From: Ruegeria lacuscaerulensis | GTDB taxonomy: Bacteria; Pseudomonadota; Alphaproteobacteria; Rhodobacterales; Rhodobacteraceae | Direction: 5' to 3' | NCBI RefSeq assembly: GCF_013034685.1 | Contig: NZ_WQGO01000003.1 | Span: 186,001 to 250,000, forward strand | Length of the DNA: 64,000 bases | Shown here: piece after piece, positions 1-64,000 of the stretch | How positions within the stretch are numbered: position 1 is the stretch's first letter | Layout of the letters: each line of letters begins with the position of its first letter | The notes under the pieces: model-generated | Seen by the model: the letters and a program-made list of their open reading frames with translations, nothing else | Database searches by the model: none | What the model was told of the DNA's origin: nothing | Made by a program: the position numbers and the translations under genes

Positions 1-1248
1 TTTGGCGGGTCTTTGTCTGAAACCCATGCGCAGAAGATCTGCAAGATCATGGATATGGCGATTCAAAACGGTGCACCGGTGATCGGGATCAACGACTCGG
101 GTGGGGCGCGTATTCAGGAAGGTGTCGCCTCGTTGGCGGGTTATGCCGAGGTGTTCCAGCGCAATGTTATGGCTTCGGGTGTGGTGCCGCAGATCAGTGT
201 CATCATGGGTCCGTGCGCGGGCGGCGCAGTGTACAGCCCGGCGATGACCGACTTCATCTTTATGGTCAAAGACACGTCCTACATGTTCGTAACTGGCCCT
301 GACGTGGTGAAGACTGTCACCAATGAGGTCGTTACCGCCGAAGAACTGGGCGGCGCATCGACCCACACCAAGAAATCCTCGGTCGCTGATGGAGCATTTG
401 AAAACGACGTTGAGGCGCTGGCTGAAGTGCGCCGTCTGGTCGATTTCCTGCCGCTCAACAACCAGGAGAAACCTCCGGTCCGCCCGTTCTTTGATGAACC
501 CGACCGGATCGAGACCTCGCTGGATACCTTGATCCCGGACAATCCGAACACGCCTTACGACATGAAGGAACTGATCACCAAGGTGGCGGATGAGGGCGAC
601 TTCTACGAAATTCAGGAAGACTACGCCAAAAACATCATCACCGGTTTCATTCGCCTCGAAGGGCAGACCGTAGGTGTAGTCGCCAACCAGCCGATGGTTC
701 TGGCCGGGTGTCTGGACATCGACAGCTCGCGCAAGGCGGCGCGGTTCGTGCGGTTCTGCGATTGCTTTGAAATTCCGATCCTGACACTGGTCGATGTTCC
801 GGGCTTCTTGCCGGGTACCAGCCAGGAATATGGTGGCGTGATTAAGCACGGTGCAAAGCTGTTGTTTGCCTATGGCGAGGCCACCGTTCCAAAAGTCACG
901 GTGATTACCCGCAAAGCCTATGGCGGGGCCTATGACGTTATGGCATCCAAACACCTGCGCGGCGACTTCAACTATGCTTGGCCCACAGCCGAGATCGCGG
1001 TGATGGGTGCCAAGGGCGCGACCGAGATCATTCACCGCGCCGATCTGGGTGATGCCGAGAAAATCGCGCAACACACGCAGGATTACGAAGATCGTTTCGC
1101 CAATCCCTTTGTCGCAGCCGAGCGGGGCTTCATCGACGAGGTGATCATGCCGCAATCGACGCGACGTCGTGTTTCGCGCGCCTTCGCAAGCCTGCGGAAC
1201 AAGAAGCTTAAGAACCCGTGGAAAAAGCACGACAATATCCCTCTGTAA
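1..1248 (+). CDS. pccB: Propionyl-CoA carboxylase beta chain (5' partial)
   Basis: Carboxyltransferase subunit that moves CO2 from biotin to propionyl-CoA, giving methylmalonyl-CoA; it works as a complex with the biotin-carrying PccA encoded at 4552. The reading frame is open from base 1, so the gene begins outside the window. About 415 residues are seen of a usual length near 510, so roughly the first 90-100 are missing. Crotonase-like carboxyltransferase signatures are visible, such as [12 protein letters not shown] and, in the C-terminal half, [15 protein letters not shown] followed by [13 protein letters not shown]. These acyl-CoA carboxylase beta features, plus linkage to pccA and methylmalonyl-CoA mutase, favour propionyl-CoA over acetyl-CoA as substrate. 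A Leu codon at 13 could serve as an apparent start but lies inside the conserved domain. Confidence 0.95.
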
Positions 1249-1255
1249 CAGAGGG
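1239..1255 (+). other. Small hairpin enclosing the pccB stop codon
   Basis: A perfect 7-bp inverted repeat, CCCTCTG and CAGAGGG, has the TAA stop of pccB as its three-base loop. No T-run follows, so I do not call it an intrinsic terminator. It may mark the mRNA 3' end or slow decay; that role is inference. Confidence 0.4.
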
Positions 1256-1360
1256 CTGGTTTCGGTATGCGCGATGAATCGCCGAAATTCACGCGCTGCC
1301 GGCCAATGTCACATAACTTTTACAATGGGCCAAGTTTGACTCTGAGTGCAAAGCTGATAC

Positions 1361-1846
1361 ATGGATACCCTTATCAGAAATAGAAAAGCGCGGGCCAAAA
1401 GCCATGCGCGCGCAATCCCGGAGAGAGGAGCTCACCTTTGGTGGGTCCGGGATTGCGCCTTAACTCTGTTTTTCCTGAATATTACTTTGCCTGCGGTTGC
1501 TGAAACGCCCCCTCAGTTGCCCGTGCCGTCCGGTCAACCCGTTCATCTGACCCAAGTTCTGTTGGATGAAAATCCGGGCGAACTGTGGCTGCGCTTTCGC
1601 TTTGTGGCGCCCAAGATCGGATCAGATGTTGGTCGTATTGGGTATGACGTCGCCTCGGTGGACATGCAACATCTGTGCCAAACGCTGGCTGTCGCCTATG
1701 TCGCCGAATACGATTTGAATCCTGCGCGCGTGGTGATTTCGCTGTCGGACCGGCCGACCGAGTTTGGGCAGACCGAGCCTGATGCCACGCAGTTTTTCGA
1801 AGCCTACCGGTTGGAGCAATCGCAGTGTATCTGGGAGGGGCTCTGA
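1361..1846 (+). CDS. DUF6497-like exported protein
   Basis: Conserved protein of unknown function, 161 aa, resembling the DUF6497 family of Rhodobacterales. A hydrophobic stretch at about residues 33-48 (CALTLFFLNITLPAVA) followed by ETPPQ looks like a signal peptide, so the mature part is probably periplasmic. It has two conserved Cys in the mature region (HLC and QCIW). The start is uncertain: ATG 1361 is the only in-frame start codon but has no clear ribosome site and gives an unusually long N-terminal region, while a good Shine-Dalgarno sequence (AGAGGAG) lies near 1422. It is followed 2 nt later by the small gene at 1849, suggesting one transcript with the next two genes. Confidence 0.7.
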   Translation: MDTLIRNRKARAKSHARAIPERGAHLWWVRDCALTLFFLNITLPAVAETPPQLPVPSGQPVHLTQVLLDENPGELWLRFRFVAPKIGSDVGRIGYDVASVDMQHLCQTLAVAYVAEYDLNPARVVISLSDRPTEFGQTEPDATQFFEAYRLEQSQCIWEGL

Positions 1847-1848
1847 CC

Positions 1849-1989
1849 ATGAATGCTGATTTTCAGACGGACAGAGCGTTTCTGACCAGCCATGCAGCTT
1901 TGGAGGCGTGCGATATGACCTCGTCCATCAACGGATGTGATTTTCTTTTCCCGGAAGGCACTAATGCCAGCGGGGTGGCGATATGCTGA
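1849..1989 (+). CDS. Possible 46-aa small protein
   Basis: Short open frame starting 2 nt after the DUF6497 stop, with GGAGGGG at 1834-1840 at good spacing before ATG 1849. Its stop overlaps the next start (ATGCTGA), which is typical of translational coupling. The product has four Cys and no membrane segment or recognised domain. It may be a real small protein or only a coupling leader for the gene at 1983; coding status is inferred from position and ribosome site alone. Confidence 0.4.
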   Translation: MNADFQTDRAFLTSHAALEACDMTSSINGCDFLFPEGTNASGVAIC

Positions 1990-2336
1990 AGCATCGCGGA
2001 TTTCCGGGGCGCCTTGCCGGAACAGATTTTCAATTCACCATTCGCCGCGCCAACCCCAAGGGGGTAACGCCCCTGACCCGGCGCGAGCGCTTTCGGGATC
2101 GTAAACCAGCCGACCGGCGCGCCGATGCGGGTTTTATGGAGGCGCTATGGCAGCACTTCGGGGATCAACCATTTGAGCGTGGCAATCTGGATGCCGGCCG
2201 CCTGAGCTGGTTGTTCGAACGCGAGGTCGTTCCGGCCGAGGACCCGTTTGATCCTGCCAGCTATGATGCGCTTTTGGTGATTGATCTGGATGTGGCCAAG
2301 ATGTCCTTTCCCGACATCTTTGACGGACTGCGCTAA
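1983..2336 (+). CDS. Conserved hypothetical protein, 117 aa
   Basis: I do not recognise a characterised family. The protein is soluble: a basic first half rich in Arg (residues 1-50) and an acidic C-terminal half (PASYDALLVIDLDVAKM). There is no signal peptide or membrane helix. The start overlaps the stop of the preceding 46-aa frame by 7 nt, so it is probably translated from the same mRNA as 1361-1989. Genes of this kind often sit between pccB and pccA in roseobacters, but a role in propionate metabolism is only inferred from position. Confidence 0.65.
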   Translation: MLKHRGFPGRLAGTDFQFTIRRANPKGVTPLTRRERFRDRKPADRRADAGFMEALWQHFGDQPFERGNLDAGRLSWLFEREVVPAEDPFDPASYDALLVIDLDVAKMSFPDIFDGLR

Positions 2337-2380
2337 GCGTGCTTGCTGAGGTCGCATATCCTTCACGGGTGTTTCCCAAT

Positions 2381-2413
2381 GGGAAAACCCTGCCCCGCAG
2401 TGGGGGGCAGGGT
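2381..2413 (-). terminator. Intrinsic terminator of the porin gene
   Basis: On the minus strand a 10-bp stem (ACCCTGCCCC / GGGGCAGGGT, 2404-2413 and 2387-2396) with a 7-nt loop is followed by TTTT. It lies just after the porin stop at 2426 and separates it from the convergent gene ending at 2336. Confidence 0.8.
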
Positions 2414-2425
2414 CGTGATATGCGA

Positions 2426-3583
2426 TCAGAAGTTCAACTGCGCCGCAACCTGAACGCGGCTACCGTCAAAGTCCTCACCCGAGATTACGTCGTTCCGCTC
2501 GCCGTAGATGTATTCAGCGCTCAGAGTCAGAGTCTCGGTTGCCTGATAGAAAGCATTGACGTGGATCGTCTCCAGTTCGGTGAAGGCCAGATCGCCAGTC
2601 GAGGTGGCAAGGTCATAGTCTTCGTAACCGTAGGCGATACCAACGTTCCACTTGTCGTTGACTTGCTGACGCAGTTCAACGGTGAAACCGTCGACATCGT
2701 TGGCTTCACCGCCAACGACCGGATCACCCAAGCCGATCAGCCACGGACCCAGCGCCTGACCAGTCACGTAGTTGACCTGGAACAGACCGCCTTCCCACAA
2801 ACGAGCAGAACCAGACAGGGTCACGCCCCACTGGTCGACTTCGTTGAGGCCGCCGCCGTCTTGCGCGCGACCGTAAAGGCCGGCAATGCGTCCGATGTAT
2901 TTGCCGTCATTGTATTCAGCCGACGCGGTGAAGACCGGATCATCAGAGTTCGATCCGCCGACGTTTTCTTCGATTGCGAAAGCGATATCGGTGTTTTCGA
3001 CCGAGGTGACAGTATAACGGATCTGCGGAACACGGGCAAAGGCGATACCGACGGGACCGTTAAATTCGACCGAGGTCGGATAGGTGTCCAGCGGCTGGAA
3101 GTTGGTCCAGAACTGGCCAATCAACCATGCGTCACCAATGCGGATGTTGGCGTGACGCAGGCGCAGTTCAGCAGCACCGCCGCCTGCAAACAGGTCAAGT
3201 TCCAACTGCCCGCCAATGTCTCCAATGGCGCTGGGCGTGCTGGTCAGCAGTCCAATCCGCGACTGGCGAACAGTCGCACCAAAAGTGCCGCTGGTTGCCG
3301 TCGAAGGTTCACCGATGACGTTCACGAAAGCGGTGTCGCCTTGATCAAAGTCGAAGTCATAAAAGAAGTCGGCTTTGACATAGCCGTAGACGTCCAGCGT
3401 CGTATTCCCGATCCTGAATTCACCGGGGGTCGCGTTCGGTCCCTGAGATTCCAAGGCTTCGATCCGAAGGCGCAGTTCCTCCAGTTCGGCCTGCGTATTC
3501 GCATCCTGGGCATAAGCAAGCGTGCCAGTCACACTGAGCGCAGTGGCAGCGAGCAGAGATGCCGTTTTTCTCTTTGTAATCAT
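2426..3583 (-). CDS. Outer-membrane porin (DcaP-like)
   Basis: Predicted trimeric beta-barrel porin for small anionic or general solutes. The start was set at 3583, 36 nt inside the longest frame, because it begins a clean signal peptide (MITKRKTASLLAATALSVTGTLAYA) and has AAGGA about 8 nt upstream. The mature N-terminus has a short heptad-like segment (AELEELRLRIEALESQ), the coiled-coil stalk typical of DcaP-type porins. A run of alternating beta-strand-like segments follows, ending in Phe (AAQLNF), the C-terminal signal for the BAM complex. It is encoded opposite to the pcc genes; a role in carboxylate uptake is possible but not shown. Confidence 0.85.
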   Translation of the reverse strand: MITKRKTASLLAATALSVTGTLAYAQDANTQAELEELRLRIEALESQGPNATPGEFRIGNTTLDVYGYVKADFFYDFDFDQGDTAFVNVIGEPSTATSGTFGATVRQSRIGLLTSTPSAIGDIGGQLELDLFAGGGAAELRLRHANIRIGDAWLIGQFWTNFQPLDTYPTSVEFNGPVGIAFARVPQIRYTVTSVENTDIAFAIEENVGGSNSDDPVFTASAEYNDGKYIGRIAGLYGRAQDGGGLNEVDQWGVTLSGSARLWEGGLFQVNYVTGQALGPWLIGLGDPVVGGEANDVDGFTVELRQQVNDKWNVGIAYGYEDYDLATSTGDLAFTELETIHVNAFYQATETLTLSAEYIYGERNDVISGEDFDGSRVQVAAQLNF

Positions 3584-3978
3584 TTGGATGTTTCCTTGTG
3601 TGCGAGTGTGCACGCGCAACCTTCCACGGCTGCGAAATTCTTGGAAATCACGAGATCGGGACTGCAGAGCGTAAATTTCTCAAGAAAAAGTGCTCCGAAA
3701 AACGCTCGATTTCACACGCGTGTGAAGCCTGTATTTAAAACGTGGAATACAAGGGATTTTGACGTTCACATTGCGGTGGCGAAAAGTGATGCTGCACTTG
3801 CAAAGTATCTCATTTCGATAGTAAATCGTAACGAATTTGTGACGCTTTTGGGCCCAGTTCTTCATGAAGGCGTGAGAATCGGTATAGGCGCTTATTTGCG
3901 CGGCGTTTTCGGGAATGGGCAGATTCCAGCCGGAAACCGTGTGCCTCGTGGATCGCAGTTTTCACGTGCAACTTCACC

Positions 3979-4098
3979 GTGCATGTTGAGCGGGCCGTGC
4001 GGCTCTACTTTGCCTGCGTCGCACATGCACCTACTATTCCGTACCCCTTCCTACCGCGGGCAGGCTTGTGAGTTACACAAAACCCTGCCCGCGTTTTT
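3979..4098 (+). ncRNA. Candidate small RNA upstream of the porin
   Basis: No protein gene fits this part of the 650-bp gap, yet a strong plus-strand intrinsic terminator sits here with nothing upstream to terminate. The stretch folds plausibly as: an 8-bp stem GTGCATGT (3979-3986) with ACATGCAC (4023-4030) enclosing a smaller GAGC/GCTC hairpin; a single-stranded pyrimidine-rich segment at about 4031-4053 containing ACCCCTTCCT, which could pair with a Shine-Dalgarno sequence; then the terminator. The 5' end and promoter are not identified. It is divergent from the porin gene, so a porin-regulating RNA is one possibility. Base 3584 to 3978 shows only AT-richer sequence, presumably the porin promoter. 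Confidence 0.5.
4055..4098 (+). terminator. Strong intrinsic terminator
   Basis: A 10-bp stem CGCGGGCAGG (4055-4064) / CCTGCCCGCG (4084-4093) is extended inward by TTGTG/CACAA and followed by TTTTT. It is oriented on the plus strand and ends the candidate RNA described above. Confidence 0.75.
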
Positions 4099-4233
4099 CT
4101 TTGTCCATGAATCGGTTCTAGGACGGCAAAAAGCTGCGCATATTCTGCAATTTTCCCTGGTGTTATTGAATATCACTCCGCAAATCCGACATCAGCGTTC
4201 GAATGCAGTAAAAATTCTGAAGGGGCAGACATC

Positions 4234-4437
4234 ATGCAATTCTCGAAACTGGCACTGGCGCTGGCCGTCTGCGGGGGCCTGTCGGCCTGCGGCGACAACT
4301 TTGGCGAACAGGCGCTGTTCGGCGGCGGCGCGGGGGCGCTGGGTGCCGCCGTTCTCAACGCGGACCCCATCGTGGGCGCAGCCGTCGGGGCCGCTGGCAA
4401 CGTCTTGTATTGCAAAACGCAAAACAACTGTAGGTAA
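4234..4437 (+). CDS. Small lipoprotein, 67 aa
   Basis: Short precursor with an n-region, a hydrophobic core and a lipobox LSAC at residues 16-19, so Cys19 is expected to be lipidated. The mature part is glycine/alanine rich (FGGGAGALGAAV, VGAAVGAAGN), resembling a glycine-zipper segment, with one further Cys near the end. The function is unknown. AAGGGGC precedes the ATG at good spacing. It lies directly before pccA but is separated from it by a strong terminator hairpin. Confidence 0.75.
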   Translation: MQFSKLALALAVCGGLSACGDNFGEQALFGGGAGALGAAVLNADPIVGAAVGAAGNVLYCKTQNNCR

Positions 4438-4479
4438 AGAAATCAACGGGGCGCGTGCCGCCTCGACCGTCATCGCGCG

Positions 4480-4518
4480 AAACGCCGTCGTGGGGTCTAT
4501 GCCCCGCGGCGGCGTTTT
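4480..4518 (+). terminator. Intrinsic terminator between lipoprotein gene and pccA
   Basis: A 16-bp stem (AAACGCCGTCGTGGGG at 4480-4495 with CCCCGCGGCGGCGTTT at 4502-4517, two G-T pairs) with a 6-nt loop runs into TTTT. Only 33 bp separate it from the pccA start, which leaves little room for a promoter. pccA may therefore depend on read-through or on a promoter overlapping this hairpin. Confidence 0.8.
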
Positions 4519-4551
4519 GCGTTTCTCAAACATCAAGACAAAGGACGTTCC

Positions 4552-6597
4552 ATGTTCAACAAGATCCTGATCGCCAACCGGGGCGAGATCGCATGTCGGG
4601 TCATTAAGACCGCGCGCAAAATGGGGATTGGCACCGTCGCCATCTACTCGGACGCGGACCGCAACGCGCTTCATGTGTCGATGGCGGATGAGGCCGTGCA
4701 TATCGGCCCGCCCCCCGCGAACCAGTCCTATATCGTGATTGACAAGGTGATGGACGCGATCCGCCAAAGCGGCGCACAGGCCGTGCATCCCGGTTACGGC
4801 TTCCTGTCTGAAAACGCCAAGTTCGCCGAGGCGCTTGAGGCCGAAGGCGTGGCTTTTGTCGGCCCTCCGGTCGGTGCGATTGAAAGTATGGGTGACAAGA
4901 TCACCTCGAAGAAGATCGCGCAGGACGCGGGCGTGTCGACGGTGCCGGGTTATATGGGCCTGATCGAGGATGCCGATGAGGCCGTGAAGATTTCCAACGA
5001 CATAGGCTATCCAGTAATGATCAAGGCCAGCGCTGGTGGCGGTGGCAAAGGCATGCGCATCGCGTGGAATGATGAAGAAGCGCGCGAGGGCTTTCAATCG
5101 TCCAAGAACGAGGCTGCGAATTCCTTTGGCGATGACCGGATTTTCATCGAAAAATTTGTGACCCAGCCGCGCCATATCGAGATTCAGGTTCTGTGCGACA
5201 GCCACGGCAACGGTATCTATCTGGGCGAACGTGAATGCTCGATCCAACGCCGGAACCAGAAGGTTGTGGAAGAAGCCCCGTCGCCGTTCCTTGACCCGGA
5301 AACGCGTAAGGCGATGGGCGAACAGGCGGTCGCATTGGCCAAGGCCGTGAACTATGCCAGCGCCGGGACCGTCGAGTTCATCGTGGATGGGGAAAAGAAT
5401 TTCTACTTCCTTGAGATGAACACCCGCCTTCAGGTGGAACACCCTGTGACCGAGTTGATCACCGGCGTCGATCTGGTCGAACAGATGATCCGCGTGGCCG
5501 CAGGCGAAAAGCTGTCGATCACCCAAGACGACGTAGCTCTGACCGGCTGGGCCATTGAAAACCGCCTGTATGCCGAGGACCCGTATCGCGGTTTCCTACC
5601 CTCGATTGGGCGGTTGACCCGTTATCGTCCTCCGGCTGAAACGGCGGCTGGCCCTATGCTGGTGAACGGTAAATGGCAGGGGGATGCACCCCAAGGGGCG
5701 TGGGCAGTGCGTAATGATACCGGCGTCTATGAAGGTGGCGAGATCAGCATGTACTACGACCCGATGATCGCCAAACTGTGCACCTGGGCCCCGACTCGTG
5801 ATCAAGCGATCGAGGCGATGCGTGTGGCGCTCGACAGTTTCGAGGTCGAGGGCATTGGTCACAACCTGCCATTCCTGTCAGCGGTGATGGATCATCCCAA
5901 ATTCATCAGTGGCGACATGACCACCGCTTTCATCGCCGAAGAATATCCCGACGGTTTTGAAGGCGTCACCCTGCCAGAAGAAGACCTGCGCCGTATCGCA
6001 GCGTCTTGCGCGGCCATGTACCGTGTCGCTGAAATTCGTCGCACCCGCGTCTCGGGCCGTATGGACAACCACGAGCGCAAGGTCGGCGCGCATTGGAATG
6101 TTGCGCTGCAGGGTCAGGAGTTCGACGTCAGGATCGAAGCGGATAAAGAGGGCGCGACGGTTGCCTTCTCGGACGGCACGAGCCTGCGGATTGCCTCGGA
6201 TTGGACACCGGGCGACCAACTGGCTGTTTTGGATGTCGACGGAGAGTCGCTGGTCATGAAGGTCGGCAAAATTTCGGGTGGGTTCCGTATCCGCAACCGG
6301 GGTGCAGACCTGAAGGTGCATGTCCGCCGTCCGCGTCAGGCGGAACTGGCCAAGTTGATGCCCGAGAAACTGCCGCCAGATACTTCGAAAATGCTGCTCT
6401 GCCCGATGCCCGGCCTGATCGTGAAGATCGACGTCGAAGTGGGGCAAGAAGTACAGGAAGGTCAGGCGCTGTGCACCGTCGAGGCGATGAAGATGGAAAA
6501 CATTCTGCGCGCCGAGAAAAAAGGCGTGGTCGCCAAGATCAACGCGGGCCCTGGTGACAGCCTTGCCGTGGACGATGTGATCATCGAGTTCGAATGA
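4552..6597 (+). CDS. pccA: Propionyl-CoA carboxylase alpha chain (biotin-containing)
   Basis: Biotin carboxylase plus biotin carrier subunit; it carboxylates its own biotin using ATP and bicarbonate and hands CO2 to PccB. Domains: biotin carboxylase N-terminal (MFNKILIANRGEIACRV, residues 1-110), ATP-grasp (about 115-330, with KASAGGGGKGM and EMNTRLQVEHPVTE), C-terminal BC domain (about 335-445), a BT linker domain, and the biotinyl domain at 610-681. The biotin-accepting Lys is Lys647 in AMKMEN. The length of 681 aa is normal for the family. Start ATG 4552 is preceded by AAAGGACG. No promoter is obvious between it and the terminator at 4480-4518. Confidence 0.97.
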   Translation: MFNKILIANRGEIACRVIKTARKMGIGTVAIYSDADRNALHVSMADEAVHIGPPPANQSYIVIDKVMDAIRQSGAQAVHPGYGFLSENAKFAEALEAEGVAFVGPPVGAIESMGDKITSKKIAQDAGVSTVPGYMGLIEDADEAVKISNDIGYPVMIKASAGGGGKGMRIAWNDEEAREGFQSSKNEAANSFGDDRIFIEKFVTQPRHIEIQVLCDSHGNGIYLGERECSIQRRNQKVVEEAPSPFLDPETRKAMGEQAVALAKAVNYASAGTVEFIVDGEKNFYFLEMNTRLQVEHPVTELITGVDLVEQMIRVAAGEKLSITQDDVALTGWAIENRLYAEDPYRGFLPSIGRLTRYRPPAETAAGPMLVNGKWQGDAPQGAWAVRNDTGVYEGGEISMYYDPMIAKLCTWAPTRDQAIEAMRVALDSFEVEGIGHNLPFLSAVMDHPKFISGDMTTAFIAEEYPDGFEGVTLPEEDLRRIAASCAAMYRVAEIRRTRVSGRMDNHERKVGAHWNVALQGQEFDVRIEADKEGATVAFSDGTSLRIASDWTPGDQLAVLDVDGESLVMKVGKISGGFRIRNRGADLKVHVRRPRQAELAKLMPEKLPPDTSKMLLCPMPGLIVKIDVEVGQEVQEGQALCTVEAMKMENILRAEKKGVVAKINAGPGDSLAVDDVIIEFE

Positions 6598-6631
6598 TCA
6601 TGAGCGCGCTATTGTCATATCCCTATGACGT

Positions 6632-6650
6632 CCCGGCGTTCTGCGCCGGG
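6632..6650. other. GC-rich hairpin after pccA
   Basis: A 7-bp inverted repeat CCCGGCG / CGCCGGG with a 5-nt loop lies between the convergent ends of pccA and the DUF4174 gene. It lacks a T-run on either strand, so it is a possible but unproven end signal for either transcript. Confidence 0.35.
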
Positions 6651-6673
6651 AACTTGGGGCGTGGCGAAGGCGC

Positions 6674-7120
6674 TCAACCGCCCTCGCGCCGTTCGCGAAT
6701 CTCGCGTTCGCGCAGGGGGGTTTTGTCGATGGATCGGCCAATCTCACGCACGCTCCAAGGGGACGGTTTGCGCAGTTTCACCACGCCGTCCTTGTCGACA
6801 AACACCATCTGGAACCCGCGCGGGCGCAATTGCGAGCGGATCGGGGACCGGTCAGACGGGTCCGTGTCGGTGATGACAATCACATCGCGATCACGCATCG
6901 CGGCTTCGCCTTCGACCAGCATGTCGATCTGTTGCTGGAATCGCGGATCGGCGGGGGTATCGGCAAAGACGATGATGGGCCGGTTGACCCACAGAAACTC
7001 GGACAGTTCGCTGTCGCCTGCGGGTCGAACAAACTCATCTTCCGCAGGTGTGGACCCATCGGCCGCCATCGCAGCCAGCGGGATTAGTGCCGAGAAAACA
7101 AGGGCAAGCGTGCGTGTCAT
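6674..7120 (-). CDS. DUF4174-containing periplasmic protein
   Basis: The start at 7120 was chosen because AGGAGG stands 4-9 nt upstream and a signal peptide follows (MTRTLALVFSALIPLAAMA). The mature domain (about residues 45-145) has a thioredoxin-fold-like pattern typical of DUF4174: FLWVNRPIIVFADTPADPRF near its start, VIVITDTDPSDRSPIR in the middle, and FQMVFVDKDGVVKLRKP near the end. There is no CxxC motif, so it is unlikely to be a redox thioredoxin. The function is unknown. It is convergent with pccA. Confidence 0.8.
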   Translation of the reverse strand: MTRTLALVFSALIPLAAMAADGSTPAEDEFVRPAGDSELSEFLWVNRPIIVFADTPADPRFQQQIDMLVEGEAAMRDRDVIVITDTDPSDRSPIRSQLRPRGFQMVFVDKDGVVKLRKPSPWSVREIGRSIDKTPLREREIRERREGG

Positions 7121-7288
7121 GGGGCCTCCTGTTCCATTGAATATAGCTGCTGCTTTGACGAATGCGACCGGCGATTTGCCCGGATCGCTCAAAATTTCGC
7201 GCTTTGACCGGCTTGGCGGGGCAGGGTGCAGCACAACACCGCGGTGGCCTCAGCCCGCCGTGATCCGAATTGACGAGAGGAAATCGAC

Positions 7289-9415
<2,127 letters not shown>

Positions 9416-9420
9416 ACTGA

Positions 9421-9475
9421 GATTTTTCGTCGAAAAATCTTATGCTAGAAAGTCTTCGATGAAGACTTTCTAGCA
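9421..9475. repeat. Two adjacent inverted repeats after the mutase gene
   Basis: The first is GATTTTTC-GTC-GAAAAATC (9421-9439). The second has perfect 15-bp arms (9443-9457 and 9461-9475: TGCTAGAAAGTCTTC / GAAGACTTTCTAGCA) around a GAT loop. Neither is followed by a usable T-run, so they are not ordinary terminators. They start 5 bp after the stop and end 10 bp before the next start. A dispersed palindromic repeat or mRNA-stability element is plausible. Confidence 0.7.
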
Positions 9476-9485
9476 GGGGGCACCT

Positions 9486-10088
9486 ATGCAACTGGATCAT
9501 CTGGCCGTGGCGGGCGAGAGTTTGGAAGAGGCCACGGCCTATATTGAACGAGCGCTTGGCGTCGCCCTGCAGGAAGGTGGCAAACACGAGGCGTTTGGAA
9601 CGCATAACCGGCTACTAGGCTTGGCCGAAGGGCTGTATCTGGAAGCAATCGCTGTCGATCCCGATGCTCCCAACCTTGAACGTACACGTTGGTTCGATCT
9701 GGACCGGTTTCAGGGAACCCCGCGCCTGTCCAATTGGATTTGCCGCGTCCCCAGTATCGGAGCGGCACTGGATATGTTCCCCGATGGTGTCGGGCAACCC
9801 ATTGATCTGGCCCGAGGCGCCCTGCGGTGGCAGATGGCAGTTCCGCCCAGCGGGCGTTTGCCGTTCGACAACCTGTTTCCTGCGCTTATCCAGTGGCAGG
9901 GAGACCTGCACCCAGCCCGGATGTTGCAACATAGTGGTTGTCAGCTGAGGCGGTTGGTGGTCATGCATCCCGAAGGGTTGGAACTTGCAAAACTGGTGGG
10001 CCAAATGGATCGCGTGGTGTTTGATACCGGCCCCGCCGCGCTGAAGGCCGAGTTTGAGACGCCGCATGGCCTGCGCGTGCTGGAATGA
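9486..10088 (+). CDS. Glyoxalase-like (VOC superfamily) protein
   Basis: A 200-aa cytosolic protein resembling the Glyoxalase_3 / VOC group. It opens with MQLDHLAVAGESLEEATAYIERALG, where the early His is a possible metal ligand; HNRLLGL and YLEAIAV fit the paired beta-alpha-beta-beta-beta fold. The substrate is unknown; such proteins are usually metal-dependent lyases, dioxygenases or isomerases. ATG 9486 follows AGGGGGCACCT. It overlaps the next gene by 4 nt (ATGA), so the two are probably coupled. Confidence 0.75.
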   Translation: MQLDHLAVAGESLEEATAYIERALGVALQEGGKHEAFGTHNRLLGLAEGLYLEAIAVDPDAPNLERTRWFDLDRFQGTPRLSNWICRVPSIGAALDMFPDGVGQPIDLARGALRWQMAVPPSGRLPFDNLFPALIQWQGDLHPARMLQHSGCQLRRLVVMHPEGLELAKLVGQMDRVVFDTGPAALKAEFETPHGLRVLE

Positions 10089-10573
10089 TCATTCGCCCTG
10101 CGCAGGTTTTGGACGCCGCGGCCATAGCTGACATCACTAATGCGATCATCCGAGACACTTTGATCACCTTCACAACGGATCAAAGGAACGTCGAGAGCAT
10201 CACAGAAGATATCTCCGGGCGTGGCCCCGCTTTCTTGGTGGCCGAGCAACACGACAAGGTGCTGGGTTTTGCCACTTACGCTCCGTTTCGGTCTGGTCCC
10301 GGATACGCGCAGTGCCGCGAGCATTCCATTCAACTGACCTCTGCCGCGCGCGGGCAGGGTGTCGGGCGCGCGCTGATGAATGCTTTGGAAAAAGTAGCAA
10401 GAACCCAACAGGTGCATGTTCTGGTCGCGGGGATTTCCTCGGCCAATCCTGGTGCGATGGCGTTCCATACGGCGATGGGGTTCGCCGAGACCGGTCGGAT
10501 GCCCGAGGTGGGCTTCAAATGGGGAAAACGGCTGGATCTTGTGCTGATGCAGAAAATTCTGACACCGCAGTGA
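10085..10573 (+). CDS. GNAT acetyltransferase, phosphinothricin acetyltransferase (Pat/Bar) type
   Basis: A 162-aa N-acetyltransferase using acetyl-CoA. The acetyl-CoA loop is seen in RGQGVGRALMNALE (about residues 92-105). The C-terminal signature SSANPGAMAFHTAMGFAETG...VGFKWGKRLDLVLMQ is characteristic of the PAT subgroup, which acetylates phosphinothricin or, in many bacteria, methionine sulfone/sulfoximine-like amino acids. The native substrate cannot be told from sequence. It is coupled to the preceding glyoxalase-like gene by a 4-nt overlap. Confidence 0.85.
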   Translation: MIIRPAQVLDAAAIADITNAIIRDTLITFTTDQRNVESITEDISGRGPAFLVAEQHDKVLGFATYAPFRSGPGYAQCREHSIQLTSAARGQGVGRALMNALEKVARTQQVHVLVAGISSANPGAMAFHTAMGFAETGRMPEVGFKWGKRLDLVLMQKILTPQ

Positions 10574-10618
10574 TTGGTCGCACCTGACACGGGCGAATTC
10601 AGAGGGTAGGGTGCCCTC

Positions 10619-11299
10619 ATGTCGATCTGGACCCGCATATCCGACGCGCTCAGCGCGCTTGCCCAAGGCGAAAGCCTTACGGCTGTTTTCGAAAAGCTGC
10701 GCACGCCGCCAGAGCGTTCGGTCGCGTTTACGATCGCTGTTATCGCGCTCGGGGCCAAGATGGCCAAGGCCGATGGTCAGGTAACGCGGGATGAGGTCAC
10801 GGCCTTTCGCGACGTCTTTCAAATCGCACGCGAGGACGAAGCCGACGCGGCCCGCGTTTTCGACATGGCCCGGACCGATGTTGCCGGCTATCAGGAATAC
10901 GCCCGCAAGATCGCCGGGATGTTCGCCGATGACAGCACCACCTTCTGCGACCTGATGGAGGGGCTGTTTCACATCGCCATGGCCGACGGGTTCTATCACC
11001 CCAACGAAAACGAGTTCCTGGAGGAGGTCAGCCGGATTTTCGGTCAGACCGAAGCTCAGTTTCTGGCCCTGCGCGCGCGGTTTGTACCGGATGCGCCGAA
11101 TGACCCTTACACGGTGCTGGGGGTGCCTCGGGATATGCCTTTGCCAGATATCCGCAAGATTTGGCGTCAATTGGTGCGCGAAACCCATCCCGATGCGATG
11201 ATGGCGCGTGGTGTCCCGGAAGAGGCGATCCGGTTGGCGGAGAAAAAGATGATCGACATCAACCGCGCCTGGGATGAGATCAACGGCGCGCGAGCCTGA
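10619..11299 (+). CDS. DjlA-like J-domain co-chaperone with TerB domain
   Basis: A 226-aa protein with a TerB-like helical domain (about residues 25-150; VIALGAKMAKADGQVTRDEV and HIAMADGFYHPNENEF carry the paired acidic/Gly motif) and a C-terminal J domain (about 160-226). The J domain contains the HPD tripeptide (ETHPDAM) needed to stimulate DnaK ATPase. Unlike E. coli DjlA it has no N-terminal membrane segment, so it is probably cytosolic. ATG 10619 is preceded by GAGGGTAGGG. The stop is 5 bp from the next start. Confidence 0.85.
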   Translation: MSIWTRISDALSALAQGESLTAVFEKLRTPPERSVAFTIAVIALGAKMAKADGQVTRDEVTAFRDVFQIAREDEADAARVFDMARTDVAGYQEYARKIAGMFADDSTTFCDLMEGLFHIAMADGFYHPNENEFLEEVSRIFGQTEAQFLALRARFVPDAPNDPYTVLGVPRDMPLPDIRKIWRQLVRETHPDAMMARGVPEEAIRLAEKKMIDINRAWDEINGARA

Positions 11300-11304
11300 C
11301 CGAG

Positions 11305-12294
11305 ATGCGGCTGGCGACCTACAATATCGAATGGTTCGCCAATCTGTTTGACCGCAAGGACAGGCTGATTGTTGATGACAGTTGGTCTGGCAGGCAAAAT
11401 ATTACCAAAGCTCAACAGGTCGAAGCCATCGCTAAGGTCCTGACTGCGGTCGACGCGGATGCGATGTTGATTGTCGAGGCGCCAAATACCGGCAAAACTC
11501 AGAACAGCGTGCGCGCCCTGCAAGGGTTTGCAGAGGCGTTTAATCTACGCACCAGCCATGCGGTGATGGGATTTGCCAACGATACGCATCAGGAACTGGC
11601 GCTGCTCTATGATCCTGCGGTGCTGACGGTTCGTCATGACCCAAAAGGGACCGGGTCAAATGATGCCCCTCGTTTTGATGGGGCGTTCCGAATTGATCTC
11701 GACATTGACGCCACCGAAGACCTTGTCGAGTTCTCAAAACCGCCGATGGAGCTTGCGGTGACGACGTCCGATGGAGCCAGTTTTCGCCTTATTGGCGCGC
11801 ATCTCAAATCCAAAGCCCCCCACGGAGCAAGTAGCCGGGACGAAGCGATCCGCATATCGATTGCCAACCGGCGCAAACAGCTGGCGCAGGCAGTGTGGCT
11901 GTCGCGGCGCGTTCGGGCGCATCTTGAGGCGAATGAGCCGGTCATTCTGTTGGGCGATCTCAACGACGGGCCGGGACTGGACGAATTCGAAAACCTGTTC
12001 GGGCGATCCTCGGTCGAGATTCTGGTGCAAACGGGATTGTTTGATCCCCATGCGGTTTCGGCCCACACAGAAACGCCACCGTCAACGGCCCGTTTCGCGC
12101 GGCCGGCCGATGGCGGTTTTCTTGAGGCCCTGCTGGACTACATCATGATCAGCGATGGTTTGCGGGCGCTCAACCCGCGCTGGCGGATTTGGCATCCGTT
12201 CCATGACCCGGCATGTTTGGCCGCAAAGGAGTTACACGACGCGCTTCTTACGGCCTCTGACCACTTTCCGGTCACGTTGGATATCGACCTGTGA
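11305..12294 (+). CDS. Endonuclease/exonuclease/phosphatase (EEP) family protein
   Basis: A 329-aa metal-dependent phosphodiesterase fold. Expected EEP motifs are present in order: ATYNIEWF (N-terminal Asn), IVEAPN (metal-binding Glu), GAHLKSK, LLGDLNDGPG (Asp/Asn pair) and, at the C-terminus, SDHFPV (catalytic His). The substrate could be DNA, a phospholipid or an inositol phosphate; no signal peptide is seen, which argues for an intracellular target. It starts 5 bp after the DjlA-like gene, so they probably share an operon. Confidence 0.85.
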   Translation: MRLATYNIEWFANLFDRKDRLIVDDSWSGRQNITKAQQVEAIAKVLTAVDADAMLIVEAPNTGKTQNSVRALQGFAEAFNLRTSHAVMGFANDTHQELALLYDPAVLTVRHDPKGTGSNDAPRFDGAFRIDLDIDATEDLVEFSKPPMELAVTTSDGASFRLIGAHLKSKAPHGASSRDEAIRISIANRRKQLAQAVWLSRRVRAHLEANEPVILLGDLNDGPGLDEFENLFGRSSVEILVQTGLFDPHAVSAHTETPPSTARFARPADGGFLEALLDYIMISDGLRALNPRWRIWHPFHDPACLAAKELHDALLTASDHFPVTLDIDL

Positions 12295-12331
12295 CCTTAC
12301 ATGCGCGGTATTTTCGCCTTATATTCTCACC

Positions 12332-12703
12332 ATGAGACATTTCATCACGATCTGCGCAATTTCCACGGCGCTCAGCACGCCTGTTCTTGCCGAGGACGAG
12401 CCCGGCCCATCACTGATGGAGCAGGGCGCTGAATTGTTCTTTGAAGGATTGCGGAAGGAAATGGAACCGGCGTTGGATGAATTGCTAGGGCTGGCCGACC
12501 AGTTTGGGCCGGCAATGCAGTCCTTTATGGCCGAAATGGGTCCGGCTTTGGGCGATCTGGCTGCCGAGATCGAGGATTGGAGCGCCTATGAGGTGCCTGA
12601 AATCTTGCCCAATGGGGACATCATCATCCGCAAAAAACCGGAACCCCCGGAAGTTGCGCCGCAGACGCCACCCGAGGCACCCGAAGGTGAGATTGATATC
12701 TGA
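12332..12703 (+). CDS. Exported acidic protein of unknown function
   Basis: The start at 12332 was chosen because a signal peptide begins there (MRHFITICAISTALSTPVLA, cleavage before EDEPG). The 123-aa precursor gives a small acidic mature protein: an amphipathic helical segment (LMEQGAELFFEGLRKEMEPALDEL) repeated in style as FGPAMQSFMAEMGPALGDLAAEIEDW, then a Pro/Glu-rich tail. Similar short proteins in roseobacter genomes have no assigned role. It follows the EEP gene by 37 bp and is convergent with ppx, 3 bp away. Confidence 0.7.
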   Translation: MRHFITICAISTALSTPVLAEDEPGPSLMEQGAELFFEGLRKEMEPALDELLGLADQFGPAMQSFMAEMGPALGDLAAEIEDWSAYEVPEILPNGDIIIRKKPEPPEVAPQTPPEAPEGEIDI

Positions 12704-12706
12704 GGT

Positions 12707-14251
12707 TCAGCCTTTAAGCACGATCCGGGTTTCGGATTTCAACGCAGTTGCCAGAGAATTCAGCCGTGCCTCGGCCACTTCGCTGAACAAGGCGGCAGCG
12801 GTTTCGGGCAAGAACAACTCAAGCTGGCGTTTCTTGGGGTAAAAGCGCAGCTTGCCCATGGTAGCGTCGTTCTGCATCCACAACATTGCACCAAAGCGCA
12901 TGGCCTTGCCCAGAATCTCGGCCTGTTTCTGGCCGTTTTCGTCCAGCAACTCGTATAGCGGCGCAAAGCGGGTGTCCTCGCGCTTGTTGCGATAGCGGTG
13001 CTGCAAAGCCAGCCCGATAAATACCCGTTCCGAGTGTTTCAGCCCGCCCAGATTGGCGCGGGTGACATAGTCGAAGCAAGTCTCTGCCCGGTAGTCGGGA
13101 TGGGCGCGCCAGCTAACGTCATGCAGCAGACAGGCCGCCTTGATTAGCCGCACCCGCGCTGGCGGGGCAGATTTGAACAGGGGCATCACGAAGTCGAACA
13201 GGTGTTTGCCGAAACCGGGTAGGCGCGCATCCTTGGCCTCGGAAAACCGGCTGGCTTCGATCAGCGGATCACGGTCGCGCAGAATTTGGGGCATCTGTTC
13301 GTACAGCAGCCCCTCGCGGATACCATAGCTTGAGATCGCAATATCCTTGGGCTTGAAGGTGCGCAGCAGCCGCGCGAGCACGTCCATCGCGTAAGGGATC
13401 AACGCCATGCGCGAGCTTGAGACACCGGCGCGATTGCGCAGTTTCTCGGAGTCGCCTTTTTCGATGAACTTGATCGTTTCATGTACCTGCTTGGTTGTCA
13501 TGCGGTATTCATGCAGAACGTTCAGGGGATAGCCCCGACGCAACATGTCCAGACGCGCAAAGGCCCGCCAACTGCCGCCGACCAGAAACAAACGATCCCT
13601 CTGTGGGCCAAGCCGGTCGCGCAGGTCCTCCATCGTTTCCTTGATATGCGCCTTGCGTGCCCGGCGACCACCTTTAATGTCGCGCAGTTTCAGCGGACCA
13701 AGGGCTGATGTCAGGCGGCGGCCTACGTCTCCCTCCCCGATTTCGGCCAGTTCCATCGAGGACCCGCCGATGTCGCAGATCAACCCATAGGCACCGGGCC
13801 AGCCTAGCAGGACGCCTTGGGCAGACAGGCGCGCCTCTTCCCCGCCATCGATGACCGAGACGGTCAGGCCGGTCTCGGCATGGACGTCCTTGCAGAAGGC
13901 TGGGCCATCCTTGGCTTCGCGCACGGCGGCGGTGGCAACCACGTGCAGGCCGGGCAGACCCAGATCATCTGCCAGTTGGGCAAAGCGGCGCAGGGCGGCC
14001 AGGGCGCGCTCTCGTCCGCGCGGATTGAGCCGCCCGGTCTCGGACAGACCTGCGCCCAGCTCACACATGACTTTTTCGTTGTAGAAATAGGCGGGCGAGC
14101 GCGCCGCGCCGTCAAAGATCACCATCCGGACCGAGTTTGACCCGACATCGACAACGCCGACGCGCGACAGAGCGCGGGCCTCGGGGTTGTCGAATAGCGG
14201 CTTTCCGAAAGGTCCCCAGTCGGGGATGTCGGTCTCGACGGTCTGATCCAT
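12707..14251 (-). CDS. ppx: Exopolyphosphatase / pppGpp phosphohydrolase family (Ppx/GppA)
   Basis: A 514-aa protein with an actin-like ASKHA fold: GVVDVGSNSVRMVIFD (phosphate 1, about residues 32-47), ATAAVREAKDG, GGEEARLSAQG, and CDIGGSSMELAEI (phosphate 2). The C-terminal HD-like helical domain (about 330-510) has HDVSWRAHPDYRA. It degrades long-chain polyphosphate from the end and/or converts pppGpp to ppGpp; the two activities cannot be separated from sequence. It is followed upstream on the same strand by hdaA and the AI-2E permease, with a 49-bp gap to hdaA. Confidence 0.9.
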   Translation of the reverse strand: MDQTVETDIPDWGPFGKPLFDNPEARALSRVGVVDVGSNSVRMVIFDGAARSPAYFYNEKVMCELGAGLSETGRLNPRGRERALAALRRFAQLADDLGLPGLHVVATAAVREAKDGPAFCKDVHAETGLTVSVIDGGEEARLSAQGVLLGWPGAYGLICDIGGSSMELAEIGEGDVGRRLTSALGPLKLRDIKGGRRARKAHIKETMEDLRDRLGPQRDRLFLVGGSWRAFARLDMLRRGYPLNVLHEYRMTTKQVHETIKFIEKGDSEKLRNRAGVSSSRMALIPYAMDVLARLLRTFKPKDIAISSYGIREGLLYEQMPQILRDRDPLIEASRFSEAKDARLPGFGKHLFDFVMPLFKSAPPARVRLIKAACLLHDVSWRAHPDYRAETCFDYVTRANLGGLKHSERVFIGLALQHRYRNKREDTRFAPLYELLDENGQKQAEILGKAMRFGAMLWMQNDATMGKLRFYPKKRQLELFLPETAAALFSEVAEARLNSLATALKSETRIVLKG

Positions 14252-14300
14252 GTCTCTTCCAGATATTCCGTGCTTAGAATGCGAAATCGTTCGTTGCGGG

Positions 14301-14990
14301 TCAATCGCCGGATGCGACTTCGGCGGGGTCCGAATTGAGAACCCGTACAGCCAGCGCGCGGGTAATGTCGCGTTTCTCGGTCAGGGCCAGCATATCAAGC
14401 TGGGCGACCACGTCGGCAGCTGTTTCAAACCGACGGTCCATATGTTTGACGAGGTACGAGATCACCTCGGGGCCGGGGTTCAACTGCCGGTCCACGAATA
14501 GTTTGGCCAGTACCGCGCCCAGTAAGGCATCATCGGGCGGATCCAGCGAAACGTGATGCGCGCCTTCGATCCTGCTTTGCAGATCGGGCAGGGGCAGTTC
14601 CCAGAATTTCGGAGCCAGACGCCCGGTCATAAGCAGGGCATTACCTTCGGCCAAAGTCAGGTTGTGCAGGTGAAACAGCGTTTTTTGCCGTTCGGCATCG
14701 TCGGCGATCATGGGCACATCTTCGATGGCAATCGGAGTTTGGGCCAGTGCGGGAACATCTTCGTGGCGCAGATCGGTGGCATGCAGAATACGCCCGCCGG
14801 TTTCCGCCGCCCAAACATGGGCCAGATGCGTCTTGCCTGAACCGGCGGGGCCGCTCAGGACCAGCTTGTTACCCGGCCAGGACGTTGCCGAGATCATGGC
14901 GACCGCTAGCGCGTTTGCGGGCGAGACGAAAAAATCCTCGCGCCCCAGCGCAGTTTTGGCTGGAAGATCGAAGTTCAGTTGGCGAGCCAT
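14301..14990 (-). CDS. hdaA: DnaA-related regulator HdaA (regulatory inactivation of DnaA)
   Basis: A 229-aa protein made of the DnaA-type AAA+ module only, without the DNA-binding domain IV. The Walker A is GPAGSGKTH (about residues 46-54). The N-terminus MARQLNFDLP matches the clamp-binding motif (QLxFxLP-like) by which Hda contacts the DnaN sliding clamp. With the clamp it stimulates ATP hydrolysis by DnaA and prevents over-initiation. The start is adjacent to the AI-2E permease stop, so the two are probably co-transcribed. Confidence 0.9.
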   Translation of the reverse strand: MARQLNFDLPAKTALGREDFFVSPANALAVAMISATSWPGNKLVLSGPAGSGKTHLAHVWAAETGGRILHATDLRHEDVPALAQTPIAIEDVPMIADDAERQKTLFHLHNLTLAEGNALLMTGRLAPKFWELPLPDLQSRIEGAHHVSLDPPDDALLGAVLAKLFVDRQLNPGPEVISYLVKHMDRRFETAADVVAQLDMLALTEKRDITRALAVRVLNSDPAEVASGD

Positions 14991-16064
14991 TCAGTCGTCT
15001 TTCTGGTTCAAGCCTTCCAGGCCGGTATACAGTCGGCTGTCCAGATAGACCGAGGTGCAGAACCGTGCAAGAACCCCCAGCGCCGCTGCGACCGGAACTG
15101 CCACCAGCATTCCGACAAAGCCAAACAGCGCTCCAAACACTGACAGGGCCAACAACAGCCAGACCGGATGCAGCCCGACCGAGCTGCCGACCAGCTTTGG
15201 AGTCAGGAAATTGCCCTCGGTCACCTGACCGACCGCAAAAATACCCGCGACAAGCGCGATATGCGCCCAATCGCCCCAGAACTGGAACAGCGCCAGACCG
15301 ATGGCCAGCGATCCTCCGATCAGGGCGCCCAGATAGGGGATGAACGTAACCAGCCCGGCGATGAACCCAACGATTAGTCCGAACTGCAGACCGACAGCCA
15401 TCAGCGCGACCGCGTAGTAGGTGCCCAATATCAGGCAGACCGTGCCCATGCCGCGCACAAATGAGGCCAGAACATCGTCGATTTCACCCGCCAGCCGTTT
15501 GATGGTCGGGGCGTGGTCACGGGGCAGCAGCTCTCCGATCCGGGCGATCATGCGATCCCAGTCCAGCAGAAGGTAGACGGCCACAACGGGCACGATCACC
15601 AGCAGGACAACGACGTTGATCGCCGACCCGAGCGAGGCGGCGACGGACTGAAGAACATCCCCGGTTTTGGATTGCAACGTTTCACCCAGCGACACCAGGA
15701 ACTGATGCGAACTGGATTGGGTATCAAGGAGGGAAGGGAATTTTTGTTCGACAAAGCCGCGCAGTTGTTTGACGAGGCTTGGCATGAACTCGATCAGATC
15801 AATCAACTGCGTCACCAGCGCAGGAACCACCATCAGGATCAGCAGGACAAAACCCAAAACCCCAACCACGGTGATAAGCCCGGTGGCGGCCATCCGGGAC
15901 AGGCCAAAATTTTCAAGACGGTCGGCGACCGGATCAAGGAAATAGGCAATGGCCCCGCCGATCACAAATGGAAGCAAGACATCGCCAAGGGCCCATAACA
16001 TCAGCACAAATACGGCAGCGACGATGCCCCAATACCTAAGCTGATCCTTCACCGGCAAAGCCAT
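14991..16064 (-). CDS. AI-2E family (PerM-like) transporter
   Basis: A 357-aa integral inner-membrane protein with about seven to eight hydrophobic segments, from YWGIVAAVFVLMLWALG at the N-terminus to GMLVAVPVAAALGVLARF near the C-terminus. The conserved central block GLIVGFIAGLVTFIPYLGALIGG is typical of the family. Members are exporters; some carry AI-2 or act as Na+/H+ antiporters, and the substrate here is unknown. Start 16064 was preferred to a start 69 nt upstream because AAGGGG lies 7-12 nt before it and the upstream extension is highly basic and unlike the family. Confidence 0.85.
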   Translation of the reverse strand: MALPVKDQLRYWGIVAAVFVLMLWALGDVLLPFVIGGAIAYFLDPVADRLENFGLSRMAATGLITVVGVLGFVLLILMVVPALVTQLIDLIEFMPSLVKQLRGFVEQKFPSLLDTQSSSHQFLVSLGETLQSKTGDVLQSVAASLGSAINVVVLLVIVPVVAVYLLLDWDRMIARIGELLPRDHAPTIKRLAGEIDDVLASFVRGMGTVCLILGTYYAVALMAVGLQFGLIVGFIAGLVTFIPYLGALIGGSLAIGLALFQFWGDWAHIALVAGIFAVGQVTEGNFLTPKLVGSSVGLHPVWLLLALSVFGALFGFVGMLVAVPVAAALGVLARFCTSVYLDSRLYTGLEGLNQKDD

Positions 16065-16154
16065 GGCTGTCCCCTTTTTGCGGCGCTTGCCATCGTTCTT
16101 GGCGTATGCAGCACGGTGATGCAAGTGCTTCATGCACGGGATATTTTCAGCCTG

Positions 16155-17129
16155 TCAGTCTTGCAACGTTCCCAGTTCCGGCGTCGCCTCATCCGCAATT
16201 TCATCGGGCCAGTTGGTTCGCCATATTTCGGCCGACCAGTGACCGCAGTGAACAGCCGGGCGGTCAAAACCGGGTTGCGGCTCCAACAAGGGCGAGACAA
16301 CAACGTTATGGCGTGGCACCGCGAAATAGGGAAACGAGTACCGTTCTTGTCCAGATCGGTTCACGACCCGGTGTGGCGTGGATTTCAAGCGCCCACCGGA
16401 CCATAGTTCCAGCATGTCACCGATATTCACGACAAACCCGCCCGGCGGGCAGTCCGGCGTGATCCAGCCACCTTCGCGGTTCTGAACCTCCAGCCCTCCA
16501 ACTGGGTCTGGCGCGATGATGGTCAGCGCGTCGGTGTCCTTGTGCGGGTGGATGCCATAGCCGCCTTCATCCGGAGCCTGCGGCGGGTAATGCAGCAGAG
16601 TCATGTTGGTCATTGGATCGACAAAGGCATCGCGAAGGGCGCGCGCGGGCAGGGGCAGGCCGACCTCTAGCGCGCCCAGCAGATGATCGGCCACCGCATC
16701 CAGTTTCGACCAATAGCCAAGTATCGTGTCGCGCGCGCTATCCACGCCCTTTGGCCAGAGGTTAGGGCCATAAAGTGCGCAGTCCTGCCGGATCGGTGCA
16801 TCGGGGGCCACGTCATAGTGTAGCTTGTAGCCTTCGTATTTGTCGGCCTTGCCTGATCCGTCATTGGGGGTGAAGAACCCCATTGGGATATATCCACGAT
16901 AGTTCTCGCGCGTGATCGCCTGATCCCATTTGGCGCTTTCCTCGACCGCAAAGATATCGCGCACGCAAGCGCGCACGGCGTCTACAGTATCGGGGGAAAT
17001 GCCCGTGCCGGTGATCGACAGAAAGCCGATCCCAGTGCAGGCGTCCATGATTTGCTGAACGGTTCGGGCATAGTCCGGGTGCGCAGGGTCACGCAGAGGC
17101 GAAATGTCGATGGTCGGGATATGCTGCAT
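16155..17129 (-). CDS. 2-oxoglutarate/Fe(II)-dependent dioxygenase, isopenicillin N synthase family
   Basis: A 324-aa oxygenase with an N-terminal DIOX_N region (IPTIDISPLRDP) and a jelly-roll core. The iron ligands are visible as HxD in IHPHKDTDA and the distal His in TPHRVVNRSG; the 2-oxoglutarate contact is RYS (ERYSFPYF). The substrate is unknown; relatives hydroxylate or oxidise small molecules. Its ATG overlaps the stop of the FAD oxidoreductase by one base (ATGA), so the pair is translated together and probably acts in one pathway. There is no signal peptide. Confidence 0.88.
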   Translation of the reverse strand: MQHIPTIDISPLRDPAHPDYARTVQQIMDACTGIGFLSITGTGISPDTVDAVRACVRDIFAVEESAKWDQAITRENYRGYIPMGFFTPNDGSGKADKYEGYKLHYDVAPDAPIRQDCALYGPNLWPKGVDSARDTILGYWSKLDAVADHLLGALEVGLPLPARALRDAFVDPMTNMTLLHYPPQAPDEGGYGIHPHKDTDALTIIAPDPVGGLEVQNREGGWITPDCPPGGFVVNIGDMLELWSGGRLKSTPHRVVNRSGQERYSFPYFAVPRHNVVVSPLLEPQPGFDRPAVHCGHWSAEIWRTNWPDEIADEATPELGTLQD

Positions 17130-18493
17130 CAGTGAATCCGCACGCCCTGACGGTCGAGTTCTTTATGGACGGGGGCGAGGTTCATCGTGTCGACCTCCTG
17201 ATTGCTTTTCAGCGACAGCGCAGCGGCGATGCCTGCGCCTTGGCCCATGACAGCGCAGCAGGCCATGTTGCGTGTGGCGGCATGGGCCACTTTGTCGGCT
17301 CCGTGGGAACGGCCCGCTACCAGTAGCCCTTTGATTCCCTTGGGGAGCATCGAACGATAGGGCACCTGCATGTACCGCCCCGTGGTGGGCAGGATTAGGA
17401 TGCCATAGCCGTCAATGAATTCGGGGTAGATGCCGATCGTATCTTCGAACCGGCCCTGATGGCGGGCGTCATCCTCGGTCATGTTGTAAATCGCGTCGAT
17501 CTTGCGGGTGTCGCGGATGCCGATGGTCATTCCGAAATTCCGCAGCCGCGCGTTTTCGCAGCCCGGCATGAAGCGCCGCAGTGCCTCGATGGCCAGCATC
17601 GACTGACGGCGGCCCTCGATCTCGCCCCGTGTCAGGCTGTCGGGATCTGTTCCGTCGATTTCGGCCAGATGGATGAGGTTCATATAAGTCAGCTCACCAG
17701 TGTCATGCATCGCGCCCCACGTGCCAGCGATGGTGTTCAGGTGCGGCGGGATCATCCCTGCATCTATCGCCTGTTGGAAGGGTTTGTGAACGAAGGGCGA
17801 GAACATGTCGTCCTCTTTGCCTGAGGTCTCGATGTTCCATTCACCGCCGCCGCCCCAGTCCTTGTAGGTCTGCGGATCGGCCTTGACGCCTTCCATAAAG
17901 GCGCGCTTGTCGACACCGGCCAGATGGAACATGACCGAGGCCGCCATCATATCCTCGCGCGCGGTTTTGTGGGTGGGCGCACCGGCGCGGTGGGCGACAT
18001 CGGCGTCGCCGGTGGCGTCGATCACGACGCGGGCCAGAATCGCCTCGCGACCCGCTTTGGATTCGGTGATGATGCCGGTGATCCGGTTGCCGTCCATGAT
18101 CGGGGCCACGAACTGACGGTGCAGCATGGGATGCACGCCGGCCTCTTCGACCAGCTTGTCGGCCACCAGCTTGAACCCTTCGCTGTCCAACTCATAGCTG
18201 AGCGATTGGCTTTCTGGCACCGCCGCGCCCATCTCTTTGGCGCGGGTCTCGAACTCCATCCCGATGCCGCCTGCCTCGACTGTTTGTTCATGGCGATACC
18301 AGGCGAACCCTTCGACCCCCACGGCGGTGATGTTGCCACCCATACAGCCGAAGCGATCGACCAGTGACACCTCGGCCCCGGCGCGCGCGGCGGCCAAAGC
18401 GGCGGCCAGCCCGGCGGGGCCAGAGCCCACGACCAGAACATCTGTCTGGTGAACAACAGGAATTTGACGGGCGGGTTCCGAGATTGTCTGCAT
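17129..18493 (-). CDS. FAD-dependent oxidoreductase (FAD_oxidored family)
   Basis: A 454-aa flavoprotein. The N-terminal Rossmann motif is VLVVGSGPAGLAAALAAARAG (about residues 20-40), followed by SLVDRFGCMGGNITAVG. A second nucleotide-contacting region is VVIDATGDADVAHRAGAP, and the C-terminal FAD motif reads GIKGLLVAGRSHGADKVAHA. This pattern belongs to the PF12831 group, whose members are often annotated only as FAD-dependent oxidoreductases. It is first in a two-gene unit with the 2OG dioxygenase; no substrate can be named. Confidence 0.88.
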   Translation of the reverse strand: MQTISEPARQIPVVHQTDVLVVGSGPAGLAAALAAARAGAEVSLVDRFGCMGGNITAVGVEGFAWYRHEQTVEAGGIGMEFETRAKEMGAAVPESQSLSYELDSEGFKLVADKLVEEAGVHPMLHRQFVAPIMDGNRITGIITESKAGREAILARVVIDATGDADVAHRAGAPTHKTAREDMMAASVMFHLAGVDKRAFMEGVKADPQTYKDWGGGGEWNIETSGKEDDMFSPFVHKPFQQAIDAGMIPPHLNTIAGTWGAMHDTGELTYMNLIHLAEIDGTDPDSLTRGEIEGRRQSMLAIEALRRFMPGCENARLRNFGMTIGIRDTRKIDAIYNMTEDDARHQGRFEDTIGIYPEFIDGYGILILPTTGRYMQVPYRSMLPKGIKGLLVAGRSHGADKVAHAATRNMACCAVMGQGAGIAAALSLKSNQEVDTMNLAPVHKELDRQGVRIH

Positions 18494-18660
18494 CGGGGCC
18501 TCATGTTTTTACATTCCTGTCACATTTGAGATTCCTGACTGGCGGGTCAATAAAAAATGCGACGGGCCCGGGGTCGCAAAAACGCCATTGCGTGATTGCC
18601 CCCGGCGAGGCTTTGGCATAATCACCTTGCAGCGAAATTTTCACCTTCGAAGGTCCTCCC

Positions 18661-20001
18661 ATGCGCCTGAGCCGTTACTTTCTGCCCGTTCTCAAGGAAA
18701 ACCCGTCTGAGGCCCAGATCGTCAGCCACCGGCTGATGCTGCGCGCGGGCATGATCAAACAGGCATCCGCCGGGATTTACTCGTGGCTGCCGATGGGCTT
18801 CAAAGTGCTGCGCAAGCTGGAAAACATCATCCATGAAGAGCAGGCGCGCGCGGGCCACATTGCGATCCAGATGCCGATCATCCAATCGGCGGACCTGTGG
18901 CGCGAATCCGGGCGCTATGATGACTACGGTCAGGAAATGCTGCGGATGAAGGACCGGCATGACCGGGATATGCTGTTCACGCCCACGGCTGAGGAACTGG
19001 TAACCGATATCTTCCGCGGCCACGTCAACAGCTACAAAGACCTGCCGCTGACCCTGTACCAGATCCAGTGGAAGTTCCGCGACGAAATCCGCCCGCGTTT
19101 CGGCGTTATGCGGGGGCGTGAGTTCTACATGAAGGACGGATACAATTTCGACCTGACCAAAGAGGAGGCGCTGCACGCTTATAACCGCCATCTGGTCAGC
19201 TACCTGCGCACCTATGAGCGTATGGGCCTGCAAGCCATCCCGATGCGCGCCGATTCCGGCCCCATCGGTGGCGATGACACGCATGAATTCCTTGTGCTGG
19301 CCGATACGGGTGAATCCGAGGTCTTCTATGACAGCGCTGTCACCGACCTGAGTTTTGGCGACCGCTTGATCGACTATGATGACCGCGCGCAATGTCAGGC
19401 AATCCTCGAGGAGTTTACCTCAAAATACGCACGCACCGACGAAACCCATGACGAGGGGCTGTTCAACCAAGTGCCGGAAGAGCGCCGCCGCGTGGCGCGA
19501 GGGATCGAAGTGGGGCAGATCTTCTATTTCGGGACCAAATATTCCGAGGCGATGGGCGCGACCGTTCAAGGCCCGGATGGCAAGCCGACCCCGGTTCACA
19601 TGGGCAGCCACGGCATCGGCGTGAGCCGCCTGATCGGCGCCATCATCGAGGCCAGCCATGACGACAAAGGCATCATCTGGCCCGAAGGCGTAACCCCGTT
19701 CCATTGCGGGATCGTGAACCTGAAACAGGGCGACGAAGAAGCAGACGCGGCCTGTGACAAGCTCTACGGTGCGCTGACTGCGTTGGGGCTTGAGCCGCTC
19801 TATGACGACCGCAACGAGCGGGCAGGCGGCAAGTTTGCCACCATGGACCTGATCGGTCTGCCATGGCGCATCACCGTTGGCCCGCGCGGGTTGAAAAACG
19901 GTGTGGTTGAACTGACCTGCCGCCGCTCGGGCGAGAGCGAGGAACTCAGCCCCGAGGCCGCCGTCACCAAGATCGCCGAGATCTATGAGCAAATCGGCTG
20001 A
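18661..20001 (+). CDS. proS: Prolyl-tRNA synthetase (short alphaproteobacterial type)
   Basis: Class II aminoacyl-tRNA synthetase charging tRNA-Pro. Motif 2 is in [24 protein letters not shown] (about residues 137-160) and motif 3 in [16 protein letters not shown]. At 446 aa it lacks the roughly 180-residue editing insertion found in E. coli ProS, as usual in this group, so editing of Ala-tRNA-Pro must be done in trans. The C-terminal anticodon-binding domain follows from about 345. AGGTCCTCCC precedes ATG 18661. The gene end overlaps the following glycosyltransferase by 17 nt. Confidence 0.97.
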
Positions 20002-20875
20002 CACCGACGCGCCGCTGATCTCGGTCATCACGGCGACGCATAACTTGCTGTCCCAAGGGCGGCAGGATAGCTTTCGCGAAGTGATCACCTGTATGGCTCG
20101 CCAGAAATGTGGGCGGGCCGAACATGTCATTCAGGACGGGGCCTCGACCGACGGCACAGTTGCCTTTCTGCAAGAGGTCACTGCAGACGCGCAGCGGACT
20201 CGCGTGATCAGCGAACCGGACCTCAACCTCTATGACGCGATGAACAAGGGGGCAGGGGCCGCGAGCGGCCAGTATCTGCTGTTTCTGAACTCCGATGACT
20301 CGCTGGCCTCGGATAACGTCCTGAACATTGTGGCCGACCGGCTGATAGCGAGCCAACCCGATTTTTTGTATGGTTCGACCTTGCGCAGGTTCGAGGATGG
20401 GACAGAAAGCCGCGAAAAGCGCATGTCGCTGACTGCGATCCTGCAACGGATGCCGTTCTGCCATAACTCAGTCCTGATCCGGCGCGACGTGTTTGCGGCG
20501 CTGGGCGGCCATGATCCGCAATTCCGCGTGGCGGCCGATTATGACCTGATGCTGCGTATGATCACGGCCGGGTATCAGGGCGAACGGATGGATGAGCCGA
20601 TCTCGATGTTCTGGGGGCGCGGGGCCAGCAGTGATACGGATGTGACGGCCCGTGACTATGCGCGGGTCTGGATGAAGTATTACGACAGGCGTAAAGCCGC
20701 GCGTGACTTGACCGAGGATGATTTCTGCCGGTTCTACCATCGCGGTCACATGCCCGCGAAACTGGTCCTTGGGCGCTTGATCGAACCGGGAACATGCGCC
20801 GGTATCAAAGCGGCGGCGCGCCACAGCCTGTGGAAGACCACGCGGCGTTCAGTCCAGTTCTGGCGCAGCTTCTAA
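19985..20875 (+). CDS. Family 2 glycosyltransferase
   Basis: A 296-aa GT-A fold enzyme: [11 protein letters not shown] at the start, QDGASTDGT (nucleotide-sugar contact), [23 protein letters not shown] with the DxD-like SDD at about residues 103-105. It transfers a sugar from a nucleotide sugar, probably for an extracellular or envelope glycan; donor and acceptor are unknown. The start lies 17 nt inside the end of proS, which points to coupling or at least co-transcription with it, an odd partner functionally. Confidence 0.88.
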
Positions 20876-21228
20876 GCGCCGTTCACCGAAGGTCGGGCGG
20901 CTAGCAGGTCTCCGGTTTCACTGTCGCGGGCAACAACGATGGGGCGTCCCATCCGTTGCACCAGATCGCGAAACTCCAACCCCAGAAACCGCAGCCCGCA
21001 AATCCGTTTTGCCGTGGCGATCTCGGTGACACACAGCCGACCCTGTCGGAAGGCCAGTTGATACCCCTTGTCTTTCAGAATATCGGTGAGGCTGTTCCAA
21101 CTTGCAGCACTTGCAAATAAAGGTCGGATCGCGGCCCTCAGCAATGCGGCCGTTTCACAATCCAGTTCTGTTGATGCCTGCCGGGCTGAAATGACGCCCG
21201 CTTCTTCTTTGTTTAGTCGAATACTCAT
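20872..21228 (-). CDS. Hypothetical protein, 118 aa
   Basis: Not assigned to a characterised family. It is predicted soluble, with a pattern of short helices and strands (SWNSLTDILKDKGYQLAFRQGRLCVTEIATAKRICGLRFLGLEF). This vaguely resembles the small domain attached to some relaxase-like proteins in alphaproteobacteria, but no catalytic motif is present. Start 21228 has GGAGCGGGGG upstream. It overlaps the convergent glycosyltransferase gene by 4 bp at the stop codons. Confidence 0.6.
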   Translation of the reverse strand: MSIRLNKEEAGVISARQASTELDCETAALLRAAIRPLFASAASWNSLTDILKDKGYQLAFRQGRLCVTEIATAKRICGLRFLGLEFRDLVQRMGRPIVVARDSETGDLLAARPSVNGA

Positions 21229-21552
21229 GAGCGACCCCCGCTCCTACAAATGTATTCCCCCACAGTCAGGGTGACAAAGTTTCGCAAAATAATCAAAAAT
21301 CGAAATTTTGTTCCGCGCGATATGTTGCATTTTGAGTTCAGTCGATCACGCAAACCTAGCATTGACTACATAGCTGAAACAGTTGCGCGATGTCTGTGAA
21401 CGGTGTCACAACCCTTGGTGTGTCTGACGGATGTCCACTTACGCTCTGATTGATCGAGCCCTTCAGCAGGCAGAGCTGATTCGGGCGTTGGGTTGGTTGG
21501 AACCAAACGGGATTGCTGATAGAGGGGCGAAAACCTTGAAAGGGTCCACCTG
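21229..21552. other. Divergent intergenic region, 324 bp
   Basis: Holds the 5' regions of the divergent genes at 21228 (minus) and 21553 (plus). The first 110 bases are clearly AT-richer than the surroundings, with an imperfect AT-rich inverted repeat (CAAAA/TTTTG) near 21293-21309, as expected of a promoter region. I see no convincing sigma-70 pair, riboswitch or RNA gene. Confidence 0.4.
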
Positions 21553-22539
21553 GTGCTGAGTTTCGCAACGGTCGTATATTCCAAGGACTTCCCTCTGCTG
21601 GAACTTCAGGCGTTATCCTTCGCCCGGTTTGTTGACCCGGCGCAGGTCGGGTCGGTCCATGTGATCATGAACGACGTTGATGAAGGTACGTTGCGGCATC
21701 AGATCGAGCCGATCCTACCTGCCTACGGAGCGCTGCAAGACAAGGTGCGCGTCCTCAGTGGAGACGATGTTTTATTGGGGGCCGGTCATTGTGCGCGACG
21801 TCCGGTTCTGGATCGTGTGCTGATCGAGAACCGCTTTCGCATTCCGCTGATCCGCAAGGGCGGGTGGCGTGGCAACAATGGCTACCGCAATCAACAGATT
21901 CTGAAACTGGGCGCGGCGCGGGTCGCGGCCTCCGAGAATATGGTCATTCTGGACACCAAGAACCTGTTTCTGCGCCAGTTTGATGAGGCAGAGTTCTTTA
22001 CGCCCGGTGGCGCGGCGCGCATCCCGTTCATTGACATTGAAAGTGATTTTCACCGCAACTGGCTGCTGCAAAGTTTGGATGCCCTAGGTGCGCCACGGTC
22101 TGATCCAGGGCAGATCAAGACTACAACCTTTGCCACGCCGTACCCTGTGCGCCGGTCGCTTGTCCTGTCTCTGCTGGATGAAATCAACGCGCGCTACGGC
22201 TCGGTTCAGGCCTTGTTCGCGTCGCGCAGGCGGCCCTCAGAGTTCATGCTGATGAACGCGTTTTGCCTGAAATCCCCCGACGGATACCCGCCCTGGTTCG
22301 AAGAAACCGAGTCCACAGCCATCGGGCTCTGGCCTACCTATTCGACCGAAGTGCTGACGCAGTTGCTGGGACGGCTGGATGACCCGCGCACATTGACGCT
22401 TGGGTTGCACAACCGTGCCATCGCAAACCTGCCCCAGGATTTGCGCGACCGTGTTTTTCACGAGCTTGAGGCGCGCAGCATTTGCGACCGCAACCGGGCC
22501 GAGGCCGTATTGCAGCAAACCGCCGCCCTGTCGGGATAA
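21553..22539 (+). CDS. DUF6492-like protein (possible glycosyltransferase relative)
   Basis: A 328-aa protein beginning with a GTG codon; AAAGGG lies about 8-13 nt upstream, and an in-frame TAG at 21520 prevents a much longer start. The opening LSFATVVYSKDFPLLELQALSFARFV resembles the DUF6492 family, whose fold is thought to be glycosyltransferase-like. RKGGWRGNNGYRNQQILKLGAARV and ENMVILDTKNLFLR follow, the latter with an Asp pair-like turn where a DxD metal site might sit. The catalytic role is unproven. The glycosyltransferase gene nearby makes a surface-glycan role plausible. Confidence 0.65.
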   Translation: MLSFATVVYSKDFPLLELQALSFARFVDPAQVGSVHVIMNDVDEGTLRHQIEPILPAYGALQDKVRVLSGDDVLLGAGHCARRPVLDRVLIENRFRIPLIRKGGWRGNNGYRNQQILKLGAARVAASENMVILDTKNLFLRQFDEAEFFTPGGAARIPFIDIESDFHRNWLLQSLDALGAPRSDPGQIKTTTFATPYPVRRSLVLSLLDEINARYGSVQALFASRRRPSEFMLMNAFCLKSPDGYPPWFEETESTAIGLWPTYSTEVLTQLLGRLDDPRTLTLGLHNRAIANLPQDLRDRVFHELEARSICDRNRAEAVLQQTAALSG

Positions 22540-22604
22540 CGCACGGCTTGACCATTCGGCCAAATGCCGAAAGGGTCACGTCCAACAAAAACACCGGAGC
22601 AGGT

Positions 22605-23900
22605 ATGGCCAAGACACCCCCGCCTTTTGCACCTTTTGAATGGAAAATCGCCTGGCGATACCTACGCGCGCGCCGCGCCGAGGGGGGCGTCAGCGTAATG
22701 ACCTGGATCTCGCTGATCGGGATCACCTTGGCCGTGTTCGCTCTGATCGCCACGTTGGCTGTTCGATCGGGTTTCCGTGCCGAGTTTGTGGGCACCATTC
22801 TGGGGGCCAACGCGCATGTGACGGTTTTTTCGGCTGGGAATTTTGATGCGCAGGGGCGCGTAGATCGGACCATTGAAAACTACGATCAGGTGGCTGACAG
22901 GATCGGGCAGGTGCCGGGCGTTCAACGGGCGGCACCTTTGGTCAAGGGGCAAGTGCTGATCACCAACCGCGACCGCAGCAGCGGTGTCGAAGTTTTTGGG
23001 ATACAGCCGGACGACTTGTTGGACCTGCCGGGCATCGCCGAAAGCGATCAGGCGGTGGGCGATCTGTCGGAATTCCAGAACGAGGAATTCGTCATTGCGA
23101 TCGGTTCGGGCGTGGCGCGCAGTATCGGCGCTACAGTAGGGGATACAGTCAAGCTGACCTCGCCTAACGGGGTAAAGACGGCTTTTGGAACCTCGCCCCG
23201 CGTAAGCGCCTATCGGGTGGTCTATGTGTTCTCGGCCGGGCGCTATGACATCGACCGCACCCGCGTGTATATGCCGTTCGAGCAAGCGCAGACCTTCTTC
23301 AACCGCGAAGGTGTCGCCGATGAGATCGAGGTTATGGTGGATGAGCCCGAGAATCTGACACCCATACTGATCCCGATCCTTGAGGCCGCAGGCGACCGCA
23401 GTCAGATCTGGACCTGGCAGGACGCCTCGGGCGGGTTCCTGCGCGCGCTTGAGGTCGAGGACAATGTGATGTTCATCATCCTGTCGATCCTCGTACTGAT
23501 TGCGGCGATGAACATCGTTTCGGGTCTGATCATGCTGGTCAAGAACAAGGGGCGAGATATCGGCATCCTGCGCACCATTGGCCTCAGCGAGGGGTCTGTC
23601 CTGCGCGTGTTCTTCATCTGCGGGTCATTTACTGGCATTATCGGCACCACGATGGGTGTGGTGCTGGGTTGCCTGTTTGCGATCTATATCGACCCGATCT
23701 TCAGCTTTGTGAATTTTGTCATGGGCGGCGGGGTCTGGGATCCGTCGATCCGGGGCATCTATGCGTTGCCTGCTGAATTGCACCTGTCCGATGTGCTCAA
23801 GGCGGTCGGGCTGTCGCTGGGCCTGTCCTTTTTTGTCACCTATTTCCCGGCCCGTCGCGCAGCGCGGCTGAACCCGGTTGAGGCGCTGCGCTATGAGTGA
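22605..23900 (+). CDS. Lipoprotein-releasing ABC transporter permease (LolC/E/F family)
   Basis: Inner-membrane permease of the Lol system, which extracts outer-membrane lipoproteins for hand-over to LolA. Start 22605 is the Met of [24 protein letters not shown] with GGAGCAGG upstream; the longer frame adds 41 non-conserved residues. The N-terminal TM lies at about 30-52, a large periplasmic domain follows, then an FtsX domain with three C-terminal TMs ([23 protein letters not shown] and beyond). Only one permease gene is present, so a homodimer (LolF type) is likely instead of LolC plus LolE. Its stop overlaps lolD by 8 nt. Confidence 0.92.
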
Positions 23901-24579
23901 TGTGACATTGCGGCTGAACGGCCTGACCAAAACCTATCTGCAAGGCACACCGGGCGAGGTGCAGGTGCTGCGCGGCGTCGATCTGGACCTATGCGCGGGC
24001 GAAGCAGTTGCACTAGTGGCGCCCTCTGGGGCGGGCAAGTCGACGTTGCTGCATATTGCCGGGTTGCTGGACACGCCCGATAGCGGCACCGTTGAGATCG
24101 CGGGGCAGAGCATCGCAGGCAAAGGCGACCGCACCCGCACCGCGCTGCGGCGGCAGGATGTAGGTTTTGTCTATCAGTTCCACCATCTGCTGCCCGAGTT
24201 CACAGCGTTGGAGAACATCACCCTGCCGCAACTGGCCAATGGTGTCTCCGAGAAGGCCGCACAGGACAGGGCGATGGCACTGCTGGACCGTGTGGGCGTT
24301 GCGGCGCGCGCGGATCACCGCCCGGCGGCCCTGTCTGGGGGCGAGCAACAGCGGGTCGCCTTTTGCCGCGCGCTGGCCAACGCGCCGCGCGTATTGTTGG
24401 CGGATGAACCAACGGGCAATCTGGACCCCGAGACCTCGGATCAGGTGTTCGATGCGCTGATGGCATTGGTGCGGGACGAGGGGCTGTCGGCCCTGATCGC
24501 CACGCACAACATGGATCTGGCTGCCCGGATGGATCGCAAGCTGCGGCTGGATGGGGGTATTCTCAAGCCAGTTGTGTGA
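23893..24579 (+). CDS. lolD: Lipoprotein-releasing ABC transporter ATP-binding protein
   Basis: A 228-aa ATPase driving lipoprotein release together with the permease just upstream. Walker A is APSGAGKST, the Q-loop lies in [15 protein letters not shown], the signature is [15 protein letters not shown] and Walker B is [12 protein letters not shown]. Start 23893 (MSDVTLRLN) overlaps the permease stop (ATGAGTGA); a start 15 nt upstream is less likely. The 3' end runs 17 bp into the convergent YdcZ-type gene. Confidence 0.95.
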
Positions 24580-25000
24580 TCGCCACCCCGGCGGCCATCA
24601 CTGCGATACCGCCTGCGCGGATCCATGTCAGCGGCGTGACCTGCGCTCCGAACAAGCCGAAATGGTCAATGGCAGCGGCGCTGATCAACTGCCCGATCAG
24701 CACGAAGAACACTGCGTTGCCCACGCCAAAATGCGGGGCGACGTGGGTGATCGACAGGACATAGAAGGCAATCAGCACACCGGCCAGTAGCAGGTGTTTG
24801 GGGGCTTCGGCGATTTTGGACAGGGCCCCAAAGCCGGGAAAAACCACCATGACCGCTGCTGAGGCCGCAAAGGCGATGGCAAACAGAACCACCGCCGCCG
24901 TGGTGGGTGAGCCGATCATCTTGCCCAAAGCCGCGTTTAGCGCGGCTAGAATGGGCACTCCGACCCCGGCGGCCAACATGATGGCTGCATATTGTGTCAT
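24563..25000 (-). CDS. DMT-superfamily membrane protein, YdcZ (DUF606) type
   Basis: A 145-aa protein with four to five hydrophobic helices ([97 protein letters not shown]). This is the half-size DMT arrangement of the YdcZ family, probably active as a dimer. The substrate is unknown. It is tail-to-tail with lolD with a 17-bp overlap. Confidence 0.85.
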
Positions 25001-25092
25001 GGCCCGTATCCTTTGGTTGCGTTGATCTGGATCATTGCGCCAAGCCTCGCCTCGGGCAAGCCTGCAAATGTCAATCGGGACAGGAGGATGCG

Positions 25093-25497
25093 ATGATCAG
25101 AGCGATTGTTGGGGGTGTTTTCGTTGCGGCCGGGATGATGGCGTCGCAGGCCGGTGCGCAGGATGTCGAAGAGGGTGCGCAGCTCTACCAGCATTATTGC
25201 GCAACATGTCACGGGATCGATGCCACCGGGCATGGTCCGATGGCCGGAGTTTTAGTTATTCAACCCGCAGACCTGACAACACTTGCCAGCGATGATGGCA
25301 CGTTCCCGGTCGCTCGTGTCGTTTCACGGATCGACGGGCGCGACCCGCTGGTCAGCCATGGCAGCCCGATGCCGGTCTATGGGCCGTATTTCGACGGGCA
25401 GGACACCTCGATGAAAACGCCACAGGGGCAGCCGATCCTGACAAGCCAACCGATCGTGGATCTTGTGGCCTATCTTGAGACATTGCAGGGCAACTGA
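25093..25497 (+). CDS. Class I cytochrome c, periplasmic
   Basis: A 134-aa precursor: signal peptide MIRAIVGGVFVAAGMMASQAGA, then a c-type haem site CATCH (about residues 35-39). MPVYG near residue 95 provides the likely axial Met. The start at 25093 has AGGAGG 5-11 nt upstream; an ATG at 25088 is too close to it. It is predicted to shuttle electrons in the periplasm; the partner oxidase or dehydrogenase is not nearby. The stop is 2 bp from the convergent lipoprotein gene. Confidence 0.9.
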   Translation: MIRAIVGGVFVAAGMMASQAGAQDVEEGAQLYQHYCATCHGIDATGHGPMAGVLVIQPADLTTLASDDGTFPVARVVSRIDGRDPLVSHGSPMPVYGPYFDGQDTSMKTPQGQPILTSQPIVDLVAYLETLQGN

Positions 25498-25499
25498 GC

Positions 25500-26186
25500 C
25501 TAGCGGCATATTCCTCCGATTTTGGCCTCGGACCACGGGATGACAACCGCCCGCTCGGCCCGCTCACTGGGCAGAGGGGCCAGATCGAAATGCGCGCCCA
25601 GCATTTCATGCAGTCGCTCGGTGCGGGGCGCAGTTGGGTCCAGGGCGCGGCAGCAGACATATTCCTCGACAATGGCACCTTGCTGTTCGAACCCGTAGGA
25701 CAGGAAATCGGACGAGGTCGCCAGATCGAAAAGGTAGGGGTCTTTGTTACCGCCATGTTCTGCCGCTGCACGCAGGGGATGATAGCCCGTGGTCTTGCGG
25801 TTCTGCCACTGCCAGACATGGGTCAATTCATGCGCCAGAAGCATGGCAGCGATCAGGTTCATCTCTTCGGGGAAATCGGACATGTAGTCCTCAAGATACC
25901 AATCCTGTGTGAAATAAACCTTGTTGAACAGGGCTACGGCGGCCGGTTTTGCCGTCACCACGCCTTCTTCCTGCGGGGGCAGGATACGCTCGCGACATGC
26001 CAGTCGCGGACGTTCCTTGCGGTAAAATGTGATCGGGGCAACCGGTGCCCCTTTGACCAGACGGACTGTGCCCACATCCAGCGTATCGCCCTGAATGGCG
26101 CTGGCGAATGCGACCTCCTGATCGGTCAACGGACGACCGCATGAGGTCAATAATAATGCAGACGTCATCAAAATAAGGCGCAACAT
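25500..26186 (-). CDS. Lipoprotein with zinc-metallopeptidase motif
   Basis: A 228-aa protein with a lipobox LTSC (Cys16) after MLRLILMTSALL. An HExxH motif occurs at LLAHELTHVWQWQ (about residues 117-129), the zinc site of gluzincin/zincin peptidases; a possible third ligand Glu lies in IVEEYVCCRA. Upstream sequence LFNKVYFTQDWYLEDY resembles the DUF4157-like group of uncharacterised secreted zincins. I predict an envelope-anchored protease or metal-binding protein; no substrate is known. Confidence 0.7.
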   Translation of the reverse strand: MLRLILMTSALLLTSCGRPLTDQEVAFASAIQGDTLDVGTVRLVKGAPVAPITFYRKERPRLACRERILPPQEEGVVTAKPAAVALFNKVYFTQDWYLEDYMSDFPEEMNLIAAMLLAHELTHVWQWQNRKTTGYHPLRAAAEHGGNKDPYLFDLATSSDFLSYGFEQQGAIVEEYVCCRALDPTAPRTERLHEMLGAHFDLAPLPSERAERAVVIPWSEAKIGGICR

Positions 26187-26227
26187 GTTCGCAGCTTAAT
26201 CCTTAGCTTCTGCTCTGTAATCTGTTT

Positions 26228-26890
26228 TCAAACGCTCATTGCCAATACGCGGCTGATTTCGGTCAGGGACCGGCCTGATTGATCCATCCATGTGTTAAAC
26301 GCCTCTTGCACTGCTGCCATCGCTTTCTTCGAGGTGGGTGATTTGTCGATCACCCCTTCGGCAATCAGGCGCGCAGTGACGTCCTGCGACAGGATGAAAC
26401 TGTCCCGCCCGGCAAATCGCATCGCATATTGTGCCGAGGCCCCGCCCAACCGCGATCCCCGTTTGGCCAACATCGCAAGCAACCCAACATAATCCGTCGA
26501 GGGCCACCCCCCAAGCACATGCCCCGCTCCGCCTTCCTGCCGAAGTTCCAGAAGAAACGCCGCGTTGTCCCGGACGGTTGCGATTTTGGTGCCGTTTCGG
26601 ACGATTCGGGTGTCGGTCAGCAGGGCGTCGAATTTCTCATCATCCATGAAGGCGCATCTGCCCACGTCGAACCCGTCAAAGGCGGTCTCGAACCCGTCCC
26701 ATTTGTTTTCAATGACTTTCCAGTTAAACCCGGCCTGAAAGACGCACTTGGTGATCACCGCAAGCCAGCGGTCTTCGGGCATCGCGGCCAGTTCCTCCAA
26801 CGGCTTGGGCTTGGTGAGTTTTTCGCCCAGGGCACGCGCGCCGCCATGACGGTCTGCGGCGATTTGAAAGAGTTCGTCGAAATGGCGCAT
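26228..26890 (-). CDS. tag: DNA-3-methyladenine glycosylase I family protein
   Basis: Base-excision repair glycosylase of the Adenine_glyco family (HhH superfamily), 220 aa from ATG 26890 with AGGA 7 nt upstream. Family features include WLAVITKCVFQAGFNWKVIENKWDGF (about 41-66), FDALLTDTRIVRNGTKI and SDVTARL-like QDVTARLIAEGVI. It removes 3-methyladenine from alkylated DNA in characterised members. The N-terminal Cys/His and C-terminal His-x3-Cys zinc ligands of E. coli Tag are not present, so this belongs to a zinc-less branch and its substrate range may differ. Confidence 0.8.
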   Translation of the reverse strand: MRHFDELFQIAADRHGGARALGEKLTKPKPLEELAAMPEDRWLAVITKCVFQAGFNWKVIENKWDGFETAFDGFDVGRCAFMDDEKFDALLTDTRIVRNGTKIATVRDNAAFLLELRQEGGAGHVLGGWPSTDYVGLLAMLAKRGSRLGGASAQYAMRFAGRDSFILSQDVTARLIAEGVIDKSPTSKKAMAAVQEAFNTWMDQSGRSLTEISRVLAMSV

Positions 26891-27029
26891 CAGGGTCCTC
26901 CGACTCAAAGGTCGCGCTTTGATGGATGGGTTTCAAGCCCTCACAAACGCAGTGTGAAAACGGGCAAAGACAAAAAAGTTGCGTTTGGGCAAAAGAAATA
27001 CTCGACAAAGCAGGTGGTTTGGGTTTGTG

Positions 27030-27047
27030 ATTGACTGATCAATCAAT
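27030..27047. promoter_or_regulatory. BetI-like palindromic operator
   Basis: ATTGACTGATCAATCAAT is an 18-bp palindrome with a single mismatched pair. It is of the ATTGA/TCAAT type bound by the TetR-family choline/betaine regulator BetI. It lies 232-249 bp upstream of the betaine ABC transporter start, in a 388-bp gap that otherwise shows no gene. No betI gene is in this window. Confidence 0.5.
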
Positions 27048-27278
27048 ATCCCGCTCGAAAAAATGTGATAGACAGAAAGGGCGAGGGTATCCTGCACGTA
27101 TCAGCAGGGGGGACAGGCAGATGGACCTTACGCGTGATTTCCGCGCCGGGCCCAACTGTTCGCTTCCCTTTTCCGGCTGATTTTGTGCATGTTGCGGCAT
27201 GGCAATGTCGTGAATCAAACGCTCTGGCCCGTTTTCATGTGCGGCCGGACGAACACAAAGAAGACAGGGAGAATGTCG

Positions 27279-28229
27279 ATGAAGAAACTGAGTGTAAGCC
27301 TTTTGGCCATGACCGTCGCCGGATCGGCCTATGCCGCCGATATGGGCGCCGTGGATGAGCCGATCAAACTGGCCATCAACGAATGGACCGGTCAGCACGT
27401 GACGACGCATGTGGCCGGCGAGATGCTGAAAGCTGCAGGCTATAACGTTGAATACGTTACCGCGGGCATGATGAACCAGTTCCAGGCGCTGGCCGATGGC
27501 GATATCGACGCAACGCTAGAGATCTGGTCTTCGAACGTATCGGATGAATACGCCAAGAAAGTCTCCGAAGGCACCGTGGTTGAGATCGGTGATCTGGGTC
27601 TGGATGCCAAGGAAGGCATCGCATACCCTGCTCACGTGGCAGATTTGTGCCCCGGTTTGCCTGCATGGGAAGCTCTAAAAGACTGCGCGCAGGTCTTTGC
27701 GACGGCAGAAACACTGCCTGGTGGCCGTCTGGTAGACTATCCGGCTGATTGGGGTACGCCGGGTGCTGACCGCATGACCGGTTTGGAACTGCCGTTCAAA
27801 GCTGTTCCTGCCGGGTCGGAAGGCGCTTTGATTGCCGAACTGCGTGCCTCGACCGAGCGGAAATCACCATTGCTGATCACCTTCTGGCAACCGCATTGGG
27901 CGATGTCCGCCTATGACGTGCAATTCGTTGAGCTGCCTGCCGGTGAAGAAGCCTGTTTCAACGATCCCGCATGGGGTCCGAACCCCAACGCGGTGAATGA
28001 TTGTGACTTCTCGCCCTCGCGCATCTTCAAGGCCAGTTGGAGCGGCATGGAAGACAAGTGGCCCGCAGCTTATGAAATTCTGACCAACTATCAGTTGGCA
28101 GTCGAAGATCAGCAGCCGATGATGGGCGCGATTGACGTCGACGGCGGTAAGGTCGAGGAAGTCGTCGGCGCATGGATGGCAGAAAACGAAGGCAAGTGGC
28201 GTCCGGTTGTTGACGCGGCAACTCAGTGA
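27279..28229 (+). CDS. proX: Glycine betaine/proline ABC transporter, substrate-binding protein
   Basis: A 316-aa periplasmic binding protein of the OpuAC family for quaternary-amine osmolytes. The signal peptide is MKKLSVSLLAMTVAGSAYA; the mature part starts ADMGAVDEPIKLAINEWTGQHV. Aromatic and acidic positions for cation-pi binding are plausible (WTGQ, WSSN, WQPHW). ATG 27279 is preferred to ATG 27273 because AGGGAGA is then at normal spacing. It heads the three-gene transporter operon; a BetI-like palindrome lies upstream. Choline or a related compound is also a possible ligand. Confidence 0.9.
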   Translation: MKKLSVSLLAMTVAGSAYAADMGAVDEPIKLAINEWTGQHVTTHVAGEMLKAAGYNVEYVTAGMMNQFQALADGDIDATLEIWSSNVSDEYAKKVSEGTVVEIGDLGLDAKEGIAYPAHVADLCPGLPAWEALKDCAQVFATAETLPGGRLVDYPADWGTPGADRMTGLELPFKAVPAGSEGALIAELRASTERKSPLLITFWQPHWAMSAYDVQFVELPAGEEACFNDPAWGPNPNAVNDCDFSPSRIFKASWSGMEDKWPAAYEILTNYQLAVEDQQPMMGAIDVDGGKVEEVVGAWMAENEGKWRPVVDAATQ

Positions 28230-28239
28230 GCCTGCCTAA

Positions 28240-29289
28240 GTGACTGACGCACAAACACCAGCCATTGCCTGCCAGAATCTCTGGCAGGTCTTTGGCCCCG
28301 GTGCAGAAAAGGCCCTGACCGACGCGCTGTCTCGGTCAGGGAATGACGCCGACAAAGCCGCCACAGACTTGCGCGAACGCGGGTTCATCCCCGCCGTGCA
28401 GGATGCCAATTTCGAGGTCAAAGAGGGCGAGCTTTTCGTTATCATGGGCCTGTCGGGTTCGGGTAAATCGACGCTGATCCGCTGTATCTCGCAATTGCTG
28501 CCCGGCACGGGTGGAGAAATCCGCGTGGATGGCGAGAACGTTATTGGAGCCTCGAAAAAGGTACTGACGGACCTGCGCCGCAAAAAGCTGGGCATGGTGT
28601 TCCAGCATTTCGGCCTGTTCCCCCATATGACCGTCGCCGAAAACGTGGCCTATCCGCTGCGTGTTCAAGGCGTTGGTAAAAAGGAACGTCTGGCCCGCGC
28701 GCAAGAGGTGATCTCATTGGTCGGCCTTGAGGGGCGCGAAGACAGCTTCCCACGGCAGCTATCGGGCGGTCAGAGGCAACGTGTGGGCATCGCCCGCAGT
28801 CTTGCCGTGAACCCCGACATTTGGTTTTTGGATGAGCCGTTCTCGGCCCTCGATCCCCTGATCCGTCGTCAGTTGCAGGACGAATTCCTGCGCATACAGG
28901 CGACGTTGAAGAAATCCATCGTCTTTATCACTCACGATATCCAAGAGGCGCTGAAACTGGCCGACCGCATCGCGATCATGCGCGATGGCAAGATCGTGCA
29001 GATCGGCACGCCCACCGATATCGTGCTGCGCCCGGTTGATGACTATGTACGCGAATTCTCGAAAGACGTCGCCAAGGGCCAACACGCCAAGGTCGCCTCG
29101 GTCATGCGCGACGAGTCCGAGCGTGGCCCGGACGATCCCGGTCTGACAACCAGTATGACATTGGACGCTGCGCTGGCGCATTGCATGGAGCTGTACGAAC
29201 CGGTGCCAGTGCGGGATGAGGCGGGCAATATCGTCGGCACGGTTCACCCGTCCGATCTGGCTGCGGCGCTGCAGGTGGATGAGACATGA
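28240..29289 (+). CDS. proV: Glycine betaine/proline ABC transporter, ATP-binding protein
   Basis: A 349-aa ATPase starting with GTG. Walker A is GLSGSGKST (about residues 70-78), the signature LSGGQRQRVGIARSL and Walker B IWFLDEPFSALD. A C-terminal regulatory region (about 270-349) with one CBS-like segment fits osmosensing ProV/OpuAA proteins. An N-terminal extension (residues 1-50) carries the conserved AxxCxNLWQVFG motif. It starts 10 bp after the binding-protein gene and overlaps the permease gene by 4 nt. Confidence 0.92.
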   Translation: MTDAQTPAIACQNLWQVFGPGAEKALTDALSRSGNDADKAATDLRERGFIPAVQDANFEVKEGELFVIMGLSGSGKSTLIRCISQLLPGTGGEIRVDGENVIGASKKVLTDLRRKKLGMVFQHFGLFPHMTVAENVAYPLRVQGVGKKERLARAQEVISLVGLEGREDSFPRQLSGGQRQRVGIARSLAVNPDIWFLDEPFSALDPLIRRQLQDEFLRIQATLKKSIVFITHDIQEALKLADRIAIMRDGKIVQIGTPTDIVLRPVDDYVREFSKDVAKGQHAKVASVMRDESERGPDDPGLTTSMTLDAALAHCMELYEPVPVRDEAGNIVGTVHPSDLAAALQVDET

Positions 29290-31346
29290 CGGCGATCACG
29301 GACATCCCTGCACAGGCGCGCCTGACGATCGGAGCCAAGGCGGCACTGATTACTGTTGTCGTCGGCGCGCTGTGTCTGGCGCTTGAGGGTATTGCCCCGT
29401 GGCTGGTTAAATGGCCCACCGCATGGGAGTTGCCGGCGACGCAGTGGGTCGGAGCCTTCCTCGACTGGTTCCTGAACGGCATCAAACCGGCGATGCGGTT
29501 GTTTTCCGACCTGATGACCTATCCGATGGATGCGGCGAATTTTGTTCTGGCAAATACGCCATGGCCGATCCTGATTGGGCTTGTCACCGCGCTGGGCTGG
29601 TATCTGGGCGGGCTGCCCATGGCGGCGCTGGGGTTCTTCGGCCTCAGCTTCGTGCTGGCCTCGGGCTATTGGACTGAAAGCATGAACACTCTGGCGCTGG
29701 TGGCCGTTTCGGTCCCAGTGGCGCTGGTTGTGGGTGGAGGGATCGGCATTCTGGCCAATGAGATCCCCCGCGTGAAAAACTTTGTTCAAGCCGTGCTGGA
29801 CGTCATGCAGACCGTGCCGACCTTCGCTTATCTGACGCCTTTGCTGCTGCTCTTTGGTTTTGGCCCGGTGGTGGGTTTGATCGCGTCGGCCATCTACGCG
29901 GCACCGCCCATGGCGCGCAACGTGATGCTGGGCTTGGAACGGGTCGAGCCCGAGATCAAAGAGGCCGCCATCATGTCCGGTGGCACACGGTTCCAGCAGC
30001 TGTTTCAGGTGGAAATCCCGGCAGCGGCAACGCAGATCATGGTCGGTGTGAACCAATGCCTGATGGCGGCCTTGTCGATGGTGATCATCGCGGCCGTGAT
30101 TGGTGGCTTCAACGACATCGGGTGGGAGGTCCTGCTGACCATGCGCAAGGCGCAGTTCGGCGAATCCCTGATGGCCGGTCTTGTGATCGTGGTGTTTGCT
30201 GTCGTCATTGACCGGATGAGCGGAATGCTCGCCACCGAACGCAAACGCTATGACCAGCGAGTCGTCTGGGCGGTGCTGGGCTTTACTGTGCTGTTCACTG
30301 CGGCCTTCTGGCTGTGGCTGCCGAACCCCTCTGAACTCACCCTGCTGGACCCGCTAGCCGGGGCCATCGACAGTGGCTTGACCGCCTTCACTCAGGCCAA
30401 CGGCCCTTGGCTGGATGCGCTCAAGAACAACTCGCTGTTCTATGTGCTGCTGCCACTGCGGATTGGTCTCGACCAAGCGGTGCTGCCGTTCACATGGGGC
30501 TTTCAGTGGACACCGGGCATGAGCTACGGCCTGTTCGCTGCGGCTGCTGTCATCGCTGCGCTGATGGCGTGGCGTGGGCACCTGACCGGAGGGCTGGTTG
30601 TGCTGATCCTGATCGGCATGTTGGAAACCGGCATTGCGAACCTGCCATGGCCGTTTGTCCTAACCGGTGCCGCTGCCCTCAGCTATGTTGCAGGCGGCTG
30701 GCGACTGGCTGCGCTGTCAGTGGGGCTGCTTTGCACCATCCTTGTCTCGGGCCTGTGGGAGCGTGCCTTGTTGTCGCTCTACCTCAGCGGTGCGGCGGTG
30801 TTTTCCTGTGCCGTGGTCGGCGGGCTGATTGGTCTGGCCAGCGCGGTTTGGGAACCCGTTTGGAAAATCGTACGTCCGATCTGTGACATGCTGCAGACGA
30901 TCCCTCTGTTCGTGTTCCTGATCCCGGTGCTGATGGTGTTTCAGATCGGTGAGTTCTCTGCCTTTCTGGCGATCTGCGCTTATGCGATCGTGCCGATGAT
31001 CCGCTACACGCGGCACGGCTTGGTCAACACCCCAGCTGAGATGATGGAGGCCGCCATTTCCAGCGGCGCGACCGAGTGGCAGATCATGCGCGACGTCCGC
31101 GCGCCCTATGCCGCGCCGACCATCCTGCTGGGGCTTAACCAGACCATCCTGTATGCTTTTGCGATGCTGGTGATCGCGGCGCTGATCGGCACCACCGGTC
31201 TTGGCCAATCTATCTATCTGGCACTGGGTCAAGCAGATGTGGGGCTTGGCATCTCGGCAGGCGCGGCCATGGCCATACTTGCGCTAATTGCAGACCGTAT
31301 GGTGCAGGGCTTTGCCGAGGAACGCCGCAAGGCGCTGGGCCTGTAA
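29286..31346 (+). CDS. proW: Glycine betaine/proline ABC transporter, fused double permease
   Basis: A 686-aa inner-membrane protein containing two BPD_transp_1 (ProW-like) permease halves. The first covers about residues 20-320, with an EAA loop at EPEIKEAAIMSGGTRFQQLFQVEIP. The second covers about 370-680, with its EAA loop at TPAEMMEAAISSGATEWQIMRDVRAP. A single chain therefore replaces the usual ProW homodimer. ATG overlaps the proV stop by 4 nt (ATGA). Apart from the duplication nothing is unusual. Confidence 0.9.
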   Translation: MTAITDIPAQARLTIGAKAALITVVVGALCLALEGIAPWLVKWPTAWELPATQWVGAFLDWFLNGIKPAMRLFSDLMTYPMDAANFVLANTPWPILIGLVTALGWYLGGLPMAALGFFGLSFVLASGYWTESMNTLALVAVSVPVALVVGGGIGILANEIPRVKNFVQAVLDVMQTVPTFAYLTPLLLLFGFGPVVGLIASAIYAAPPMARNVMLGLERVEPEIKEAAIMSGGTRFQQLFQVEIPAAATQIMVGVNQCLMAALSMVIIAAVIGGFNDIGWEVLLTMRKAQFGESLMAGLVIVVFAVVIDRMSGMLATERKRYDQRVVWAVLGFTVLFTAAFWLWLPNPSELTLLDPLAGAIDSGLTAFTQANGPWLDALKNNSLFYVLLPLRIGLDQAVLPFTWGFQWTPGMSYGLFAAAAVIAALMAWRGHLTGGLVVLILIGMLETGIANLPWPFVLTGAAALSYVAGGWRLAALSVGLLCTILVSGLWERALLSLYLSGAAVFSCAVVGGLIGLASAVWEPVWKIVRPICDMLQTIPLFVFLIPVLMVFQIGEFSAFLAICAYAIVPMIRYTRHGLVNTPAEMMEAAISSGATEWQIMRDVRAPYAAPTILLGLNQTILYAFAMLVIAALIGTTGLGQSIYLALGQADVGLGISAGAAMAILALIADRMVQGFAEERRKALGL

Positions 31347-31350
31347 CAAA

Positions 31351-31383
31351 GGGCAGGCGGCGGCGCGACCGCCCCGCCTGCCA
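31351..31383 (+). other. GC-rich hairpin after the betaine transporter operon
   Basis: GGCAGGC (31352-31358) pairs with GCCTGCC (31376-31382), extended by a CGG/CCG inner stem, 5 bp after the permease stop. There is no T-run, so it is a probable transcript end or stability element and not a classical terminator. Confidence 0.45.
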
Positions 31384-31451
31384 CTTGATTTCGGACAAAG
31401 ACGGCCCCATCCAACGGGGCTAAACCGGACGCAACAGGTTCGGAGCATCTT

Positions 31452-32117
31452 ATGACCGGTTGGGTTCTTTTCCTTGCAGCGCTGATCACCTTTCTGCTGA
31501 CACATGCCATCCCGGCGCGTCCCGCCGTACGCGGGCATTTGATCACGGCGCTGGGGCGCAAGGGGTACTTCGCGGCTTATTCCGTGCTGTCACTTCTGGT
31601 TTTGGGCTGGTTGATTATCGCTGCCGCCCGGGCGCCGTATGTCGAGGTAATCCCGCCTTGGGCGCTTTTCCGCTGGGTGCCTTTGCTGGTCATGCCGGTG
31701 GTTTGCTGGCTGGCCGTCTCCGGGATGGCGATCCAGAACCCGTTCTCGTTCGGCGGGCTGGGTCAGCGCGCGTTTGATCCGGAAAACCCGGGCATCCTGA
31801 GCAGCACGCGCCATCCGGTGCTGGCGGCGCTGATGCTTTGGGCGCTGGCGCATCTGCTGGCCAATGGCAGCCTGTCGCATGTGATCCTGTTCGGACTGTT
31901 TGGGGGTTTTGCCTCGATGGGTATGGCTCTGATCGACCGGCGCAAATCCCGGGAGATGGGCATCGAATGGGTCCGTCTGTCCCGTAACACCGCGCGCTTT
32001 TCCCTGCGCGCCCCGCATCCCTGGCCGCCCCTTTGGGTCTGGCTGGCCTCACTTGCTGCTTTTGCGGTTCTGCTTCACCTGCACGCAGCTGTGATCGGGC
32101 TTTCTCCGCTGCCGTAG
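31452..32117 (+). CDS. NnrU family membrane protein
   Basis: A 221-aa protein with about six transmembrane helices, starting MTGWVLFLAALITFLLTHAIPARP. The conserved NnrU block TRHPVLAALMLWALAHLLANG lies near residues 119-139, and RRKSREMG follows. NnrU-type proteins were first linked to nitrate/nitric oxide reduction gene clusters and are related to isoprenylcysteine methyltransferase-like membrane proteins; the biochemical role is unknown. No denitrification gene is next to it here. Confidence 0.85.
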   Translation: MTGWVLFLAALITFLLTHAIPARPAVRGHLITALGRKGYFAAYSVLSLLVLGWLIIAAARAPYVEVIPPWALFRWVPLLVMPVVCWLAVSGMAIQNPFSFGGLGQRAFDPENPGILSSTRHPVLAALMLWALAHLLANGSLSHVILFGLFGGFASMGMALIDRRKSREMGIEWVRLSRNTARFSLRAPHPWPPLWVWLASLAAFAVLLHLHAAVIGLSPLP

Positions 32118-32188
32118 CGCAGAAGAGTGGCCGGACCGCATCTTGCGTGCTATCTGGAATGTCACAGTTTTACGACGAGGGTCCCTGA

Positions 32189-32710
32189 ATGTACCTGGCC
32201 TATGTAACTACCACCGATCGCGGCGCGACCGACCGCCTGTTAAGCGCGGCCGCAGAACAGCTCTTGAAATCCGGTGCACGACTGTCGGGTGTGGTGCAAA
32301 CCAACACCGAATGCGCCGACAATACCAAGTGCGATATGGACGTGCGTGTCCTGCCCGAAGGTGAGACTATCCGCATCTCGCAATCGCTGGGAACGCAGTC
32401 GCGCGGCTGCCGTCTGGACCCTGCCGCGCTGGAGCAAGCCGTGGGCTATGTCACGGCCTCGCTGGAGGATGCGCCGCAGTTGCTGATCGTCAACAAATTC
32501 GGGAAGCACGAAGCCGACGGGCGCGGCTTTCGTCCCGTCATCGCCGAGGCACTGGCACAGGACATCCCGGTTCTGGTCGGCGTGAATGGCCTGAACAAAG
32601 AGAAATTTCAGGACTTTACCGGCGGCGCCGCGGAAGAAATTGCACCAGATCTGGATGCGATCATCGACTGGTTCAACCGTGTTTCCGCTCAGCGGGCTGA
32701 TGCTGCCTAA
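32189..32710 (+). CDS. DUF2478 family protein
   Basis: A 173-aa cytosolic protein matching the DUF2478 pattern: MYLAYVTTTDRGATDRLL at the start, SGVVQTNTECADN, SRGCRLDPAALEQA and LLIVNKFGKHEADGRGF. The nucleotide-like fold resembles P-loop NTPases but the N-terminal loop lacks a canonical Walker A. Relatives often sit near molybdate transport genes, which are not seen here. Its function is unknown. It ends just before a clear intrinsic terminator. Confidence 0.8.
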   Translation: MYLAYVTTTDRGATDRLLSAAAEQLLKSGARLSGVVQTNTECADNTKCDMDVRVLPEGETIRISQSLGTQSRGCRLDPAALEQAVGYVTASLEDAPQLLIVNKFGKHEADGRGFRPVIAEALAQDIPVLVGVNGLNKEKFQDFTGGAAEEIAPDLDAIIDWFNRVSAQRADAA

Positions 32711-32736
32711 GCCAAGTCCTTTGCAGGTAAGTCGAC

Positions 32737-32768
32737 AAAACGCCTTTGGTCCGCCAAGGGCGTTTTTT
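32737..32768 (+). terminator. Intrinsic terminator after DUF2478 gene
   Basis: Stem AAAACGCCTTTGG (32737-32749) pairs with CCAAGGGCGTTTT (32754-32766) with one G-T pair and a 4-nt loop, followed by more T (TTTTTT in all). Confidence 0.85.
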
Positions 32769-32847
32769 GCAAAAAGGCGATCGAGAAAGCCAGAAAACGC
32801 GACGCACCGAATGCAGCATGTTGCGCTTTGTCACCATCTGAGGAAGA

Positions 32848-32931
32848 TGGTGGGCGACCCTGGAATCGAACCAGGCGTGCGTCTCCGCGAGGGAGTTACA
32901 GTCCCCTGCCACACCTTGCGGCCTGTCGCCC
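32848..32931 (-). tRNA. tRNA-Tyr (anticodon GTA)
   Basis: The minus strand gives a 7-bp acceptor stem GGGCGAC/GTCGCCC, discriminator A and an encoded CCA (32848-32850). The anticodon loop CTGTAAC has GTA. A long variable arm, as expected for the class II tyrosine tRNA, and the T-arm CCTGG-TTCGATT-CCAGG are present. The total is 84 nt. Confidence 0.93.
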
Positions 32932-32962
32932 ACTGTCAGGCGTTGCACCTGACGTGGAGGCG

Positions 32963-32991
32963 TGATTACTAGCGCCTTAAACGAGCGTCAA
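32963..32991 (-). promoter_or_regulatory. Sigma-70 type promoter of tRNA-Tyr
   Basis: The minus strand has TTGACG (32986-32991), a 17-bp spacer and TAATCA (32963-32968). Initiation would fall near 32956, about 25 nt before the tRNA 5' end. Both boxes are close to consensus and the spacing is ideal. Confidence 0.6.
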
Positions 32992-33047
32992 CAGGAAAAT
33001 ACCGCTTTGGCGCAGGAAACCGAATTCCCGGCCCGGAGGCCCAAGAA

Positions 33048-33821
33048 ATGAAGAAACCCAAGTGGGTCGTTGAAAAGGAACAGGCGCGCAAGGCGGCGGC
33101 TTCTGAAACCGTGTGGCTGTTCGGCCTGCACGCTGTGCGCGATGCCCTGATGAACCCGAAACGACAGAAGCTGCGCCTGATCGTAACCCGTAATGCCCGT
33201 GACAAGTTGAGCGAAGCCATTGAATTTGCAGGGGTCGAGGCCGAAATGGTCGATCCGCGAAAATTTACGGCTCCAATCGATCCCGGCTCGGTGCATCAGG
33301 GCGCGGCGCTTGAGGTCAAGCCGCTGGACTGGGGCGGATTGGCCGAGAACTGTATCGGGCGTGAGCACCCGCGTGTCATCCTGCTGGACCGTGTGACCGA
33401 CCCGCATAACGTGGGGGCGATTCTGCGCTCGGCTGAGGTTTTGGGGGCAAGCGCGGTGATTGGCACCCGCCATCATTCGGCCCCGGAAACCGGCGCTTTG
33501 GCCAAAACGGCCAGTGGCGCGCTGGAGCGGCAACCTTATCTGCGCATGCGCAACTTGGCCGATACCATTGTCGAGCTGCAGAATATGGGTTTTCTGGTTC
33601 TGGGCCTGGATGGAGAGGCCGAGCAGACGATTGAGGCGACACTGGATGGCCGGTTCGACCAGCCGGTCGCATTGGTGCTGGGCGCCGAGGGGCCGGGATT
33701 GCGGCAAAAGACCAAGGAAACCGTGGATCATCTGGTGAAAATCGACGCGGCGGGCGGTTTTGGGTCTCTGAACGTCTCAAATGCGGCGGCGATTGCCCTA
33801 TATGCATCGAGACACAGATAG
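33048..33821 (+). CDS. rlmB: 23S rRNA 2'-O-ribose methyltransferase, TrmH/RlmB family
   Basis: A 257-aa SPOUT methyltransferase predicted to methylate the 2'-OH of G2251 (E. coli numbering) in 23S rRNA. An N-terminal substrate-binding domain (about 20-95, TVWLFGLHAVRDALMNPKRQKLRL) precedes the knotted catalytic domain. Motif 1 is DRVTDPHNVGAILRSAEV, motif 2 VLGAEGPGL and motif 3 LNVSNAAAIALY. The N-terminus is basic (KKPKWVVEKEQARKAA). The start follows GGAGGCCCAAGAA. Confidence 0.92.
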   Translation: MKKPKWVVEKEQARKAAASETVWLFGLHAVRDALMNPKRQKLRLIVTRNARDKLSEAIEFAGVEAEMVDPRKFTAPIDPGSVHQGAALEVKPLDWGGLAENCIGREHPRVILLDRVTDPHNVGAILRSAEVLGASAVIGTRHHSAPETGALAKTASGALERQPYLRMRNLADTIVELQNMGFLVLGLDGEAEQTIEATLDGRFDQPVALVLGAEGPGLRQKTKETVDHLVKIDAAGGFGSLNVSNAAAIALYASRHR

Positions 33822-33834
33822 ACAGGAGCGCGCC

Positions 33835-34101
33835 ATTTCCATCCCTTCGAAAATTGCCACTTGCTGCTATTGCGGCACCCGAGCCGCATTGGTGCTGAAA
33901 GGCAAGCAGCGCCATGAGCTTAGTTGCTCAAGCTGCGGCGCCCCCTTGCACGACCTGAAAATGGTGCCCAAGCGTAAACTGTCCGAGCCCAAACCGGATC
34001 GCAGATACGAAAAGCCACGGAAAGCCAAAAAGAAGAAAAAGGGCGTATTCTCGCGCGTGTTCGATGAGGCGTGGGATGTGATAGAGGATATTTTCGACTA
34101 A
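33835..34101 (+). CDS. Small zinc-ribbon protein, probable ATT start
   Basis: An 88-aa basic protein with two CxxC pairs (CCYCG and CSSCG, about 18 residues apart) that would bind one zinc. A lysine-rich stretch (RKAKKKKKG) and an acidic tail (WDVIEDIFD) follow. The function is unknown. The only in-frame ATG codons (33802 and upstream) lie inside rlmB without a ribosome site, whereas AGGAG at 33824-33828 is perfectly spaced for an ATT codon at 33835 just before the conserved part. I therefore propose the ATT start, but this is not certain. Confidence 0.6.
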   Translation: MSIPSKIATCCYCGTRAALVLKGKQRHELSCSSCGAPLHDLKMVPKRKLSEPKPDRRYEKPRKAKKKKKGVFSRVFDEAWDVIEDIFD

Positions 34102-34202
34102 CTCAGTTTATTCGGGCACGACCGTTCACATCCGCGTTAATTGGGGTTTCAGATGCGTTAAAGAATTGCATCTTGATACCCTGACTTTCTAATGAACGCG
34201 CT

Positions 34203-34658
34203 ATGATGATGAACCGACGTTTTCTCTTTGGTGCAATTTGTGCCGCTATGATTGCTCCTGCCGCGTTTGCGCAGGAATTGCCCGTGTTCTACAAAACAGA
34301 CGGTGCAGCTATGGCCGGTTATGATGTGGTGTCCTATTTCGGGGATGGTGCACCTGTTCGCGGTCTGCCAGAGTATTCGGTCGTGTGGAAAGGGGCTGAA
34401 TGGCATTTTGCAACAGCCGAAAACCAAGCCGCTTTTGAGATGAACCCACGGGCCTACGCCCCGCAATTCGGCGGCTATTGCGCCTATGCGATGGCACAGG
34501 GTGAGCTGGTCAGTACAGACCCAGCGCTGTGGCGTGTGATTGACGGGCGGCTCTATTTGACTCACTCGCGCGAGATTGAGCGTATGTGGATACAGGATAC
34601 TGCCGGTTACATCGAAATGGCCGAGGCGCATTGGCCCGTTGTCCTTTACGAAAACTAG
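34203..34658 (+). CDS. YHS-domain exported protein
   Basis: A 151-aa precursor with signal peptide (MMMNRRFLFGAICAAMIAPAAFA) and a single YHS-like domain: AMAGYDVVSYFGDGAPVRG, ...YSVVWKGAEWHFATAENQAAFEMNPRAYAPQFGGYCAYAMAQG. YHS domains are often metal-related (copper, mercury) or attached to ATPases. The Tyr/Cys-rich GGYCAYA and adjacent His/Trp are typical. It probably acts in the periplasm; the role is unknown. Three consecutive ATG codons make the exact start ambiguous by one or two residues. Confidence 0.8.
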   Translation: MMMNRRFLFGAICAAMIAPAAFAQELPVFYKTDGAAMAGYDVVSYFGDGAPVRGLPEYSVVWKGAEWHFATAENQAAFEMNPRAYAPQFGGYCAYAMAQGELVSTDPALWRVIDGRLYLTHSREIERMWIQDTAGYIEMAEAHWPVVLYEN

Positions 34659-34734
34659 GCGAAGTTCCGCTTTTCGTGATCTGTCATCACAAAAATGCGC
34701 ACCCCCTCTTTTTTTTAGCCAAGACATGCTTAAA

Positions 34735-34828
34735 TGTCACAGTGACCGCGGAACGGAACTGCCGCGGGTCATTTCACTGTCCCTCGTTCCAACACCTTGC
34801 GCCCAGGTCTTTACCTGGGCGCTTTTTT
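34735..34828 (+). ncRNA. Candidate structured small RNA or long 3' UTR
   Basis: Between the YHS gene and the CoA-binding protein gene lies a two-hairpin arrangement. ACAGTGA (34739-34745) pairs with TCACTGT (34774-34780) around an inner CCGCGG/CCGCGG stem; a short unpaired stretch (CCTCGTTCCAACACC) follows; then comes a perfect terminator. It could be an independent small RNA of about 95 nt or an RNA cut from the 3' UTR of the YHS gene. No clear promoter was found. I tested it by eye against 4.5S and 6S RNA and saw no match. Confidence 0.45.
34799..34828 (+). terminator. Intrinsic terminator
   Basis: A perfect 10-bp stem GCGCCCAGGT / ACCTGGGCGC with the loop CTTT is followed by TTTTTT. It is on the plus strand, 30 bp before the next gene. 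Confidence 0.9.
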
Positions 34829-34857
34829 CTTTGGTCCTTGGCGCATAAGGTGGCCGC

Positions 34858-35328
34858 ATGACCGACTATACCGATGCTTTCCTGACTGACATCCTGAAAC
34901 GTACCAAGACAGTGGCCGTTGTTGGTGTGTCGATGAATCCTGTGCGCCCCAGCTACTACGTGGCGCGCTACCTGTCGTTGAAAGGCTACATGGTCATTCC
35001 GGTCAATCCCGGACATGCGGGCAAAGTCTTGTTCGGCAATACGGTGCGGGCGTCCCTGTCTGAAATCGACGAACCGGTCGATATGGTCGATATCTTTCGC
35101 CGGTCCGAGGCGGTTCCCCCGATCGTCGACGCGGCGTTGGACGCCTTCCCGAACCTGCGCACGATCTGGATGCAGATCGGCGTAGAACATCCCGAAGCGG
35201 CCGCCAAGGCGCAGGCGCGCGGGGTTGATGTTGTGATGAACCGTTGCCCCAAGATCGAATACCAACGCCTGTTCGGAGAGCTGCGTATGGGTGGGTTTGC
35301 CACCGGAGTGATCTCATCCAAGCTTTGA
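34858..35328 (+). CDS. CoA-binding domain protein (YccU-like)
   Basis: A 156-aa protein consisting of one succinyl-CoA-synthetase-like CoA-binding Rossmann domain. KTVAVVGVSMNPVRPSYYVARYLSLKGYMVIPVNPGHAG covers the nucleotide loop, followed by DMVDIFRRSEAVPPIVDAAL and WMQIGVEHPEAAAKAQARGVDVVMNRCPKIEY. The catalytic His region of the synthetase is missing, so it binds CoA or a related nucleotide without an assigned reaction. It is convergent with the following lipoprotein gene, 1 bp apart. Confidence 0.85.
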   Translation: MTDYTDAFLTDILKRTKTVAVVGVSMNPVRPSYYVARYLSLKGYMVIPVNPGHAGKVLFGNTVRASLSEIDEPVDMVDIFRRSEAVPPIVDAALDAFPNLRTIWMQIGVEHPEAAAKAQARGVDVVMNRCPKIEYQRLFGELRMGGFATGVISSKL

Positions 35329-35329
35329 A

Positions 35330-35896
35330 CTATTCTCCTGCGTAGGGCAGCAGCGCGCCGTATTCTTCGGCACGTCGTTTTTCCAGAACGGTCTCGCGCG
35401 GGACCCAGTCATATCGGGTGTCCTCGGGCAGGGGGGACCAGAACAGGACGCCACCATACCGCCAGGGGTCCAGAATCACGCCGTCATACATCGTCTCGCC
35501 CTTGCGGCTGATAATCGACGTGCTGTGGTCGATCCGGAACGGGTTGTCGGCATTCGCAATGGCGCGGTGTATCTCAAGTGTTTGGAACTGTTCCTGATCC
35601 AGACGGCGTTCAATGTCTTCGGCCCAGTGCCAGCACAGCCCGCGTGGCTTCAGGCCCTTGTTGACCTTGGCATTGTGGATCAACGGAGGATCGGTGATTT
35701 CATATTCCTGCGCCAACTGCGCGGTGTAGGCATAGGCGATCTGCGCCGCACGGTTGGCCTCGTCAGGGTCCACACCGGGGCCGAGCCCGCGTATTTCCGC
35801 GGCCAGGCGTTGGACATCATCGGCCGATGGAGGCGGAGCCGACGCGCAAGCGCCCAGTACCGCAAGGGTCAGAACGCACAGCAAGGATCTGATCAT
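35330..35896 (-). CDS. Lipoprotein of unknown function
   Basis: A 188-aa precursor from ATG 35896 with lipobox LGAC (MIRSLLCVLTLAVLGAC), Cys17 being the lipidated residue. The longer frame adds 12 residues and cannot be excluded. The mature part has a conserved-looking core KGLKPRGLCWHWAEDIERRL...HRAIANADNPFRIDHSTSII...LDPWRYGG. This is reminiscent of a papain-like Cys-His-Asp arrangement (C in GLCWHW, H in IDHST, D in LDPW), but that is only inference. It lies downstream of hisE on the same strand. Confidence 0.7.
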   Translation of the reverse strand: MIRSLLCVLTLAVLGACASAPPPSADDVQRLAAEIRGLGPGVDPDEANRAAQIAYAYTAQLAQEYEITDPPLIHNAKVNKGLKPRGLCWHWAEDIERRLDQEQFQTLEIHRAIANADNPFRIDHSTSIISRKGETMYDGVILDPWRYGGVLFWSPLPEDTRYDWVPRETVLEKRRAEEYGALLPYAGE

Positions 35897-35956
35897 CGGT
35901 GGGCGCGTCAATCTACGGGTCATACCGGCCATCTTAAAGCCGCAACGGGGCAGGCG

Positions 35957-36274
35957 TCACCCCTTCGGGCGCGCAGCTTTTTCTGCGATGCCACTGATGC
36001 CCTGACGGCGAGCCAGTTCAGCCAGCACATCGTCCAGCGCCACGTCGCGGGCCGCCAGCATGACAAGCAAGTGATACAGCACGTCCGCTGCCTCTGACGT
36101 CAACTTTTCCACGTCGCCTTTGGTGGCTTCGATGATCGCCTCGATGGCCTCTTCTCCGAACTTCTCGGCGCATTTCTCGGGGCCCTTCGTCAACAGCTTG
36201 GCGGTCCAGCTGCTGTCAGGGTCAGCGTCTTTGCGGGCCTCAATCGTGGCGGCCAGATCGTGCAGGATGCTCAT
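35957..36274 (-). CDS. hisE: Phosphoribosyl-ATP pyrophosphatase
   Basis: A 105-aa enzyme for the second step of histidine synthesis, hydrolysing phosphoribosyl-ATP to phosphoribosyl-AMP and pyrophosphate. The all-alpha MazG-like metal site is visible as [14 protein letters not shown] and [14 protein letters not shown]. It is the stand-alone form, not fused to HisI. It overlaps hisF by 4 nt (ATGA), the last his gene of this block. Confidence 0.95.
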
Positions 36275-37032
36275 GTCAGCCTCATCGGGATGCCTGCGGC
36301 GGCCATGTGTTCCTTGGCCTCGCGGATGGTGTATTCGCCGAAATGGAAGATCGAGGCTGCCAGGACGGCGCTGGCCCCGCCTTCGGTCACGCCTTCGACA
36401 AGATGGTCCAGATTGCCGACCCCGCCCGAGGCGATCACCGGCACGTCCACCGCATCGGAAATCGCGCGGGTCAGGGGCAGGTTGAACCCCGCCTTGGTGC
36501 CGTCGCGGTCCATCGAAGTTAGCAGAATCTCACCCGCGCCCTTGGCGACAACGGTTTTGGCAAACTCGACAGCGTCAATACCAGTGGGCTTGCGACCGCC
36601 ATGCGTGAAAATCTCCCACTTGCCGGGGCTGACGGTTTTTGCGTCGATGGCGCAGACAATGCACTGGCTGCCGAACTGGTCCGCTGCTTCGGCGATGACA
36701 GCGGGGTTGGCCACGGCGGCCGAGTTGAAGCTGACCTTGTCCGCCCCCGCCAGCAGCAAGGCTCGAACGTCATCCTTGGTGCGCACGCCGCCGCCCACGG
36801 TCAGGGGGACAAAACACTGTTCTGCGGTGCGCTGCACTACATCGAACATGGTGCCTCGGTTTTCATGGGTGGCGTGGATGTCCAGAAAACAGATCTCATC
36901 CGCGCCAGCCTCATCATAGGCCTTGGCCGATTCCACCGGATCGCCGGCATCGCGCAGACCCACGAAGTTTACGCCTTTGACTACGCGGCCATCAGCGACG
37001 TCCAGACAGGGAATGATGCGGGTTTTCAGCAT
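36271..37032 (-). CDS. hisF: Imidazole glycerol phosphate synthase, cyclase subunit
   Basis: A 253-aa TIM-barrel subunit that, with ammonia from HisH, converts PRFAR to imidazole glycerol phosphate and AICAR. The N-terminal [18 protein letters not shown] contains catalytic Asp11; a second catalytic Asp lies in [13 protein letters not shown] (about residue 130). Phosphate-binding loops GGGV and ASGGVG are present. It is separated from hisA by a plus-strand gene at 37135-37599. Confidence 0.96.
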
Positions 37033-37134
37033 GGCGATGTCCTTTGTTGGCGCACCTGTAACGGCAAAGCCCCGCCGATGCCAGACTTGTGATTGTGATC
37101 TGCCGCGAAGCCGTGGAAATTAAGGATGAAATTC

Positions 37135-37599
37135 ATGAAAAGGATTATCGAGATGCGACATCTTATTCTGGCTTCAATACTCACATTCGGAGGGGCACTG
37201 TCCGCCATGGCAGACGACATCATCAAAGTTGAAACAGACAAATCCGTGACCGAGGCGCTGGACGCGCTCGAGGCTGCCGTTGGCAATGCAGGCGCAACGG
37301 TCTTTGCCCGCGTTGACCACGCCGCAGGGGCCGAGAAGGTGGGCACGCCAATTCCAGCCAATCAGGTGCTGATCTTCGGCAACCCTGCGCTGGGCACGCC
37401 CGCCATGCAGATCGATCCGCGCGCCGGGCTGTTCCTGCCGCTGAAGGTTCAGGCTTATGAGGACGCCGAGGGGCAGGTCTGGCTGGCCTATGAGGACCCG
37501 AAAGAGACCTTGGACGATTTGAATGGCGTCTCTAACGCGCCCGTCGTCGAAAAGATGCGCGGCGCGCTGGCCAAGCTGACCGCCGCTGCCGCACAGTAA
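37135..37599 (+). CDS. DUF302 exported protein
   Basis: A 154-aa precursor; ATG 37135 has AAGGA 8 nt upstream, and ATG 37153 is an equally spaced alternative that begins the signal peptide directly (MRHLILASILTFGGALSAMA). The DUF302 domain follows: VTEALDALEAAVGNAGATVFARVDHAAGAEKVG, NQVLIFGNPALGTPAMQIDPRAGLFLPLKVQAYEDAEG. Members form small dimers of unknown function in the envelope. It is inserted on the opposite strand between hisF and hisA. Confidence 0.8.
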   Translation: MKRIIEMRHLILASILTFGGALSAMADDIIKVETDKSVTEALDALEAAVGNAGATVFARVDHAAGAEKVGTPIPANQVLIFGNPALGTPAMQIDPRAGLFLPLKVQAYEDAEGQVWLAYEDPKETLDDLNGVSNAPVVEKMRGALAKLTAAAAQ

Positions 37600-37600
37600 G

Positions 37601-38320
37601 TCACTTTAGAGCGCGAATGGCCTCGTTCAGGTCAATCGCGCCATCATAGAGTGCACGGCCCGAGATGGCGCCATTCAGCTCTACGCCGCAATCGCGCAGG
37701 GCGATCAGATCGTCCAACGAACTGACACCACCCGAAGCGATCACCGGGATCGATACGGCGCGGGCGAGGGCGGCGGTGGCCTCAATATTCGGGCCCTGCA
37801 TCGCGCCGTCGCGGTTGATATCGGTATAGATGATGGCCGCGACGCCTGCGTCTTCAAAACTGCGGGCAAGGTCTGTGACCTGCACGTCTGTTTCCTCGGC
37901 CCAGCCTTTGGTGGCGACCATGCCGTTGCGTGCGTCGATTCCCACGGCGACCTTGCCGGGGAATTCGCGCGCCGCTTCGCGGACCAGATCGGGGTTTTCG
38001 ACCGCCACGGTGCCCAGAATCACGCGAGCGAGCCCCTTGCTGATCCAGGTTTCGATCGTTTTCAGGTCACGAATCCCACCGCCCAGCTGCGCAGGAACTT
38101 TACAGGCGGCCAGAATCGCCTCGACCGGAGCAGCATTGACCGGCTCACCGGCAAAAGCACCGTTCAGATCAACCAGATGCAGCCATTCGCACCCGGCATC
38201 GACAAAGGCTTTAGCCTGCGCCGCGGGGTCGTCATTGAACACTGTTGCCTTGTCCATTTCACCGCGCAACAGGCGCACGGCCTGGCCGTCTTTGAGGTCG
38301 ATGGCGGGGTAAAGGATCAT
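37601..38320 (-). CDS. hisA: ProFAR isomerase
   Basis: A 239-aa TIM-barrel isomerase converting ProFAR to PRFAR. Start 38320 ([22 protein letters not shown]) contains catalytic Asp8; the second Asp lies in [15 protein letters not shown]. The long open frame upstream is not conserved. Its stop is 1 bp from the convergent DUF302 gene. Confidence 0.95.
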
Positions 38321-38452
38321 ATCGGGCCTTCTTTCACTGTCGTTGTGGCGGGATATCGCACAAGGCAGGTAGGGGATGCAACGCGACGCGGGGTCATAGT
38401 TGCTCACAGACCGATATTCGGGACAGACTATGGGGGTAAAAGGGAGATTTCT

Positions 38453-38851
38453 ATGAAACACACGATCCTTGCGGCAGCAGCCCTGACGGCACTGGCAACC
38501 GTCGCGTCCGCCGATCCTGTAGATGGCATCTGGAAAACTGAGCCCGGTGATGACGGCGAATATCTGCACGTGTCGATTGCCGAGTGCGGCAGCGCAATCT
38601 GCGGCACCATCGATAGCGCTTTTGATGCGTCAGGCAACCAGGTATTGAACTACGAGCATGACGGCAAACAGATGATCTGGGACATGATTCCCGAAGGTGG
38701 CGGAGCCTATGACAACGGTAAGATCTGGGCACCGGACCGCGACAAGACGTATAACTCGAAAATGGCGCTGAGCGGCAACTCGTTGACCGTCAAAGGCTGT
38801 GTCGCGGGTGGTCTGATCTGCCGCGGCCAGACCTGGTCGCGCGTTCAGTAA
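38453..38851 (+). CDS. DUF2147 exported protein
   Basis: A 132-aa precursor: signal peptide [20 protein letters not shown], then [33 protein letters not shown]...[32 protein letters not shown]. This is the full DUF2147 domain with four Cys that could form disulfides. The fold is a small lipocalin-like beta barrel in related proteins; the ligand is unknown. AGGGAGATTTCT precedes the ATG. It sits on the opposite strand between hisA and hisH. Confidence 0.85.
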
Positions 38852-38855
38852 GCCC

Positions 38856-39494
38856 TTATGGGGCCCAGGCTAGGAAGTTTCCGATCATGCGCAGCCCCAC
38901 ATCCTGACTTTTTTCAGGGTGGAACTGCATTCCAACCATTGTGTCACGGCCAATCACGGCCGTGACCTCCTGCCCATAGTCCACATAAGCCAGACGCTGC
39001 GCCGGGTCGGTGACCCGGAAGTGGTAGGAATGGACGAAATAGGTGTGATCGCCGGATTCCACTCCGTCAAACACCGGGTGATCGCTTTCCAGCACCAGAT
39101 CGTTCCAGCCCATGTGCGGCACTTTCAGCGCGCTGTCTGACGGTTCAATCCGCACAACATCGCCCGCAACCCAGCCCAGTCCGTCGGTGTCAGTGTATTC
39201 GTGGCCCGTTGACGCCATCAGCTGCATCCCGACGCAAATGCCCAGAAACGGGCGACCTTTTTGCTCCACCGCTTCAACCATAGCGTCGTGGATACCCTTG
39301 TGCCCACGCAGTTCGGCCGCACAGGCAGGAAAGGCTCCGTCACCGGGCAAGACTAACCTGTCGGCGCGCGCTACGACATCTGCATCCGAGGTCACAACAA
39401 CCTCACCCGCATCCAATTCCCGCGCCATGCGCTGAAACGCCTTTTCGGCCGAGTGCAGGTTGCCGCTTTCGTAGTCGATGATCGCTGTCAGCAT
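38856..39494 (-). CDS. hisH: Imidazole glycerol phosphate synthase, glutaminase subunit
   Basis: A 212-aa class I glutamine amidotransferase that supplies ammonia to HisF. The catalytic Cys is in LGICVGMQLM, and His and Glu are in GMQFHPEKSQ. The oxyanion strand GDGAFPAC is typical. It begins immediately after the hisB stop, so hisB and hisH are contiguous. Confidence 0.96.
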   Translation of the reverse strand: MLTAIIDYESGNLHSAEKAFQRMARELDAGEVVVTSDADVVARADRLVLPGDGAFPACAAELRGHKGIHDAMVEAVEQKGRPFLGICVGMQLMASTGHEYTDTDGLGWVAGDVVRIEPSDSALKVPHMGWNDLVLESDHPVFDGVESGDHTYFVHSYHFRVTDPAQRLAYVDYGQEVTAVIGRDTMVGMQFHPEKSQDVGLRMIGNFLAWAP

Positions 39495-40082
39495 TTACAG
39501 CGCGCCTTTCGTGGACGGAATCGCATCCGCCTTACGCGGGTCGGTCTCGACCGCCAGGCGGAGGGCGCGGGCGACGGCCTTGAAGGCGGCCTCGGCGATG
39601 TGGTGGCTGTTGAAACCGTGCAGCTGGTCAATATGCAGCGTGACGCCGCCATGGGTGCTGAGCGCCTGAAAGAATTCGCGCACCAACTCGGTGTCGAACG
39701 TGCCGATCTTGGCTGTCGGCAGGTCCACGTTCCAGATCAGGAACGGACGGCCCGATAGATCCAGCGCGCAACGCACCTGTGCGTCATCCATAGGCAGATG
39801 GCATTCGCCGTACCGACGGATGCCCTTCTTGTCGCCCAGTGCTTGCGTCAGCGCCTGACCCAGCGCGATGCCGGTATCCTCGACCGTGTGGTGGTCGTCG
39901 ATGTGATAGTCACCCTTGGCACGGATGGTCATGTCGATCAGCGAGTGACGCGCCAGCTGATCCAGCATGTGATCGAAGAACCCCACACCGGTCTGATTGT
40001 CATAGGTGCCGGTGCCATCCAGATTGACCTCGACGGTGATCTCGGTCTCGGCGGTCTGACGGCTGATCTTTGCGCTGCGCAT
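39495..40082 (-). CDS. hisB: Imidazoleglycerol-phosphate dehydratase
   Basis: A 195-aa monofunctional dehydratase (no phosphatase domain). Metal-binding His motifs [15 protein letters not shown] and [15 protein letters not shown] are both present. Start 40082 has AAAAGGA upstream. On the minus strand TATAAG at 40110-40115 is a reasonable -10 box that would give a leader of about 20 nt; no good -35 was found. It heads the run hisB-hisH-hisA-hisF-hisE. Confidence 0.96.
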
Positions 40083-40237
40083 GGGCGAATTCCTTTTGCT
40101 ACAGGCGCGCTTATAGACGGGGTAGGGCGGCCATATCCAGAGCGCATGCAGCATTCGCCGCAATCTGTTGCAGGGGATTGCACCCCGGCCCGCCCCGTGC
40201 AAGCTTGCGAGCAACTCAAACCAACAAGGTCCGGCCC

Positions 40238-40477
40238 ATGTCCACCTGCGTTTTCATCCAGATCCGCTGCAAACCCGGCACCACTTACAAAGTGGCCGAA
40301 GAGATCGCTCTGCGCGAAATCCACTCCGAGCTGTACTCGACCAGCGGCGAATACGATCTGTTGCTGAAGCTTTACATCCCCGAGGCAGAGGATGTGGGCC
40401 ATTTCATCAACGAAAATCTGCTGGTGATTCCCGGCATCGAACGATCACTGACCACAATGACGTTCAAGGCGTTCTAA
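40238..40477 (+). CDS. Stand-alone Lrp/AsnC ligand-binding (RAM) domain protein
   Basis: A 79-aa protein that is only the effector-binding/oligomerisation domain of Lrp-family regulators ([46 protein letters not shown]...[22 protein letters not shown]). The helix-turn-helix half is missing by design; such proteins are common in alphaproteobacteria. They may bind amino acids and modulate full-length Lrp proteins by hetero-oligomerisation. It is divergent from hisB and overlaps the convergent GNAT gene by 4 bp. Confidence 0.88.
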
Positions 40478-41340
40478 CCCAGTTCAAACGTTGTCACGCC
40501 GAAGATCCGGCTCAGGTCGATATCCGGTTCGTGATCGGAATACATCCGCGCGGTTTCGAACACTTTGTCCAATCCCAGTTGATCGGCCATGGCGAATGCT
40601 GCCACATTGGGTTGCGGCATGTCGACAAAGACATCGTGATCGCGATGATCCACGGGAATGGCCGCCAAGAGGCTTGCCAGCAGCGCCTGCGCTATTGCGG
40701 CGTCGTCGGCAAATAGCGGGCCAACCTTGTAGCCCGTCTTGCAGGGGCGCAGGGTGGCATAGCCCCTGATCTGGCCACTCTCGGTATAAACCCGAGAGAT
40801 ATGGCTGGTGGCCCCCAGCCAGCTTTGCAGGAAGTTGTCGCGCGCCGCTGGAAACAGTTGGCGGTCATAGGCTTTGAGAGCGTCGCTGGCGGTTGACAGC
40901 GAGGCTACACCATTGCCCAGAACTTGCCCCAGCTTGGGCAGCACATCCCGAACCCGCGCGCCGAAGCGGTAGTTGTTGTAGGCAAATGTGAAGCCGGATT
41001 TGCGATAGTTGTCCTGCTGTTCGACCACTCCATCCAGCCCCATATTGCGGCCTTCGCAATGGGCCAGCGCGTGGCCTGCGATTTCAAGCCCGTGACCATG
41101 GCTGCGATATTCCGGTCGGACAATGTAGAACCCCAGAAAGGAAAACGCATCGTCGTAATTCACGGCTGAGACCGAAGCGACCATCTCCCCATCCAGAAAC
41201 CCGCCCATAAATCCGTCGGGGTCTGTGGGCCTGAAACACTCGGCATCGTGGACCCCGGGGTTCCAGCCTTCGCGGCCAGCCCAGTCCACGGCTTGTTTGA
41301 CTTCCGCCTCGGTCAGAGGGCGGATGGTGTAGTTGGACAT
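40474..41340 (-). CDS. GNAT acetyltransferase with C-terminal second GNAT-like domain
   Basis: A 288-aa protein resembling YitH-type enzymes. The N-terminal GNAT domain (about residues 1-140) has IVRPEYRSHGHGLEIAGHAL in the acetyl-CoA loop position and EQQDNYRKSGFTFAYNNYRFGA. The C-terminal half (about 150-288) resembles the Acetyltransf_18 domain (TLRPCKTGYKVGPLFADDAAIAQALL). The substrate is unknown. Start 41340 (MSNYTIRPLTEAEV) was preferred to one 15 nt upstream. Confidence 0.85.
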   Translation of the reverse strand: MSNYTIRPLTEAEVKQAVDWAGREGWNPGVHDAECFRPTDPDGFMGGFLDGEMVASVSAVNYDDAFSFLGFYIVRPEYRSHGHGLEIAGHALAHCEGRNMGLDGVVEQQDNYRKSGFTFAYNNYRFGARVRDVLPKLGQVLGNGVASLSTASDALKAYDRQLFPAARDNFLQSWLGATSHISRVYTESGQIRGYATLRPCKTGYKVGPLFADDAAIAQALLASLLAAIPVDHRDHDVFVDMPQPNVAAFAMADQLGLDKVFETARMYSDHEPDIDLSRIFGVTTFELG

Positions 41341-41423
41341 AATAACATCCTGCAATCGTTAACGACCTCAGAATGACGCAACATCCCGCAAGACACCAGT
41401 AAAGTTTGAAAAAATGCTGTATC

Positions 41424-41498
41424 TGGAGCGGGCGAGGCGATTCGAACGCCCGACCCTAACCTTGGCAAGGTTATGCTCTACCCCTGAGCTACGCCCGC
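41424..41498 (-). tRNA. tRNA-Gly (anticodon GCC), copy 1
   Basis: Acceptor stem GCGGGCG/CGCCCGC, D-arm AGCTCAGGGGTAGAGC, anticodon loop with GCC, T-arm with GTTCGAATC, and an encoded CCA (41424-41426). The 75 nt are identical to the second copy upstream on the same strand. Confidence 0.95.
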
Positions 41499-41534
41499 AT
41501 CAGATACATATGTTTTGGTCCGGAGACCTCTCAA

Positions 41535-41609
41535 TGGAGCGGGCGAGGCGATTCGAACGCCCGACCCTAACCTTGGCAAGGTTATGCTCTACCCCTGAGC
41601 TACGCCCGC
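41535..41609 (-). tRNA. tRNA-Gly (anticodon GCC), copy 2
   Basis: Identical in sequence to the copy at 41424-41498 and 36 bp upstream of it on the minus strand; CCA is encoded. The two are probably one transcript from the promoter at 41629-41655. Confidence 0.95.
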
Positions 41610-41628
41610 GCCGTTGAGTGAGGAGGGA

Positions 41629-41655
41629 TGTATAAATTCCCACGCGGGGCTGCAA
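41629..41655 (-). promoter_or_regulatory. Candidate promoter of the tRNA-Gly pair
   Basis: The minus strand has TTGCAG (41650-41655) and TATACA (41629-41634) with a short 15-bp spacer. The start would be about 12 nt before the first tRNA. The -10 box is good; the spacing is suboptimal. Confidence 0.4.
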
Positions 41656-41756
41656 GCGGAAAAATAAAAAAAAAGGAAAAATGTTTCGACGGAAATGCCG
41701 GTCTGACGTGTTCAAGTCATAGAGCGTTGCAAAACCAACAGGATGGAGCAGAGGAT

Positions 41757-41909
41757 ATGACGCGTATAGCAGACATGAAAATGGCGTTGTTAGCCGCATT
41801 GATTGTTTTGACATCTGCATTTTGCGTGCAGGACGGTGACCGGTTGGGCGAGGCGGAACCGGAGCTTATGAAAGCTCCGAAGATTGAAACACGCGTTCTG
41901 ATGGGATGA
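41757..41909 (+). CDS. Possible small exported protein, 50 aa
   Basis: An open frame from ATG 41757 with GGAG about 9 nt upstream. The first 22 residues (MTRIADMKMALLAALIVLTSAF) look like a signal or membrane anchor with a Cys right after (FCVQDG), and the remainder is short and charged. No family was recognised. It is supported only by the ribosome site and hydrophobic start. Confidence 0.35.
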   Translation: MTRIADMKMALLAALIVLTSAFCVQDGDRLGEAEPELMKAPKIETRVLMG

Positions 41910-41924
41910 TCCCAGCGACAGCGG

Positions 41925-42308
41925 CTAAAGCGCCAGAACAAGGTTCGCGAGAGCGGCGACCAGAAGAACCGTGAATGTCAGCACCATACCAAGCTGTCGA
42001 AAGATAACGATTTGCGGGGATTTGCCGAACCCATAGGCATGCAGGACGCGCCCGGCCAGCAAACTCAGCCCCAGCAGATTGACGAGCAGGCCGCTTGCGC
42101 CCTGAAGCTCGACCATGGCGATCAGCAGCAGCGCGAACGGAGTGTATTCGACGAAGTTGGAATGGGTTCGGATCGCCTTGAGCATCTCGCTATTGCCGGA
42201 ATCACCGTAAGAGATCTTGTGGCCACGGCGTTTAGTGATGACCCAACCGCTGAGAGCGATGTAGATGAGCGCCAGGACGGCGGCGTAGATAGGTGTGATG
42301 GACAGCAT
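41925..42308 (-). CDS. MAPEG family membrane protein
   Basis: A 127-aa protein with four hydrophobic helices, start 42308 with AGGGAG upstream (the longer frame runs into the pyc terminator). The conserved MAPEG block is NSEMLKAIRTHSNFVEYTPFALLLIAMVEL, followed by GRVLHAYGFGK. Relatives include glutathione S-transferase-like enzymes of eicosanoid metabolism; the bacterial substrate is unknown. It is the gene downstream of pyc but beyond a terminator. Confidence 0.88.
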   Translation of the reverse strand: MLSITPIYAAVLALIYIALSGWVITKRRGHKISYGDSGNSEMLKAIRTHSNFVEYTPFALLLIAMVELQGASGLLVNLLGLSLLAGRVLHAYGFGKSPQIVIFRQLGMVLTFTVLLVAALANLVLAL

Positions 42309-42327
42309 GTTTTTCTCCCTGACACAT

Positions 42328-42358
42328 GAAAAGGGCCGTCCGGATTTCCGGGCGGCCC
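42328..42358 (-). terminator. Intrinsic terminator of pyc
   Basis: The minus strand has an 11-bp stem GGGCCGCCCGG / CCGGACGGCCC (one G-T pair, loop AAAT, 42333-42358) followed by TTTT. It lies 27 bp after the pyc stop. Confidence 0.88.
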
Positions 42359-42384
42359 TCCAGTTTGAAGCTAAACTAGGTCGT

Positions 42385-45300
42385 TCATTCCAGTTCGACC
42401 AGTAGGTCCTTAGCGTCAATCTGACCGCCTGGCTGGACATGGACGGCCTTCACCACAGCGTCGCGTTCGGCATGGATGCCGGTTTCCATCTTCATCGCTT
42501 CGATGGTGAGCAGTAGATCGCCTTCTTTTACCTCCTGACCTGAAGTGACGCTGACAGTGGCCACAACACCGGGCATCGGAGCGCCCACGTGGTTTGGGTT
42601 GCCCGCTTCGGCCTTGGGACGAGCCTGTGTGGACGCGGTTACCAATCGGTTTGGCACGCGGATGACGCGGGGTTGCCCGTTGAGTTCGAAGAAGACTTTG
42701 ACCTCGCCGTTCTCATCTGTCTCGCCAATGGCCTGACACCGGATTTCCAGCGTCTTTCCGGGGTCGATCTCGGCTGTGATTTCTTCACCCGGATTCATGC
42801 CATAGAAGAAGGTGCGGGTAGGCAGAGTACGGACTGGACCATATGTGCGGTGGCGGCCCATGTAATCCAGGAAGACCTTGGGATACATCAGGTAGCCGTT
42901 CAGGTCCTCGTCATCGACCTCTTTGCCATCCAACTGCTTGGACAGATCTGCACGGGTGGCTTCCAGATCGACCGCAGGCACGTCCTTACCGGGGCGCTGG
43001 GTGTTGGGCGATTCGTCCTTTAGCACCTTCTTGATGATCGTGTCCGGGAACCCGCCCGGAGGCTGGCCCAGGTTGCCGCGCATCATGTCCACGACCGAGT
43101 CGGGGAAGGCCACATCCGTTGACGGGCTTTCCACATCATCGCGGGTCAGGCCCTGGCTGACCATCATCAGCGCCATGTCGCCAACCACCTTGGACGAGGG
43201 CGTCACCTTGACGATATCGCCGAACATCTGGTTCACGTCGGCATACATTTGGGCGACCTCGTGCCAGCGTTCCTCCAGCCCCAAGCTGCGCGCCTGCGCT
43301 TTGAGGTTGGTGAACTGACCGCCGGGCATTTCGTGCAGGTAGACCTCGGAGGCTGGGGCCTGCAGGCTGGATTCGAAGGCGGCGTATTGGCCGCGCACCG
43401 CCTCAAAGTAATCGCTGATTTCGCGGATGGCTTTGATGTCCAGACCGGTATCACGCTCGGTATGGCGCAGCGCCTCGACCACGGTACCCAGCGTCGCTTG
43501 CGAGGTGTTGCCCGAGAAACTGTCCATCGCGCAATCCACCGCGTCCACGCCCGCCTCGGACGCGGCCAGAATGGTGGCGCTTGCGATGCCAGCAGTGTCG
43601 TGCGTGTGGAAGTGGATCGGCAGACCGACCTCTTCTTTCAGCGCGCGGATCAGGATTTTGGCCGAGGCCGGTTTCAGCAGACCCGCCATATCTTTCAGGC
43701 CAAGGATATGAGCACCTGCATCGCGCAGCTCTTTCGCCATGCCGACATAGTATTTCAGGTCATACTTCGAGCGATCCGGGTCTAGAATATCACCGGTATA
43801 ACAAACGGTGCCCTCACAGATCTTGCCGTTCTCAACGACTGCATCCATCGCCACGCGCATGTTCTCGACCCAATTCAGCGAGTCGAACACGCGGAACACG
43901 TCGATATTCTGCGACGCCTGACGGACGAATTCCTGCACCACGTTGTCGGGGTAGTTGGTGTAGCCAACACCGTTCGCGCCGCGCAGCAGCATCTGGGTCA
44001 TCAGGTTCGGCATCGCTTCGCGCAGGTCGCGCAGGCGCTGCCACGGGCATTCCTGCAAGAAGCGGTAGGCTACATCAAAGGTCGCACCGCCCCAGCATTC
44101 GACCGAGAACAACTGCGGCAGGTTCGCGGCATAGGTCGGGGCCACTTTGATCATATCGATCGAGCGCATCCGGGTGGCCAACAGCGACTGATGCCCGTCA
44201 CGCATGGTGGTGTCGGTGATCAGCAGCTGGCGCTGCGCTTTCATCCAGTCGGCAACAGCCTGCGGACCTTTCTGTTCCAGCAGGTTGCGGGTGCCCATCT
44301 TGGGCTCACCCTTCAACGCAGGTGGGCGCGCGTCTTTCAGATCGGCGCGCGGCATTGGGCGGTCTTTGGTTTCGGGATGCCCGTTCACGGTGATATCCGC
44401 GATATAGGTCAGAACCTTGGTGCCCCGGTCACGGCGTTTCTTGAAGGTGAACAGGTCTGGTGTTTCGTCGATGAATTTGGTGGTGTATTCATTCGACAGG
44501 AAGGTCGGGTGTTTCAGCAGATTCTCGACAAACGCAATATTGGTCGAAACACCGCGCACCCGGAATTCGCGCAGCGCGCGGTCCATCCGCGCAATTGCTT
44601 TCTCGGGCGTTGGCGCCCAGGCAGTAACCTTGGTCAGCAGCGAGTCATAATACCGCGTGATCACCCCGCCCGCATAGGCCGTGCCGCCATCCAACCGGAT
44701 GCCCATACCAGTGGCCGAGCGATAGGCAGTGATGCGGCCATAATCCGGGATAAAGTTGTTCAGCGGATCTTCGGTCGTTACGCGCGTTTGCAGGGCGTGA
44801 CCGTTCAGTTGTACCTCATCTTGGTTGGCTTTGCCGGTGGCTTCGGCCAGTGTCTTGCCCTCTGCGATCAGGATCTGAGCCTGGACGATGTCGATGCCGG
44901 TGACTTCTTCGGTGACAGTGTGTTCGACCTGTACGCGCGGGTTCACCTCGATGAAGTAGAACTTGCCGGTATTCATATCCATCAGGAATTCAACCGTGCC
45001 CGCGCATTCATAGTTTACATGAGCGCAGATGCGGCGACCCAGCTCGCAGATTTCCGCACGTTGTTCTTCACTCAGATACGGGGCAGGGGCGCGTTCCACG
45101 ACCTTCTGGTTGCGGCGCTGAACTGAACAGTCACGTTCGTATAGGTGATAAATCTCGCCATGCTTGTCGCCCAGTATCTGAACTTCGACGTGGCGGGCGC
45201 GGGTGATCATCTTTTCCAGATACCCCTCGCCATTGCCAAAGGCAGCTTCGGCTTCGCGGCGGCCTTCCAGAACCTTTTCTTCCAACTCGTCTTCCGAGTT

Positions 45301-45822
45301 GATGGGGCGCATCCCGCGTCCGCCGCCGCCCCAGCTGGCTTTCAGCATCAACGGGTACCCGATCTCGGCGGCTTCGGCTTTGATCGCGGCCATATCGTCG
45401 CCCAGAACTTCCGTGGCGGGGATAACCGGCACGTCAGCAGCGATGGCAACCTTGCGGGCACTCGCTTTGTCACCAAGGGCGCGCATGGTTTCGGCCTTGG
45501 GGCCGATGAAAGTGATGCCGTTCTGCACGCAGGCATCCACGAAGTCCGGATTTTCGGACAGCAGCCCATAGCCGGGGTGGATCGCGTCTGCACCGCATTC
45601 CTTGGCAACGCGGATGATCTCGTCAATGCTGAGGTAAGCAGCAACCGGGCCCATCCCTTCGCCGATGCGATATGCCTCATCCGCTTTGAAACGATGCAAG
45701 CCCAGCTTGTCTTCTTCTGCAAAGACGGCAACGGTGCGTTTACCCATCTCGTTGGCTGCGCGCATCACGCGAATGGCAATCTCGCCCCTGTTGGCAATCA
45801 GGATCTTTTTGAAGTCGGTCAT
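42385..45822 (-). CDS. pyc: Pyruvate carboxylase
   Basis: A 1145-aa single-chain biotin enzyme making oxaloacetate from pyruvate, ATP and bicarbonate (anaplerosis). Order of domains: biotin carboxylase (about 1-450; KASWGGGGRGM, EVNPRVQVEHTVTEE), carboxyltransferase barrel (about 530-800; DTTMRDGHQSLLATRMRS with metal-binding Asp, and HFHTHDTAG), PYC/OADA allosteric-central region, and biotinyl domain with biotinyl-Lys1111 in AMKMET. The length is normal for the alpha4 type. Acetyl-CoA activation is expected. It is followed by a good terminator. Confidence 0.97.
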   Translation of the reverse strand: MTDFKKILIANRGEIAIRVMRAANEMGKRTVAVFAEEDKLGLHRFKADEAYRIGEGMGPVAAYLSIDEIIRVAKECGADAIHPGYGLLSENPDFVDACVQNGITFIGPKAETMRALGDKASARKVAIAADVPVIPATEVLGDDMAAIKAEAAEIGYPLMLKASWGGGGRGMRPINSEDELEEKVLEGRREAEAAFGNGEGYLEKMITRARHVEVQILGDKHGEIYHLYERDCSVQRRNQKVVERAPAPYLSEEQRAEICELGRRICAHVNYECAGTVEFLMDMNTGKFYFIEVNPRVQVEHTVTEEVTGIDIVQAQILIAEGKTLAEATGKANQDEVQLNGHALQTRVTTEDPLNNFIPDYGRITAYRSATGMGIRLDGGTAYAGGVITRYYDSLLTKVTAWAPTPEKAIARMDRALREFRVRGVSTNIAFVENLLKHPTFLSNEYTTKFIDETPDLFTFKKRRDRGTKVLTYIADITVNGHPETKDRPMPRADLKDARPPALKGEPKMGTRNLLEQKGPQAVADWMKAQRQLLITDTTMRDGHQSLLATRMRSIDMIKVAPTYAANLPQLFSVECWGGATFDVAYRFLQECPWQRLRDLREAMPNLMTQMLLRGANGVGYTNYPDNVVQEFVRQASQNIDVFRVFDSLNWVENMRVAMDAVVENGKICEGTVCYTGDILDPDRSKYDLKYYVGMAKELRDAGAHILGLKDMAGLLKPASAKILIRALKEEVGLPIHFHTHDTAGIASATILAASEAGVDAVDCAMDSFSGNTSQATLGTVVEALRHTERDTGLDIKAIREISDYFEAVRGQYAAFESSLQAPASEVYLHEMPGGQFTNLKAQARSLGLEERWHEVAQMYADVNQMFGDIVKVTPSSKVVGDMALMMVSQGLTRDDVESPSTDVAFPDSVVDMMRGNLGQPPGGFPDTIIKKVLKDESPNTQRPGKDVPAVDLEATRADLSKQLDGKEVDDEDLNGYLMYPKVFLDYMGRHRTYGPVRTLPTRTFFYGMNPGEEITAEIDPGKTLEIRCQAIGETDENGEVKVFFELNGQPRVIRVPNRLVTASTQARPKAEAGNPNHVGAPMPGVVATVSVTSGQEVKEGDLLLTIEAMKMETGIHAERDAVVKAVHVQPGGQIDAKDLLVELE

Positions 45823-45968
45823 TGTCGGTCCCGGTCTTTGTGGTTTGGCCGTGTTGATAGGCGGACAATACGTGCGCGTATATCAGTCGTTCTGGGTAGA
45901 ACCGGCATGTTAACGCTCGCAAACGCCCTTTTATGGCGCTTTCTTCATACACATGCTGCGACGCAGCA

Positions 45969-47105
45969 TCAATCCAGCGTTAAAATTGGTGGGATATCTT
46001 CCAGCGTTCGGGCTCCTAGTTGTCCCATATTGGCCTTCAGATCCTGTCGCAATATGTCGATGACATGCGCTGGTCCCGCAGCACCCAGCGCGGCCAGGGC
46101 ATACATAAAGCCCCGTCCCAACATGACAAAATCCGCTCCGGAGGCGCGCGCACGCAAGATATCGAGGCCGCCTTCAACGCCGCTGTCGAAGATTAGCGGC
46201 AGGTCGGTTGCCGCGCGGATGGTGGGCAGCACGACTATTCCGGCTGGCGCGCCATCAAATTGCCGCCCCCCGTGATTCGAGACCCACAACGCGTCCACCC
46301 CCGCTTGCTTCAACGGCTCGGCATCTTCGGGGCGCATCACGCCCTTGACGATCAGCGGCCCGTCCCACGCATCACGCAGCCAGTGCACATATTCCATGTC
46401 CGGCGAAGTTCTGAGCAGGTAACCCACATGCGCCGTCGGAGGCAGGTTGCTTGAGTTGTCGGTATATTTGTCCAAAGTCCGCATACGCGGAGGCCCGCTG
46501 CGTGCCATGGCCATGGCCCAAGCCGGACGTTGCGCGATCTGAGCCAGTAGCTTTGGCGTAAGCTTCGGCGGATTGGTCAGCCCGGAGCGTGTCTGCCGTT
46601 CGCGTCTGGACGCAACCGGAACATCTGCGGTCAGTACCAGGGTTGAGAACCCGGCTTGCCGAACTCGGTCCAACAGGTCGCGCCGGATATCCGGGTCTTT
46701 TGGCGGATACAGTTGAAACCACGCGTCATTGCCCAGATGCGGGGCGACATCCTCGGGGCTTTGGGCGGCGACATTCGACAGCGTGAAGGGCAGTCTGGCT
46801 GCTGCGGCTGCACGGGCCAGCAGCCCCTCGGCGTCCGGCCAGATCAATCCCGCCATCCCGATAGGCGCGACGCCAACAGGCATAGGATAGGTGCGACCCA
46901 GAAATTCCACCTGTGTGTCGCATTCGATTGGGCCGTGCAGGATCGAAGGTGCGAACCCCAGGCGATCTAATCCGACACGATTCCTGCGCAGGGTCGCTTC
47001 GACTCCCGTGCCACTGTCCAGATATTCCCATACGAAATGAGGGATACGACGCTGCGCACGGCGTTTCAGGTCGGCTATGCCGGGGTAGAGGCTGTGTAAA
47101 TCCAT
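45969..47105 (-). CDS. FMN-dependent alpha-hydroxy-acid dehydrogenase (LldD-like)
   Basis: A 378-aa TIM-barrel flavoenzyme of the L-lactate dehydrogenase / glycolate oxidase family. FMN and active-site motifs: PVGVAPIGMAGLIWPDAE (FMN), LTADVPVASRRERQ, IVKGVMRPEDAE (Lys), and SNHGGRQFDGAPAG with catalytic His-Gly-Gly-Arg. The likely reaction is oxidation of L-lactate or a related 2-hydroxy acid with electrons passed to quinone. Start 47105 (MDLHSLYPG) was chosen 18 nt inside the longest frame. An 8-bp palindrome overlaps its stop region (45953-45969). Confidence 0.88.
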   Translation of the reverse strand: MDLHSLYPGIADLKRRAQRRIPHFVWEYLDSGTGVEATLRRNRVGLDRLGFAPSILHGPIECDTQVEFLGRTYPMPVGVAPIGMAGLIWPDAEGLLARAAAAARLPFTLSNVAAQSPEDVAPHLGNDAWFQLYPPKDPDIRRDLLDRVRQAGFSTLVLTADVPVASRRERQTRSGLTNPPKLTPKLLAQIAQRPAWAMAMARSGPPRMRTLDKYTDNSSNLPPTAHVGYLLRTSPDMEYVHWLRDAWDGPLIVKGVMRPEDAEPLKQAGVDALWVSNHGGRQFDGAPAGIVVLPTIRAATDLPLIFDSGVEGGLDILRARASGADFVMLGRGFMYALAALGAAGPAHVIDILRQDLKANMGQLGARTLEDIPPILTLD

Positions 47106-47144
47106 GCCGTTTGATCTGACCAAACGGGCGATTCGGCAAGGATT

Positions 47145-48920
47145 TTAAGGTTTTGCTTTGCCCAAAGCGGTTTTCACGGGACGAAGAGCTTCTGGTGCGT
47201 TCTGCGCATCGCCGGCCACCTGCACCTGATTGCGCCCTTTATCCTTGGCCGCGTATAGGGCGTCGTCCGCCGCGCGCATCAGATCCTGCGGCATTGCCCC
47301 ATGGGCCGGATAGTGGGCCACGCCAACCGAAATCGTGATGCGCGGCAACGCCTTTTCACCGTAGCGTACCGTGACCGCCTCGACCGCCTGACGCAAGTGT
47401 TCTGCGCGGGTTGCCGCATCCTCTGGGCGATTGTCCGGCAGGATCAACATGAATTCCTCTCCTCCGATCCGGCAGGCGACCTCGTCCCGGTCGCATCCTT
47501 GCTCCAGCGCCGAGCCAACCGCCCGCAAAACCATGTCACCCGCATCATGCCCATGGATGTCGTTAAACTTCTTGAAATGGTCCACATCCACTGCAATCAA
47601 GCTCAGCGGGGCACCGGTCTGTTGGCTGCGGTTGATGGATTTGCGCAAAGTCTCTGTCATGTGTCTGCGATTGAAAAGCCCGGTCAGCGGGTCGCGGACA
47701 GATTGGTCATGCAGTTGATCACGCATCCGCACGTTGGCAATCGCCATACTGATCTGTTCGGCGCAAAGTTGAGCCAATTTCTTGCTGGAATGGAAGCAAT
47801 CTTTACGCCCCTCCAACGCTCGCAAGTGCAGCAATCCGACGGTTTCGCCATGTGCGAGGATTGGAAAGCAGAAATACGGGCGACCATCATGCGGTTCGGC
47901 GTGCTCGCAGACGAAATCAATTTCGGACGCGCCGAACTCATAGGTGCGGCCGCGCCGCAGACCCCAACAGCCCTCGGGATGAATATGCGCCTTATGCTCG
48001 GCCCCGTTCCAACTGGCGCAGCCATCCAGCACATCGCGGGAGTTCGAATAAACATATACGCTCCCCTCGGCTTCGGGCAGGATATGCGTCATAAACCGTG
48101 AAACCATGTCGAAAAGCTCATCCAGAGACTGGCTGGATTGTAGCCACTCGTTCAATTCGCCCAGTAACCGAACTTCGCGGGCCAGGCGGAGTTGTTCATC
48201 CATCAATTGGCGCTCTTTCACCGCACGCCCGCGCAAGCTACGCATCTGTCGGCGGTTGCTGCGATAGACAACCAGCGTCACGATACTGAAGGCCAGAAGC
48301 GCAACAGCACTTAGAATGAAAAGCGACAAGCGAACGCGATCAATGAACAGATTTCGAACATCGGTGATGTCGGAATAGAATTCGATCGCGCCAAGAAACT
48401 CACCGTCGCGGATGATTGGCGTATAGATTTCGGCCACATGACGGGTTTCAGGACCAGAGGCGTGAATGGCCGTTCCTTCATAGTCGTCGACTTCGGTCAG
48501 AGGTTTTTCTTCGTGTTTGTAGTAAATATTTCCCTGCCGGATAACGGATTGGAAATAGGGTTTGGAATTCAAGGTCCCCACATCCGCAGACCGGGTCGAC
48601 CAAAACACGCCGCCATCCGCATTGAACAGTTTAAATCGGTAGATGTCCGAAGTCGCCGGCAACAGCTCGAGAAACTCCTGGTCATGAATTCCGATAGATC
48701 CCGTCTGGAACGTGGCTTCTACGTCCTCAAGATGCGAGGTGACCTGTTTGCCCAGTTGCGTTGCTTCTTTGCGCAGGTCTGCTTCCAGCATCCGATCTAC
48801 GACCGGCGTTGGTACTGCATAGATTCCCCAGCCGGACACCGCAGTCAGAGCCATCAGAGTCAATATGATGGCGGCCATTTTCAAGCGGGATGCCCCGGTT
48901 GTTTCTGTATTAGTTTCCAT
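47145..48920 (-). CDS. Membrane-anchored GAF-GGDEF diguanylate cyclase
   Basis: A 591-aa sensor enzyme making cyclic di-GMP. An N-terminal TM at about 13-32, a periplasmic single-Cache-like sensor region (about 35-190), a second TM at about 199-222, a coiled linker, a GAF-like domain (about 255-400) and a C-terminal GGDEF domain (about 410-570) with the active GGEEF motif. The I-site five residues upstream of GGEEF reads DRDE in place of RxxD, so product inhibition is probably lost. No partner phosphodiesterase is nearby. Confidence 0.92.
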   Translation of the reverse strand: METNTETTGASRLKMAAIILTLMALTAVSGWGIYAVPTPVVDRMLEADLRKEATQLGKQVTSHLEDVEATFQTGSIGIHDQEFLELLPATSDIYRFKLFNADGGVFWSTRSADVGTLNSKPYFQSVIRQGNIYYKHEEKPLTEVDDYEGTAIHASGPETRHVAEIYTPIIRDGEFLGAIEFYSDITDVRNLFIDRVRLSLFILSAVALLAFSIVTLVVYRSNRRQMRSLRGRAVKERQLMDEQLRLAREVRLLGELNEWLQSSQSLDELFDMVSRFMTHILPEAEGSVYVYSNSRDVLDGCASWNGAEHKAHIHPEGCWGLRRGRTYEFGASEIDFVCEHAEPHDGRPYFCFPILAHGETVGLLHLRALEGRKDCFHSSKKLAQLCAEQISMAIANVRMRDQLHDQSVRDPLTGLFNRRHMTETLRKSINRSQQTGAPLSLIAVDVDHFKKFNDIHGHDAGDMVLRAVGSALEQGCDRDEVACRIGGEEFMLILPDNRPEDAATRAEHLRQAVEAVTVRYGEKALPRITISVGVAHYPAHGAMPQDLMRAADDALYAAKDKGRNQVQVAGDAQNAPEALRPVKTALGKAKP

Positions 48921-49100
48921 TTTCGCGCTCCCACTTCTTTGGCTGGAAGCATCAGGTGCAAGCTTTGACGGAAGGTTAACTTTTGTCTGCGCAAATCAGA
49001 GGAGTTGATTAGAATTGATTGGAACCTTCTACAAAATTCTTTGCGAACAAGGGGTGAACAAACTCTTTCCCTCGGGACTGATCCGGCGTAGTTTGCGGGT

Positions 49101-51626
49101 ATGAGCAGTTCCGACGAAATGGACGCCTTCGAGGGCGCATCCCTGTCCGCGCGCGCGATGGCTGCGCGACCTTCCCCCTATCTTGACGATCTGAACCCCG
49201 CGCAGCGCGAGGCGGTGGAGCGTTTGGACGGTCCGGTTCTGATGTTGGCCGGGGCGGGAACGGGAAAAACCAAAGCGCTGACGGCGCGGATCGCGCATCT
49301 GCTCAGCACCGGGCGAGTCCGCCCGAATGAGATTCTGTCGGTGACATTCACGAACAAGGCCGCGCGCGAAATGAAAAACCGCGTGGGTCGATTGTTGGGC
49401 CAGCCGGCCGAGGGAATGCCTTGGCTGGGTACCTTCCACTCAATTTGCGTCAAGCTGCTGCGCCGACATGCGGAATTGGTTGGAGATGGTCAGGTGCTTC
49501 CGGCCGCAGACAAATCTGATGGGCTTGTCGATCCATTGGGGATGCAAGAAGCCTCAAACTATGATGTTGGACCAGTTCCTCGTCCACAAGAGCAAGTTGC
49601 CGATCGAGCGCTTCACTTGAAATCGAACTTCACCATTCTGGACACCGACGACCAGTTGCGTCTTCTCAAGCAATTGATTCAGGCAGCCAATATTGACGAC
49701 AAGCGCTGGCCGGCGCGTATGTTGGCCGGAATTATCGACGATTGGAAGAACCGCGCATTGACGCCCGACAAAGTGCCCGCTGCAGATGCCGGAGCGTATA
49801 ACAACAAAGGCATTGAGCTCTACGCCGCGTATCAGCGCCGACTGCTGGAGCTGAACGCCGTCGACTTCGGCGACCTGTTGCTGCACATGGTCACGATCTT
49901 TCAGCAGCACGAGGATGTGTTGAAACAGTACCAACGCTGGTTCCGATACATCCTCGTGGACGAATATCAGGACACCAACGTCGCTCAATATCTATGGCTG
50001 CGACTGCTGGCCGGAGGGCATAAGAATATCTGTTGCGTGGGCGATGATGACCAGTCGATCTATGGCTGGCGCGGGGCCGAGGTGGGCAATATCCTGCGGT
50101 TCGAAAAGGACTTTCCCGGCGCGTTTGTGGTGCGGCTAGAGCAGAATTACCGCTCGACCCCGCATATTCTGGCCGCCGCCTCGAACGTCATTCGCGGCAA
50201 TGAAAACCGTTTGGGTAAAGAGCTTTGGACGGATGCAGAAGACGGCCACAAGGTCAACCTGATCGGTCATTGGGATGGCGAGGAAGAGGCCCGCTGGATT
50301 GGCGAGGAAATCGACGCGCTGCAGGGTGGCACGCGTGGGATTCGTCCGATGAATCTGGACGAGATCGCGATTCTTGTTCGCGCCTCGCACCAGATGCGCG
50401 CGTTCGAGGATCGGTTTCTGACCATCGGGTTGCCTTACCAGGTAATCGGTGGCCCTCGGTTCTATGAGCGGATGGAGATCCGCGATGCCATGGCCTATTT
50501 CCGGCTTGTGGTCAGCCCCGGCGACGATCTGGCGTTCGAGCGGATCGTGAACACGCCCAAGCGTGGTTTGGGCGACAAGGCGCAGCAGACGATCCAGATG
50601 ACCGCGCGCGAAAATGGCGTGTCGCTGGTCGACGGGGCACGGATTGCGGTCGACAATGGGCTGATCAAGGGTAAAGGCGGCAAGGCGCTGCGCGAATTGA
50701 TCGAGGGGCTGGCGCGCTGGAATGCGATGACGCGCGGGCCGCGGATCGAGGTCGAGGATGACTCGGTCATCGACGACGGCGCGCCGCTGCGGTTTGGTGA
50801 GCCCGAGGTCTCGCATATCGAACTGGCGCAGATCGTGTTGGACGAATCCGGCTATACGGCTCATTGGCAGAATGAAAAGACGCCTGAGGCACCAGGACGG
50901 TTGGAGAATCTCAAGGAACTGGTCAACCAGTTGGACAATTTCGAGAACCTGCAGGGGTTCTTGGAGCATGTCAGTCTGGTCATGGACAATGAGCAGGACG
51001 GCGACGGGGCCAAAGTCTCGATCATGACGCTGCACGCGGCCAAGGGATTGGAGTTTCCCACCGTATTCCTTCCGGGGTGGGAGGATGGTCTGTTCCCCTC
51101 GCAGCGGTCGATGGACGAATCCGGCCTCAAGGGTTTGGAGGAAGAGCGGCGACTGGCCTATGTGGGCATCACGCGCGCCGAAGAGGTCTGCACGATTTCC
51201 TTCGCGGCCAACCGGCGGGTGTTCGGGCAGTGGCAGAATGCGATGCCATCGCGGTTCATCGACGAATTGCCCGAGGATCATGTGGAGGTTTTGACGCCTC
51301 CGGGGCTTTATGGCGGCGCTCAACCGGCGGCGACCATTGAAACCCGCGCGGTAAAGGCGGATGTCTACAACTCACCGGGGTGGAAGCGGATGCAGGCGCG
51401 TCAGGGGCAATATGGGATGTCGCAGCCTCGCGAAAGCCGCAATACGGTGATTGATGCGACCGCAGTGGCCAGTTTCACGCTGGGTGAGCGGGTTTTTCAC
51501 CAGAAATTCGGCTACGGCGCGGTGATCGGTATCGAGGGCGACAAGGTCGAGGTCGATTTCGACAAGTCAGGCGTCAAAAAGGTGGTTGCGCGTTTCCTGA
51601 CCGCCAAGGACGACGTGCCGTTTTAG
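49101..51626 (+). CDS. uvrD: ATP-dependent DNA helicase UvrD/PcrA family
   Basis: An 841-aa superfamily 1A helicase for nucleotide-excision and mismatch repair. Motif I is LAGAGTGKT (about residues 51-59), Ia TFTNKAAREM, II VDEYQDTN, III GDDDQSIYGWRGA, IV LEQNYRS, V TLHAAKGLEFPTVF and VI YVGITRAEE; a C-terminal Tudor-like tail (VFHQKFGYGAVIGIEGDKVEVDF) contacts RNA polymerase in PcrA. A segment of about 45 residues between HAELVG and LKSNFTILDTDD (49484-49618) has no counterpart in typical UvrD and looks like an insertion in domain 1B. Confidence 0.93.
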   Translation: MSSSDEMDAFEGASLSARAMAARPSPYLDDLNPAQREAVERLDGPVLMLAGAGTGKTKALTARIAHLLSTGRVRPNEILSVTFTNKAAREMKNRVGRLLGQPAEGMPWLGTFHSICVKLLRRHAELVGDGQVLPAADKSDGLVDPLGMQEASNYDVGPVPRPQEQVADRALHLKSNFTILDTDDQLRLLKQLIQAANIDDKRWPARMLAGIIDDWKNRALTPDKVPAADAGAYNNKGIELYAAYQRRLLELNAVDFGDLLLHMVTIFQQHEDVLKQYQRWFRYILVDEYQDTNVAQYLWLRLLAGGHKNICCVGDDDQSIYGWRGAEVGNILRFEKDFPGAFVVRLEQNYRSTPHILAAASNVIRGNENRLGKELWTDAEDGHKVNLIGHWDGEEEARWIGEEIDALQGGTRGIRPMNLDEIAILVRASHQMRAFEDRFLTIGLPYQVIGGPRFYERMEIRDAMAYFRLVVSPGDDLAFERIVNTPKRGLGDKAQQTIQMTARENGVSLVDGARIAVDNGLIKGKGGKALRELIEGLARWNAMTRGPRIEVEDDSVIDDGAPLRFGEPEVSHIELAQIVLDESGYTAHWQNEKTPEAPGRLENLKELVNQLDNFENLQGFLEHVSLVMDNEQDGDGAKVSIMTLHAAKGLEFPTVFLPGWEDGLFPSQRSMDESGLKGLEEERRLAYVGITRAEEVCTISFAANRRVFGQWQNAMPSRFIDELPEDHVEVLTPPGLYGGAQPAATIETRAVKADVYNSPGWKRMQARQGQYGMSQPRESRNTVIDATAVASFTLGERVFHQKFGYGAVIGIEGDKVEVDFDKSGVKKVVARFLTAKDDVPF

Positions 51627-51629
51627 CGG

Positions 51630-51920
51630 TCACAATCCGTCAACCAGAACTAAATTGGCTGAGGCTGTATTCTGCCTGATTTTGGCCAGCTCGATATAGT
51701 CGGGGTCGTCTTTCCATGCCTTTGCGGCTTCGAGGCTGGGAAACTCCATCAGAACGATCCCATCTTTTTCCCATGCCCCCTCAATCACTTCGACCGGTTT
51801 TGACGAGACGGTCAGCAGGCGCCCTCCGTGGCGGTCAAAGATGGGCATGAAGCTCTCCAGATATTTCTGGTACCCGTCCGGGTCGTGGATTGAAATCTGA
51901 GCGATGAAATACGCGGCCAT
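51630..51920 (-). CDS. DUF1330 family protein
   Basis: A 96-aa small alpha/beta (ferredoxin-like) protein. MAAYFIAQISIHDPDGYQKYL at the start and VIEGAWEKDGIVLMEFPSLEAAKAWKDDPDYIELAKIRQ are classic for DUF1330. It forms dimers; no catalytic role is known. It is convergent with the UvrD gene (3 bp apart) and lies just downstream of the cuckoo-type RNA array terminator on the same strand. Confidence 0.9.
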   Translation of the reverse strand: MAAYFIAQISIHDPDGYQKYLESFMPIFDRHGGRLLTVSSKPVEVIEGAWEKDGIVLMEFPSLEAAKAWKDDPDYIELAKIRQNTASANLVLVDGL

Positions 51921-51969
51921 GGAATGCTCCTGAACTAAGTCAACACTCCATCACCATACAAAATGGGCC

Positions 51970-52018
51970 GAAAAAAGAAAAACGGCGGTCCCCAGGGAGG
52001 AGGAGGGGAACCGCCGTT
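51970..52018 (-). terminator. Terminator of the DUF1127-CcsR transcript
   Basis: The second hairpin of unit 4 (AACGGCGGT / ACCGCCGTT, with inner G:C pairs) is followed on the minus strand by a T-rich run (TTTTTCTTTTTT). Unlike ordinary terminators its loop carries the CCTCCTCCC motif. Confidence 0.85.
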
Positions 52019-52058
52019 CTTTGCAACATCAGGGCAGGGAGGAGGAGAGCCCTGATGT
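51970..52058 (-). ncRNA. CcsR/cuckoo-type small RNA, unit 4
   Basis: The last of four tandem two-hairpin units. Hairpin 1 stem 52026-52035/52049-52058 and hairpin 2 stem 51981-51989/52010-52018, extended inward by CCCC/GGGG. Both loops expose CCTCCTCCC on the minus strand (52037-52045 and 51995-52003). Hairpin 2 is followed by TTTTT and acts as the terminator of the whole array. Confidence 0.8.
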
Positions 52059-52093
52059 ATCTGAACCCGGGTCTGATCCCGGTATGTCTAAGT

Positions 52094-52171
52094 CGCGGCG
52101 ACACCAGGGAGGAGGAGAGGTGTCGCCGCGCGCTTTCAACATCAGGGCAGGGAGGAGGAGAGCCCTGATGT
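52094..52171 (-). ncRNA. CcsR/cuckoo-type small RNA, unit 3
   Basis: Hairpin 1 stem 52139-52148/52162-52171 (identical to the first hairpin of unit 4) and hairpin 2 stem 52094-52105/52119-52130. Loop motifs CCTCCTCCC fall at 52150-52158 and 52107-52115. The two hairpins are 8 nt apart. A linker with a CCGGG/CCCGG mini-hairpin (52067-52082) separates it from unit 4. Confidence 0.8.
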
Positions 52172-52206
52172 ATCTTCGTCCGGGTCTGATCCCGGTATGT
52201 TTAAGT

Positions 52207-52283
52207 CGCGGCGACGTCAGGGAGGAGGAGAGACGTCGCCGCGCGCTTTCAACACCGGGAAAGGGAGGAGGAGAACCCGGTGT
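52207..52283 (-). ncRNA. CcsR/cuckoo-type small RNA, unit 2
   Basis: Hairpin 1 stem 52252-52259/52276-52283 (ACACCGGG / CCCGGTGT) and hairpin 2 stem 52207-52218/52232-52243. Loop motifs are at 52263-52271 and 52220-52228. The linker to unit 3 has a mini-hairpin at 52180-52195. Confidence 0.8.
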
Positions 52284-52316
52284 ATCGCGTTCCGGCGTTC
52301 AGGGCCGGTATAATCT

Positions 52317-52387
52317 GCGGCGACATCAGGGAGGAGGAGAGATGCCGCCGCTGAAATACAGGTCCTAAAGGGAGGAGGAAGGACCTG
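52317..52387 (-). ncRNA. CcsR/cuckoo-type small RNA, unit 1
   Basis: The first unit after the DUF1127 stop. Hairpin 1 stem 52359-52366/52380-52387 (CAGGTCCT / AGGACCTG) and hairpin 2 stem 52317-52327/52341-52351 with one G-U pair in the minus-strand RNA. Loop motifs are at 52370-52378 and 52329-52337. The linker to unit 2 has a CCGGC/GCCGG mini-hairpin (52292-52308). Confidence 0.8.
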
Positions 52388-52407
52388 ATCTCGGTATATG
52401 GTTGCGC

Positions 52408-52635
52408 TTAAGTGCGCGCGAATTGCTCTTCGGCCGCTTGCAGCGCAAGGCGCCGGATCATCGAGCGGTGCAGGCCCAAATCAGCCAGCTCTCGGTTCGA
52501 CAATTCGGACAGTTCATTCACTGTCCGACGGTAGACGCGATAGCGCGCGAACCGGATCTTTGCCGCGTCGATCAATGAAGCCATGCCGGTTGCCGGTGAG
52601 CTTTTGAGCGCGGTTTGATGTGTTGCTGCGGCCAT
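52408..52635 (-). CDS. DUF1127 protein (CcaF1-like)
   Basis: A 75-aa basic protein. Start 52635 (MAAATHQTALKSSPATG) was chosen because the 28 residues upstream are not conserved. The C-terminal DUF1127 domain is complete: RFARYRVYRRTVNELSELSNRELADLGLHRSMIRRLA (about residues 30-66), the Arg/Leu pattern typical of the family. In Rhodobacter sphaeroides the homologous small gene (ccaF1) precedes four CcsR small RNAs, and its product binds RNA and affects their maturation. The same order is seen here, so co-transcription and processing with units 1-4 is expected. A heat-shock-type promoter is expected but I could not identify one. Confidence 0.9.
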   Translation of the reverse strand: MAAATHQTALKSSPATGMASLIDAAKIRFARYRVYRRTVNELSELSNRELADLGLHRSMIRRLALQAAEEQFART

Positions 52636-52742
52636 GAGTAAAACCTGTGTGTTTCCGTGTTGCCGGGCGTTCCGGCGTTTGCTTGAGATTGAAAATAGGC
52701 AAATGCTGCGATTGCACAATGGTTCGCGTCGTCAATGCCGCT

Positions 52743-52757
52743 ATGCAGCAAATGCAT
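52743..52757. promoter_or_regulatory. Small palindrome upstream of the DUF1127 gene
   Basis: ATGCA-GCAAA-TGCAT is a perfect 5-bp inverted repeat 108 bp before the DUF1127 start; its core GCAAATGC recurs directly at 52699-52706. It is a possible operator in the DUF1127 promoter region; the factor is unknown. Confidence 0.3.
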
Positions 52758-52958
52758 GGATATCAACCGGTTGGCGTTTTAGGGAAGAAAGTGCCTTAAA
52801 AATAAAGGTTTTCAGCTTTTACACTTTTCGGAAGAAATGTCAGCTTGATCCTTGATGCGGGTTTTCTGCGAAATCTTTGTGCGGAGTTTCCGAAATTTGT
52901 GCATCCGTTTAGCGATGCTTTTGTAGTCGCGCTGCTGAACTATTGCCCCAGAAGGGCA

Positions 52959-52973
52959 TGGGAATTCATGGGC
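52959..52973 (+). promoter_or_regulatory. Candidate MraZ box A
   Basis: TGGGAATTCA followed directly by TGGGC: two TGGG repeats with a 10-bp period, the arrangement bound by MraZ in E. coli (TGGGN repeats with 5-nt spacers). It lies about 590 bp before mraZ. Confidence 0.5.
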
Positions 52974-53094
52974 GAAGCGTTGTTTGCCCAACGGATCTTA
53001 TGGAAAGCCTGCGATTCATCGCCATCGATTCGTCCCGAAAATCTGTTGCCTAAATGCCGATTTCCTTGAATTCCTGCTTGATTGGAAAGTTTTT

Positions 53095-53118
53095 TGGGAA
53101 TTGATGGGAATTCAGGGA
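53095..53118 (+). promoter_or_regulatory. Candidate MraZ box B
   Basis: TGGGAATTGA-TGGGAATTCA-GGGAA: two perfect TGGGAATT repeats at 10-bp spacing plus a third GGGAA at 9-bp spacing, 430-450 bp before mraZ. This is the best match to a MraZ box in the window. Confidence 0.6.
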
Positions 53119-53250
53119 AATGCTCCGGAATGTGTATATATCGGCGTGTTGTGGGTTGTTGTAACAACATATTGTGGTGATATCTTATATTTAATCTCGA
53201 ATTTTGAGGTTTGACTTTAGAATCGCCAATATTGCAGAGAAATTTTTCAT

Positions 53251-53280
53251 TGCTTTCCATAAATTCCCATGGCATCCCTT
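53251..53280 (-). promoter_or_regulatory. Candidate MraZ box C (inverted orientation)
   Basis: On the minus strand three repeats are spaced by exactly 10 bp: AAGGGATGCC, ATGGGAATTT, ATGGAAAGCA. It is opposite in orientation to boxes A and B and closest to the probable leader RNA start. Confidence 0.55.
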
Positions 53281-53284
53281 ATTC

Positions 53285-53491
53285 ATCCGATGAGGACGAG
53301 GCACATGGGGCACCAAACGACCCCGAACCAATAAAATACAGGTTTCATACAGGCATCTCGCTTTCATCATTTAAGAGATCCGGCGCGCGGGCGAGCAGAC
53401 ATCCCCCCAGGTGGCGCGCGCAGCTGGACTTCCCGCTCAGCGGGCCAATGCGGCGGGTTGATCAGTGGCAGCAGATCAACCCGCCGTTTTT
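53285..53491 (+). ncRNA. UpsM-like leader RNA of the dcw cluster
   Basis: The sequence before mraZ ends in a strong plus-strand terminator 55 bp before the start codon. In Rhodobacter sphaeroides the same position yields UpsM, a small RNA of about 200 nt made by premature termination in the 5' leader of the division/cell-wall operon. The 3' end here is set by the terminator. The 5' end is only estimated from that size; no promoter could be fixed with confidence (TTGACT at 53211-53216 lacks a matching -10). A small CCCGC/GCGGG hairpin at 53432-53444 precedes the terminator. Confidence 0.6.
53451..53491 (+). terminator. Leader terminator upstream of mraZ
   Basis: A perfect 13-bp stem CGGCGGGTTGATC (53451-53463) / GATCAACCCGCCG (53474-53486) with a 10-nt loop is followed by TTTTT (53487-53491). 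Transcription of mraZ from any promoter upstream must read through it, so it is an attenuator for the dcw cluster. Confidence 0.92.
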
Positions 53492-53545
53492 CATCCGGGG
53501 GGAACGTGAAGTTCAAGTGGGGCGCAAGCGAAAGGGACAGTCGTC

Positions 53546-54049
53546 TTGGCGCGCAGGTTTAGAGGTGAAAGCCACCACAAGGTGGATACGAAAGGCAGGG
53601 TCTCGATCCCGGCCTCGTTTCGCCGCGTGCTTGAATCCTCTGATCCGAACTGGCAGCCCGGTGACACACCTGAACTGGTGATCGTCTACGGCGACCATCG
53701 CCGCAAATTTCTGGAATGCTATACAATGCAGGCGATCGACGAGGTCGATGCCAAGATCGACGCTTTGCCGCGCGGGTCGATGCAGCGGAAGATGTTGCAG
53801 CGCATGTTTCACGGGCAGTCCTTTCCAACAACCGTGGATGAAACCGGACGTCTGGTGCTGCCGGCCAAGCTGCGCAGCAAAATCGGTCTCGAGGGCGAGG
53901 CCTTCTTTATCGCCGCGGGCGATACATTCCAAATCTGGAAGCCGGAAACATACGAATCCGAGGAACTCGCCGCCGCCGAAGAGTGGTTGGATGATCAGCC
54001 GGACGATTTCGATCCGCTGGAATTCCTAGACGGCGCCGGGGACGCGTAA
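53546..54049 (+). CDS. mraZ: Transcriptional regulator MraZ
   Basis: A 167-aa protein with two tandem SpoVT-AbrB domains: [30 protein letters not shown] (about residues 1-45) and [39 protein letters not shown] (about 92-130), followed by an acidic tail of about 35 residues. It binds repeats near its own promoter and represses the dcw cluster in E. coli. The start is a TTG codon (53546) with AAAGGGA 8 nt upstream; no ATG fits the conserved N-terminus. It is preceded by candidate MraZ boxes and a leader terminator. The stop is 4 bp from rsmH. Confidence 0.95.
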
Positions 54050-54053
54050 CGGC

Positions 54054-55046
54054 ATGGCCGGCGCTACTCCCTCGTCCGAGAAGCCTCATATCCCTGTTCT
54101 GTTGCGCCCATTGCTGGCGGCTGTGGCTCCTGTTTCGGGCGTCTGGCTGGATGGGACGTTCGGTGCGGGTGGCTATACGCGCGGTCTGCTGGACGCCGGG
54201 GCTGACAAGGTCATCGGCGTTGATCGTGATCCGCTGGCCTTTGAGATGGCAGCCGAATGGGCGGGCGACTATGGTGACCGGCTGGTGATGCAGGCCGGTG
54301 TATTCTCGCGCATGGATGAATATGCGCAGGATCTGGATGGCGTCGTGCTGGATTTGGGCGTGTCTTCCATGCAGTTGGATATGGCCGAGCGGGGCTTTTC
54401 CTTCATGAAGGACGGCCCTCTGGACATGCGGATGAGCCAGGAGGGCGAAAGCGCTGCAGATCTGGTCAATACCGCAACCGAAGCGCAACTGGCCGATATC
54501 CTGTTCCATTATGGCGAAGAACGCGCAAGCCGCCGCATTTCCAAGGCCATCGTCAAGGCGCGTACGGAGGAGGCGATCACGACGACCCTTCGTTTGGCCG
54601 AGATCATCGAATCCTGCCTGCCGCGCCCCAAACCGGGGCAGTCGCACCCGGCGACCCGCAGCTTTCAGGGGCTGCGGATCGCGGTGAATGCAGAATATGA
54701 GGAACTGTTTCAAGGCCTCATGGCTGCCGAGCGGGCGTTAAAGCCCGGCGGGCAACTGGCCGTGGTGACGTTTCATTCCATCGAAGATCGCATGGTCAAA
54801 CGGTTCTTTCAGTCGCGGGCGGGTAAAACCGGGCGCGCCAACCGCTATGCGCCCGAGATGGAACAGGAGCTGCCGCAATTCACGCTGAAAACGCGCAAGG
54901 CGGTGGGGCCGGACGAGCAGGAATTGCAAGAAAATCCGCGCGCGCGCTCGGCCAAGCTGCGCGTGGCGGTACGGACTGAGGCTCCGGCGGGGGAAATTGA
55001 AGCCCGCGCTATTGGGATGCCGCAACTTGGGGGAAGAGCAAGATGA
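54054..55046 (+). CDS. rsmH: 16S rRNA (cytosine1402-N4)-methyltransferase
   Basis: A 330-aa SAM-dependent enzyme that N4-methylates C1402 in the ribosomal P site (formerly MraW). The N-terminal [49 protein letters not shown] holds the SAM-binding motif. The family motif [14 protein letters not shown] lies near residue 100, and [24 protein letters not shown] near 235. It overlaps ftsL by 4 nt. Confidence 0.97.
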
Positions 55047-55411
55047 AAAGTATATTGTACGTCTTAACTGCGCTTTCGGTGTTCGGGCTGGCCCTTTGGG
55101 CGTATCAAGAAAATTACCGCACCCAGCAGGTGGTAAAGGAAACGCAGAAATTGCAGCGTGAAATCGGTATGGCGCAGGTACGTCTGGCGGTGTTGAACGC
55201 CGAATGGGCCTATCTAAACCGTCCGGACCGCCTTCGCGAACTGGCTGACTTGAACTTTGAGCGCTTGGGCCTGTTGCCCTTGCGTGCCGAGCAGTTTGGG
55301 CGCGCCGACCAGGTCTCCTACGCCGAAGACCCGGACTTGCCGGGTGTTGATCCTTTTGAGTTGGAAGCGATCACCAATATTCAGGCACTGGGCGAGGTGC
55401 AGATTCCATGA
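55043..55411 (+). CDS. ftsL: Cell division protein FtsL
   Basis: A 122-aa bitopic membrane protein of the divisome. One TM at residues 2-20 ([21 protein letters not shown]), then a periplasmic coiled-coil-like stretch ([42 protein letters not shown], about 22-63), as expected for FtsL pairing with FtsB. The assignment rests on this architecture and its place between rsmH and ftsI; sequence identity within the family is low. Overlaps of 4 nt on both sides indicate tight coupling. Confidence 0.88.
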
Positions 55412-57195
55412 CACGTACGCCCCTCCGTCCTCTGGCCCGTATTCTCGACGCCCGCGCCAAGGGTGAGAACCCCAAAGCCATCGAGCGCGAGAATATCCGC
55501 CAGCGTCACGAAGACATGAAAGACCGCGCCCGTGCGCGGGCCGAAGGGCGCCTTTTGGTGCTGGGTCTGTTCTTTTTCTGTGCGTTTGCCGTGGTTGGCG
55601 CCCGCATGGGTATGTTGGCCACGTCCGAGGCGCAGGAACCGCTGGCCAGCGCGCCGGGTGCCGCCATTGCAATGCAGCGCGCCAATATCGTTGACCGCGA
55701 AGGACGCATTCTGGCGACCAATCTGGACACCTATTCTGTCTATGCCCAGCCGCCTTTGATGATTGACCCGGTGGCGGCTGCGGACCAGTTAGTGGCGATT
55801 TTTCCTGATCTGGAAAAAGAGCGCCTGATCAAGGACTTCACAGGCGACCGTAAATTCCTGTGGATTAAGAAACGGATCTCGCCCGAGCAGAAACAGGCTG
55901 TGCATGACATCGGCGATCCTGGTATCCTGTTCGGCCCGCGTGAGATGCGGCTTTATCCAAACGGTAAGCTGGCCGCGCATATTCTGGGTGGCTCGGGCTT
56001 TGGGCGCGAAGGCGTAAGCGCCGCCGAGGTGATCGGTGTGGCTGGTGTCGAGAAACAATTCGACGACTATCTGCGCAACCCTGCCAATGGCAACAAGCCG
56101 CTGCAACTGTCGCTGGACCTGACGGTACAGGCGGCGGTCGAACAGGTTCTGTATGGCGGCATGAAGATCATGAACGCCAAGGGCGCGTCCGCTGTTCTGA
56201 TGAACGCTCATACGGGTGAGGTCGTCTCAGCTGCATCGCTACCGTCTTTTGATCCCAATGACCGACCGCGCCCGCCGACCTCAGGGTTCGATCCTTCGGA
56301 CAGTCCGCTGTTCAACCGATATGTGCAGGGCGTGTACGAGCTGGGCTCTGTCTTCAAGATTTTCACGGCGGCTCAGGCGGTGCAGCTTGGCTTGGTGAAT
56401 TCCAACACGATCATCGACACCTCGGGTCCGATGCGGATCGGGCGGTTCCCGATAGGCGAGTTCAACGGCAAGAACTATGGCGAGATCAGCGTGGCGGATG
56501 TGATCGTCCACAGCTCGAACCGGGGCACCGGACGGCTGGCTTTGCAGATCGGTGCACAACGGCAGCAGCAGTTCCTCAAGGCGTTGGGCATGTTCGAGCC
56601 CACCCCGTTCGAGATTGTCGAGGCCGCAGGTGGCGAACCCCTGAAACCCAAGAAGTGGGGCGAACTCAGCACTGTGACCATTTCCTATGGTCATGGTTTG
56701 TCGACCAGCCCGATGCATCTGGCGGCGGGCTATGCGGCGATCGCGAATGGTGGGCACTATGTCAGCCCGACAATCCTGCGCAAAAACGGGCCTCAGTACG
56801 GGCCGCGTGTCATGTCCGACAGCGCTGCGCGTCAGGCGCAGCAGATGTTGCGCAAGGTGGTCACGGATGGCACCGCCAGCTTTGGCGATGTGGCGGGCTA
56901 TGACGTGGCGGGCAAGACCGGCACTGCAGATAAGCCGAAACCGCGCGGCGGCTATTATGATGACAAGGTGATCTCGACCTTTGCGACGATCTTTCCGGCG
57001 TATGATCCGAAATACGTGCTGATTGTCACGCTGGATGAACCTTCAATCGTGGCTTACGGCGAAAAGCGCCGCACGGCAGGGTGGACAGCCGTTCCAGTTG
57101 CTGCGGAACTGATCGGACGTGTCGCCCCCTTGCTGGGCCTGCGTCCCCGGCTTGAGCCTGAGGCACGCGCTGCTATAACGCTCACCTCAAATTAG
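55408..57195 (+). CDS. ftsI: Septal peptidoglycan transpeptidase FtsI (PBP3)
   Basis: A 595-aa class B penicillin-binding protein that cross-links septal peptidoglycan. A basic cytoplasmic N-terminus, one TM at about 51-70 (LLVLGLFFFCAFAVVGARMG), a dimerisation domain (NIVDREGRILATNLDTYSVY) and a transpeptidase domain from about 250. Active-site motifs: SVFK (catalytic Ser in ELGSVFKIF), SSN (VHSSNRGTG) and KTG (VAGKTGTAD). The length is normal. It is coupled to ftsL by 4 nt. Confidence 0.97.
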   Translation: MTRTPLRPLARILDARAKGENPKAIERENIRQRHEDMKDRARARAEGRLLVLGLFFFCAFAVVGARMGMLATSEAQEPLASAPGAAIAMQRANIVDREGRILATNLDTYSVYAQPPLMIDPVAAADQLVAIFPDLEKERLIKDFTGDRKFLWIKKRISPEQKQAVHDIGDPGILFGPREMRLYPNGKLAAHILGGSGFGREGVSAAEVIGVAGVEKQFDDYLRNPANGNKPLQLSLDLTVQAAVEQVLYGGMKIMNAKGASAVLMNAHTGEVVSAASLPSFDPNDRPRPPTSGFDPSDSPLFNRYVQGVYELGSVFKIFTAAQAVQLGLVNSNTIIDTSGPMRIGRFPIGEFNGKNYGEISVADVIVHSSNRGTGRLALQIGAQRQQQFLKALGMFEPTPFEIVEAAGGEPLKPKKWGELSTVTISYGHGLSTSPMHLAAGYAAIANGGHYVSPTILRKNGPQYGPRVMSDSAARQAQQMLRKVVTDGTASFGDVAGYDVAGKTGTADKPKPRGGYYDDKVISTFATIFPAYDPKYVLIVTLDEPSIVAYGEKRRTAGWTAVPVAAELIGRVAPLLGLRPRLEPEARAAITLTSN

Positions 57196-57217
57196 ACCGT
57201 CCGGCAAAGGGTAGGGC

Positions 57218-58699
57218 ATGGGCACAAGAACAAAAAAACTCAGCCAACTGGCCCTGACCGCGCGCGGAGGGGCAAACCCTGACATCAACGGACTGGCCGT
57301 GGATAGCCGCGAGGTGCAGGAGGGGTTCCTGTTTGCCGCTTTGCCTGGCACCCGCGTGCACGGCGGTGAGTTTATCCAATACGCCCTGCGCATGGGCGCG
57401 GCAGCCATCCTGACCGATGCCGAAGGGGCGCAGATCGCAGCAGCAGAACTGGCTGCATCGGATGCAGCTTTGATCGTGGCCGAAGACCCGCGTCAGGCGC
57501 TTGCTGGATGCGCCGCGCTGTGGTTTGGCGCGCAGCCCCAGACCATTGTGGCCGTAACTGGAACCAATGGAAAAACCTCGGTCGCCACATTCGTGCGCCA
57601 AATCTGGATGGAGCTGGGCCACGCCGCCGTTAACCTTGGCACCACTGGGGTCGAAGGCGCATGGACTGCCCCTCTGGCCCACACCACGCCCGAGCCGATC
57701 ACCCTGCATCGCTGTCTGGCTGAGGCGGCCGCAAATGGCGTGACCCACGCCGCGATGGAGGCGTCCTCGCACGGGTTAGAACAGCGCCGTCTGGACGGGG
57801 TGCATCTGACGGCCGCGGGGTTCTCGAACTTCACGCAGGACCATCTGGACTACCACGAAACGTTCGAGGCGTATTTCGCTGCCAAGGCTGGTCTATTCGA
57901 CCGGGTTCTGCCGCAAGACGGCACCGTCGTGATCAATATGAGCGACCCCAAAGGGGCCGAAGTCCGCAAGATCGCCAAGGCGCGCGGGCAGGAGGTTCTG
58001 ACCGTTGGGCTGGGCGATGCGGATCTGTGCCTGATGAACCAGCGTTTTGACGCGACCGGGCAGGATTTGCGGTTCTCGTGGCAAGGCAAAGTGTTCCAGA
58101 CCCGCTTGAACCTGATCGGCGGGTTCCAGGCTGAAAACATCCTTCTGGCTTGTGGTCTGGTGATCGCGGGCGGGGAAGAGCCTGAGCGCGTATTTGAAAC
58201 TCTGCCGCATCTGACAACCGTGCGGGGCCGGATGCAACTTGCAGCGACGCGCCACAATGGAGCGGCGGTGTTCGTCGACTATGCCCATACGCCTGACGCT
58301 GTGGCCACTGCGCTCAAGGCGTTGCGCCCACATGTGATGGGGCGGCTGATTGCCATTGTTGGCGCCGGCGGCGATCGCGATGCGACCAAGCGGCCTTTGA
58401 TGGGGCAGGCCGCCGCAAACCATGCCGACGTGGTCTTTGTCACCGACGACAACCCGCGCAGCGAGGATCCGGCCGCCATACGCGCCGCCGTTTTGTTGGG
58501 CGCGCCTGAGGCGACTGAGGTGGGCGACCGGGCCGAGGCCATTCTGCGCGGCATAGACGCGCTGCAACCGGGGGATGCTTTGTTGATTGCGGGCAAAGGG
58601 CATGAAACCGGCCAGATTGTCGGCGATCAGGTTCTGCCCTTTGACGATGTGGAACAGGCCAGCATCAGCGTGGCCGCGCTGGACGGGAGGGTGGCATGA
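57218..58699 (+). CDS. murE: UDP-MurNAc-tripeptide synthetase MurE
   Basis: A 493-aa ATP-dependent ligase adding the third amino acid to UDP-MurNAc-L-Ala-D-Glu. The ATP loop is VTGTNGKTSVATF (about residues 111-123). The motif DDNPRSEDP (about 408-416) specifies meso-diaminopimelate, so the cell wall is of the mDAP type. The carbamylated Lys region and SSHGLEQRRLDGV are present. The start follows AAGGGTAGGGC. It overlaps murF by 4 nt. Confidence 0.96.
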   Translation: MGTRTKKLSQLALTARGGANPDINGLAVDSREVQEGFLFAALPGTRVHGGEFIQYALRMGAAAILTDAEGAQIAAAELAASDAALIVAEDPRQALAGCAALWFGAQPQTIVAVTGTNGKTSVATFVRQIWMELGHAAVNLGTTGVEGAWTAPLAHTTPEPITLHRCLAEAAANGVTHAAMEASSHGLEQRRLDGVHLTAAGFSNFTQDHLDYHETFEAYFAAKAGLFDRVLPQDGTVVINMSDPKGAEVRKIAKARGQEVLTVGLGDADLCLMNQRFDATGQDLRFSWQGKVFQTRLNLIGGFQAENILLACGLVIAGGEEPERVFETLPHLTTVRGRMQLAATRHNGAAVFVDYAHTPDAVATALKALRPHVMGRLIAIVGAGGDRDATKRPLMGQAAANHADVVFVTDDNPRSEDPAAIRAAVLLGAPEATEVGDRAEAILRGIDALQPGDALLIAGKGHETGQIVGDQVLPFDDVEQASISVAALDGRVA

Positions 58700-60090
58700 C
58701 GCTCTGGACTGCGGCTGAGGCCGCTGATGCTACAGACGGGCGCGTCACCTGTGACTGGTCCGTGAACGGCGTGTCGATTGACACCCGAACCTTGCAACCC
58801 GGCGACCTGTTCGTGGCGCTAAAGGCGGCACGGGACGGGCATGACTTCGTGGCTCAGGCGTTGGAAAAGGGGGCAAGGGCGGCTTTGGTGTCCCGCATCC
58901 CCGATGGCGTGGCCGAGGATGCGCCGTTGCTGATCGTCGACGATGTACAGGCCGGGTTGGAGGCGTTGGGCCGGGCAGGCCGCGCACGCACCGATGCGCG
59001 CGTGGTGGGTGTGACGGGCAGTGTGGGCAAGACTTCGACCAAGGAAATGCTGGCCAATGTTCTAAAAACGCAGGGCAAAACCCACGCCAGCGTCGCCAGC
59101 TACAACAACCATTGGGGCGTGCCGCTGACCTTGGCGCGGATGCCGCGCGACACCGAATTTGCAGTGATTGAGATCGGCATGAACCATCCCGGAGAGATTG
59201 CGCCTCTGGCCCAACAGGCCCGCCCGCATGTGGCGCTGGTGACGACCGTAGCGGCCGTGCATCTTGAAGCGTTCGACTCGGTGGCCGGTATCGCTCATGA
59301 AAAAGCTGCGATCTTCGAAGGGCTGGAACCCGGTGGGGCGGCCATCGTGAATGCTGATATTGAACATGCAGGTATCTTGCGTGAGACAGCGCAAAGCTGT
59401 GGTGCCGGCATTGTGGAATTTGGGCGCGCGGCGGCAGACTACATTCTCACGGATGTTGAGCAGAGCGCAGACTCCGTTCACGCGACAGCTCAGGTGGGCG
59501 GTGACGCCGTCCGTTTCGACGTGCAATCGGCGGGCACGCATTTTGCGATGAATGCCCTGGGTGCTCTGGCGGCCTGCGTCGAGATGGGGGTCGATCTGGA
59601 CAAGGCGATTGCCGGTCTGCGCCGCTGGTCCCCAGTCAAAGGCCGTGGCGTGCGCGAGCAAATCGCGTTGGCTGGTGGTGGTCAGATTGAGCTGCTGGAC
59701 GACAGCTACAACGCCAACCCGACCTCGATGGCAGCGGCGTTGGACGTTTTGGCAGCCGCCGAAGGTTCCCGCCGCATCGCGTTTCTGGGTGACATGAAAG
59801 AGCTGGGTGCGCAGGAATTGCCAATGCACGCGGCTATGGCAGATGTTGCGGCGATGGCCAAGGTCGATCAAGTGCATTGCATTGGTCCGCTGATGAAATC
59901 GTTGCACGACGCGCTGCCCGACGACAAGCGCGGGCTTTGGACGGAAACAAGCGCCGAGATGGCCAACAAGCTGCCTGACCTGATCCGGTCGGGGGATGTA
60001 GTTCTGGCCAAGGGCTCGCTGAGTATGGCATTGGCACGGATTGTTGACGGGCTGCGTGAAATGGGGCAAGGGAGCGCGCTTGAGCCATGA
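58696..60090 (+). CDS. murF: UDP-MurNAc-pentapeptide synthetase MurF
   Basis: A 464-aa Mur ligase adding D-Ala-D-Ala to UDP-MurNAc-tripeptide. The ATP loop is VTGSVGKTSTKEML (about residues 105-118). Further Mur family features are YNNHWGVPLTLARMP, EIGMNHPGEI and DDSYNANPTSM. It is coupled to murE by ATGA overlap and lies 24 bp before mraY. Confidence 0.96.
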   Translation: MTLWTAAEAADATDGRVTCDWSVNGVSIDTRTLQPGDLFVALKAARDGHDFVAQALEKGARAALVSRIPDGVAEDAPLLIVDDVQAGLEALGRAGRARTDARVVGVTGSVGKTSTKEMLANVLKTQGKTHASVASYNNHWGVPLTLARMPRDTEFAVIEIGMNHPGEIAPLAQQARPHVALVTTVAAVHLEAFDSVAGIAHEKAAIFEGLEPGGAAIVNADIEHAGILRETAQSCGAGIVEFGRAAADYILTDVEQSADSVHATAQVGGDAVRFDVQSAGTHFAMNALGALAACVEMGVDLDKAIAGLRRWSPVKGRGVREQIALAGGGQIELLDDSYNANPTSMAAALDVLAAAEGSRRIAFLGDMKELGAQELPMHAAMADVAAMAKVDQVHCIGPLMKSLHDALPDDKRGLWTETSAEMANKLPDLIRSGDVVLAKGSLSMALARIVDGLREMGQGSALEP

Positions 60091-60114
60091 TCGCCGCATC
60101 AGAAAGGTACTAGG

Positions 60115-61197
60115 ATGCTCTATTGGTTGACCGGCCTATCGGATGGCGGGGATTTCTTTAACCTCTTTCGCTATATCACCTTCCGTGCGGGTGGTGCCTT
60201 TATGACAGCGCTGATCTTTGGGTTTATCTTCGGCAAACCGCTGATCAATGTGCTGCGTCGCAAGCAGGGCAAGGGTCAGCCGATCCGTGACGATGGTCCC
60301 GAGGGGCATTTTTCCAAGGCGGGAACGCCAACGATGGGGGGCTTGCTGATCGTGGGTGCTCTGGTCACGTCGACGCTGGTCTGGGCGCGGTGGGACAACC
60401 CCTATGTTTGGATGGTTTTGTTCGTGACTTTGGCATATGCGGCGATTGGCTTTGCGGATGATTACGCCAAGGTCTCCAAACAGAACACCAAGGGCGTATC
60501 AGGGAAGATGCGCTTGGCTTTGGGGGTGTTGATTGCAGTGCTGGCCTCGGTCTGGGCAACGCTGCACCACCCAGAGGCGTTGCAGAACCAATTGGCGGTG
60601 CCGGTGTTCAAGGATACGCTGGTTAATCTGGGTATTTTCTATATCCCGTTTGCGATTGTTGTGATCGTGGGGGCTGCGAATGCGGTGAACCTAACCGACG
60701 GGCTGGACGGGTTGGCGATTATGCCTGCGATGATTGCAGCCTCGACTTTGGGTGTGATTGCCTATGCGGTTGGGCGGGTCGACTTTACCGAATATCTGGA
60801 CGTGCATTATGTGCCGGGGACTGGCGAGATTTTTATCTTTACCTCGGCGCTCTTCGGCGCGGGACTTGGGTTCCTGTGGTACAATGCACCCCCGGCGGCG
60901 GTGTTCATGGGCGACACGGGGTCGTTGGCCTTGGGCGGTGCTTTGGGGGCGATAGCGGTGGCCACGAAGCACGAACTGGTGCTGGCTGTTGTTGGCGGCC
61001 TGTTTGTGGTCGAGGCGCTGAGTGTTATCATTCAGGTGCTGTATTTCAAACGGACCGGGCGACGGGTGTTCCTGATGGCGCCGATCCATCATCACTATGA
61101 GAAAAAAGGCTGGGCCGAGCCGACGATTGTGATCCGGTTCTGGATCATCTCGCTGATCCTGGCGATGATCGGGTTGGCGACGCTGAAGGTCCGGTAA
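60115..61197 (+). CDS. mraY: Phospho-MurNAc-pentapeptide transferase MraY
   Basis: A 360-aa polytopic inner-membrane enzyme (about ten TMs) transferring phospho-MurNAc-pentapeptide to undecaprenyl phosphate to form lipid I. Catalytic and family motifs are all seen: FADDYAKV (Asp pair), [22 protein letters not shown], and the cytosolic HHHYEKKGW loop near residue 327. The start ATG 60115 has AAAGGTACT upstream. Confidence 0.97.
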
Positions 61198-61249
61198 CGC
61201 TCCCGCCTGGTTCGGAGGGCCTGCGGCCCGCCTGCCACCAGTTGGGCCC

Positions 61250-61275
61250 GGCTCGCGCTGACGCGCGAGCCTTTT
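61250..61275 (+). terminator. Terminator-like hairpin between mraY and murD
   Basis: GGCTCGCGC (61250-61258), a TGAC loop and GCGCGAGCC (61263-61271) are followed by TTTT. It lies inside the dcw cluster, so it would attenuate murD unless a promoter follows it. The preceding 50 bp are unusually GC-rich and contain further short palindromes (GGGCC/GGCCC). Confidence 0.6.
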
Positions 61276-61347
61276 GCGTCTCTTGCCAATGCTGGTTTCT
61301 TCTGCGCAGTGTGGCGGCGCATTTGGCGGCAGAAGAAGGTGGGCGGC

Positions 61348-62748
61348 ATGATCCCGGTCAAAGGGTGTTCAGGACAGAAAATTGCAGTTCTGGGGCTGGG
61401 GCGATCCGGGTTGGCGACCGCGCGGTCCCTGCGGGCCGGGAAGGCTGAACCGACCTGTTGGGATGACAACCCAGCAGCCCGAGAAAAGGCCGAAGCCGAG
61501 GGGTTCACTTGCGCTGATCTGCGGCGGCAAGGTGCGTTTGACGATATTGCGAGCCTGATCGTTTCCCCCGGCATTCCGCATCTCTACCCCGAGCCGAACC
61601 CGGTTGTTGCGGCGGCATTGGAGGCCGGGGTGCCGGTGGACAATGATATCGGCCTGTTTTTTCGGTCTTTCGCCGGGCCGGAGTGGAACAATTTCGACAC
61701 CCCTCCGCGGGTCATAGCGGTCACCGGGTCGAACGGTAAATCAACGACCGCCGCGCTGATCCATCATATTCTGACTGCGGCCGGGCGAGAAACGCAACTG
61801 GCGGGCAATATCGGACGCGGTGTGCTGGATATCGAGCCCGGGGGCGATGGCTCGGTCGTCGTGCTGGAACTGTCGAGCTATCAGACCGAACTGGCGCGTG
61901 CGCTGACGCCGGATGTGGCGGTTTTTACCAACCTGTCGCCCGATCATCTTGATCGGCATGGCGGGATGGGCGGCTATTTCGCCGCCAAGCGCCGCCTGTT
62001 CGCCGAAGGCGGGCCCGACCGCGCGGTGATCGGAGTGGATGAGAAAGAAGGTGCGTTTCTGGCAGGCCAACTGGCCGAGGGGCCCGCGGATGACCGGGTC
62101 ATGCGGATTTCGGTCACGCGCAAGCTGACGGGGCCGGGGTGGCAGGTTTTTGCGCGCAAAGGGTTTCTTTCGGAATACCGCAAAGGCCGCCAAACCGGCG
62201 CGATTGACCTGCGTGAGATCAAGGGTCTGCCGGGTACCCATAACCATCAAAACGCCTGTGCCGCCTATGCAGCGTGCCGCGCGTTGGGGCTGGCCCCGCG
62301 CGTGATCGAAGATGCGCTACACAGCTATCCGGGCTTGCCGCATCGTAGTCAGATCATCGCCGAAGCGAATGGTGTGACCTATGTGAACGACTCGAAGGCC
62401 ACCAATGTGGACAGTGCGCTCAAGGCGTTGCGCGCGTTCAAGAAGATTCGCTGGATTTGCGGCGGGCTTGAGAAAGAGGGCGGGCTCGATGCCCTGAACG
62501 GCGCGAAAGACCATGTTGTCAAAGCCTACGTCATCGGGCGTGAGGCTGCTGGTTTTGCCATGCAGCTTGAGGCCGAGGCGCAGGTTTGCACCACCATGGG
62601 CGCAGCCGTGGCGCAGGCCTTCGCCGATGCCCAACCGGGTGAGACGGTCTTGCTGGCCCCGGCGGCGGCCAGCTTCGACCAATATGACAATTTTGAACAA
62701 CGAGGCGACGACTTCACGGCAGAGGTGCAGAAGCGGCTGGCGGACTAA
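61348..62748 (+). CDS. murD: UDP-MurNAc-L-alanine:D-glutamate ligase MurD
   Basis: A 466-aa Mur ligase adding D-Glu. The N-terminal Rossmann segment [18 protein letters not shown] binds the UDP substrate. The ATP loop is [18 protein letters not shown] (about residues 118-135), followed by [10 protein letters not shown] and [15 protein letters not shown]. Start 61348 ([10 protein letters not shown]) has AAGGTGGG upstream; the longer frame adds 13 non-conserved residues. The usual next genes (ftsW, murG, murC) are not directly downstream. Confidence 0.95.
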
Positions 62749-62853
62749 GGATTTGCAATAGACCGCCGGTTGCGCCAAGCTGCGGTGCCATCTGGTTGAC
62801 GCACCAGCATTTTTGGTTTTGCGTGCCACCAAATTCAATGTGAGGTTAAGATT

Positions 62854-63228
62854 ATGTCCTACCGTAAAGTCTCTTTGATCCTGCCCGCTCTGCTTGTTGC
62901 GGGGGCCTGCACCAATGTGGGTGCCAATTACCAGCCCGTGGTCGATGGGCCCGTGGGTCCGAACTACAACGCGGATCTGGCCCAATGTCAGGCGTTGGCC
63001 CGGTCTCAGCCGGTAGTGGATGGTAACACGGCAGGGGCTGCGGCGATCGGTGCGGCGGGTGTCGCTGGCACCAAGGCTATCATCGACGACAGCGCCAGTG
63101 ATCTTGGCCGCGCGGCAGTTGCTGGTGCCATTGTCGGTGCAGGGGCCAGTGCGATCAGCAATACTCAGAACCAGGAAGTCATCGTGCGCAACTGCATGCG
63201 TGGACGCGGGTACAACGTCGTCGGCTAG
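62854..63228 (+). CDS. Glycine-zipper lipoprotein
   Basis: A 124-aa precursor with a lipobox AGAC (Cys19 in LLVAGACTNVG). The mature part has a glycine-zipper pair (GNTAGAAAIGAAGVAGTKAII and AAVAGAIVGAGASAI) like small outer-membrane lipoproteins of the SlyB/OmpA-linker kind, and ends RNCMRGRGYNVVG. It is probably anchored in the outer membrane; the role is unknown. It is 105 bp after murD and may have its own promoter. Confidence 0.82.
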   Translation: MSYRKVSLILPALLVAGACTNVGANYQPVVDGPVGPNYNADLAQCQALARSQPVVDGNTAGAAAIGAAGVAGTKAIIDDSASDLGRAAVAGAIVGAGASAISNTQNQEVIVRNCMRGRGYNVVG

Positions 63229-63251
63229 GGCCGCGCCATTGGATGTGTTGG

Positions 63252-64000
63252 CTAATGCGCCGCAATGGCGGTTCCGGCAGCATGGCCCGAGGACCACGCC
63301 CACTGGAAGTTATAGCCGCCCAGCCACCCAGTGACATCCACTGCTTCACCAATCGCATAGAGGCCGGGGACATCCCTGGCCTCCATCGTTTTAGACGACA
63401 GATCATCTGTGTCGATCCCGCCCAAAGTGACCTCGGCGGTGCGATAGCCTTCGGTGCCTGAGGGGGTCAATTGCCAGTCGGAAAGAGCTGCTGTTAGATC
63501 GGTCAGGGCGACGTCGGATTGATCGGCCAGATTTCCATTCATCGGAAGATGGTGTTTCAGGTACTCCACCAATCGCGCGGGCAGGTGGCGTGCCAGTTCG
63601 GTGGTCAGGGCCTTGCGCCCTCCGACCTGACGCTGATCGCGTAGCAGGTCGAACAGGGGCAAGCCCGGGATCAGGTTGACGCAGATCGCCTCGCCTTCAC
63701 GCCAATAGGACGACAGTTGCAGCACTGACGGTCCGCTGAGGCCACGATGGGTGAACAACAACGCCTCATCAAAGCTGGTGCGCACGTTCGACAGGCGCGC
63801 AGGTACGGACACGCCTGACAGCTCTTTGAACCGGCCATCCGAGAAGGTGAAGGGCACCAGCGCCGCGCTGGTATCCGTGACCCGCAGGCCGAATTGTCGC
63901 GCGATGTCATAGGCCAGCCCGGTCGCGCCCATCTTGGGGATGGACTTGCCACCGGTAGCCAGCACCAGATTGCGGCAGGTCAGGTCGTGACGCTGGCCTT
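63252..64000 (-). CDS. HI0933/BaiN-like flavoprotein (5' partial)
   Basis: The C-terminal 249 or so residues of a flavin-dependent oxidoreductase whose start lies beyond the window; the frame is open through base 64000. Family signatures: NLVLATGGKSIPKMGATG (start of the visible part), FTHRGLSGPSVLQLSSYW, VTLGGIDTDDLSSKTMEARDVPGLYAIGEAVDVTGWLGGYNFQWAWSSG at the C-terminal FAD end. Members bind FAD; the substrate is not established. It is convergent with the lipoprotein gene. Confidence 0.9.
   Translation of the reverse strand, partial: GQRHDLTCRNLVLATGGKSIPKMGATGLAYDIARQFGLRVTDTSAALVPFTFSDGRFKELSGVSVPARLSNVRTSFDEALLFTHRGLSGPSVLQLSSYWREGEAICVNLIPGLPLFDLLRDQRQVGGRKALTTELARHLPARLVEYLKHHLPMNGNLADQSDVALTDLTAALSDWQLTPSGTEGYRTAEVTLGGIDTDDLSSKTMEARDVPGLYAIGEAVDVTGWLGGYNFQWAWSSGHAAGTAIAAH

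Follow-up and report, generated by a model that had tools for sequence, protein, structure and literature searches.

An array of four anti-Shine-Dalgarno double hairpins behind a DUF1127 gene: the Ruegeria form of the ccaF1-CcsR (cuckoo RNA) system and its conserved promoter boxes

The closest described relative of the locus reported here is the ccaF1-CcsR1-4 system of Rhodobacter (Cereibacter) sphaeroides, in which the DUF1127 gene ccaF1 and CcsR1-4 are reported to form one transcript which has an RpoHI/RpoHII promoter and a terminator and which is processed by RNase E (PMC10253847), CcsR1-4 being reported as stress-induced, as processed by RNase E and CcaF1, and as bound by Hfq. Such DUF1127/CcsR-like associations in alphaproteobacteria have been published under the name 'CIN1' (PMC10253847), and cuckoo RNAs are defined by two to four hairpins with a conserved loop (PMC4504443), hairpin number varying within the family and the loop motif staying constant (PMC3927594; PMC4504443). 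A second relative, NfeR1/alpha-r14 of the Rhizobiales (RF02344), has in common with the Ruegeria locus its adjacent hairpins, the same 9-mer in each loop, its variable stems and the sequence TGCA-N6-GCAT, which at -72 to -60 of the NfeR1 promoter in rhizobia is given as the site of LsrB (PMC10746234); it differs in being a three-hairpin RNA with a sigma-70 promoter, and the text covered makes no mention of DUF1127. The AbcR1 and AbcR2 RNAs, which are under LsrB/VtlR control, also resemble the Ruegeria system as anti-SD RNAs acting on uptake genes and in their VtlR/LsrB-type boxes, and VtlR of Brucella is reported to activate DUF1127 genes as well. AbcR is, however, a different RNA, and AbcR and DUF1127 are described as separate targets, whereas in Ruegeria the protein and the RNA share one predicted transcript.

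In the window, by which we mean the whole 64-kb stretch of Ruegeria lacuscaerulensis DNA that was analysed, the minus-strand ORF 52411-52635 encodes a DUF1127 protein (Pfam PF06568, E 3e-16) of 75 aa that is the counterpart of CcaF1 (gene 52408-52635 including the stop codon); its closest named matches are from Ruegeria, the top one being R. halocynthiae MOLA R1/13b at 85% identity. An array of eight hairpins that all carry CCUCCUCCC in the loop starts 15 nt past the stop codon and occupies approximately 51978-52392 of the same strand, so that it lies 3' of the DUF1127 gene and co-oriented with it as is characteristic of cuckoo/CIN1 loci. The first-pass annotation, made from the sequence, had placed eight inverted repeats with a minus-strand loop motif downstream of a DUF1127 gene and had arranged them as four pairs, and this description is borne out by the Pfam match and by a motif scan of the window, which returned eight copies of CCTCCTCCC between 51995 and 52378, all on the minus strand and all in hairpin loops, at spacings of 41/66/43/70/43/70/42 nt. 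Just 0.42 copies are expected in a window of this size and none of 100 shuffles reached eight, while the genome as a whole (4.6 Mb) holds 21 copies, eight of them in the array, as compared to 11 of the backward pattern. The 448-nt minus strand of the array folds with a z-score of -11.7, an equal fold being found in 0 of 100 shuffles.

Folding, the motif scan and the matches to the Rfam CcsR1 model place hairpins 1 (52353-52392) and 2 (52317-52351) in a first doublet, 3 (52252-52283) and 4 (52207-52243) in a second, 5 (52139-52171) and 6 (52094-52130) in a third, and 7 (52026-52058) and 8 in a fourth, the corresponding CcsR1 matches being 52312-52392, 52203-52277, 52090-52174 and 51977-52067. 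At least two adjacent hairpins with CCUCCUCCC loops are a trait of cuckoo/CcsR RNAs, and eight such loops in four doublets are present here; the array further contains two direct-repeat units of 113 nt each that are 91% alike. Between the doublets there is a third kind of hairpin, absent from the first-pass annotation, which is devoid of the motif (CCGGGaucagaCCCGG and relatives) and is seen both in the fold and in the count of spacer stems, with a CCGGC/GCCGG stem at 52292-52308 and CCGGG/CCCGG stems at 52180-52195 and 52067-52082. Hairpin 8 is followed on the minus strand by the U-run TTTTTCTTTTTT (together 51971-52021, from sequence and fold), from which it follows that the last aSD hairpin doubles as a terminator with the aSD loop inside it; this intrinsic terminator was judged by eye, hairpin 8 being unlisted by a terminator scan that permits loops of 3-8 only. 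A Rho-independent terminator at the 3' end, as described for CcsR1-4, is thus present. Directly downstream of it and on the same strand lies a DUF1330 gene (51633-51920).

When the four doublets were compared with the Rfam model of CcsR1 (RF02791), scores of 50.0, 46.5, 44.0 and 34.2 bits were obtained (E 7.6e-11 to 3.6e-6); every match is on the minus strand and falls short of the gathering score of 65.3 bits, which is why no doublet is listed at default settings; with the default thresholds, Rfam returned two tRNAs only and no CcsR1 match in the 64-kb window. Two further weak CcsR1 matches elsewhere in the genome (E 0.18 and 0.59) are at chance level. The ar14 model (RF02344) likewise matched the minus strand only, with 54.7 and 43 bits against a gathering cut-off of 58.8. 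The locus is therefore a member of the cuckoo class and not an Rfam CcsR1 entry. The covariance-model check that had been proposed for the first-pass identification, namely that this is the roseobacter counterpart of ccaF1-CcsR, gave CcsR1 matches at all four doublets, though below the curated cut-off, and that identification is upheld by these matches together with a layout equal to that of R. sphaeroides ccaF1-CcsR1-4: a DUF1127 gene, then four double hairpins with CCUCCUCCC loops, a Rho-independent terminator and RpoHI/RpoHII-type promoter positions. The likeness is one of description rather than of R. sphaeroides sequence, and the Ruegeria array differs in scoring 34-50 bits against the cut-off of 65.3. 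It is the Ruegeria form of the known ccaF1-CcsR ('CIN1', cuckoo RNA) system, and as the first-pass identification is right, the system is not new; that it belongs to this class and also has its anti-SD action is, in our judgement, probable. Roseobacter members are probably listed in the 2015 cuckoo paper already. The main text of a survey of R. pomeroyi sRNAs, as far as covered, mentions neither DUF1127 nor mraZ nor anti-Shine (PMC4809877).

Stems that vary and yet remain paired are a further cuckoo trait, and this trait is displayed by the second hairpin of the doublet, hairpin B, in which 10 of 11 pairs were changed on both sides in an alignment of 50 doublets; hairpin A was not predicted, its region being poorly aligned. 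As the doublets were picked by the exact loop motif, the conservation of the loop in this set is by choice. Independent of that choice are the pyrimidine-loop hairpins of the named arrays which do not carry the exact 9-mer: 24 of the 27 listed keep CTCCTCCC, indicating that the loop core is the 8-mer CUCCUCCC. For the spacers, a strong stem was found in 186 of 198 unique sequences, compared to a mean of 52 (maximum 62, 20 rounds) after single-letter shuffling, which is a lenient control, and the stems comprise 52 distinct sequences. RNAalifold found no pair in the aligned spacer hairpins, owing to the fact that these stems do not align. The spacer hairpins between the doublets are compensating hairpins.

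Arrays were found in all 41 Ruegeria genomes sampled, 40 by the exact doublet pattern and the last one by three covariance-model matches, and eight core motifs occur in 7 of 30 Ruegeria loci (this locus counted), which means that this strain is not alone in having four doublets. Across the family, 88 of 100 genomes (99 genera) carry an array, or 84 if the firm ones only are counted: 52 contain the exact triple and 16 of the other 48 the exact doublet; of the 32 then left, 20 gave a covariance-model match at E <= 0.01, which in 16 cases reached E <= 1e-4. At 80 of 80 named loci the motifs sit directly behind a co-oriented DUF1127 gene, the first motif lying 191-299 nt past its start codon, with 2 to 14 exact motifs per locus (six in 29 of the 80, an R. 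pomeroyi strain other than DSS-3, L148, among them); these loci are the best 80 of 126 DUF1127 relatives, hence a biased sample of DUF1127 genes, and overlap with the other genomes sampled. In the set of 46 family loci, one per genome and with repeats dropped (L090 and L096 duplicate the named loci L173 and L146), a DUF1127 gene is present in 38 stretches and was not found in the stretch in eight. The longest arrays contain 15 (L092, genome G046), 14 (L166) and 14 (L175) exact motifs, and the inner units of L166 follow each other at a near-constant step of approximately 103 nt, which suggests growth by tandem duplication.

A second cuckoo doublet locus, with a similar promoter block and no DUF1127 found in the stretch, was observed in three of the 41 Ruegeria genomes (L501, L502 and L503 in G033, G023 and G005, respectively), and in genome G134 another cuckoo doublet, again with no DUF1127 in the stretch, stands in identical form on two contigs (L406 and L409), perhaps as a mobile or duplicated copy. 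A candidate second cuckoo RNA in the present genome (C23:148314; L181, approximately 2010-2040) was rejected: it is a lone terminator-like CCTCCTCCC hairpin behind a gene for a 52-aa secreted peptide, and this motif is not conserved, for the peptide is encoded in 37 of 41 Ruegeria genomes and the relatives keep a hairpin, while among 30 loci the 9-mer is found in that of this genome only.

On the other side of the DUF1127 gene, and divergent from it, lies mraZ (53546), preceded at 54 nt by a strong terminator-like hairpin with TTTTT (53451-53491, plus strand); a divergent mraZ is present within 3 kb at 65 of the 80 named loci. This hairpin is likely the counterpart of the UpsM leader RNA of R. 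sphaeroides, which it resembles as a structured mraZ leader with a terminator-like hairpin, with the differences that the UpsM hairpin is reported 84 nt before the start codon (PMC5089854) and that the hairpin seen here is a neighbour of the array and outside it. The window also contains two tandem tRNA-Gly(GCC) genes of equal score, 39 nt apart (41427-41498 and 41538-41609, minus strand), and an ARAGORN tRNA with unclear anticodon (38904-38992, minus strand) that is absent from the Rfam matches above the cut-off.

Upstream of the DUF1127 gene, a putative RpoH-like core promoter (52693-52719, minus strand) consists of TTG at 52719-52717 (-35), A at 52696 (-12) and T at 52693 (-9), in register and counted from a start site predicted at 52684; these are the positions reported to be important for RpoHI/RpoHII in R. 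sphaeroides (PMC3441632). Alignment of 21 loci revealed two conserved blocks in the 165 nt ahead of the gene, each containing a TGCA-N6-GCAT box found by motif match: box 1, TGCATTTGCTGCAT, at 52743-52756 and box 2, TGCAATCGCAGCAT, at 52703-52716, predicted to span -72 to -59 and -32 to -19, respectively, the -72 of box 1 being counted from the predicted start. The spacing between the boxes is 40 nt here; across the loci compared it is 40 nt in 62 cases and 39 nt in nine. In addition, CAATGCCGCTATGCA on the plus strand (52733-52747), which overlaps box 1, agrees in 13 of 15 letters with the VtlR motif as quoted for Brucella (PMC12595884). The 64-kb window holds the box 14-mer about as often as chance predicts (4 observed, 4.4 expected), so that the argument for the boxes rests on their place and their conservation. 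Of the 80 named loci, 78 have one box or more in the 260 nt upstream and 50 have two or more, and none was found on either strand in 796 control windows; the 38 family stretches with DUF1127 have a box in 31 cases and two boxes in 21. The exact pair of boxes, with 24-28 nt between them, occurs once each in 32 of the 41 Ruegeria genomes, never twice, and in none of the other nine, the backward pattern giving 0; at all 30 of the exact-pair loci examined at least five core motifs follow, and the two others sit by position just before arrays, so that among the 41 Ruegeria genomes the pair is found at the cuckoo array locus only. At 70 of the 80 named loci the core promoter and one or both of the boxes are in register (both boxes at 47, box 2 only at 14, box 1 only at nine), and box 1 stands in register near -72 from the predicted start in the window and at 56 of the 80. 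Where a doublet occurs with no DUF1127 found in the stretch, a box was present within 220 nt upstream at eight of eight family loci and in two of the three copies of the second Ruegeria doublet locus, a last base of T or A being allowed; the same relaxed 220-nt search found no box upstream of the duplicated G134 doublet.

From the sequence and place of the boxes we infer that a LysR-type regulator may bind them, and we tentatively propose that the cuckoo RNA genes of the Rhodobacteraceae, with or without DUF1127, could constitute a dedicated regulon of one such regulator, reading an operator of two TGCA-N6-GCAT boxes, one at -72 and one at -32, spaced by 40 nt, a regulon in which DUF1127 protein and anti-SD RNA would be fused in one transcript that lowers the synthesis of uptake proteins under stress or nutrient change. 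There is also a real possibility, if a little short of an even one, that the boxes are no LysR-type operators and are instead part of the RpoH promoter or the site of some other factor. Box 2 indeed lies between the TTG (-35) and the A (-12), and an RpoHI/RpoHII promoter has been reported for ccaF1 of R. sphaeroides (PMC10253847); box 1, however, begins 37 nt upstream of the -35, beyond sigma contact, at the place taken by the LsrB site in NfeR1 (PMC10746234). LsrB itself is reported to be confined to the Rhizobiales (PMC11975290), which favours this alternative and means that a protein binding the boxes here would be a different one. No literature link of LsrB/VtlR-type boxes to ccaF1-CcsR was found, LysR and LsrB being absent from the covered text of PMC10253847, PMC8307010 and PMC11354728, although the primary papers on CcaF1, cuckoo RNA and CcsR1-4, outside our scope, may contain one; for R. 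sphaeroides, neither the boxes nor spacer hairpins are mentioned in the text covered. What might surprise a specialist is that the two-box promoter accompanies cuckoo RNA even in the absence of DUF1127, and that it resembles the operator of a Rhizobiales regulon in both sequence and place.

As the ccaF1-CcsR type of system that it represents, the locus would operate as follows. One promoter would drive the DUF1127 gene together with a 3' UTR of four double hairpins ending in the aSD-bearing terminator; by analogy with relatives, this transcript would be stress-induced, RNase E together with CcaF1 would cleave it within the AU-rich spacers to give four double-hairpin RNAs, as has been described in R. 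sphaeroides, and Hfq binding would be expected as well. The two CUCCUCCC loops exposed on each RNA would then base-pair with Shine-Dalgarno sequences resembling GGGAGGAG and thereby block the start of translation, chiefly of ABC and TRAP solute-binding proteins.

These start sites are plentiful: the genome contains 93 instances of GGGAGGA with an ATG 4-11 nt downstream (three within the array), against 10 instances of the backward pattern. Solute-binding-protein families account for at least 25 of the 76 proteins retained that start in this manner, counted among the best 25 of 79 families listed (SBP_bac_1 9, DctP 6, Peripla_BP_6 4, Peripla_BP_4 4, NMT1_3 1 and Phosphonate-bd 1, with overlapping matches to SBP_bac_8 and Peripla_BP_5 left out of the sum). 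Two of 78 AAGGAGA-start proteins were found to be such proteins (PBP_like_2 and OpuAC; Fisher p 3e-7), from the best 25 of 118 families listed and, for the remainder, N-termini judged by eye, and none was seen for the 20 AAGGAGG-start proteins among the best 25 of 28 families listed. Computed duplexes point in the same direction, as GGGAGGA pairs with the loop at -15.0 and with the 16S tail at -10.8 kcal/mol, the loop being favoured, whereas for AAGGAGA the loop is not favoured (-8.7 versus -9.1 kcal/mol); likewise, the loop is favoured over the 16S tail for GGGAGGAG and hardly so for AAGGAGG. The tail used in this computation is what we take the 16S sequence to be, and the mRNA contexts were made up.

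NfeR1 of S. meliloti, whose loops carry the same 9-mer as the array, is reported to silence in reporter assays the mRNAs for two periplasmic components of ABC transporters (PMC10746234). The targets named for R. sphaeroides CcsR, namely flhR, the glutathione pool and the pyruvate dehydrogenase complex (PMC8307010), are not uptake genes, which argues against uptake targets. A control on the Shine-Dalgarno class was drawn from four relatives that lack the exact doublet; the covariance model then gave an array in one (G129) and a weak match in another (G044, E 0.002), leaving G054 and G123, with 83 GGGAGGA starts against 17 control starts and 112 against 5, respectively. Array carriers gave 123/17 (G091), 92/5 (G113), 107/14 (G126) and 79/8 (G129). 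The GGGAGGA class is hence equally common where no array was detected and does not have to be maintained by the array, a result that speaks against an array-driven choice of Shine-Dalgarno sequence. One of four GGGAGGA genes examined in G054 encodes a solute-binding protein; of four loci in G123, one was scanned and gave no family, two have a 42-aa ORF and one lay outside the scan, none being shown to encode such a protein. The control in these two genomes does not decide function, and the enrichment of solute-binding proteins is a lead on targets and no proof that the array shaped these Shine-Dalgarno sequences. That solute-binding uptake proteins are targets of the array is, in our estimate, an evenly balanced proposition.

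The loops could also be imagined as a general brake at the level of the ribosome, competing with 16S rRNA for all strong Shine-Dalgarno sequences with no chosen set of mRNAs, as would suit an anti-SD motif repeated in eight identical loops per transcript and up to 14 times in exact form in arrays of other genera. We hold this to be rather improbable, as the conserved core CUCCUCCC (8-mer) is longer than the shared CCUCC, the computed pairing is selective for Shine-Dalgarno sequences of the GGGAGGA type, and NfeR1 is reported to act on particular mRNAs (PMC10746234). It is unlikely, too, that the array mainly serves CcaF1, with the hairpins a platform or decoy for the RNA-binding DUF1127 protein of the same transcript and mRNA pairing secondary: CcaF1 of R. 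sphaeroides does bind RNA and affects CcsR maturation as well as other RNAs (PMC10253847), and DUF1127 gene and array are co-oriented neighbours at all of the named loci, but the loop sequence is far stricter than the stems, as pairing would predict, and DUF1127 was not found in the stretch at eight of the 46 family loci or at the second Ruegeria locus (L501-L503). A functional plus strand, on which the same hairpins are possible and would present GGGAGGAGGAG loops, with GGA in them, as a sponge for a CsrA-like protein, is hardly conceivable and was rejected on orientation, promoter and terminator, since both the U-run and the terminator belong to the minus strand, it is the minus strand that follows the DUF1127 gene and the conserved promoter, and both the CcsR1 and the ar14 matches are confined to it.

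For the reading of the array as a set of anti-SD RNAs that pair with mRNAs, what was known already is the system from Rhodobacter; the analysis adds to it the spacer hairpins, the CUCCUCCC core, the last hairpin that doubles as terminator, the two promoter boxes and the enrichment of solute-binding proteins among GGGAGGA starts, with the shared promoter boxes and the possible nutrient-uptake targets as new leads. Through the two-box promoter that they share, the VtlR/LsrB regulon of rhizobia, comprising DUF1127 proteins, AbcR and NfeR1, would be linked to the CcsR system of Rhodobacter, the two being treated apart in the literature covered, and the two-box element offers one DNA handle by which the regulator may be found. 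Roseobacters live by scavenging dissolved compounds via ABC and TRAP uptake systems, and if a stress-induced anti-SD array does stop such systems at the level of translation, it would represent a general nutrient-uptake brake in abundant marine bacteria.
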